33,436 bases of DNA from an uncultured Chloroflexota bacterium. Its GTDB lineage: Bacteria; Chloroflexota; Chloroflexia; Chloroflexales; Chloroflexaceae. A program made the position numbers and the translations under genes. Location: positions 1-33,436 of the forward strand of contig CAKZKA010000040.1 of assembly GCA_937120965.1 (NCBI GenBank), read 5' to 3'. Below the pieces are notes generated by a model. It worked only from the letters and a program-made list of their open reading frames with translations, was not told the DNA's origin and did no database searches. Shown here one piece after another: positions 1 through 33,436 of this stretch (the first letter of the stretch is position 1; each line of letters opens with the position of its first letter).

Positions 1-413
1 CGCGCATGGGGCCTGAGGTGAACATACGGGGAAACCGGGTTTCCCCACCTGCGGTGAGCCTGTCGAACCGCACCCCTCCCTGGGGGGAAGAGCCCGGTTC
101 CCTCCCCCAGCGGGGGAGGGCCAGGGAGGGGGCGGCCCTCCCAAAGATACCCCATGGTCATCGCGGCGTTGTGCGCCCCGCGCACGGGGCCTGAGGTGAA
201 AATAGCCCGCGTGGAAGGGTTTGGGAGGGCACAGCCCTCCCAGGAAAAACCTTCATCTTGTCGGAATATGGGGAACCCGGGTTTCCCCATCCCCCTGCTT
301 GCCGGGGTGGCAAGCCCTCTCCAGCGGGAGGGTCTGGGAGGGCACAGCCCTCCCACGGCGCTCTCAAAGGCGCCGTGGGGAACCCGGGTTCCCCTTCCCC
401 TCCCGATACGGGA
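1..413. repeat. Mosaic palindromic intergenic repeat region (left edge)
   Basis: No credible gene. The stretch is built from the modules seen throughout the window: GGGGAAACCGGGTTTCCCC at 28-46 and variants at 270-288 and 377-394; the motif GGTGAGCCTGTCGAACCGC near 55-73; GGGAGGGC-ACA-GCCCTCCC at 223-241 and again near 335-353; and a TGTGCGC-type palindrome near 170-190. The conserved module end CTGAGGTGAA appears near 13 and 191. Short open frames here translate to low-complexity Gly/Pro/Phe-rich strings that recur wherever the repeat occurs, so they are not genes. Confidence 0.85.
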
Positions 414-1175
414 TTACAGATCCTCAAAAATTGCCACCACCCGCGTCCACCCTGCGCTGCCGCCGGTGAGCCTGACCGGAAAGCAGGCCACCTTGAACCC
501 CGTGGGGCGCGGTAGCGCGTCGAGATTGGCGAGTTTTTCGATGTGGCAGTACTCCAGGTCACGCCCTACCCGGTGCGCCTCCCAGATCACCGCGGGGTCG
601 CCGGTGCGCTGAAAGCGCTCCTTCATAGCCCAGAACGGCTGATCCCAGCCCCAGGCATCTATTCCCATTACCCGGATGCCCTGGGCGATCAGCCAGCGGG
701 TCGCTTCGGCGCTCATCCCCGCGCCGGCGTGAAAGTACTCGGCCTGGCCCCACAGTTTGTCTGCCCCGGTCTGGATGAGCACAATGTCCCCGGGCGCGAG
801 GGTATAGTTGATCCGCGCCAGAGCAGCCTGCACGTCGGCGGCGCTGATCACCCCGCCGCGGGGGATGTGACGCATATCCAGCACCACGCCGTTGCCGAAG
901 AACCACTCCAGGGGCATCTCGTCAATCGTGCGGGAGCGCTGGCCGCCGCAGGTCGGGTAGTAGTGCCAGGGAGCGTCAACGTGGGTGCCGGCGTGGCTGC
1001 TCATGGTCACTTTGTCGTTGGCCCAGCCGTTGCCCTCAGGCAGATCTTCTACCTGCGCCCCGAAGAAGCTGGCCATGAACGGCGCGCTCTGCTGATGGCT
1101 CTCGTGCTCGACCAGCACCGGTAGCGGCTCGCTCGGGCCGCTCTCGGTGGGCACGCTCAGATCGAAGATTTTCAT
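414..1175 (-). CDS. Cyclase-family metal-dependent hydrolase (kynurenine formamidase-like)
   Basis: A 253-residue protein of the cyclase family (PF04199), whose members hydrolyse amide or ester bonds with a divalent metal; N-formylkynurenine formamidase is the best-known member. The family motif is seen as HAGTHVDAPWHY at residues 61-72, supplying metal-binding His61, His65, Asp67 and His71. A C-terminal segment with CHIEKLANLDALP and FPVRLTGGSAG also fits the family. The start at 1175 was chosen because GGAGGA lies just upstream and the protein then begins MKIFDLSV, as expected; an in-frame ATG at 1220 lies in repeat sequence. No kynurenine-pathway gene is nearby, so the substrate is not assigned. 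It is probably cytoplasmic, since no signal peptide is visible. Confidence 0.9.
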   Translation of the reverse strand: MKIFDLSVPTESGPSEPLPVLVEHESHQQSAPFMASFFGAQVEDLPEGNGWANDKVTMSSHAGTHVDAPWHYYPTCGGQRSRTIDEMPLEWFFGNGVVLDMRHIPRGGVISAADVQAALARINYTLAPGDIVLIQTGADKLWGQAEYFHAGAGMSAEATRWLIAQGIRVMGIDAWGWDQPFWAMKERFQRTGDPAVIWEAHRVGRDLEYCHIEKLANLDALPRPTGFKVACFPVRLTGGSAGWTRVVAIFEDL

Positions 1176-1259
1176 GGGATCTTCCTCCGAAGAAGGGTGA
1201 GGGAAAACGGGTTTCCCCATGCGCGCAACGGCTAGAGCGCATCGAAAGCTGAAATCGTC

Positions 1260-2912
1260 CTACACGCTCGCTCCCTGTAGCGCTGCATTGATGATCGTCT
1301 GGGCCTCAGCCTGGATGGCAGCCAGGTGCTCCTCACCCTTGAAGCTTTCCGCGTAGACCTTGTAGATGTTCTCGGTGCCCGAAGGTCGTGCCGCGAACCA
1401 GCCGTTGGCTGTAACGATCTTCAGCCCGCCGATGGGCGCGTCGTTGGCCGGGGCGCGGGTGAGCCGGGCGAGGATCGGCTCGCCGGCCAGTTCTGTGGCC
1501 GCCACCAGTTCGGGGGAGAGGTTGCCCAGCACAGCTTTTTGGGCCGGAGTGGCCGGTACGTCGCTGCGGGCGTAGACCGAGCGGCCAAAGCGCTCCTCTA
1601 GCTCGCGGTAGTGCTCGCCCGGATCGCGGCCCGTCACGGCGGTGATTTCAGCCGCCAGCAGGTCCATAATGATCCCGTCCTTGTCGGTGGTCCACACCGT
1701 GCCGTCGCGGCGCAGGAACGATGCGCCAGCGCTCTCCTCGCCGCCGAAGCCATAGGCGCCCTCTACCAGGCCATCCACGAACCATTTGAAGCCCACCGGC
1801 ACTTCGGCCAGCGGGCGCCCCAGATGCGCAGCGACGCGGTCTATCATCGAGCTGGAGACCAGGGTTTTGCCGATGGCGGCGTCGGCCCGCCAGGCCGGGC
1901 GGTGCTGGAACAGGTACCAGATCGCTACGGCCAGGTAGTGATTCGGGTTCATCAGGCCAGCGCTGCGGGTGACGATGCCGTGCCGGTCGGCGTCAGGGTC
2001 GTTGCCAAAGGCTACGTCGAAGCGGTCCTTCAGTTCGATCAGGCCGGCCATGGCCGCAGGCGAGGAGCAGTCCATACGGATCTTGCCGTCCTTGTCCACG
2101 CGCATAAAGGCGAAGGTCGGGTCAATGGTCTGGTTGACCACGGTGAGGTCAAGGCCGTAACGTTCGACGATTGGCCCCCAGTAGGGCAGCGAGGCGCCCC
2201 CCATCGGGTCCACCCCCAGCTTGAGACCGGCAGCGCGGATGGCTTCCATGTCGATCACGTTACTCAGGTCGGCCACGTACGGGCCGATGTAGTCGTGCAT
2301 GTGGGTGGTGTCGGCGGCGATGGCTCGCGCAAAGGGGATGCGCTGCACCGCTGTCAGGCCTTCGCGCAGCAACTGGTTGGCCCGATCCTGCACCCACCTG
2401 GTCGTGCTGGTGTCGGCGGGGCCGCCCGTAGGCGGGTTGTACTTGAAGCCACCATCGTCGGGTGGGTTGTGTGAGGGGGTGATTACCACGCCGTCGGCCA
2501 GGCCCTCGCGGCGACCACGGTTGTAGGTGAGAATGGCGTGCGACACGGCCGGCGTAGGGGTGTAGCCCAGACCGGTTTGCACACAGAGTTCGACGCCGTT
2601 GGCGGCGAAGACCTCGATCGCGGTCGCCAGGGCCGGCTCAGAGAGGGCATGGGTGTCCATCCCCAGATAGAGCGGCCCGCTGATACGCTGGGCGCTTCGC
2701 CACTCGCAGAGGGCCTGGCAGATCGCCAGAATATGCTCCTCATTGAAGGAATGCTGCAACGACGAACCGCGGTGGCCCGAGGTGCCAAAGGCCACCTGCT
2801 GCTCTGCAACGGCGGGATCGGGGGAGAGGGTATAGTAGGCCGAAACGAGGCGCGGCACGTTCACGAGCAACTCCCGGGGGGCCGGCTGGCCGGCAAGCGG
2901 ATGGGCTGCCAT
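1260..2912 (-). CDS. pgm: Phosphoglucomutase, alpha-D-glucose-specific
   Basis: A 550-residue enzyme interconverting glucose 1-phosphate and glucose 6-phosphate, linking glycogen and sugar-nucleotide synthesis to glycolysis. It has the family's usual length (~546). Visible motifs are TSGHRGSS near residues 44-51, the phosphoserine loop [11 protein letters not shown] with catalytic Ser147, the sugar-binding stretch [12 protein letters not shown], the Mg-binding loop NDPDADRHG, and GEESAGASF with a following WTTDKDG. The start at 2912 follows AGAAGGAG by a normal spacing; the open frame continues upstream to 3188, but that part translates repeat DNA. It is followed on the same strand by the cyclase-family gene across an 84-bp gap, so co-transcription is possible. 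Identification is firm. Confidence 0.96.
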
Positions 2913-2966
2913 AGGCGGGGCTCCTTCTGCTGCTTCACGCCGATTCGATACGCGCAGGACACCCCT

Positions 2967-2996
2967 ATTATCGCAGAGAGTGGCGGCGGGGATCAA
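2967..2996 (-). promoter_or_regulatory. Candidate sigma70-type promoter for pgm
   Basis: Read on the minus strand: -35 TTGATC (2996-2991), an 18-bp spacer, and -10 GATAAT (2972-2967), about 55 bp upstream of the pgm start codon. The -10 matches consensus at five of six positions and the -35 at four of six. Assignment is by pattern only. Confidence 0.45.
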
Positions 2997-2999
2997 CTC

Positions 3000-3233
3000 C
3001 TCAACCCGTTCGCGGCTGTGCGGTTCCCCGCACTCCTCTCCGACGGGAGGGTTTTGGGAGGGCTGCGCCCTCCCACGTCTCTCTGGAGGGGGCGTGGGGA
3101 AATCGGGTTTCCCCACGCCCCTGCCGGCAGTGAACGGCAAGCCCTCCCAGGGGGAGGGGTTGGGAGGGCTACGCCCTCCCGGGAACAATTCTTTTCATTC
3201 CGGGGTTGTGCGGCGTAGCCGCATGGACGGCTG
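3000..3233. repeat. Mosaic palindromic repeat upstream of pgm
   Basis: Contains GGGAGGGC-TGC-GCCCTCCC at about 3057-3075, GGGGAAATCGGGTTTCCCC at 3096-3114, GGGAGGGC-TAC-GCCCTCCC at about 3163-3181, the AT-rich linker near 3182-3200, and TGTGCGGCGTAGCCGCA near 3207-3223, ending in CATGGACGGCTGA. Module order and linkers match the units near 4376 and 33241. No gene is visible. Confidence 0.85.
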
Positions 3234-3337
3234 ATACCATTTCAGATTGTAGATTTTGGATTGCAGATTGTCGCGCAAGGCGTCCAGGTGCGCTTTGACG
3301 CAACGCTGCTTGCGGAGTGTTCAAGTGAAATTGGTAT
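3234..3337. mobile_element. MITE-like element, copy 1 (~104 bp)
   Basis: A short non-coding element with imperfect terminal inverted repeats: ATACCATTTC at the left and GAAATTGGTAT at the right. The left arm contains the AT-rich phrase TAGATTTTGGATTG, shared with the copy at 31191-31287. It lies exactly between two parts of a mosaic repeat: the left flank ends in GGCTGA, and the right flank continues TGAGGTGAC followed by a degenerate GGGGAAACC-type palindrome. TGA on both sides is consistent with a 3-bp target duplication. It encodes nothing and must have moved, if at all, with a transposase supplied elsewhere. Confidence 0.55.
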
Positions 3338-3405
3338 GAGGTGACAAAGGGGGAAACGGGGCTTCCCCCTGCCCGAGAAAGAGCCATACCCCTGCGCAGG
3401 AGCGG

Positions 3406-3411
3406 TACAAT
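3406..3411 (+). promoter_or_regulatory. Candidate -10 box for the alpha/beta hydrolase gene
   Basis: TACAAT lies 30 bp upstream of the start codon at 3441. No convincing -35 box is seen at 16-18 bp upstream, so the call is weak. A ribosome binding site GGAGGAGG precedes the start. Confidence 0.3.
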
Positions 3412-3440
3412 AGGAAAAAACGCCCAGGGAGGAGGTTCCA

Positions 3441-4229
3441 ATGAAGGCCACCCCAACCAGCAACCAGACCCTGCCCCACGAGCGCCGCGGCGCCGGTCCG
3501 CCATTGCTGTTGCTCCACGGAGCGATGGTGGATCGGGAGTACTGGCGCGAACAGATCCCGGTCTTCGCCGCGAGCCACGAGGTGATCGCCTGCGACCTGC
3601 CGGGCCATGGAGCTGCCCCGCCCCTCGCCGGGCCTACCAGTATCGCCGATCTGGCCGGGGCCGTGCTTGCCACCCTCGATGCCCTCGACCTGCCTGCCGT
3701 GCGTGTGCTCGGCCATTCCCTTGGCGGCATGGTGGCCCAGGAGCTGGCCCTGATCGCCCCCGAGCGGGTTAGCGCCCTGATCCTGGCGGACACCTGGTGC
3801 CGTCCCCGGGGCTATTTTCTCGAACCCTTTCCCTTTCGCACCACCTACTTGCACTGGTTCCTGCGGGCCTATCCCGTGGCTCAGGTAATTGATATGATGT
3901 CACGAAGCGCAGCGCTGCGCACGCCGGCCATTCGGCCCTACGCCCTCCAGACAATGAGCCGCTATCTGAGCGACCGCGAGACGCTCCTGCACATCTGGGA
4001 TGCAGCGACGGCCTTCGACAGCCACGAGCGCCTGGAGCAGATCACCGCTCCGACGCTGGTTGTGGCCAGCGACAGCTACCTGTTCACCGCCGCGCAGGCC
4101 ATGCGCCTCGCCGCGGGCATTCCCGGTGCGGGTCTGGCGATCATTCCCAGATCGGGCCACTGGGTCAGTTGGGATAACCCCGGAGCCTTCCAGGACGCAG
4201 TGTTGAGCTTTCTGGGGCATATTGACTGA
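3441..4229 (+). CDS. Alpha/beta-hydrolase fold protein
   Basis: A 262-residue soluble alpha/beta hydrolase. The family features are the oxyanion-hole segment LLLHGAM (residues 23-29), the nucleophile elbow GHSLGG with Ser93, an acid candidate near Asp211 after APTLVVAS, and the catalytic His240 in RSGHW. A cap-like region lies between about residues 120 and 195. The start follows a strong GGAGGAGG site. The reaction cannot be assigned: relatives include esterases, lactonases and C-C hydrolases. It stands alone between minus-strand genes. Its TGA stop (4227-4229) lies inside the conserved end CTGATGTGAAAATA of the adjoining mosaic repeat, so the repeat begins at the gene's last base pairs. Confidence 0.9.
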   Translation: MKATPTSNQTLPHERRGAGPPLLLLHGAMVDREYWREQIPVFAASHEVIACDLPGHGAAPPLAGPTSIADLAGAVLATLDALDLPAVRVLGHSLGGMVAQELALIAPERVSALILADTWCRPRGYFLEPFPFRTTYLHWFLRAYPVAQVIDMMSRSAALRTPAIRPYALQTMSRYLSDRETLLHIWDAATAFDSHERLEQITAPTLVVASDSYLFTAAQAMRLAAGIPGAGLAIIPRSGHWVSWDNPGAFQDAVLSFLGHID

Positions 4230-4445
4230 TGTGAAAATACGGGGAAACCGGGTTTCCCCACCTGCGGTGAGCCTGTCGAACCGCACCCCTGCCTGCGGGG
4301 GCGCCAGCCGCTCCCACCAACGGTTGGGACATGGGGAAACCGGGTTTCCCCGAGCCCCTCCCTGAGGGGAGGGTTTGGGAGGGCTAAGCCCTCCCAAGAA
4401 TAGTTATTTTCATCCTCTCCTTGTGCGGCGCAGCCGCATGGGCGT
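4226..4445. repeat. Mosaic palindromic repeat downstream of the alpha/beta hydrolase
   Basis: One full unit in order: end motif CTGATGTGAAAATA (4226-4239), GGGGAAACCGGGTTTCCCC (4241-4259), GGTGAGCCTGTCGAACCGC (about 4265-4283), a second GGGGAAACCGGGTTTCCCC (4333-4351), GGGAGGGC-TAA-GCCCTCCC (about 4376-4394), the linker AAGAATAGTTATTTTCATC, and TGTGCGGCGCAGCCGCA (about 4422-4438). The hairpin followed by AT-rich sequence may serve as a bidirectional transcription terminator between the convergent genes on either side; this is inference. Confidence 0.85.
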
Positions 4446-4456
4446 TTAACATGGAA

Positions 4457-5731
4457 TCACACCGCCTCGAACGCCTGGGCCAGGTCGGCAATCAGGTCTT
4501 CGGGGTGCTCGACGCCGATGGACAGGCGCACCATTGCCGGGGTGATGCCAAGTTCCTGGCGCTCTTCCGGATCCACATCGGCGTGGGTCATTGTAGCCGG
4601 ATGTTCGGCCAGGGACTCGTTGCTGCCCAGGCTCACTGCCAGGTGGATGAGCTTGAGGGCGTTGAGCAGGCGAAAGGCTTCGCGTTCCCCACCAATCACA
4701 TCGAAGGCAATCATGCCCCCCGGCGCGCTGCACTGGCGATGGTACACCGCATACTGCGGATCGTCTTCGGTCAGGTTGCCCAGGTAGTAGACGCGGTCCA
4801 CCTTGGGGTGATCGTTGAGGAACTCGGCCACGTGGCGCGCGGTTTTCATCTGGGCGGTCATACGCAGTTTGAGCGTTTCGAGGCTACGCATCAGCAGCCA
4901 GCCGGTGTGCGGCCCGGCCATCGTGCCGAAAATGGTGCGCAGAAACTTGACCTGGTCGAGCAGTTCTCGCCTCCCCAGGCAGACCCCGGCGATCAGGTCG
5001 CTGTGGCCGCCGATGTACTTGGTGGCCGAGTACAGCACCAGGTCGGCGCCGTGGCGAAGGGGTTGCTGCCAGAGCGGCCCGAGGAAGGTGTTATCCACTG
5101 CAGTGAGCACCGACCGTTCACCACTGAGACGGGCGGCGAGACCGGCGTAGGCGGCGATGTCAACCAGGGCATTGGTGGGGTTGGCGGGGGTTTCGATGTA
5201 GATCAGCGCCAGGCGCTCGGCGAGGCCCAGGCGGCGCAGTTCGGCCTCGGCGGCTTCGGGCGGCGCGCCGGCGCGGAAACCGACCACCCGCACGCCGAAG
5301 CGCGGCAGCACGTGTTTGAGCAGGTAATCGGTTCCGCCGTACACCGGCTCGCTGTGAAGCAGCACGTCACCCGGTTGCAGGAACGTCAGCAGGGTGGTGC
5401 TGATCGCCGCCATCCCGCTGGCAAACACCGCGGCGCTCTCGGCTTCGTCCCACAGGGTCAGGCGATCTTCGAGGATCTCCAGGTCGGGGTTGTTCAGACG
5501 GCTGTAAATCAGGCCCGGTTCTTCGCCCGGACTGCGGCGACGCAGGCCGTAGGCCAGTTCAAAGAAGGCTTTACCTTCTTCGGCGGTTTTGAAGGCGAAC
5601 GTTGAGGTCTGGAAGATCGGACATTTGATCGCCCCCTCGGACAGCTCAGGTTTGTAGCCATAGCTCATCATCAGGCTTTCAGGACGCAGGGGCCGCCCGT
5701 TCAAGTAGCCTTCGGGTTTGCGTCTGGCCAT
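4457..5731 (-). CDS. Cys/Met-metabolism PLP-dependent enzyme (cystathionine gamma-synthase/lyase family)
   Basis: A 424-residue fold-type I PLP enzyme of the transsulfuration family. Seen: a YSRLNNP motif at residues 77-83 (Tyr and Arg contacting the neighbouring subunit's PLP phosphate), FASGMAAI (103-110), the substrate segment IETPANPTN (179-187), the PLP-binding aspartate in AVDNTFLGP (Asp213) and the Schiff-base lysine Lys238 in SATKYIGGH. The family includes cystathionine gamma-synthase, cystathionine beta/gamma-lyases, methionine gamma-lyase and O-acylhomoserine sulfhydrylase, and sequence inspection does not decide among them. The start at 5731 has AAGGAGG correctly spaced; an upstream in-frame ATG exists without one. 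The gene is downstream of, and co-oriented with, hppA but separated from it by an intrinsic terminator. Confidence 0.9.
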   Translation of the reverse strand: MARRKPEGYLNGRPLRPESLMMSYGYKPELSEGAIKCPIFQTSTFAFKTAEEGKAFFELAYGLRRRSPGEEPGLIYSRLNNPDLEILEDRLTLWDEAESAAVFASGMAAISTTLLTFLQPGDVLLHSEPVYGGTDYLLKHVLPRFGVRVVGFRAGAPPEAAEAELRRLGLAERLALIYIETPANPTNALVDIAAYAGLAARLSGERSVLTAVDNTFLGPLWQQPLRHGADLVLYSATKYIGGHSDLIAGVCLGRRELLDQVKFLRTIFGTMAGPHTGWLLMRSLETLKLRMTAQMKTARHVAEFLNDHPKVDRVYYLGNLTEDDPQYAVYHRQCSAPGGMIAFDVIGGEREAFRLLNALKLIHLAVSLGSNESLAEHPATMTHADVDPEERQELGITPAMVRLSIGVEHPEDLIADLAQAFEAV

Positions 5732-6075
5732 GGTCGCCTCCTTGCGAATATAGTAATGATGTTCGGTTGCGGAGCGCCGACTGTGGATGAGCAGCAAGCC
5801 CATTGGCGAGCGTCGAAGCAATGGCGAGCTTGCGGCGCCTGCACAGCCCGGTGGTGCACAGGGCACAGCCGCCCCATCCTGCCACCATGGTGCACCAGGG
5901 CGACCGCCAACCCGGTTAAGTCATGACAACCAGGTGATAAACTGATGGGCCAGGAGGGGAAACCGGGCTTCGCCACGCCCCTGCCGGTGGACGTGCCGGG
6001 AAGGGCTCCGCCCATCGAACCGTCTGAAACAACGCGCGTGTGTGCGGCTACTGCGCCGGGAACGGGGCGCTCATC
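5732..6075. other. Upstream region of the PLP-enzyme gene; no gene seen
   Basis: A 344-bp non-coding stretch. It contains a perfect palindrome CACCATGGTG (5883-5892) flanked by CCTG/CCAGG arms, and a related GGTGGTGCACAGGGC stretch near 5850, which could fold in the leader of the PLP-enzyme transcript. The mosaic modules are only a decayed remnant here (near 5957-5975). No known riboswitch consensus, including the SAM classes, was recognised. Confidence 0.4.
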
Positions 6076-6108
6076 AAAAAAAGGAGGATCAGGAAGGCCT
6101 GATCCTCC
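6076..6108 (-). terminator. Rho-independent terminator downstream of hppA
   Basis: Read on the minus strand: a perfect 11-bp stem GGAGGATCAGG / CCTGATCCTCC (6108-6098 and 6093-6083) with a 4-nt loop, followed immediately by seven T residues (6082-6076). It lies about 150 bp beyond the hppA stop codon. Stem, loop and U-tract are textbook, and orientation ends the hppA transcript before the next gene. Confidence 0.85.
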
Positions 6109-6256
6109 CGATCCTCCCTTCGAGCAAGGGGAAACCATCTCTCAGGTATGGAGTTTTTTGGGGGCGCAACCCCCAGGCCCATCCGCCAGAAACGCTACAT
6201 CTGAAAAGGAAACCCCGGGTTTCCCTCCGATCCTGAAAGCGTGGCGCGCAGGCTGC
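6109..6256. repeat. Degenerate repeats between hppA and its terminator
   Basis: Contains a GGGGGCGCAACCCCC hairpin near 6160-6175 and a stretch CCATCCGCCAGAAACGCTAC (from about 6179) that recurs with few changes at about 31055-31075 after the membrane-fusion gene. A decayed GGAAACCCCGGGTTTCC follows at about 6208. No gene is visible. Confidence 0.5.
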
Positions 6257-8587
6257 CTAATCAGCGCCGGCGGGCGCCTTGGTCGGCTCAACCAGCGGCT
6301 GGGCCTCGCGCTTGCTCTGCCAGATGGCCCAGAACAGCGCCGCAGCGCAGATGATCATCGCAATAATCACCCCCGGGCTACCGGGATCGATCGTCACCAC
6401 CATCGGCGCGATAATCAGGGCCACCAGGTTGATCACCTTGATCATCGGGTTGAGGGCCGGACCGGCGGTATCCTTGAGCGGGTCGCCAACGGTGTCGCCA
6501 ACCACGGCGGCCTTGTGCGGCTCGCTGTGCTTGCCACCGAAGTTACCCTCCTCGATGTACTTCTTGGCATTATCCCAGGCGCCGCCGGCGTTGGCCTGGA
6601 ACACGGCCATCAACTGACCCGAGAGGATGATACCGGCCAGGAAGCCGCCGAGCGCCTCCACTCCGAGGGTGAAGCCCACCAGAATGGGAACCATCACAGC
6701 AATGATACCCAGACTGATCAGCTCCTTCTGCGCCGCCGTGGTGCTGATCGTCACCGCGCGGGCGTAGTCAGGCTGCACCTTGCCTTCCATCAGGCCAGGG
6801 ATGCGGAACTGCCGGCGCACCTCGTTGACGATCTGCGAGGCGGCGCGGGAGACGGCGCGAATGGTCAGCGAGGAGAACAGGAAGGGCACGGCGCCGCCGA
6901 TGAGCAGGCCGATGAAGACGATCGGCGCCGACACGTTGATTCCGGTGAGCAACTGCACACCCTGGTTGCCCGCCTCGATCAACTGCTGCTGCACCTTATT
7001 CACGTCGGTGAGGTAGGAACCGTAGAGCGCCACAGCCGCGATCACCGCCGACCCGATGGCAATACCCTTGGTCACCGCCTTGGTCGTATTGCCTACCGCG
7101 TCCAGGTCATCCATCACATTGCGGGCATTCTTGTCCAGCCCCGCCATCTCGCCGATGCCATTGGCGTTGTCGGAGATCGGACCGAAGCTGTCCATCGAGA
7201 TCGTATTGCCGGTAAGCAGGAGCATCCCGATACCGGTGAGCGAAACACCGTAGAGCATCGCGGTGAACGTCACCACCGGATCGGAGGAGTAGCCATTGAA
7301 GATAATGACCGAGGTCAGAATGGAGCCACAGATCACCAGAATGGCCCAGACGCTCGACTCCATACCCAGGGCCAGACCGGAGAGGATGTTCGTGGCCGCG
7401 CCGCTCTGGGAGGAGCGCGACACTTCCTTCACCGGATTGTAGTGGGTGCTGGTGAAATACTCGGTGAGCTTATCGAGCACAATCGCCAGGGCGACGCCGG
7501 CGATGGTCGCCCAGAGCGGACGCCAGTCAATCGCGCCCCCGGGCTCGCGCATAAACACCGCGGTCGCAGCCACACAACCGGCGATGGCCAGGCCCGCGGC
7601 GATGTAGAAGCCCCGGTTCATCGCTGCCATAGCGTTGCGGCGACGCTCATCGGTGGTCACAAACAGGTTGCCGATCACCGACGCAACCACGCCGATGGCC
7701 CGCAGCACCAGCGGGAAGATAATGAAGCGCAGGTCGTAATTCCCATCGCCGATCGTTCCGGCCACGGCATCGCCCAGCACCAGGCCCAGGATCAGCGCCG
7801 AGACCAGGGTGACCTCGAAGCTCTCGAACACGTCGGCGGCCATACCGGCGCAGTCACCCACGTTGTCGCCCACCAGGTCAGCGATCACCGCGGCGTTACG
7901 GGGGTCATCCTCGGGAATACCGGCCTCGACCTTGCCCACCAGGTCGGCGCCCACGTCGGCGGCCTTGGTGTAGATACCGCCACCCACGCGCATGAACAGC
8001 GCGATCAGCGAGCCGCCGAAGCCGAAACCGAGCAGCGCATCAGGAGCCGCAATCCCGAACACCATGAAAATTAGCGTGCCGCCCAGGAGTCCCAGGCCTA
8101 CGGTAAGCATCCCCGTCACTGAGCCGGCGCGGTAGGCGATCTGCATCGCCGGGTTGTACCCCTTGCGCGAGGCTGCGGCCACGCGCACATTCCCCTCGAC
8201 CGCGACGTTCATGCCCACGAAGCCCACGGTGTAAGAGAAGAGCGAACCCATCAGGAACGCCACGGCCCGCCCGATCGCCACCCACAGTGTGGCGGCCTCA
8301 GGGCTGCCGAAGTGTTCCACCGCTTCGCGCGTCGGCGGGATAATGAACACACTCGCGCCGAGCACAAACGTGAGGATCACGATCAGGATGGCAATGGTTC
8401 GAAACTGCTGGCTGAGATACGCGTTGGCGCCCGACTTGATGAACCCCCAGACCTCCTGCATCTTCGTCGTGCCCTTGTCCTGAGCGAGGATCATGCTCCT
8501 CAGGTAAAAGGCGTAGGCGATGCCGAAGATAGAGATCAAGAGCACTGTCCATACGGCGTACTGCTGTAGTGGTTCTAGATCCTGCAT
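6257..8587 (-). CDS. hppA: Membrane-bound H+-translocating inorganic pyrophosphatase, K+-independent type
   Basis: A 776-residue polytopic membrane protein that hydrolyses PPi and pumps protons. Diagnostic signatures: GGGIYTKAADVGADLVGK (202-219), EAGIPEDDPRN (221-231) and DLVGDNVGDCAGMAADVFE (237-255), which bind Mg-PPi; DNANGIGEMAGL (473-484); and C-terminal VGDTVGDPLKDTAGPALN. At the residue that distinguishes the subfamilies it has lysine (Lys503 in GNTTKAVTKG) rather than alanine, the pattern of K+-independent proton pumps. Transmembrane helices run through the whole chain, typically 16 in this family. The start has AAGGAGT upstream. It is monocistronic judging from the promoter above and the intrinsic terminator below. 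Identification is firm. Confidence 0.97.
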   Translation of the reverse strand: MQDLEPLQQYAVWTVLLISIFGIAYAFYLRSMILAQDKGTTKMQEVWGFIKSGANAYLSQQFRTIAILIVILTFVLGASVFIIPPTREAVEHFGSPEAATLWVAIGRAVAFLMGSLFSYTVGFVGMNVAVEGNVRVAAASRKGYNPAMQIAYRAGSVTGMLTVGLGLLGGTLIFMVFGIAAPDALLGFGFGGSLIALFMRVGGGIYTKAADVGADLVGKVEAGIPEDDPRNAAVIADLVGDNVGDCAGMAADVFESFEVTLVSALILGLVLGDAVAGTIGDGNYDLRFIIFPLVLRAIGVVASVIGNLFVTTDERRRNAMAAMNRGFYIAAGLAIAGCVAATAVFMREPGGAIDWRPLWATIAGVALAIVLDKLTEYFTSTHYNPVKEVSRSSQSGAATNILSGLALGMESSVWAILVICGSILTSVIIFNGYSSDPVVTFTAMLYGVSLTGIGMLLLTGNTISMDSFGPISDNANGIGEMAGLDKNARNVMDDLDAVGNTTKAVTKGIAIGSAVIAAVALYGSYLTDVNKVQQQLIEAGNQGVQLLTGINVSAPIVFIGLLIGGAVPFLFSSLTIRAVSRAASQIVNEVRRQFRIPGLMEGKVQPDYARAVTISTTAAQKELISLGIIAVMVPILVGFTLGVEALGGFLAGIILSGQLMAVFQANAGGAWDNAKKYIEEGNFGGKHSEPHKAAVVGDTVGDPLKDTAGPALNPMIKVINLVALIIAPMVVTIDPGSPGVIIAMIICAAALFWAIWQSKREAQPLVEPTKAPAGAD

Positions 8588-8636
8588 CGTCCAACTCCTT
8601 CACGTTGCGCCGGCCGGCAAACCAGTAACACGCTTA

Positions 8637-8687
8637 CACAGCAAGGGCGCTCCATGTTGCTGGTCGCGCCCTCGACTTCTTGCTGTG
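8637..8687 (-). other. Imperfect inverted repeat in the hppA leader
   Basis: Arms CACAGCAA and TTGCTGTG (8637-8644, 8680-8687), plus inner arms GGGCGC (8645-8650) and GCGCCC (8666-8671), with an 8-nt bulge on one side. It lies between the likely hppA promoter and the start codon, about 50 nt upstream of the latter. It could be a leader hairpin or an operator; no known element matches. Confidence 0.35.
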
Positions 8688-8741
8688 ACGGGGAGAGGTA
8701 AACGTGTGCAATTATACCGCAGTTGCGTGTCCGTAGTGGCT

Positions 8742-8771
8742 ATTCTAACACATTCGCTTCGCGATTGTAAA
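8742..8771 (-). promoter_or_regulatory. Candidate promoter for hppA
   Basis: On the minus strand: -35 TTTACA (8771-8766), an 18-bp spacer, and -10 TAGAAT (8747-8742), each one mismatch from consensus. A second -10-like TATAAT lies at 8716-8711 without a good -35. Either gives a leader of roughly 120-150 nt before hppA. Confidence 0.5.
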
Positions 8772-8946
8772 GCGCGCCGCTCAGAGTTGCGGAATGGTTG
8801 TCCGGACTCAACCAGGTATTGGGCACGGCGCCCACGTGCGCCACGCCCCGGGGAAGCCCGGTTCCTGCGTCTGTGGTATGCTTACAGCAACCTGTAGCGC
8901 AGGCTGCTTCCGCATAAGCCGCGCCCCCTCAACGAGGAGGAACGTC

Positions 8947-10101
8947 ATGGAGCGCACGATCTTTTCGAGTGAACATCACCTGTTTCGCCAGAGTTTTCGC
9001 ACCTTCGTCGAGCGCGAGATCGCCCCTCACTACGAGCGCTGGGAACGTGAAGGGGTGGTCGAACGCGCCCTCTGGACCAGAGCCGGCGCCGCCGGTTTCC
9101 TCAGCCTTGGTATCGCCGAGGAGGACGGTGGATCGGGCATTGACGACTTTCGCTACAACGCGATCATCACCGAGGAGTTGTCGCGCCCGTTTTTCATGGG
9201 TGTTGGCTTCTCCGTCCATACCGATCTGGTTATCCCCTACCTCGTGAACCACGGCAGCGCCGAGCAGCGGCGCCGCTGGTTGCCCCGCATCGCCAGCGGC
9301 GAGTGCATCGGAGCCCTGGCAATGACCGAACCTGCCGCCGGGAGCGACCTGGCCGGCATTCGTACCACTGCCCGACGCGAGGGTGATCATTACATCCTTA
9401 ACGGGCAAAAGACCTTCATCTCCAATGGCATCAATGCTGACCTGGTGATTGTGGCTGTGAAAACCGACCCCGCCGCCGGTCATCGAGGGGTCAGCCTGCT
9501 GGTGGTCGAGCGCGACATGCCCGGCTTCAGCCGCGGTCGCAATCTCGAGAAGATCGGCCAGCACGCCCAGGACACCGCGGAACTCTTCTTCGACGACGTG
9601 CGGGTTCCCGTTGCCAATCTGCTCGGCGAAGAGGGGCGCGGCTTCGCCTATATGATGAGCAAGCTGCCCCAGGAGCGCCTGATCATCGCCGTTAGCGCTA
9701 TGGCCGGCGCCGAGGCCGCCTTTGAGATGACGGTCGCCTACTGCGCCGAGCGTACCGCCTTTGGCCGGCCCATCGGCGATTTCCAGCATACGCGCTTCCT
9801 GCTGGCCGAGCTGAAGACTGAACTGACTATCGGGCGTGTCTTCGTTGATCGCTGTATCGAGGCCCACGCGGCGGGTCGCCTGACTACCGAGGAGGCTTCG
9901 ATGGCCAAGTGGTGGGCCACCGAACTGCAGAATCGCGTGGTAGACCGGGGAGTGCAGCTCCACGGCGGCTATGGCTACATGCGCGAGTACCCCATCGCCC
10001 GCGCCTTCGTTGATGCCCGCGTGCAGACGATCTACGGCGGCACTACGGAAATTATGAAGGAGATTATCGGGCGGTCGCTGTTTCCGAAACGGCAGGCTTA
10101 G
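8947..10101 (+). CDS. Acyl-CoA dehydrogenase, long-chain-like
   Basis: A 384-residue FAD enzyme catalysing the first, alpha-beta dehydrogenation of acyl-CoA in beta-oxidation. It has the three-part family architecture: an N-terminal helical domain, a beta domain with AMTEPAAGSDLAG and GQKTFISNGINADLV, and a C-terminal helical domain with ERTAFGRPIGDFQ, LHGGYGYM and IYGGTTEIMKEIIGR. The position that carries the catalytic Glu in medium/short-chain enzymes (IYEGT) is Gly here, as in long-chain acyl-CoA dehydrogenases, which use a glutamate on another helix; Glu in AAFEMTVAY is the likely base (inference). The start at 8947 is chosen for the AGGAGGA site. It lies upstream of a thiolase on the same strand. 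Confidence 0.93.
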   Translation: MERTIFSSEHHLFRQSFRTFVEREIAPHYERWEREGVVERALWTRAGAAGFLSLGIAEEDGGSGIDDFRYNAIITEELSRPFFMGVGFSVHTDLVIPYLVNHGSAEQRRRWLPRIASGECIGALAMTEPAAGSDLAGIRTTARREGDHYILNGQKTFISNGINADLVIVAVKTDPAAGHRGVSLLVVERDMPGFSRGRNLEKIGQHAQDTAELFFDDVRVPVANLLGEEGRGFAYMMSKLPQERLIIAVSAMAGAEAAFEMTVAYCAERTAFGRPIGDFQHTRFLLAELKTELTIGRVFVDRCIEAHAAGRLTTEEASMAKWWATELQNRVVDRGVQLHGGYGYMREYPIARAFVDARVQTIYGGTTEIMKEIIGRSLFPKRQA

Positions 10102-10440
10102 GGGCACATTCTTTTCAACCGGGGCACGGATAAGTTGCCTGAGAAGGCGCAGCCCTCCTAAACCCTCCCACCAGGGAGGGGCGTGGGGAAACCCGGTTTC
10201 CCCACACCCCAACCGCCGTTGGGGGCGCCTGGCTCCCCAGCAGGTAGGGGCGTGGGGAACCCCCGGTTCCCTATTTTCACATCAGTCATCCATGCGGCTG
10301 CGCCGCACAACGCCAGAATGAAAATATTATTGTTCTTGGGAGGGCGAAGCCCTCCCAAACCCTCCCCTTGGCGGGTTGTTTCCTGGGAGGGCTTCGCCCT
10401 CCCAAACCCTCCCGCTGGCGGGCTATTTTCACATCAGGAA
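10102..10440. repeat. Mosaic palindromic repeat between acyl-CoA dehydrogenase and thiolase
   Basis: Holds GGGGAAACCCGGTTTCCCC (10185-10203), a shorter GGGGAACCCCCGGTTCCC copy near 10254-10271, the end motif TATTTTCACATCAG near 10271-10284 and again near 10424-10437, TGCGGCTGCGCCGCA near 10291-10305, GGGAGGGC-GAA-GCCCTCCC near 10339-10357, and GGGAGGGC-TTC-GCCCTCCC near 10385-10403. The last end motif stops 7 bp before the thiolase start codon. Confidence 0.85.
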
Positions 10441-10444
10441 AACT

Positions 10445-11647
10445 ATGCCAGACGCTTTCATTTTCGAAGCAATCCGGACCCCCAGGGGGCGCGGCAGGGC
10501 CGGAGGCGGCCTCGCCAGCGTCAGGCCGGTGCACCTCATCACCGGTCTGCTGGGCGAGTTACAGCGACGTTCCGGCCTCGATCCCGCCGCGGTTGAGGAT
10601 GTTATCCTCGGCTGTGTGACACCCATCGGCGAACAGGGGGCCAACATTGCCCGCACGGCGGTGCTCGCCGCCGGGTGGGACCAGCGCGTGCCCGGGGTGC
10701 AACTCAACCGCTTCTGCGCTAGCGGCCTCGAGGCGGTCAATCTGGCTGCGGCTATGGTCCGCTCGGGCTGGGAGCACCTGGTGCTAGCCGGCGGTGTCGA
10801 GTCGATGTCGCGCGTGCCCATCGGCAGCGATGGCGGCGCCTTGATGGATGACCCGGAGATCAGCCAGGCGGTCGGGTTCGTGCCCCAGGGTATCGGCGCC
10901 GACCTGATCGCTACCCTTGATGGGTTTAACCGCGAGGAGCTGGACGCGTTCGCGGTGGAGTCGCAACGACGCGCCGCCACTGCCCGCGCCGAGGGGCGCT
11001 TCGCCCGCTCGATCGTGCCCGTGCGCGACGCCAGCGGCCAGGTGCTCCTGGCGGAAGATGAACACATCCGCCCCGGGACGACACTCGAGGCTCTGGCGAA
11101 GTTGCCCCCGGCTTTTGCCCAGCTCGGCGCGTCAGGCTTCGACGCCGTGGCCCTGCGACGTTATCCTCACCTGGAGCGGATCGAGCATCTGCACACCGCC
11201 GGCAACTCCTCGGGCATCGTGGATGGCGCAGCGCTGGTGCTGGTCGGCAGCGAGGCGCGTGGACGCGCCCTCGGCCTGACGCCGCGGGCGCGCATCGTCT
11301 CGGTGGCCGTCGTCGGTAGCGAGCCTACGATTATGCTTACCGGCCCGGCCCCCGCCGCCCGTCTGGCCCTGGAACGCGCCGGCCTCCGCTTCGACGATAT
11401 TGACCTGTTCGAGATCAACGAGGCCTTTGCCGCAGTCGTACTGCACTTTCAGCGTGAGACCGGAGTGGATCTCGAGCGGATCAATGTCAACGGCGGAGCA
11501 ATTGCCCTCGGACATCCCCTGGGCGCTACCGGCGCCATGATCCTCGGCGCCTTGCTCGACGAGCTGGAGCGCCGCAATGGGCGCTATGGCCTGGCAGCCC
11601 TCTGTGTTGGCGGGGGCATGGGCATCGCTACAATCATCGAACGGTAA
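10445..11647 (+). CDS. Acetyl-CoA C-acyltransferase (thiolase)
   Basis: A 400-residue thiolase, the last step of beta-oxidation (thiolytic cleavage of 3-ketoacyl-CoA) or, in biosynthetic thiolases, acetoacetyl-CoA formation. Catalytic residues are visible: nucleophile Cys91 in [14 protein letters not shown], His357 in [14 protein letters not shown], and the second cysteine Cys387 in [14 protein letters not shown] supplies the conserved Asn-Glu segment. The start at 10445 has AGGAAA upstream, and that ribosome binding site adjoins the end of a mosaic repeat (CACATCAGG). Order with the upstream acyl-CoA dehydrogenase suggests degradative use. No hydratase or 3-hydroxyacyl-CoA dehydrogenase is in the window. 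Confidence 0.94.
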
Positions 11648-11649
11648 AA

Positions 11650-11745
11650 CTGAGCTGAACATAGCCCGTGTGCGGGAGGTTTTGGGAGGGCTGCGCCCTC
11701 CCAAAAATAAATTTTCATCTCGTTGTGCGGAGTAGCCGCATCGGC
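11650..11745. repeat. Mosaic palindromic repeat between thiolase and permease
   Basis: A short unit: CTGAACATAGCC end motif (about 11654), GGGAGGGC-TGC-GCCCTCCC (about 11685-11703), AAAAATAAATTTTCATC linker, and TGTGCGGAGTAGCCGCA (about 11723-11739), the last with a stem mismatch. Confidence 0.8.
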
Positions 11746-11766
11746 GCCTATCAGGAGTATCCTTGT

Positions 11767-14154
11767 ATGCCTGGCGTGCGCTGGCGCAAGGTCCTGCGTG
11801 ATCTCAACTCTACCCCGACCCGCACCACGCTGGTGGTGCTCTCGATTGCGGTGGGCGTCTTTGTCTTCGGCACGATCCTGGCCACGCGGACCATCTTGCA
11901 GCGGGAACTGCGCAGCAGTTTTCTCGCCACCAACCCGCCCAGCGCGATCATTACCACCGCGCCCTTCGATGACGAACTGGTCGAGGCGGCGCGCCGCATC
12001 TCCGGCGTGGCCCGGGCCCAGGGTCGCCGCGCCGTCACGGCGCGCATCGAGGTCGGCCCGGACACCTGGCAGGAGGCCGTGTTCTACGTGCTGCCCGACG
12101 ACGGTATCACCGAGGTAAGCATCGTCCGGCCCTACGCGGGAGCCTGGCCCCCTCCGGATCACGCCGTGCTCATCGAACGCGCTTCGACGGTCAGGGCGCG
12201 CGCCACGGTCGGCGACACGCTCCGCGTTGAGTTGCCGGGCCAGCACGCCCGCAACCTGCCAGTGGCCGGGCTGACCCACGACCTGAGTCTGCCTCCGGCA
12301 GTGATTGCCGGTCAGGTCTTCGGGTACATCACCTTCGATACGCTGGAGTGGCTGGGCGGAACACGGGGCTACCAGCAACTCGCGATTGTGGTGGAGGGTG
12401 ACCGCACCGACCGGGCGCACATTCGCAGCGTCGCCGCGGCGGTGGAGCGCCTGTTGAAGCGCAGCGGCCGCGAGGTGTACACGGTCGAGATCCCGCCGCC
12501 GCTGCAGCATCCGGTAGAGGTGCTGCTGCCAACGATGATGGCGATCATGACGACCATCGGTTCGCTGGCTCTGCTGATCAGCGCCTTTCTGATTATCAAT
12601 ACGATCAATGCTATCCTGACGCAGCAGACGCGCCAGATCGGAGTGATGAAGGCCATCGGCGCCAGCGCCGGGCAGATCGCCCGGCTCTACGTCGGGCTGG
12701 CTGTGGCCTTCGGGTCACTGGCTTTGCTGCTCGCCGTGCCGCTCAGCGCCCTCGGCGCGCGGGCGCTCTCCCGTTTTCTGGCTGGACAACTCAACGTTGA
12801 CCTCCACGCTACCCGCCTGCCGCCCGAGGTGCTGGTGATTGAACTGTTCGCGGCCCTGTGCGTGCCGCTGGTCGCGGCTGCAGTGCCCATCCGCGCCGTG
12901 GTCAGGCAACCGGCGCACGCGGCCCTGGCCGGGCATACGACCGCACCGGTCACAGCCACACCGTTGGATGGGCTGATCGGGCGGCTCACCATTTTCGGGC
13001 GCCCCACACGCCTCGCGCTCCGCAACACCTTTCGCCGCCGGGGGCGCCTGGCGCGCACTGTGATCGCTCTGGCCCTTGGTGGGGCCGTCTTTGTCGCGGC
13101 GATGACTCTGCGCCTGTCGCTGTTTGCGACCCTCGACGCCAGTATCGCCTCGCAGCATTACGACATTGAGATCCAGTTCAGCCGTCCCTATCGCGCGGCA
13201 CAGGTCGCTTCGCTTGTCCGCAGCGTGCCCGGTGTGACCGACGTTGAGAGTCTGCTGCGTAACACGGCCTTCCCCGTGCGGGCCGATGGCAGTACCGGCG
13301 AGGTGATGGCCGTGCGGGCCATGCCCGCCGACACGACGATGTACGCCCCACGTATGGCCGAGGGGCGCTGGTTGCGTCCCGGCGATACGCAGGCGGTCGT
13401 GCTGAGCACCAATATTATGCACAAGGAGCCGGGCACAGGTGTGGGCGACCTTATCCATCTGGAGATAGAGGGCAAGACATCTGCGTTTAAGGTTGTCGGC
13501 CTGATTGAGGAAATTATGCCGCCGGTCAACCCGGTCTGGGTGTACATGACCCTCGACGCCTACACGGCGGTGCAGGGCGGAGCGGGCCGCACTGATACGC
13601 TGCGCGTCGCCACAACCAGCCACGACGCCGCCGGTCACGCCGCAATGGTGAGGACCCTGGAACAACAACTGGCGGATGGCGGTTTCGAGGTGCGCCTCAT
13701 CCACAGCCGCTCGGAGGATCGGGCCATTCTGGCCGAGCGTTTCAACCTGATCAGCGTGGTCCTCTCGATCCTGGCTCTGCTCATCGGCCTGGTCGGTGGG
13801 CTGGGGTTGGCCGGCACGATGAGCATCAACGTGCTGGAGCGCACCCGCGAGATCGGGATCATGCGCGCCATTGGCGCGAGTGACGGCGCGATCCAGCGCA
13901 TTATCGTCAGCGAGAGCGTGGTGATCGCACTCCTGGCCTGGTGCGCGGGGACGCTGTTCTCTGTGCCGCTGAGCTACGCTATGTGCTATGGTTTCGGCAA
14001 GAGTCTGCTCAATGTGCCGTTACTCTGGGCCTATGCCCTGCCCGCTGTAGTGGCCTGGCTTGTAGCGGCGCTGGCGATCGCCGTGGTCGCCAGTCTGCTG
14101 CCCGCGCGAACGGCAACGCGCCTGACGGTTCGCGAGGTGCTGGCTTATGAGTGA
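11767..14154 (+). CDS. FtsX/MacB-type ABC transporter permease (orphan)
   Basis: A 795-residue integral membrane protein with two FtsX-type permease domains and two extracytoplasmic MacB-like periplasmic-core regions. The N-terminus RWRKVLRDL...TRTTLVVLSIAVGVF is a first membrane helix. A helix cluster with TINAILTQQTRQIGVMKAIGAS (about residues 255-385) forms FtsX domain 1. A second with MSINVLERTREIGIMRAIGAS (about 665-790) forms domain 2 and ends in the usual TVREVLAYE. Roughly eight transmembrane segments are visible. It is a clear paralogue of the permease at 26890-29286, but no ATPase or fusion protein lies next to it. The start at 11767 has AGGAG upstream. Substrate is unknown; this family moves lipids, peptides or antibiotics, or transmits mechanical signals. 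Confidence 0.9.
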   Translation: MPGVRWRKVLRDLNSTPTRTTLVVLSIAVGVFVFGTILATRTILQRELRSSFLATNPPSAIITTAPFDDELVEAARRISGVARAQGRRAVTARIEVGPDTWQEAVFYVLPDDGITEVSIVRPYAGAWPPPDHAVLIERASTVRARATVGDTLRVELPGQHARNLPVAGLTHDLSLPPAVIAGQVFGYITFDTLEWLGGTRGYQQLAIVVEGDRTDRAHIRSVAAAVERLLKRSGREVYTVEIPPPLQHPVEVLLPTMMAIMTTIGSLALLISAFLIINTINAILTQQTRQIGVMKAIGASAGQIARLYVGLAVAFGSLALLLAVPLSALGARALSRFLAGQLNVDLHATRLPPEVLVIELFAALCVPLVAAAVPIRAVVRQPAHAALAGHTTAPVTATPLDGLIGRLTIFGRPTRLALRNTFRRRGRLARTVIALALGGAVFVAAMTLRLSLFATLDASIASQHYDIEIQFSRPYRAAQVASLVRSVPGVTDVESLLRNTAFPVRADGSTGEVMAVRAMPADTTMYAPRMAEGRWLRPGDTQAVVLSTNIMHKEPGTGVGDLIHLEIEGKTSAFKVVGLIEEIMPPVNPVWVYMTLDAYTAVQGGAGRTDTLRVATTSHDAAGHAAMVRTLEQQLADGGFEVRLIHSRSEDRAILAERFNLISVVLSILALLIGLVGGLGLAGTMSINVLERTREIGIMRAIGASDGAIQRIIVSESVVIALLAWCAGTLFSVPLSYAMCYGFGKSLLNVPLLWAYALPAVVAWLVAALAIAVVASLLPARTATRLTVREVLAYE

Positions 14155-14535
14155 ACGGCGTGGGATACCGCGCCCCCCTGTGCCGCAGCGCTATGTTTCC
14201 TCGACAAGCTGCGCCGCACAACGACAAGATAAACAATGGGTTTTTCCTGGGAGGGCTGCGCCCTCCCAACCCCTCCCGGTGGGGAGGGCTTGCTGCCCCC
14301 ACGGGCAGGGGCGCGGTTCGACAAGCTCACCACAGGTGGGGAAACCCGGTTTCCCCTATTTTCACCTCAGTATCCATGCGGCTGCGCCGCACAACGCCGG
14401 AATGAACATATTATTGTTCTTGGGAGGGCTTCGCCCTCCCAAACCCTCCCCGCTGGCGGGTTGTTTCCTGGGAGGGGGTAGGGGCGCGGCGCCGCCGCGC
14501 CCCTACGCCCAAACCCTCCCGCAGGCGGGCTATGT
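14155..14535. repeat. Mosaic palindromic repeat between convergent permease and trpE genes
   Basis: Dense array: GGGAGGGC-TGC-GCCCTCCC (about 14252-14270), GCGGTTCGACAAGCTCACC (about 14311-14329), GGGGAAACCCGGTTTCCCC (14338-14356), TATTTTCACCTCAG, TGCGGCTGCGCCGCA (about 14377-14391), GGGAGGGC-TTC-GCCCTCCC (about 14422-14440), the 29-bp palindrome with 14-nt arms GTAGGGGCGCGGCG / CGCCGCGCCCCTAC (14478-14506), and the end motif CTATGTTCACATCAG (14530-14544), which overlaps the trpE stop codon. No gene is visible. Confidence 0.88.
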
Positions 14536-16062
14536 TCACATCAGTTCTTCCGCCATATCAATGGCACGCAACAGAGCCGCGGCCTTGTTGCAACTCTCCT
14601 GGTACTCGGCCTCGGGGTCGCTGTCGGCCACCACGCCGCCGCCGGCCTGCATGTAAGCGATGCGATTCTGGATGACCAGGGTACGCAGGGCGATACAGGT
14701 GTCGAGGTCGCCATTGAAGCCTACGTGGCCCACGCAGCCGGCATAGATGCCGCGGCGCGTGCCCTCCAGTTCGGCGATGATCTCCATGGCGCGGATCTTG
14801 GGCGCTCCGCTCACCGTGCCGGCGGGAAAGCAGGCCCGCAGCGCGTCCAGGGCGCTCATATCACTCCGCAGCCGCCCGGTCACGTGGCTCACCAGGTGCA
14901 TCACGTGACTGTACTTCTCGACAACCATGAACGTAGGCACGCGGACGGTGCCTGGCTCACTGACCCGCCCGATATCGTTGCGCCCCAGATCCACCAGCAT
15001 CAGATGCTCGGCGCGCTCCTTCTCATCGGCCAGCAGTTCTTCGGCCAGGGCGGCGTCTTCGGCCATATCGCGCCCGCGGCGGCGCGTGCCGGCGATGGGG
15101 TGGGTCTGCACCTCGCCCTCCTGCACGCGCACCAGCAATTCAGGCGAAGCGCCCACCAGGTCACCCTCGCCCGTGCGCAGGAGAAACATGTACGGCGAGG
15201 GGTTGATCGTGCGCAGCGCGCGGTAGATCGTCACCGCGTCGGCGCTGGTGGGCCGGCTGAAACGCTGCGAGGGCACGACCTGGAAGATGTCTCCAGCAGC
15301 GATGTACTCTTTTGCCCGCAGTACATTGGCGTGGTACTGCTCGCGGGTAACGTTGGAGACCGGCGCGGGCCGCGGGCCCGGCGCGTCTGTCCCGGAATGG
15401 GGCTCATAGTTCCGCGGCTCCAGTTCGCGCGCACCAGGGCGCGCGGCGGGCGCGATCGGCTCACGCAGACGGGCCACCAGGGCCTCGATCCGCGCCGTGG
15501 CGCGGCGGTACTCGGCCTCCAGGTCCTCGGCGTCCAGATGCACGTGCGAGAGCACCTTGAGCTTGTGGCGCAGGTGGTCGAAAATCAGCAGGGTGTCCAC
15601 AAACATCCAGAAGCCCTCGGGCATCTGGTAGTCGCAGGGCTCGGGCACCGGCAGACGCTCGAAGTAGCTCACCGTCTCGTAGCCCAGGTAGCCCACCGCT
15701 CCGCCGACAAAACGCGGCAGGTCGGGAAGGCGCACGGGGCGGTAGGCGCTGAGGTAGCTGCCCAGCACCACCAGCGGGTCGCTGTAGTTGAGCGTCTGCT
15801 TGTAGCCGCCCTGCACGGCCTGGGCCACGCCACGGTCGAGGCGCAGGGTCAGGTATGGATCGCTGCCGATGAAGGAGTAGCGGGCAATGTGCTGCCCGCC
15901 CTCCACACTCTCCAGCAGGAAGCTGTAGGCGCCCTGCGCCACTTTCAGATAGGCCGAGACCGGCGTCTCCAGGTCGGCCAGGATTTCACGGTAGATGGGG
16001 CAGAGGTTGCCCTGACCGCGCAGGGCACGCACCTCTTCCAGACTCGGGGTATACATAGGCAT
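14536..16062 (-). CDS. trpE: Anthranilate synthase component I
   Basis: A 508-residue chorismate-using enzyme making anthranilate, the first committed step to tryptophan, with a glutaminase partner (TrpG) not in this window. Seen: the N-terminal Trp feedback site LLES in YSFLLESVEGG; and in the C-terminal chorismate-binding domain DIFQVVPSQRF, NPSPYMFLL, GTRRRGRD, DEKERAEHLMLVDLGRND and GTVSGAPKIRAMEII. The start is uncertain: ATG at 16062 or 16056 (with GGAAAG upstream), or a TTG at 16089 that overlaps the trpS stop. Gene order trpS-trpE with essentially no gap indicates an operon. The last codons (Leu-Met-stop, CTG ATG TGA) coincide with the conserved end of the adjoining mosaic repeat. Confidence 0.96.
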   Translation of the reverse strand: MPMYTPSLEEVRALRGQGNLCPIYREILADLETPVSAYLKVAQGAYSFLLESVEGGQHIARYSFIGSDPYLTLRLDRGVAQAVQGGYKQTLNYSDPLVVLGSYLSAYRPVRLPDLPRFVGGAVGYLGYETVSYFERLPVPEPCDYQMPEGFWMFVDTLLIFDHLRHKLKVLSHVHLDAEDLEAEYRRATARIEALVARLREPIAPAARPGARELEPRNYEPHSGTDAPGPRPAPVSNVTREQYHANVLRAKEYIAAGDIFQVVPSQRFSRPTSADAVTIYRALRTINPSPYMFLLRTGEGDLVGASPELLVRVQEGEVQTHPIAGTRRRGRDMAEDAALAEELLADEKERAEHLMLVDLGRNDIGRVSEPGTVRVPTFMVVEKYSHVMHLVSHVTGRLRSDMSALDALRACFPAGTVSGAPKIRAMEIIAELEGTRRGIYAGCVGHVGFNGDLDTCIALRTLVIQNRIAYMQAGGGVVADSDPEAEYQESCNKAAALLRAIDMAEELM

Positions 16063-16085
16063 TGCTTTCCAGCCATCAAGCGCCG

Positions 16086-17099
16086 TCAACGGAAGTAGGT
16101 CAGACCCATCGCCTCTTCGACCAGGCGGATGGTCTCGCGGGCCACGGCGCGGGTCCGCTCGTTGCCAGCGGCGATGATCTCGTCCACCAGGCGCGGGTTG
16201 GCCTCGTAGTGCGCGCGGCGCTCGCGGATGGGCGCCAGGAAGTTCTCCAGGGCGAGCAGGAGCTTGCGCTTGACCTCCACGTCTCCCACACGGCCCTGGC
16301 GGTAGCGCTCCTTCAGATCGTTGACCTCCTCGAGATTCGGGTTGAAGGCGTCGTGGTAGGCAAACACCGGGTTGCCTTCCACCCGCCCGGGGATGTCGGC
16401 GCGGATACGGTTCGGATCGGTGTACATGCCGCGCACCTTCTGCTCCACGGTCTTCGGGTCATCGGAAAGGAAGATCGCGTTGCCGGCGCTCTTGCTCATC
16501 TTGCCCTGACCATCAGTGCCGGGGAGGGTGCCGACCTCGGGCACCAGGGCTTCCGGCTCGGGGAAGACCTCGCCGTAGAGGTAGTTGAAGCGCCGGGCGA
16601 TCTCGCGGGTGATCTCCACGTGGGCCTCATTGTCCTTGCCCACCGGCACCAGGTGCGCCCGCGGCATCAGAATGTCGCCGGCTTGCAACACCGGGTAGCC
16701 CAGCAGGCCGAAGGGGAGTTGTTCCTCGTCGATGTTGGCGTTACGCGCCATATCTTTGATGCTCGGCAGGCGCGCCAGGCGTGGCACGGTCACCAGCATC
16801 TCGAAAATCAGGTTGAGCTGATAGATCTCCTTCACCGCTGATTGCACGTAGAATGTAACCTTATTCGGGTCAATTCCCACCGCAAGATGATCCAGCACCA
16901 GATCACGAATATTCTGGGGGATTTCGGCAATATCTCCACGGGTGGGTTTTGTGGTTAATACGTGTAGATCAGCGATAATAAAGAAGCACTCGTAGGTATC
17001 CTGCAAAGCCACCCGGTTCTGCAATGAGCCGACATAGTGGCCCAGGTGCAGCTTGCCGGTTGGCCGATCACCGGTCAGAATGCGTTGTTTCGTGGTCAT
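16086..17099 (-). CDS. trpS: Tryptophanyl-tRNA synthetase
   Basis: A 337-residue class I aminoacyl-tRNA synthetase charging tRNA-Trp. Class signatures are KLHLGHYVG (HIGH-type, about residues 16-24) after GDRPTG, and KMSKSAGN (200-207). Length is normal for bacterial TrpRS (~330). The start at 17099 has GGAAGGA upstream. It heads a two-gene operon with trpE directly downstream, tying tRNA-Trp charging to Trp synthesis. No T-box was found in its leader, which instead carries mosaic repeats starting about 20 bp upstream of the start codon. Identification is firm. Confidence 0.96.
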
Positions 17100-17114
17100 A
17101 GAACGTCCTTCCCT

Positions 17115-17275
17115 CTGTACTGATGTGAGCATATGGGGAAACCGGGTTTCCCCACGCCCCTCCCTGTGGGGAGGATTTAACCATATTCATTCCGGCGTTG
17201 TGCGGCGCAGCCGCGTGGACGGCTGATGTGAAAGGGGCAACCAGGTTGCCCCATACCCCTCTCGACGGGGAGGGT
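17115..17275. repeat. Mosaic palindromic repeat upstream of trpS
   Basis: End motif CTGATGTGAGCATA (about 17120), GGGGAAACCGGGTTTCCCC (17135-17153), TGTGCGGCGCAGCCGCG (about 17200-17216), GGACGGCTGATGTGAA, and the compensated variant GGGGCAACCAGGTTGCCCC (17234-17252). The remaining 120 bp to the next gene at 17399 hold nothing recognisable. Confidence 0.85.
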
Positions 17276-17398
17276 ATGAGCGGATTCGTCCTGTACAGAA
17301 TACTGCTGGCGAGCCAGGGTACGCAGGCCTCCGGCCCGCACGCGAGTATCCCGCCCGCGCACCCGGCGTGGATACAACGGGGTGTGCCACCAGTATCT

Positions 17399-18229
17399 TT
17401 ACAGGCGCAACGCCAGAGCGATGCCGTCCTGCAACGTTGCCCGGGTCTCAATTGCTTCCAGATCGGCCCCCAGGCCCACCAGGCTCTGGGCAGCCTCGGC
17501 GCCGACGCCGGTCAGGATGACGCGCGCGCCGAGCAGGCGCACGGCGCGGGCCGCCTGGATGAGCATGTTCGCCACCGTGGTGTCAACGGCAGTAACCCCG
17601 GTAATGTCTATGATCACGATGCCGGCGTTTCGCGCGGTGACACCTTCGAGCAGGGTCTCCATGATCTGTTCTGCCCGGCGCGCATCAATCGCGCCTATCA
17701 GCGGCAGCGCCACGGCTTCATCGCTGATAGGCACCAGCGGTGTGCTCAGTTGGCGCAGGGCGCGTTCCTGGGCAGCGATGACCTCGGCCTGGATCTGGAG
17801 TCGCTCGGCTTCGAGCTGTTTGATGGTATTGATATTTTGCATCATGCCGATCATGCGCGCGGCCTTGCCATCGGGACCGGCTAGAAAGGCGCCACGGTCG
17901 AGGATCCAGACGTATGTTCCATCTTTGTGCCGGAAGCGGTACTCCACATCGTAGTGGCCTACCTGCGCTTCAGCCTCGCCGAGCAACTCCAGGGCCCTGG
18001 CGCGATCATCGGGGTGGATCGCTTCTTCCCACTGCGCGATTCCCCCGTTCAATTCGGCGATGCTCATCCCGCAGACCTGTTCGGTTTCACCGCTCCACCT
18101 GATTGCGCCACTGGCCACATCGTAGTCGTAAATCATCAACCTGAGCGCCTGCACCAGCAGGTTGTAGCGCTGGCGAAGATCGGCCAGTTCATCCGGCGGC
18201 CCCACCGAGCTATTGGCATTCGGCAGCAT
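17399..18229 (-). CDS. PAS-STAS regulatory protein (RsbR-like)
   Basis: A 276-residue soluble protein with a PAS/PAC sensor domain (about residues 25-140, with IHPDDRARAL and YRFRHKDGTYVWILDRG), a short linking helix, and a C-terminal STAS domain (about 163-275). The STAS part, LSTPLVPISDEAVALPLIGAIDARRAEQIM then IIDITGVTAVDTTVAN and LLGARVILTG, is the RsbR/stressosome type, in which threonines around LST and VDT can be phosphorylated by an RsbT-like kinase. No RsbS, RsbT or sigma factor gene is in the window. Start at 18229 has GGAGAGGAG upstream. It is divergent from the secreted glycosidase-like gene, so the two share a control region. Ligand of the PAS domain is unknown. Confidence 0.88.
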   Translation of the reverse strand: MLPNANSSVGPPDELADLRQRYNLLVQALRLMIYDYDVASGAIRWSGETEQVCGMSIAELNGGIAQWEEAIHPDDRARALELLGEAEAQVGHYDVEYRFRHKDGTYVWILDRGAFLAGPDGKAARMIGMMQNINTIKQLEAERLQIQAEVIAAQERALRQLSTPLVPISDEAVALPLIGAIDARRAEQIMETLLEGVTARNAGIVIIDITGVTAVDTTVANMLIQAARAVRLLGARVILTGVGAEAAQSLVGLGADLEAIETRATLQDGIALALRL

Positions 18230-18286
18230 ACCTTCTCCTCTCCGGTGCGATCGGAACCTACGGATTTTCGCCGCACGCTTCCATGG

Positions 18287-18292
18287 TATACT
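18287..18292 (+). promoter_or_regulatory. Candidate -10 box for the glycosidase-like gene
   Basis: TATACT lies about 52 bp upstream of the GTG start at 18344, in the 114-bp divergent control region shared with the PAS-STAS gene. No good -35 is seen, so an activator or another sigma factor may be needed. Confidence 0.4.
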
Positions 18293-18343
18293 CTGGCCGC
18301 ATCATCTACCACTGCTGCTGCCCGAACCTGGAAAGGAAGCCTT

Positions 18344-20296
18344 GTGCCACGCCCGCACCTGATCCTGCTGCCAGTGCTTCTGGTTGTGTTGGTGACTGTC
18401 GGATTCCCTCTCGCTCCTGTACGCGCCCAGCGTAGCGCCTCATTTGCCAGCGCCCGGCCTGTGGTCGAGCCTCTCGTGCCGGTAGTGGTCAACGTGAACA
18501 TCCAGGACTACAGCGGCCCGGCAACGCTTCTGGTCTTTGACGGGCGGGGTCGCTTTGCCGGCAGTTTTCCTCTTGCTCTGGCCGGCGGCTTCGGGGCTGT
18601 CGAGGTACTGCCTCGCGGCGCCCTCGGCGCCCACTGGGGCGCACTGTTCCTGCCCTCGGGCGCGCAGGTGGCCGCCGGGACGCTCTACCGCCTCGATGCG
18701 ACCACGACGGTCCGCACGGGTGTGCCGGCCTTTGATGGTCTCTACGACCGGGTGCGGAGCTTCATGGCCGCCAAGCGTCTGAGCTATCAGCTCGATGGCC
18801 GCAGGGTTACCGGCTATCGCTCGCCGGATAGCCCGCTGCTCTGGCTGCGCGACCACTACTATCAAAACCGCGCCTTCCGCTATTTTGAAACGGATCTGAC
18901 CAGCCTGATCGAGGCCAACGCCCGCGCCCAGGCCCCCGACGGCAGCCTGCCCGACTTTCTTGCTCGCCCGGAGTGGAACATTCCCGCCCTGCGCACACCG
19001 GTAGAAGCTGACGTGGAGTACCTCTACGTCCAGTTGATCTACGAAACCTGGAAGACCACCGGTGACGCCGCCTGGATGCGCAGCGTGCTGCCCGCCGCGC
19101 AGAAGGCCATTCATTACACCCTCACCTCGCCGCTGCGCTGGGAACCAACTCTCGGCCTGGTCAAGCGTCCGTTTACTATCGATACGTGGGATTTCGAGTA
19201 CGGGCCTACGACCCGCGACCCGAGCACCGGTCAGCCAGCGCCGCGCCACTGGATCGACGACCAGACCCACTGGGGCATTTTCCACGGTGACAATACCGGC
19301 CTGGCAGAGGCTCTGCGCTCGCTGGCCGCGATGGAGGAGCAGGCGGGCCAGCGCGATCTGGCGGCCCAGCGACGGGCGCTCGCCGACGATATTATGGTGC
19401 GGCTCAACCGGTTGAGCTGGAACAGCTCGTTCTACACCCATCACGTCAAACTCGCACCCTTCGATGTGCCCGGTGTGGACGAAGCGCGGCAGCTCAGTCT
19501 CTCCAATGCCATTGCCCTCAACCGCGGCGTGCTAACGGTGGAGCAGGGGCGCGCTATACTGGCCGAGTACCAGCGGCGCTTGAACCACCCCGAGCGCACT
19601 GCCTTCGCCGAGTGGTACAGCATTGACCCGCCCTTTCCCGCCGGGGCCTTTGGCCTCGCCGGGCGTCTGGGTGAGCGCCCCGGCGAGTACGTCAATGGCG
19701 GGGTGATGCCCCTCGTCGGCGGCGAGCTGGCCCGCGGCGCCTTTCGCTTCGGCTACGAGTCCTACGGCTTCGATATTCTCTACCGCTACCACGAGTTGAT
19801 CACCCGCACTGGTTCGACCTACCTGTGGTACTACCCCACCGGCGGGGTCGCCCCGGCCAATGAGTTCCTGCCCACCGACGGCTGGGGTTCCAGCGCCATG
19901 CTCGGCGCGTTGCTGGAGGGCGCGGCAGGGCTGAACGACGACGGGATCGCCTACAGCGCCGCCGCTATCAGTCCGCGCTGGCTGGCGGCCCCACGCGATG
20001 CGATCAGCACGGCCTATGCCTCGGCGCGCTACGCCGCGTCCGATGGATATGCCGCCTACCGCTGGGCCTATGAGCCGGCCACCGGCGCCGCTGAGGCGCG
20101 GATCACCCTGGAGGCCACCGGCTCCGGCGAGACACTGCGGGTACGGGTGCTGCTCCCGCCCCTGGCGCGCGAGGTGCGCGCTGTGAGCCTCAACGGCCAG
20201 GCCGTGCCTCTGCGCCTGGAGAGCGTCGGCCCCAGCCGCTACGTTACCGTCGAGGCCCCCGGCCCGATAGCGCAAGTGCAGGTCATCTTTCGTTAG
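18344..20296 (+). CDS. Secreted six-hairpin glycosidase-like protein
   Basis: A 650-residue exported protein. It begins with a signal peptide (about residues 1-28, hydrophobic LILLPVLLVVLVTVGF, cleavage expected after VRA). A beta-rich domain follows to about residue 150, then an (alpha/alpha)6-barrel type region (about 165-530) with LLWLRDHYYQNRAF, DGSLPDF, YETWKTTGDAAW and HGDNTGLAEALRSLA, typical of inverting or retaining six-hairpin glycosidases, and a C-terminal beta domain. The GTG start at 18344 is chosen because AAGGAAG precedes it and the signal peptide then lies at the N-terminus; no in-frame ATG fits. Substrate and exact GH family are not assigned. Catalytic acids cannot be named with confidence. 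Confidence 0.75.
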   Translation: MPRPHLILLPVLLVVLVTVGFPLAPVRAQRSASFASARPVVEPLVPVVVNVNIQDYSGPATLLVFDGRGRFAGSFPLALAGGFGAVEVLPRGALGAHWGALFLPSGAQVAAGTLYRLDATTTVRTGVPAFDGLYDRVRSFMAAKRLSYQLDGRRVTGYRSPDSPLLWLRDHYYQNRAFRYFETDLTSLIEANARAQAPDGSLPDFLARPEWNIPALRTPVEADVEYLYVQLIYETWKTTGDAAWMRSVLPAAQKAIHYTLTSPLRWEPTLGLVKRPFTIDTWDFEYGPTTRDPSTGQPAPRHWIDDQTHWGIFHGDNTGLAEALRSLAAMEEQAGQRDLAAQRRALADDIMVRLNRLSWNSSFYTHHVKLAPFDVPGVDEARQLSLSNAIALNRGVLTVEQGRAILAEYQRRLNHPERTAFAEWYSIDPPFPAGAFGLAGRLGERPGEYVNGGVMPLVGGELARGAFRFGYESYGFDILYRYHELITRTGSTYLWYYPTGGVAPANEFLPTDGWGSSAMLGALLEGAAGLNDDGIAYSAAAISPRWLAAPRDAISTAYASARYAASDGYAAYRWAYEPATGAAEARITLEATGSGETLRVRVLLPPLAREVRAVSLNGQAVPLRLESVGPSRYVTVEAPGPIAQVQVIFR

Positions 20297-20520
20297 GCAT
20301 CCATGCGGCTGCGCCGAACAATGACGAGATGAAAACGGGTTTTTCCTGGCAGGGCGTAGGCGCGGCGGCGCCGCGCCTCTACGCCCAAACCCTCCCCTCA
20401 GGGAGGGGGATGGGGAAACCCGGTTTCCCCATGTCCCAACCGCTGTTGGGAGCGACTGGCACCCCCCACAGGCAGGGCGATGGGGAAACCCGGTTTCCCC
20501 GTATTTTCACCTCAGGTATG
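20297..20520. repeat. Mosaic palindromic repeat downstream of the glycosidase-like gene
   Basis: TGCGGCTGCGCCGAA (about 20304-20318), the shorter palindrome GTAGGCGCGGCG.../...CGCGCCTCTAC (20356-20382), two copies of GGGGAAACCCGGTTTCCCC (20412-20430 and 20482-20500), and the end motif TATTTTCACCTCAG (about 20502-20515). Confidence 0.85.
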
Positions 20521-20559
20521 ATGCAGACCCGCTTGAGAATCTGACCTTCAGCTCCACAC

Positions 20560-20605
20560 CTCTACAGCTCTACAAACCAGTTGGGTGAAGTGTAGAGCTG
20601 TAGAG
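20560..20605. repeat. Perfect 15-bp inverted repeat between convergent genes
   Basis: Arms CTCTACAGCTCTACA (20560-20574) and TGTAGAGCTGTAGAG (20591-20605) pair without mismatch around a 16-nt loop. It lies between the stop codons of the glycosidase-like gene (plus) and trpB2 (minus). No U-tract follows on either strand, so an intrinsic terminator is not proven. The TAGAG...CTCTA phrase resembles the ends of the 31769-31797 palindrome. A solo AAATGGTAT (20651-20659), like the end of the MITE-like element, overlaps the first base of the trpB2 stop codon region. Confidence 0.75.
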
Positions 20606-20658
20606 ATGCGGAGCGACGGTAAAGCTGAAACGCCCGCTAGTGGGCGGCTGAAATGGTA

Positions 20659-22017
20659 TTACCCCACACTCGGCAACCCCGCCAGGGCCATCGCGACCTC
20701 GGCATCAGAATACTCGAAGTCGTGGAGCTTGCCGGCCTGGTAGTCCATGTACGCCTGCATATCGAAGTGGCCGTGACCACAGAGATTGAAGAGGATGGTG
20801 CGGCTGACCCCCTCTTCCTTGCAGCGCAGGGCCTCGTGGATCACCCCGGCAATGGCGTGATTGGCCTCAGGCGCCGGCAGGATGCCCTCGGTACGCGCGA
20901 ATTGAATACCGGCGGCAAAGGTTTCGAGCTGTTGAACGGCAACAGGCTCGATGTGTCCCAACTGCACCAGATGGCTCACCAGCGGGGCCATGCCGTGGTA
21001 GCGCAGACCACCGGCGTGGAAGCCCGAGGGCACGAAGGTGCTGCCCAGGGTGTGCATCTTCACCAGCGGTGTCAGGTGGGCTGTATCGCCGAAATCGTAG
21101 GCGTATTTGCCCTTGGTCATAGACGGGCAGGCTGCCGGTTCGACGGCCACTGCCCGCACGGCCCGCTCGCCGCGGAGCGCGGCTCCGATGAAGGGGAAGG
21201 CGATCCCGGCGAAGTTGCTGCCACCGCCGGTACAGCCGATCACCACATCGGGGTAATCCCCGGCCATTTCGAGCTGCGCCAGGGCCTCCTGGCCGATGAC
21301 CGTCTGGTGGAGCAACACGTGGTTGAGCACGCTGCCCAGGGCATACTTTGTATCCTCGCGCTGGGCCGCCACTTCCACCGCCTCGCTGATGGCGATGCCC
21401 AGGCTCCCGGTGCTGTCGGGATGTTCGGCGAGAATGGCCCGGCCTGCAGCCGTTTCCTCGCTGGGACTGGCGACCACGGTCGCGCCATAGGCCTCCATCA
21501 GCGCGCGGCGGTACGGCTTCTGGTCGTAGCTGACCCGCACCATGTAGACCTTGATCTCCAGCCCGAACAGCGCCCCGGCAAAAGCCAGCGACGAGCCCCA
21601 CTGGCCCGCGCCAGTCTCGGTGACGATGCGTTTGACGCCCTCCTGCTTGTTGTAGTAAGCCTGGGCGACGGCCGTATTGGGTTTGTGGCTGCCCGCCGGG
21701 CTGACGCCCTCGTACTTGTAGTAGATCTTCGCTGGCGTATCGAGGAGCCGTTCCAGGCGCCGCGCGCGAAAGAGCGGGGTCGGGCGCCACTGCCGATAGA
21801 TCGCCTGCACCTCCTCGGGGATCGCCACCGCCCGTTCGGTGCTGACTTCCTGCATAATCAGGGCCATCGGGAAGAGAGGCGCCAGGTCGGCGGGCCCAAT
21901 CGGCTGTCCCGTACCGGGATGCAGCACCGGGGGAGGTGGCACGGGCAGATCCGCGGCGATGTTGTACCAGGTGGTGGGCATCTGCTCTTCATTGAGTAGG
22001 TACTTGACGGTGTCCAT
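20659..22017 (-). CDS. trpB: Tryptophan synthase beta chain, TrpB2 type
   Basis: A 452-residue PLP enzyme condensing indole (or indole plus serine released by TrpA) to tryptophan. It is of the TrpB2 branch: long N-terminal extension (residues 1-75), [12 protein letters not shown] at 78-89, and the Schiff-base segment [14 protein letters not shown] with Lys112, where TrpB1 proteins have a different spacer. The phosphate-binding loop is seen in [14 protein letters not shown] at 22017 is preferred because AAGGAG sits about 10 bp upstream; an ATG at 22026 is too close to it. No trpA is adjacent, as is common for TrpB2. A Trp-specific T-box leader lies upstream on the same strand, with about 300 bp of repeat sequence between. 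Confidence 0.94.
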
Positions 22018-22027
22018 CGCTGGCATA

Positions 22028-22250
22028 CTCCTTCTGTCTGAGGTGAACATAGCCCGCGCGCGGGAGGGTTTGGGAGGGCTGCGCTCTCCCAACAAAAACC
22101 CTTTTTCATCTTGTCGTTGTGCGGCGCAGCCGCATGGATGACTGATGTGAACATATGGGGAAACCGGGTTTCCCCACCTGTGGTGAGCTTGTCGAACCGC
22201 GCCCCTGCCCGTGGGGGCGGCAAGCCCGCTTGAGAGCAGGGAGACCGCGG
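22028..22250. repeat. Mosaic palindromic repeats between the T-box and trpB
   Basis: Contains the end motif CTGAGGTGAACATAGCC (about 22039-22055), GGGAGGGC-TGC-GCTCTCCC (about 22073-22091), TGTGCGGCGCAGCCGCA (about 22119-22135), CTGATGTGAACATA (about 22142-22155), GGGGAAACCGGGTTTCCCC (22157-22175), and GGTGAGCTTGTCGAACCGC (about 22182-22200). The block separates a leader RNA from the gene it should control and would be transcribed as part of the 5' UTR. Confidence 0.85.
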
Positions 22251-22320
22251 GCTCTCCAGGCTCGTGCCCGCAGAGCGAGGTTGGATGGGCGCAGCCAGGG
22301 GGCATCACCCGTATTCCAAC

Positions 22321-22658
22321 AAAAACGCCCCTCGGACCCACTGCGGGTCGAGAGGCGATCAAAGATCGCGGTGCCACTCTCTCATTCGCGGGCGCTCACG
22401 CGCCACGCGCTCTGCGGGTACTGTCGCCGTGGCCGGCAGGCCCCGGGCGTTCCATACCCCTCGCCCTGATAACGGTGGCGTCTCCGGCGGCTCCTACTCT
22501 GACGTTAGCTTCCATTGCGGAACCTGACGTCGTTTCGCTCCGCAGCTCCCGGGTCCATTCCACAGCGCCGTACGCTCCGGCCTCACACCACCCGCCGGCT
22601 CGCTGGGCCGCCGTGCGCCGTGTACTCTTCCCGATCATTGCTGTTGGTATCTTTTGTC
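22321..22658 (-). promoter_or_regulatory. T-box leader, tryptophan-specific
   Basis: A leader RNA that senses uncharged tRNA-Trp. On the minus strand the T-box core AGTGGCACCGCG lies at 22378-22367. Before it come Stem I features: AGCGAGCCGGCGGGTGGTG, then the specifier region GAATGGACC, in which TGG (22557-22555) is the tryptophan codon. After the core is a GC-rich terminator hairpin (about 22357-22326, arms CGACCC and GGGTCC with CCTC/GAGGGG below) followed by TTTTT (22325-22321). The antiterminator alternative pairs the T-box core with upstream sequence. Uncharged tRNA-Trp would promote read-through into trpB2, about 300 bp downstream. All core parts are present, so it looks functional. 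Confidence 0.92.
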
Positions 22659-22664
22659 GCCGGG

Positions 22665-22694
22665 AGTATAGCACGGTCGGGGTGCGGGTGTCAA
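22665..22694 (-). promoter_or_regulatory. Sigma70-type promoter of the T-box/trpB transcript
   Basis: On the minus strand: -35 TTGACA (22694-22689), an 18-bp spacer, and -10 TATACT (22670-22665). The -35 is perfect and the -10 has one mismatch. The predicted transcription start is about 22658, just before Stem I of the T-box. Confidence 0.8.
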
Positions 22695-22768
22695 ACGCGG
22701 TGAGGCAGCGGGGCGAGACGGGTCGCTCCCGCCGCCCATCGGCCGGCACCGTACCGCGGGGCGGGGTA

Positions 22769-22823
22769 GAGACGGCCCGGCGGGCCGTCTCCCCACCGGG
22801 CCGTCTCCCCACCGGGCCGTCTC
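22769..22823. repeat. Inverted repeat with three tandem right arms downstream of ribY
   Basis: GAGACGGCCCG (22769-22779) pairs perfectly with CGGGCCGTCTC, which occurs three times at a 16-bp period (22781-22791, 22797-22807, 22813-22823) separated by CCCAC. It lies about 90 bp past the ribY stop codon and upstream of the T-box promoter. It may end the ribXY transcript, although no U-tract follows. Confidence 0.7.
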
Positions 22824-22913
22824 TTCATTGTGGATAACCCGTGGATTATGTGTATAACCGCATGTTTGTTCGGGATGGTTTGACAGGGGTGCGTGGCGCA
22901 GCGGGGCGCGTGC

Positions 22914-23945
22914 TTACCGAATAAACTCATTCGTAAACGCATCGCTGACTTCCACCGGAGAGGCCAGCAACCCCGCATCGCGCATAAACTGCTCCGTCGC
23001 TTTCCACAGGGCCACGTCGGTGTAGCCAAGCCCCTCGACATTGGTCTTCTCACTGTACCAGTAGGGCAGACTCTCCAGGAGCACCTGCCGCTGCAGCTCC
23101 ACATCGCCCAGATTGGCCTCTGGAATGAAGCCCAGGCTAACCTCGAAGGCTTCATCGGGGTTGTCCAGGGTGGCGCGCAACCCCTTCAGCGATGCGGTGA
23201 CGAAGCCCCGCACCACTTCCGGCTCTGCGGCGATGAGCCGCTCGCTCACGACGATCCCGTTCGCCGCCAGGTTGTACACGTCGGCGACGCGCAGCACATC
23301 CACCTCGACGCCCTGCTGGCGTAGGAGCACCGGCTCATTCATCGCGTAGCCAATCGCCACCGGCACTTTGTCCTCCAACACCGCCTGAGCCTGGGTAAAG
23401 CCTATCTCCTGCACGGTGAAGGCGTCCTCAGCAAGCTGGTTGGCGTAACGCATGGCCAGCAAGCCGTAGAAGCTCTCGCCGAAGTTGCCGGGAATGCCGA
23501 CGGTTTTACCCTTCAGGTCCTCGGCACTCTTCAGCCCGGTGCTTGACCTGGCGAAGAATACGATCGGGAACTGCTGGTAGAGGGTCATGACCGTTTTGAC
23601 CGGCAGACCTTGCTGGCGAGCCAGGAGCGTGGACGTGCCCGATGCGGTAGCAAAGGTGACGCCGCTCTCGGGCCAGGCCGCCACCCGCTGGACGACGTCG
23701 GTCTCGAAGTTGTAGTCAAAGGTGACCTCAAGCCCGGCCTCGGCGTAGTAGCCCTTCGCCGCGGCCATATAGTAGGGTGCGAACTGCACATTCGGAATGT
23801 ACGACATTGCCAGGGTCACCTGGCGCAGCGCGGGGGCGGTGGTGGCTGCCGCCGGTTCGGTCGGCGTAGCCACAGGCGCCGCCGGCTGCCCACAGGCGAC
23901 GAGAAGCACGGCCAGGATGGTCGTCAGGCAGAGATGTCTGAACAT
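22914..23945 (-). CDS. ribY: Riboflavin ABC transporter substrate-binding lipoprotein (RibY-type)
   Basis: A 343-residue NMT1/THI5-like substrate-binding protein. The N-terminus is a lipoprotein signal with lipobox LVAC (Cys18) followed by a Pro/Ala/Thr-rich tether, so it is anchored outside the membrane. The mature part starts VTLAMSYIPNVQFAPYYMA and carries the GYYAEAGLEV and LKGKTVGIPG segments typical of the family, which also binds pyrimidine thiamine precursors. Riboflavin is assigned because the operon is headed by an FMN riboswitch and the partner permease is RibX-like; this is inference from the known RibXY regulon. The start has GAGGAAA upstream. It is the second gene after ribX, with a 169-bp gap containing a repeat fragment. 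Confidence 0.85.
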   Translation of the reverse strand: MFRHLCLTTILAVLLVACGQPAAPVATPTEPAAATTAPALRQVTLAMSYIPNVQFAPYYMAAAKGYYAEAGLEVTFDYNFETDVVQRVAAWPESGVTFATASGTSTLLARQQGLPVKTVMTLYQQFPIVFFARSSTGLKSAEDLKGKTVGIPGNFGESFYGLLAMRYANQLAEDAFTVQEIGFTQAQAVLEDKVPVAIGYAMNEPVLLRQQGVEVDVLRVADVYNLAANGIVVSERLIAAEPEVVRGFVTASLKGLRATLDNPDEAFEVSLGFIPEANLGDVELQRQVLLESLPYWYSEKTNVEGLGYTDVALWKATEQFMRDAGLLASPVEVSDAFTNEFIR

Positions 23946-24019
23946 GTGATTTCCTCATCGTATCTAGTTCAGAAGCGCTAGACTTCAGGTTACCAACTGG
24001 CGCCGACCCGCCTGTTCCC

Positions 24020-24085
24020 TGACCCTTCGCACCAGCGGGGTGTTTCCTGGGAGGGCTTTGCCCTGCCAAACCCGCTCTACACACA
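24020..24085. repeat. Single repeat module between ribX and ribY
   Basis: GGGAGGGC-TTT-GCCCTGCC near 24050-24068, preceded by GGGGTGTTTCCTG, is the same module found near 10383 and 14250 but with a mismatch in one arm. It lies inside the ribX-ribY operon. Confidence 0.7.
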
Positions 24086-24114
24086 CCTCCTCACCTGCAC
24101 ACTCGCACCTCCCC

Positions 24115-24936
24115 TCACCCCAGCTCCCAGCGCACCAGCGCCCGCTCCAGGAGCGATGCGGTCAGGTAGAGGCACAGGGTAATCGCTGCAAGGGTGATCA
24201 GGGCCACGAAGATCAGTGGAGTGTCGAAGAGGCCGCGGGCGATGTTGATCAGCGCGCCCAGGCCCTCACGGCCGGCCACGAACTCACCGACGACCGCGCC
24301 GGTAGTGGCCAGGGCCAGCCCGGTGCGGATGCCGCCGAAGAGCACCGGCAGGCTCAGGGGCGCCTCGACGTGGCGTAGCATCTGCCAGCGGCTGGCCCCG
24401 CTGATCAGGGCCATTTCGCGCAACTCGCGCGGAATGGAGCGCAGGGCCACCACGGTGCTGATCAGCACCGGCAGGAAGGTGATCAGCGCGGCGATCAGCA
24501 ACTTGCCGGTCAGGCCCGGGCCGAACCAGAGGATGATCAGGGGCGCGACGGCCACCACTGGAATGGCCTGGCTGGCCGCCAGCACGGGGGCCGTGGCCCG
24601 CTCCAGCCAGGGCAGGTGCGCCAGGATGTACCCCAGGCTCAGCCCGACAAGCAGGGCGAGGCCGAACCCGCCCAGGGCTACCAGCAGCGTTGCTGCCGTG
24701 TGCTTCCAGAGCAGGCCGCTCTGCGCCGCTACCACGAAGCGCTCGGCGACCAGGGCCGGGCCGGGCAGGATGAAGGGGCGGTAGCCCCCCACGCTGACCA
24801 GCGCCTGCCAGAGTACCAGCAGGCCCATGATCGCCGTGGGCAACCCGGCCCACTGCAAGGCCTCCAGGCCGATCCACGGCGCGCGCGCCACCCGCGGCGC
24901 CCTGATCTCCTGCTGCATCGGTAACGTCTGCTGCAT
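24115..24936 (-). CDS. ribX: Riboflavin ABC transporter permease (RibX-type)
   Basis: A 273-residue binding-protein-dependent transport permease (BPD_transp_1 fold) with about six membrane helices. The cytoplasmic coupling (EAA) loop is seen as SGASRWQMLRHVEAPLSLP followed by GIRTGLALATTGAVVGEF. It would move riboflavin delivered by RibY across the membrane; an ATPase subunit is needed but none of the right type is adjacent. The start at 24936 is preferred because GGGAGGG precedes it, directly after the riboswitch terminator U-tract; a second ATG at 24918 lacks a site. The gene is the first after the FMN riboswitch, which is the main evidence for the substrate. Confidence 0.87.
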   Translation of the reverse strand: MQQTLPMQQEIRAPRVARAPWIGLEALQWAGLPTAIMGLLVLWQALVSVGGYRPFILPGPALVAERFVVAAQSGLLWKHTAATLLVALGGFGLALLVGLSLGYILAHLPWLERATAPVLAASQAIPVVAVAPLIILWFGPGLTGKLLIAALITFLPVLISTVVALRSIPRELREMALISGASRWQMLRHVEAPLSLPVLFGGIRTGLALATTGAVVGEFVAGREGLGALINIARGLFDTPLIFVALITLAAITLCLYLTASLLERALVRWELG

Positions 24937-24951
24937 GCCCACCCTCCCAAC

Positions 24952-24984
24952 AAAAAGCCCCGCTGTGCATGAGCACATCGGGGC
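24952..24984 (-). terminator. FMN-riboswitch expression-platform terminator
   Basis: On the minus strand: GCCCCG-A-TGTG, loop CTCATG, CACA-G-CGGGGC (24984-24957), then TTTTT (24956-24952). It lies about 100 nt after the aptamer and 16 bp before the ribX start codon. This fits a switch in which FMN binding favours termination. Confidence 0.88.
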
Positions 24985-25086
24985 AGAACTAACCAGACAG
25001 CGCATAGCGGCATGGGATGCCGTATGCACCGGATCACAGCGCACGCGAAGGAGCACTCGCTCTATCGCGCGCCACTGCGTCGTCTG

Positions 25087-25205
25087 GATCTTCTTTACAT
25101 CCGGACTGTAACCGTCGGCCCCGGAGTCGCACCGGATCCTGCGTGCCTCGCAACACGCTCGTGGGCTATACCACCGATCGGGAATTTCACCCTGCCCCGA
25201 AGATC
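25087..25205 (-). promoter_or_regulatory. FMN riboswitch aptamer (RFN element)
   Basis: On the minus strand the closing P1 stem GATCTTC (25205-25199) pairs with GAAGATC (25093-25087). Between them are the highly conserved RFN blocks GGGGCAGGGTGAAATTCCCG, GGTGGT, AGCCCACGAGC, GATCCGGTGCGACTCCGG, GGCCGACGGT and AGTCCGGATG. Order, spacing and sequence match the family consensus. It governs the ribX-ribY transcript, repressing it when FMN is plentiful. Confidence 0.96.
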
Positions 25206-25218
25206 GTTTGTTAGTGAT

Positions 25219-25247
25219 ACCTTACCGCAGCCACGGCGGACTGTCAA
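25219..25247 (-). promoter_or_regulatory. Promoter of the FMN riboswitch / ribXY transcript
   Basis: On the minus strand: perfect -35 TTGACA (25247-25242), a 17-bp spacer, and -10 TAAGGT (25224-25219, a weak match). The predicted start of transcription is about 25211, a few bases before the aptamer P1 stem. Confidence 0.65.
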
Positions 25248-25576
25248 GCACATCAGGTGGTAGGGCGACAACCGATGTGAAGCCGGGTTGCAAAGGCGCG
25301 CGGATCACGATGGGCAAGGTTTCAACGAGCGCAGTCCGGGCAAGAAAGATCTTTTCCGGGCCCCCGGGTGCGGCGAGCGATCATTCGCCCCACCCGGTTC
25401 CCGCGCGCCCCGATGGATGTATCGTTTACTCCGGCCTGTCTCATACTTAAGGATGAGGCATCCACAGCCAGGTGGGCGCCAGATCGCCCCGTGCAACCCT
25501 ACCAGAGACCCATGCCGTCAGCGGCGGAAGGTGCTACGCTGGTGGCAGTACACTGGCCGCACCGGAGGAGAAGACA
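25248..25576. other. Divergent upstream region of ribXY and the ABC ATPase; no gene seen
   Basis: About 330 bp without coding signal or mosaic repeats, unusual for this window. It includes a small palindrome AAAGATCTTT (about 25346-25355) inside CCGG arms, and a -10-like TACACT (25549-25554) with no clear -35, about 23 bp upstream of the ATPase start at 25577. The ribosome binding site GGAGGAG precedes that start. Confidence 0.4.
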
Positions 25577-26734
25577 ATGTTCGGACGCTGGCTCAAACCA
25601 AACGGCGCGAACAGGTCGCGAACCGATACTGGCGGTCCCGGCCATCTGATCGATCTGCGGAACGTGGTCAAAACGTACCAGAGCGCTGCCGGGAGCTTCA
25701 CCGCCCTCAAGGGCGTCAACCTCACGGTAGACGCTGGTGAGTTCGTTGCCGTCATCGGCAAGTCGGGTTCCGGGAAGTCAACGCTGATCAATATGATCAC
25801 CGGCATTGACCGGCCCACCTCCGGCGAGGTCTTTGTCGGCGGCACGCCGGTACACACGCTTGGCGAGGGGCGCATGTCAGTCTGGCGCGGCAGGAACCTG
25901 GGGATCATCTTCCAGTTCTTCCAGTTGCTGCCTTCGCTCAGCGTTATTGAAAATGTCATGTTGCCGATGGACTTCTGCAACATGTACCGGCCCTCCGAAC
26001 GGCACGCCCGGGCGCTGCACTTGCTGGAGCAGGTTGAGATGGCCGATCAGGCCCATAAGCTGCCCTCGGCGATCTCCGGCGGTCAGCAGCAGCGGGTTGC
26101 CATTGCCCGCGCACTGGCCAATGACCCGCCGATCCTGATCGCCGACGAGCCGACCGGCAATCTCGATAGTAAGACCTCGGCTGCGGTGTTCCAACTCTTC
26201 GAGAATCTGGTCAATGCGGGCAAAACCATCGTGATGGTCACCCACGACAACGACCTGGCCCGACGCGCCACGCGCTCGGTGATCGTCTCCGACGGCGAGA
26301 TCGTCAACCAGTACCTCGCCAGGGCCCTGCCACGGCTCAGCCTCGACCAGTTGATCACCGTGACGCGGCAGATCGACCGGCTTACCTACGAGCCGGGCCA
26401 GCCGATTGTGCGTCAGGGCGCCGAGGCCGAGTACTTCTACATCATTACGAAGGGCCGGGTCGAGGTGATTATTGACCAGCCCGGGGGCGGCGAGCTGATC
26501 GCCGAGGTGCTGGGAGAAGGCCAGTACTTCGGCGAACAGGCGCTGCTCGGCGGCGGCGTGCGTAACGCGACGGTGCGCGCGGCCCACGATAACGGCGTGG
26601 TGGAGGTGGTCGCCCTGGACCGCAACGAGTTCCACGCCCTGCTGGCCGAGTCGGAAGGCACGCGCGCCGATGTCGAGCGGGTGGCTGCCGAGCGCCGCGC
26701 TGCCAACAGTGACGCGCGCGCTGCTCTAACTTGA
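25577..26734 (+). CDS. MacB/LolD-type ABC ATPase fused to a cyclic-nucleotide-binding domain
   Basis: A 385-residue protein of two parts. Residues 25-250 form an ABC ATPase: Walker [10 protein letters not shown] (61-69), Q-loop Gln113, signature ISGGQQQR (166-173), Walker B ILIADEP (186-192), H-loop His223 in VTHDNDL. Residues 255-365 form a CRP/cNMP-binding fold: [21 protein letters not shown] and the phosphate-binding cassette [18 protein letters not shown], keeping Glu320 and Arg329, the residues that contact a cyclic nucleotide in CRP and PKA. There is no DNA-binding domain. The start has GGAGGAG. Permease and fusion-protein genes follow on the same strand. Transport may thus be gated by a small ligand (inference). 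The TGA stop lies in the TGAACATA end of a mosaic repeat. Confidence 0.93.
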
Positions 26735-26880
26735 ACATATGGGGAAACCGGGTTTCCCCGTGCCTCTGCCCACCGGGGAGGCACGCCCTCCCCACCCGGA
26801 GCGTCTGGGAGGGCTGCTCCCTCCCAGGAAACACCCCGCTGTTCATCCTGGCAGTGTGCGGCTGCGCCGCACCAACGGCT
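26732..26880. repeat. Mosaic palindromic repeat between ATPase and permease genes
   Basis: TGAACATAT (26732-26740), GGGGAAACCGGGTTTCCCC (26741-26759), GGGAGGGC-TGC-TCCCTCCC (about 26808-26826), and TGTGCGGCTGCGCCGCA (about 26857-26873). It is internal to the transporter operon. Confidence 0.85.
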
Positions 26881-26889
26881 GAAAGGGAG

Positions 26890-29286
26890 ATGCCTGTGCT
26901 CGCACCACGCTGGCGTAAAGTGCTCGGCGATCTCTGGAGCAACAAGACCCGCACGCTGCTGGTTGTGCTCGCTATTGCCATTGGCGTCTTTGCCATCGGT
27001 ATGGTCTCCGGCGGGCGCGCCATCCTGATGCGCGACCTTAACGGCGACTGGAATGCCACCAATCCGGCCAGTGCCTCGATTGCGGCCAACGATATTGACG
27101 ACGACCTGGTGCAGACCATCCGGCGTATGCCCGGCGTCGCCGAGGCCCAGGCCACGCGCAGCGTCACCGTGCGCGCGCTGACGCCCGGCGGCGAGTGGAA
27201 GGACCTGCAACTCCAGGTTGTTGGCAAGGTCGAGGACCTGCGGATGTACGTCCCGACGCCCCTCAGTGGCCAGTGGCCGCCCCCGCGCCGCACGATCGTG
27301 CTCGAACGGGCCGCCCTGCCTTTCCTGGGCGCCGCCGAGGGCCAGATGCTGCGCATCGAACGACGCGATGGCAAGCAGTTGGACCTGCTGGTGAGCGGCG
27401 TGGTCTATAACCTCGGCAGCGGCTTCCCGACCGCGCTGGCCAATATCGGCTACGGCTATATCAGCGACCAGTCGGCCGAACTGCTCGGCGTGCCGCCCGG
27501 CTACAACTCGGTGGATATTCTGGTGGCCGACCATCGCTACGACCAGGAGTATGTGCGCGCCATCGCTGAGCAGGTGGAGGACAAGATCGAGAAAAGCGGG
27601 CGGGTCTCGGGGGGCATCTTCATCAGCAAGCCGGGCGTCTACCCCGCCGATGATTTTGTGCAGGCCTTTACGCTGCTGCTGAGCATCATCGGTCTCTTCG
27701 CCCTGTTGTTGAGCGGCTTTCTGGTGATCAACACAATCAGCGCCCTGCTTACCCAGCAGATCCGTCAGATCGGGGTGATGAAGGCAATTGGCGCGCGCAA
27801 CAGCGATATTGTGCAACTCTATCTGGTGACGGTGCTGGCCTTTGGCGCGCTCTCGCTGATCATCGCCATTCCCCTCGGCGTACTGGGCGCCTGGGGCCTG
27901 GCCGCCTTCTTCGTGGGGCTGTTCAACTTCAACATCTCCAGCGTGGCCCCCACACCCGCGGTCCTCGCCCAGCAGATCGCCGCGGGTTTGCTGATCCCGG
28001 TGCTGGCGGCGCTGGTGCCGATCATCAGCGGTACGCGCGTGACCGTGCGCGAGGCCATTGGTAGCTATGGGCTGGGCAAGGGCCGATTCGGGCGCAGCCC
28101 CCTCGACCGGATGCTGGAGCGTATCCGCTTCCTCTCCCGGCCGATGCTGCTCTCACTCCGTAACACCTTCCGCCGCAAGGGCCGCCTGGCGCTTACCCTG
28201 TCTACCCTGACCCTGGCCGGCCTGATCTTTATGGCCGTGATCAGCCAGCGGGTGAGCCTCTACACCACTATTGACAGGGTCTACCAGCAGCTCAACATTG
28301 ATGTCTTTATCTCGATGAACCGGCCCTACCGCACCACGGTGCTCGATCAGCTCGCCACGTTGCCCGGCGTGGTGGATGTGGAGTACTGGAATGGCTACAG
28401 CGCGCGGGTGATTGAAGCCGGCAACCGGGAGAGCAGTGACACCTACAGCGTCATTGCCGCACCCGCCGATGGCGATGCGCTGCGCGTGCAGATTGACGAG
28501 GGTCGCTGGCTTCTCCCTGACGACTACGGGGCAGTGGTGCTCACCAGCGATTATCTGGCCGACTACCCCGGCGCCCGCGTGGGCGATGTGGTGCGGATCA
28601 AGGTGGCGGGCAAAGAACTGTCCATGACCGTGGTGGGCCTCTCGCGAACACCCTTCCCGATTGCAGCCATCTACGTCAATCTGCCGACCTTCAGCCGGCA
28701 GATGGGCGACACGGGCATGGCCACCGAGGTGCGCCTGATCACCGACCAGCGTGACCCGGCCACGCAGGAGCGGGTGGCTGCGGCTGCGGGCGAGTTGCTC
28801 AAGCGTCAGGGTCTCGAAGTCGGCTTTACCCGCACCCTGGCCCAGTTCCGCGCCCAGAACAGCATCGGCATTGACATGATTATCTTCTTCCTCCTGCTGA
28901 TGGCCGCGCTGCTGGCGCTGGTAGGAGGACTGGGCCTGATGGGCACGATGAGCATCAATGTCCTCGAGCGCACCCGCGAGATCGGCGTAATGCGCGCGAT
29001 TGGCGCAGGCAACTGGGCCATCCAGCGCATTGTGATCGCCGAGGGCGTGCTTATCGGTCTGATCAGTTGGATCATTGGCGCTATGCTGGCCGCCCCGGTC
29101 AGCTTCGCTATGAACCAGGGACTGGCGGCCATTTTCCAGGCCAACAACTCGTTTGCCTTCGTGTTCTCGTTCATCGGCGTGGCCCAGTGGCTGGGGATTG
29201 TGGTCGTTCTGGCGACCGTTGCCAGTTTCCTGCCCGCCTGGAACGCCTCGCGGGTCACCGTGCGCGACGTGCTGGCCTACGAATAG
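26890..29286 (+). CDS. FtsX/MacB-type ABC transporter permease
   Basis: A 798-residue membrane protein with the same duplicated FtsX architecture as the 11767-14154 protein: first helix in TRTLLVVLAIAIGVFAIG, FtsX domain 1 around TISALLTQQIRQIGVMKAIGAR (about residues 265-395), an internal helix LALTLSTLTLAGLIFMAVI, and FtsX domain 2 around MSINVLERTREIGVMRAIGAG (about 670-795), ending TVRDVLAYE. Extracytoplasmic loops lie between. The ATG at 26890 abuts AAAGGGAG; GTG at 26896 has better spacing and may be the real start. It lies between the ATPase and membrane-fusion genes and is their transmembrane partner. Substrate is unknown. Confidence 0.92.
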   Translation: MPVLAPRWRKVLGDLWSNKTRTLLVVLAIAIGVFAIGMVSGGRAILMRDLNGDWNATNPASASIAANDIDDDLVQTIRRMPGVAEAQATRSVTVRALTPGGEWKDLQLQVVGKVEDLRMYVPTPLSGQWPPPRRTIVLERAALPFLGAAEGQMLRIERRDGKQLDLLVSGVVYNLGSGFPTALANIGYGYISDQSAELLGVPPGYNSVDILVADHRYDQEYVRAIAEQVEDKIEKSGRVSGGIFISKPGVYPADDFVQAFTLLLSIIGLFALLLSGFLVINTISALLTQQIRQIGVMKAIGARNSDIVQLYLVTVLAFGALSLIIAIPLGVLGAWGLAAFFVGLFNFNISSVAPTPAVLAQQIAAGLLIPVLAALVPIISGTRVTVREAIGSYGLGKGRFGRSPLDRMLERIRFLSRPMLLSLRNTFRRKGRLALTLSTLTLAGLIFMAVISQRVSLYTTIDRVYQQLNIDVFISMNRPYRTTVLDQLATLPGVVDVEYWNGYSARVIEAGNRESSDTYSVIAAPADGDALRVQIDEGRWLLPDDYGAVVLTSDYLADYPGARVGDVVRIKVAGKELSMTVVGLSRTPFPIAAIYVNLPTFSRQMGDTGMATEVRLITDQRDPATQERVAAAAGELLKRQGLEVGFTRTLAQFRAQNSIGIDMIIFFLLLMAALLALVGGLGLMGTMSINVLERTREIGVMRAIGAGNWAIQRIVIAEGVLIGLISWIIGAMLAAPVSFAMNQGLAAIFQANNSFAFVFSFIGVAQWLGIVVVLATVASFLPAWNASRVTVRDVLAYE

Positions 29287-29552
29287 GCGGCGCACAACCC
29301 GGAGGCGATGCGTGTCGTTTTTCTGTCGAACATTCCGTACAACCCGAGCTGCGATAGTGCACGGTAATGCCCGGGATCGTGATCCGCAACCCAGAATCGG
29401 CAATCTAAAATGGTATCACTCTGCGGTGCTGGTGGGCGCGCGTGGGAAGGCTCGGAGAGGTTGCAGGCCCCTCTGCGCAAGCGCCAGACACACCATCAAC
29501 GTTTGAGCCTAGCGGCTACCTTCCGGTAGCTTGAGAAAAGGAGCCTACCGCG
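29287..29552. other. Gap between permease and membrane-fusion genes
   Basis: No gene. It contains a solo end of the MITE-like element (GGCAATCTAAAATGGTAT, ending at 29416) and, next to the following ribosome binding site, three short complementary segments: GCTACC (29515-29520), GGTAGC (29525-29530) and CTACC (29545-29549). Confidence 0.45.
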
Positions 29553-31031
29553 ATGCGGAAGATCCTCATCAGTACCATAACCGGCCTGGTCCTGGCCGGC
29601 CTGGTGGCCTGTTCCGTTCCCACCTCAGAGACGCAACCGCCCCAGCCGACGGTACTACCGGCGGTGCAGGCCGGAAGCACGGTGATCGCCGAAGGCAAGG
29701 TCGTTCCGGCCAGCAGCGTCAATTTGAGCTTCGAGACCAGCGGTACCGTGGCGGAGATTTTGATCAAGGAAGGTGACACCGTACAGGCCGGCTCGCCCCT
29801 GGCTCGCCTCGATACCCGCGACCTGAGCCTGCGGGTCGAGCAGGCGCAGGTCAACCTGGAGCAGGCGCAGGCCGACTACGACCGGCTGCTGGAGGGGGCC
29901 ACCCCCGAGCAGGTTGCGGCTGTCGAGGCCGAGATTGCCCGCGCGCGGGGCCAGTTGCAGGCCACCGTGGGTGGCGTCACCCCGGCGGATGTTGCTGCGG
30001 CCCGGGCCGAACTGGAGAGTGCCCGCGCCCGCCTGGCCGAGTTGCAGGCCGGTCCCAGGGCCCCCGACGTGGCTTCGGCCCAGGCTGCGGTAGACCAGGC
30101 GCGCATCGGTCTGCAACAGCAGCGCGATGCGCTGGCACAGGCGCGGATCACCGCCGAATTGAACCTGGAGCGGGCCGCCAACGCTCTGCGCAACGCCCAG
30201 GACGAGTACAGCCGCGTCTACTGGCAGAACCGCGAGCGTGAGAAACTACCCGGCGAACTGCCGCAGGAGTTCCGCGACCGTGAGGCCGCCGCGCAGCGGG
30301 CGGTGGAGGATGGCGAGACGGCCATGGCCCAGGCCCAACTGACCCTCGAGCAGGCCCGGCAGGCTGAGATCACCGGCATCCAGGCCGCCGAGGCCACCCT
30401 GCGCGACGCCGAGGCGCGCTATGCGCGCCTGGTCAGCCCGGCCGAGGCCGATGCCATCGCGGCGGCGCGGTCACAGATCGCTGCGGCAGAGGCGCGCCTG
30501 GCGCGGCTCGGTGGTGCGGAGCGCGCGGGCAACGTGGCTGCCGCCGAGGCCGGCGTGCGCAACGCCGAGGCGCGCCTGGCCGAGTTGCAGGCCGCTCCCA
30601 CCGACGCCACCCTCAGCGCCGCAGCGGCCCGCGTGCGCGGCGCCGAGGTGGCCCTCAAACAGGCCCAACTCGCCCTGGAACGGGCCACTCTGGAGGCCCC
30701 CATCGCTGGCACAGTAGCCGAATTGAACCTCAAGATCGGCGAAGTTGCCAGCCCAACCACCCCTGCCGTTGTGCTGGCCGATCTGCGCAACTGGCAGATT
30801 GAGACCGAGGACCTCACCGAGTTGAGCGTGGTGCAGATCCGTGAAGGCGACCCGGTACGGATCACTTTTGACGCCCTGCCCGGCTTTGAGTTGCCCGGCG
30901 CCGTGGCGCGGATCAAACCTCTGGGTAAGAACCGCCAGGGCGACATCGTTTACACCATCGTGGTCAAGCCCACCAGTTGGGACGAGCGGCTGCGCTGGAA
31001 TATGACCGCCTCGGTGGCGATTGGGGGGTGA
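29553..31031 (+). CDS. Lipoprotein membrane-fusion protein (HlyD/MacA-like)
   Basis: A 492-residue exported adaptor. A lipoprotein signal ends in LVAC (Cys20). A biotinyl-lipoyl-like half-motif (VNLSFETSGTVAEILIKEGD, about 50-70) is followed by a very long alpha-helical coiled-coil region (about 85-375) made of degenerate repeats such as EARLAELQA and YDRLLEGATPEQVAA. The lipoyl domain is completed by LEAPIAGTVAELNLKIGE, and a beta-barrel segment follows (EGDPVRITFDALPG). The start has AAAAGGAG upstream. It is the third component after the ATPase and permease, making a MacAB-like set. No outer-membrane channel gene is present, consistent with a single-membrane cell envelope (inference). Confidence 0.92.
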   Translation: MRKILISTITGLVLAGLVACSVPTSETQPPQPTVLPAVQAGSTVIAEGKVVPASSVNLSFETSGTVAEILIKEGDTVQAGSPLARLDTRDLSLRVEQAQVNLEQAQADYDRLLEGATPEQVAAVEAEIARARGQLQATVGGVTPADVAAARAELESARARLAELQAGPRAPDVASAQAAVDQARIGLQQQRDALAQARITAELNLERAANALRNAQDEYSRVYWQNREREKLPGELPQEFRDREAAAQRAVEDGETAMAQAQLTLEQARQAEITGIQAAEATLRDAEARYARLVSPAEADAIAAARSQIAAAEARLARLGGAERAGNVAAAEAGVRNAEARLAELQAAPTDATLSAAAARVRGAEVALKQAQLALERATLEAPIAGTVAELNLKIGEVASPTTPAVVLADLRNWQIETEDLTELSVVQIREGDPVRITFDALPGFELPGAVARIKPLGKNRQGDIVYTIVVKPTSWDERLRWNMTASVAIGG

Positions 31032-31190
31032 GGACACGCAGCGCATCAGGACGCCATCCGCCAAAAACTCTACACCTGAAAGCCCCGCCTCCCCCCGTTG
31101 GGGGAGGCGCCTGGTTCCCTCTCCCGGCGGGGAAGGGTGCGGGAAGGGACGGTTCAGCACGCAACGGCGCTATACAGCATAGCCCTTCTG
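31032..31190. repeat. Degenerate repeat remnants after the membrane-fusion gene
   Basis: CCATCCGCCAAAAACTCTAC at about 31056-31075 recurs with few changes from the region downstream of hppA (about 6179). A CCTCCCCCCGTTGGGGGAGG hairpin follows at about 31088-31107 and may act as a terminator, though without a U-tract. Confidence 0.45.
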
Positions 31191-31287
31191 ATACCAATTA
31201 CCGTTGATGATGCCGCATTGCCTGAAGCGATTTCAGGCGTTGTGCTGCCCAGCGTGGCAATCCACAATCCAAAATCTAAAATGGTAT
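31191..31287. mobile_element. MITE-like element, copy 2 (~97 bp)
   Basis: Ends ATACCAATTA and AAAATGGTAT form imperfect terminal inverted repeats; in the opposite orientation it shares the arm TAGATTTTGGATTG with the copy at 3234-3337. The flanks are CTGA on the left and TGAAACC on the right, again giving TGA on both sides. Non-coding. The middle of the two copies differs, so the boundary is inferred from the ends. Confidence 0.5.
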
Positions 31288-31350
31288 GAAACCATGCCTG
31301 ACGAGACGTTGTCCCGGCGGCAGGACCTGAACCGTGCTGGAGAAAGCCAC

Positions 31351-31767
31351 ATGCCCCTGAACGCCTACTCTGAAGCCGTTCGTCGCGCCATTGCCGAACA
31401 GTTCCCGGAACTGCTGCCCGAGCTTCGCGAACAGGCCAATGGCTCGCTGCTGATCGAGTTACAATCGCCGTCCGGACGCCAGTTCTGGCTGAGCACGGGC
31501 GGCGATGAGGTAACCGTGGGGTTTGACCTGCATCACCTGCACTTTGGCAGTCCGCTGAACCCCGATGCCGACGATGATGTGGCCCGGGCAAGCGCGTATA
31601 TCCGCAATCTGATGAGCGGGCGCTACCGGATCGCCGTATGGAAGCGCGGCGGGCGCTTTGTGATGTCCGAAACGATAGAGGGAACGACCGTTCCACCGCT
31701 TGAGTCGCGTTCGTGGATCGAGCGAAAGTTGCTGCGTGGCTGTTCAGCCGAGGTCTACGGCTGGTAG
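31351..31767 (+). CDS. Small hypothetical protein
   Basis: A 138-residue soluble protein I do not recognise. It is rich in charged residues, starts MPLNAYSEAVRRAIAEQF, has a predicted helix-then-strands pattern (LLIELQSPSGRQFWLS, DEVTVGFDLHHLHFG) and ends with strands around YRIAVWKRGGRFVMSETIEG. No signal peptide or membrane segment. ATG at 31351 is chosen for GGAGA eight bases upstream; an in-frame ATG at 31294, at the edge of the MITE-like element, lacks such a site. The alternating strand pattern recalls small immunity or SUKH-like folds, but that is only an impression. It is followed by a dense palindrome array. Confidence 0.7.
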   Translation: MPLNAYSEAVRRAIAEQFPELLPELREQANGSLLIELQSPSGRQFWLSTGGDEVTVGFDLHHLHFGSPLNPDADDDVARASAYIRNLMSGRYRIAVWKRGGRFVMSETIEGTTVPPLESRSWIERKLLRGCSAEVYGW

Positions 31768-32168
31768 TGTAGAGACGCAGCGCCGCTGCGTCTCTACGCC
31801 CAAACCCTCCCCGTGGGCGGGCTGTTTCCTGGGAGGGGGCAGGGGCGCGGCGCCGCCGCGCCCCTACGCCCAAACCCTCCCGCGGGCGGGTTGGTTCCTG
31901 GGAGGGGGCAGGGGCGCGGCGCCGCCGCCGCGCCCCTACGCCCAAACCCTCCCGCGGGCGGGCTATGTTCACATCAGTCATCCATGCGGCTATGCCGCAC
32001 AACGCCGGAATGAAAATAATTATTCTTGGGAGGGCACAGCCCTCCCTAACCCTCCCCGCGGGCGGGTTGGTTCCTGGGAGGGGGCAGGGGCGCGGCGCCG
32101 CCGCGCCCCTACGCCCAAACCCTCCCGCGGGCGGGCTATGTTCACGTTAGCCGTCCACGTGGCTGCGC
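31768..32168. repeat. Tandem array of long GC palindromes
   Basis: Four or five copies of a ~70-bp unit. Palindromes lie at 31769-31797 (arms GTAGAGACGCAGCG), 31839-31867, 31908-31939 (three extra bases at the centre) and 32084-32112 (arms like GCAGGGGCGCGGCG / CGCCGCGCCCCTAC). Each is followed by CGCCCAAACCCTCCC and CGGGCGGG. A full mosaic unit (CTATGTTCACATCAG, TGCGGCTATGCCGCA, AT linker, GGGAGGGC-ACA-GCCCTCCC) lies at about 31963-32046. The last module (GCAGCC near 32160) is truncated by the stop codon of the next gene. Confidence 0.88.
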
Positions 32169-33146
32169 TTACCTCACCAGCTCCGGGCGCAGCACGTAGG
32201 CCCACCAGTTGTTGAGCACGTCATCGGTTTCGCCGGCGGCGCGGGGCAGGTGCGCCAGCCACCACAGGTGGTGCAGGCGCATATCGCCCCCGCCCCACTC
32301 GCTGGCGTCCACCATCCGTGGCGGGGCGCTGAGGTCGGGGAAGTGGTACCAGGCATCGGCGTAACACACAACCGGGCGCGGGTTGCCCCAGTCGTAGTCA
32401 GCGAGACTGTTGGGCGCAAAGTGGACATTGCCGCACTCGGCGCGACCGGGGTGGGTCAGGTCGTAGCGGGTGAAACGTTCCCACAGATTGCGTTCGCCGC
32501 GATGCCCGCGATAGACGTGGGCCATAATCGACTCGACACGGTGGCCGAAGTTCTCCAGCATGCAGCCGACATCGCGCTCGTAGTTGAACCCCATCACCAC
32601 GAAGCGCCGGTCACAGCGCTCGCTGCCCGCCAGGGGTGGCGAGTTGCACCAGAAGGCGCCCGCGCCGGCCATATGGCTCTCGTAGTAACCGGCGTAGGGA
32701 AAGGCAAAGAGCCAGACCTCATCAATCTCGCCCGTCAGCACCTTCGGCGTAATGGCAAACTCGTCGAGGAGGCGAGTGTAGTCGGCTGCGTCGGGCTGGT
32801 GGAAGCCGCCCCGGCGCGCCCAGCAGGCCAGGTAGTGCTCGTCGTCGTAGACGAAGCCGTCGATCTTCGCCGGGTAACCGTCTACCACGTGGTGTTCAAC
32901 GATAGCGTAGCGGGCAATGCCCCCCGAGCAGGCGTGCAGATCGGCGATATACTGGCGCGCCAGGGCGTCAGGGTCGTGCCAGCCGAAATGCTGGTGCAGC
33001 CGCCGTCCGCCACGGCTTTCCAGCACCGGGTCGTGAACGATCATCGCCACGCGGAGGTCAATCGGCGCAACGGCGGTGGGGCGCTGCGGGACGATGGGCG
33101 CCGTTGGCGCGGGCGGGCGACGCTTGCCGAATAACCAGTCAAACAT
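32169..33146 (-). CDS. Conserved-looking hypothetical protein, 325 residues
   Basis: A protein I cannot assign. The N-terminus MFDWLFGKRRPP is followed by a Pro/Ala/Thr-rich linker to about residue 30 and then a folded region rich in His, Trp, Tyr and acidic residues (LHQHFGWHDPDAL, YAIVEHHVVDGYP, FAFPYAGYYESHMAG, WYHFPDLSAPP). No signal peptide or membrane helix is evident. Composition and even motif spread suggest a globular enzyme-like domain, possibly metal-dependent, but no catalytic motif was identified. The ribosome binding site is weak (CAGG), and a mosaic repeat begins 16 bp upstream of the start codon. Base usage matches the neighbours, so it is likely a real gene. Confidence 0.75.
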   Translation of the reverse strand: MFDWLFGKRRPPAPTAPIVPQRPTAVAPIDLRVAMIVHDPVLESRGGRRLHQHFGWHDPDALARQYIADLHACSGGIARYAIVEHHVVDGYPAKIDGFVYDDEHYLACWARRGGFHQPDAADYTRLLDEFAITPKVLTGEIDEVWLFAFPYAGYYESHMAGAGAFWCNSPPLAGSERCDRRFVVMGFNYERDVGCMLENFGHRVESIMAHVYRGHRGERNLWERFTRYDLTHPGRAECGNVHFAPNSLADYDWGNPRPVVCYADAWYHFPDLSAPPRMVDASEWGGGDMRLHHLWWLAHLPRAAGETDDVLNNWWAYVLRPELVR

Positions 33147-33159
33147 AGCCTGTGTTCAT

Positions 33160-33436
33160 TCCTGATGTGAACATATGGGGCAACCGGGTTGCCCCACGCC
33201 CCTGCCCACGGGATGGCAAGCCCTCCTCACCGGGAGGGTTTGGGAGGGCGTAGCCCTCCCAAGAATAGTTATTTTTATGCTGGCGTTGTGCGGCGCAGCC
33301 GCATGGACGGCTGATGTGAACATATGGGGCAACCGGGTTGTCCCACGCCCCTGCCCATCGGGGCGCCGGGCGCCCCCAACACCAGTTGGGATAGGGGGCA
33401 ACCGGGTTGCCCCACGCCCCTGCCCATCGGGGCGCC
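33160..33436. repeat. Mosaic palindromic repeat, two consecutive units (right edge)
   Basis: CTGATGTGAACATAT starts at 33162 and again at 33311, a 149-bp period. Unit 1: GGGGCAACCGGGTTGCCCC (33177-33195), GGGAGGGC-GTA-GCCCTCCC (about 33243-33261), AAGAATAGTTATTTTTATG, TGTGCGGCGCAGCCGCA (about 33288-33304). Unit 2: GGGGCAACCGGGTTGTCCC (33326-33344) and a further GGGGCAACCGGGTTGCCCC (33395-33413). All use the CAACC/GGTTG version of the stem. The array runs off the window. Confidence 0.88.

Follow-up and report, generated by a model that had tools for sequence, protein, structure and literature searches.

Insertion sequences of the IS1031 type (IS5 family) and PIF/Harbinger elements duplicate the trinucleotide TNA at their targets. 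In this they are like the elements described below, from which they differ in their transposases and ends. Nezha is reportedly a MITE of Cyanobacteria. Judged by description rather than by sequence, Nezha and the MITEs of Anabaena sp. 90 resemble our elements in being short, non-coding and mobile. Anabaena sp. 90 is reported to have 147 MITEs without a source IS in that genome (PMC3542288).

Transposases of the IS630-Tc1-mariner lineage are described as integrating strictly at TA, with a stagger of 2 bp, and structural work on Mos1 traces the preference for TA to the flipping of the two target adenines across that stagger (PMC5481204). ISY100 gave the normal TA duplication in 34 of 39 in vitro products (PMC2170065). 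Departures from TA are described elsewhere: TTAA (4 bp) for ISHsp2, an IS630-family element of Halomonas (PMC3606827), TAA or TAAA for Fot elements (PMC7386202) and TATA for Sailor (PMC8533490). ISHsp2 thus shares with our elements the departure from TA and differs in duplicating TTAA, and none of these three departures has a free middle base in the portions of the accounts compared. Our literature search found no published IS630 element with TNA, a free middle base or a 3-bp duplication; ISfinder lay outside its scope and may record the trait, since one member of the group described here is named ISAcma28.

Here we analyze element A, an insert in a 33,436-nucleotide stretch of DNA (the window) from an uncultured bacterium of the Chloroflexaceae. 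Element A is almost certainly a MITE with a TNA duplication, and we assign a probability of roughly 0.78 to its being moved by a TNA-type transposase of the IS630 lineage. The proposed movers are like ISY100 and Mos1 in their DDE_3/IS630 transposase, their length of about 1.1-1.2 kb and their terminal inverted repeats, and unlike them in their flanks, which are described as TA there and are TNA on both sides here. As a MITE, element A is of an ordinary kind; what stands out is the proposed transposase branch and the unlikeness of the two ends.

Boundaries and anatomy of element A

The features of the window are collected in Table 1. The earlier note had placed an insert with matching ends and flanking TGA at 3234-3337. 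Insert, ends and TGA are all present, and those limits took in one base of each TGA, so that the boundaries become 3235-3336 and the length 102 bp. The terminal inverted repeats are short, TACCATTT and TACCAATT having 7 of 8 bases equal, and beyond them the two ends are unlike. The 7-bp unit of the left arm is also the length step between 95-, 102- and 109-bp copies. The neighbors of element A are a minus-strand frame that we take to be phosphoglucomutase-like and a frame from 3441 that is presumably alpha/beta-hydrolase-like.

Judged by their length, the MITEs should have no protein-coding capacity. On the reverse strand of element A, element B and one copy from genome G007, one frame appeared stop-free by eye, which may be chance. 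Single-strand folding of element A (z -1.51) and element B (z -1.27) gave no notable structure.

Table 1. Features of the window that bear on element A and related copies
Feature	Position	Strand	Basis
Mosaic repeat unit, left part, interrupted by element A; resumes after 3339	3191..3234	+	
Left TGA target copy beside element A	3232..3234		
Element A, MITE, 102 bp, TACC...GGTA	3235..3336	+	Sequence reading, genome matches
Element A left arm, after terminal TAC: 7-bp units CATTTCA, GATTGTA, GATTTTG, GATTGCA, GATTGTC	3238..3272	+	
Element A right end, resembles IS630-type terminal repeat	3307..3336	-	16/22 positions beyond TACCAATT equal to L329
Right TGA target copy beside element A	3337..3339		
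Third-subfamily copy, truncated, right tip missing; TGA before left end	29320..29415	-	88/96 bases equal to 102-bp copy in L083
TGA target copy beside element B	31189..31191		
Element B, 95 bp, one heptamer below 102-bp form	31192..31286	-	
TGA target copy beside element B	31287..31289		
Paralogous repeat unit without element; single TGA at equivalent place	33271..33328	+	

Empty sites in the mosaic repeat

Empty sites were searched with the joined flanks of each copy against all the DNA collected for the analysis; the sites recovered, ungapped across the junction, are paralogous, with 79-96% identity in the rows shown. For element A, the empty site is a paralogous repeat on contig C267, 88% identical over 59 bp and with one TGA at the junction. 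The empty form there reads GGACGGCTGAGGTGAACA, compared with GGACGGCTGAGGTGACAA in the window after removal of the element and one TGA. Within the window, the repeat units starting at 17183, 22102 and 33271 carry CTGATGTGAA at the equivalent place. The earlier claim that TGA had been duplicated by the insertion is therefore supported, since the paralogous empty site carries a single TGA. Paralogous empty sites were found for 11 of the 77 copies with identical TNA, seven of them outside the copy's own locus and the window copy among them.

GC-rich mosaic intergenic repeats occur across the window (for example at 266, 3092, 4329, 17131 and 33173) and share modules such as GGGGAAACCGGGTTTCCCC. 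An Rfam scan of the window found an FMN riboswitch at 25084-25208 on the minus strand, above the gathering score, and nothing besides.

Other copies in the window

The second copy with TGA on both flanks, given in the earlier note as 31191-31287, proved real once its limits were moved to 31192-31286 (95 bp). Two further stretches had been listed there as solo ends. The one at 29408-29416 turned out to belong to a nearly whole third copy (29320-29415). The other, at 20651-20659, reads TACCATTTCAG, with neither heptamers nor a right end after it in the stretch displayed; it is probably a chance match or a remnant.

The window thus holds three subfamilies: element A, element B and the truncated third copy. 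Pairwise identities of their 102-bp forms are 64 of 102 for A and B, 69 for A and the third, and 71 for B and the third; they are most alike over the left 45 and the right 27 bases and little alike over the middle 30. A 187-aa reading frame (31204-31767, plus strand) begins within element B, so gene callers may set its start too far upstream.

Copy number in the host genome

We searched the host assembly (5.18 Mb in 307 contigs) for further two-ended copies, as the earlier note had proposed, and found many: with 40 of 270 candidates scored there were at least 43 matches for element A, and with 40 of 264 scored at least 41 for element B. Left ends with up to 3 mismatches numbered 219, against 0 for a reversed-pattern control. 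Element B has probably spread recently, since 31 of its 41 matches showed 100% identity along 90 or more of the 97 bases. Among 84 distinct own-genome copies, 69 were 102 bp long and 10 were 95 bp, with one copy each of 88, 96, 101, 103 and 109 bp. In L083 and L006, at about 1390-1610 of each, two MITEs of different subfamilies abut with one TNA in common, as if one had landed beside an existing copy.

Five element A copies of the host genome (L008, L011, L014, L015 and L017) share one position within another repeated sequence, directly after gaacgtatgggcgccgacgggcgtt, which indicates that some copies multiply within a larger repeat. These copies are what might be expected of a recombining repeat unit that spread with the mosaic repeats and not as a transposon. 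For the family we consider such an origin extremely improbable, given that most listed flanks of element A copies differ among themselves, that 76 of the 84 own-genome copies have precise ends with identical TNA, and that filled and empty forms of the repeat sites coexist. A MITE-like element that inserted into a mosaic repeat with duplication of TGA, as first proposed, agrees with the copy number, the precise ends, the duplicated flanks and the paralogous empty sites alike.

The target duplication is TNA

Copies were picked by their ends alone and their flanks were read afterwards; the 84 own-genome copies are the best matches, and the sample is therefore rich in intact copies. The identical 3-mers of the 76 copies were all TNA (TAA 26, TTA 26, TGA 13, TCA 11), so the TGA of the earlier note holds for elements A and B and the duplication is more generally TNA. 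Seven of the eight copies with non-identical flanks differ by one base and the eighth (L012) by two. Identical flanks were also read in 20 of 26 cyanobacterial copies and in 5 of 6 copies from other Chloroflexales. Outside TNA, base preferences in the 84 own-genome copies are mirrored, G at -6 (47 copies) by C at +6 (41), and T at -5 (28) by A at +5 (33). This symmetry is consistent with an odd-length stagger centered on N.

It could be argued that an IS630-type transposase made its ordinary 2-bp TA duplication and that TNA reflects a target preference. TA stands at both termini of the elements, the lineage is described as duplicating TA (PMC2170065, PMC5481204), and T-N-A with a different N on the two sides occurs in five IS elements and a few MITE copies. 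A duplication of TA only is disfavored by the middle base, which was equal in 82 of 84 own-genome copies, where about 24 would be expected from base use, and in 22 of 26 cyanobacterial ones, and by the paralogous empty sites, which have a single TNA. We therefore hold this explanation to be very unlikely. From sequence alone, the 3-bp duplication that we favor would look the same as a duplication of the single base N inside an invariant T-N-A.

Distribution in relatives and in Cyanobacteria

Matches to element A were found in 11 of 31 genomes, namely 11 of 19 of the host's family (its own included) and 0 of 12 from other families of the order. Two insertions in a genome of the same genus (L091 and L101 in G003) have flanks in common with records labeled 'uncultured Chloroflexales bacterium' (L198 and L186).

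A left-end pattern with 26 fixed bases matched 49 stretches in genome contigs, 44 of them cyanobacterial and 5 in Chloroflexales or Chloroflexaceae records; in viral contigs (IMG/VR) it had no exact match. A right end followed 92-95 bp away, with identical flanks, in 18 of the 44 cyanobacterial stretches, and at 102 bp in 3 of the 5 others; most of the cyanobacterial elements are 92 bp long and have TNA flanks. Since the left arm is a GATTTTR-like heptamer repeat, common descent, transfer and convergence are indistinguishable here.

The right end of this 92-bp MITE was found on its own, too, in five cyanobacterial genomes. Two of these lone right ends belong to IS elements of 1163 and 1164 bp, L289 in Nostoc sp. 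T09 and L295 in N. punctiforme NIES-2108, which have TACCAATT at the start of both ends, TTA on both flanks and broken transposase frames. The transposase pieces of L289 matched DDE_3 (41.3 bits, cut-off 28.6) and HTH_33 (26.4, cut-off 25), with HTH_32 below its cut-off, and scored 63 and 41 bits against the IS630 model, under its whole-protein cut-off of 100. The piece from L295 had no match in the domain and IS630 model scans.

Likeness of right ends to IS630-type termini

We compared the ends of the MITEs with those of the IS elements over the 22 positions beyond the shared octamer, using 20000 shuffles. The cyanobacterial MITE right end matched L289 at 20 of 22 positions, a value reached by 0 of 20000 shuffles. 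The right end of element A matched both termini of L329, an IS element in a genome of the host's family (G009), at 16 of 22, again with 0 of 20000 shuffles. For element B the likeness to an IS end was weak (13 of 22; 381 of 20000 shuffles). Left ends compared with IS ends stayed at chance level (2390 of 20000 shuffles for A, 6461 for B and 2777 for the cyanobacterial form). Since the right ends of element A and of the cyanobacterial form match IS termini and the left ends do not, the MITEs appear to have a true terminal repeat on one side and a heptamer end on the other.

An IS5-family origin, from an IS1031-type element with a DUF4096 transposase, would also bring a TNA duplication, and TAA or TTA was read on both sides of 5 of 30 cyanobacterial DUF4096 loci (L228, L239, L246, L248 and L249) in a scan that rewarded matching flanks. 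Those five loci have ends beginning GAG, not TACC, DUF4096 had 0 matches in the host's own genome, and the MITE right ends match IS630-type termini instead. Loci with DDE_Tnp_4 or DDE_Tnp_1_2 transposases from 19 genomes, a set lying outside the MITE-bearing G014-G016, had no paired TACC ends, and with no convincing TACC-ended element among them they were also set aside as candidate sources. We judge an IS5-family origin very unlikely and retain an IS630-type mover.

The earlier note proposed a search for an autonomous parent with the same ends. IS630-type elements that share the right end occur in one genome of the host's family and, for the cyanobacterial form, in Nostoc. In the host assembly none was found; the group profile described below had 0 matches there at E <= 1e-8, and the single DDE_3 match in the host genome is distant. 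Among the 11 genomes with element A matches, 3 (G004, G005 and G016) match the profile, and the match in G004, which belongs to the host's genus, carries two stops. Because assemblies frequently miss IS elements present in many copies, little weight attaches to absence from 307 contigs. The source in the host genome may have been lost, left unassembled, or carried on another replicon.

Other candidate sources were discarded. On contig C118 of the host genome, the DDE transposase next to an A-type end belongs to an IS701-family element (NF033540) with its own ends (L112:1860-3300), which has TTAT on both sides (4 bp, by eye) and lies in a decayed A copy. DDE_Tnp_1 had three own-genome matches: this IS701-family one, L113 without TACC ends in the stretch fetched, and L114, whose stretch held a B copy only. 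A 1297-bp pairing of ends in L104, over a 353-aa reading frame, was taken as chance.

A proposed TNA group of IS630-type transposases

A tree was built from 41 transposase domains from plasmid records and 82 members of the order, 22 of them with a match. It contains a group of 32, here called the TNA group, with support of 89/89, which is not strong, and within that group a well supported core of 25 (99/100). Because earlier end scans had rewarded matching flanks, we counted from a flank-blind scan, taking the TACC register where two were possible. Identical TNA stood on both sides in 18 of the 32 rows. Another five (L327, L309, L329, L320 and L330) had T-N-A on both sides with unequal N, among them the IS elements nearest the right end of element A (TGA/TTA in L309, TTA/TCA in L329). 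Three rows (L335, L316 and L361) were neither identical nor TNA-shaped; for L361 the label 'TA' is ambiguous, since TA also stands at the termini of the elements. The other six gave no reading, L338 and L315 being mispaired and L318, L332, L358 and L359 lacking a usable pair. In the flank-rewarding scan L338 read TTA/TTA, and L327, which is TAA/TGA in the flank-blind scan, read TCA/TCA with other ends.

Unequal N counts against a simple reading of these flanks; recombination between copies would shuffle N and leave the T-N-A shape intact. None of the nine rows outside the group had identical TNA; L348 and L344 were without TNA, and L356 and L357 were TNA-shaped with unequal N. Only four of the nine had a usable register, two of them TNA-shaped, which makes the contrast with other IS630 elements a thin one.

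Identical TNA flanks occur in members from Cyanobacteria, Chloroflexota, Deinococcota (L326) and Pseudomonadota (L362). One member, ISAcma28, is annotated on Acaryochloris plasmid NZ_AP026077.1; it is like our elements in having TACCAATT ends and TTA on both sides, and differs from them in being an autonomous cyanobacterial IS. Against the PDB at E <= 0.01, the group profile had a single match, Sleeping Beauty SB100X (E 1.4e-8). The proposed movers have an IS630/DDE_3 transposase and lack the TA duplication, and with TNA in place of TA flanks they are not filed as canonical IS630 members.

Proposed mechanism and implications

In the mechanism that we propose, element A would be non-coding and would be moved as a passenger, by cut and paste, by an IS630-Tc1-mariner transposase. 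Acting in trans, this enzyme would bind the terminal repeat on the right and the heptamer array on the left, excise the element and join it to target DNA cut at TNA with a 3-bp stagger, and repair would then copy TNA on both sides of the inserted element. That an IS630-type transposase moves elements A and B, and the way in which their left end would be bound, are points that we infer.

On balance, we lean towards a broader reading in which a branch of the IS630-Tc1-mariner lineage cuts with a 3-bp stagger at TNA and moves MITEs with a true repeat that tracks the resident IS and a heptamer end that is near-equal in two phyla and maybe general-purpose. The surprise, not proven, would be an IS630 branch that duplicates TNA. 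If true, a sister branch in which T and A stay fixed around a free base would offer a natural way to test which features of the transposase set stagger and target. The MITE family itself offers many recent insertions in one genome, and the heptamer end common to Cyanobacteria and Chloroflexales bears on whether such passengers pass from one phylum to another.
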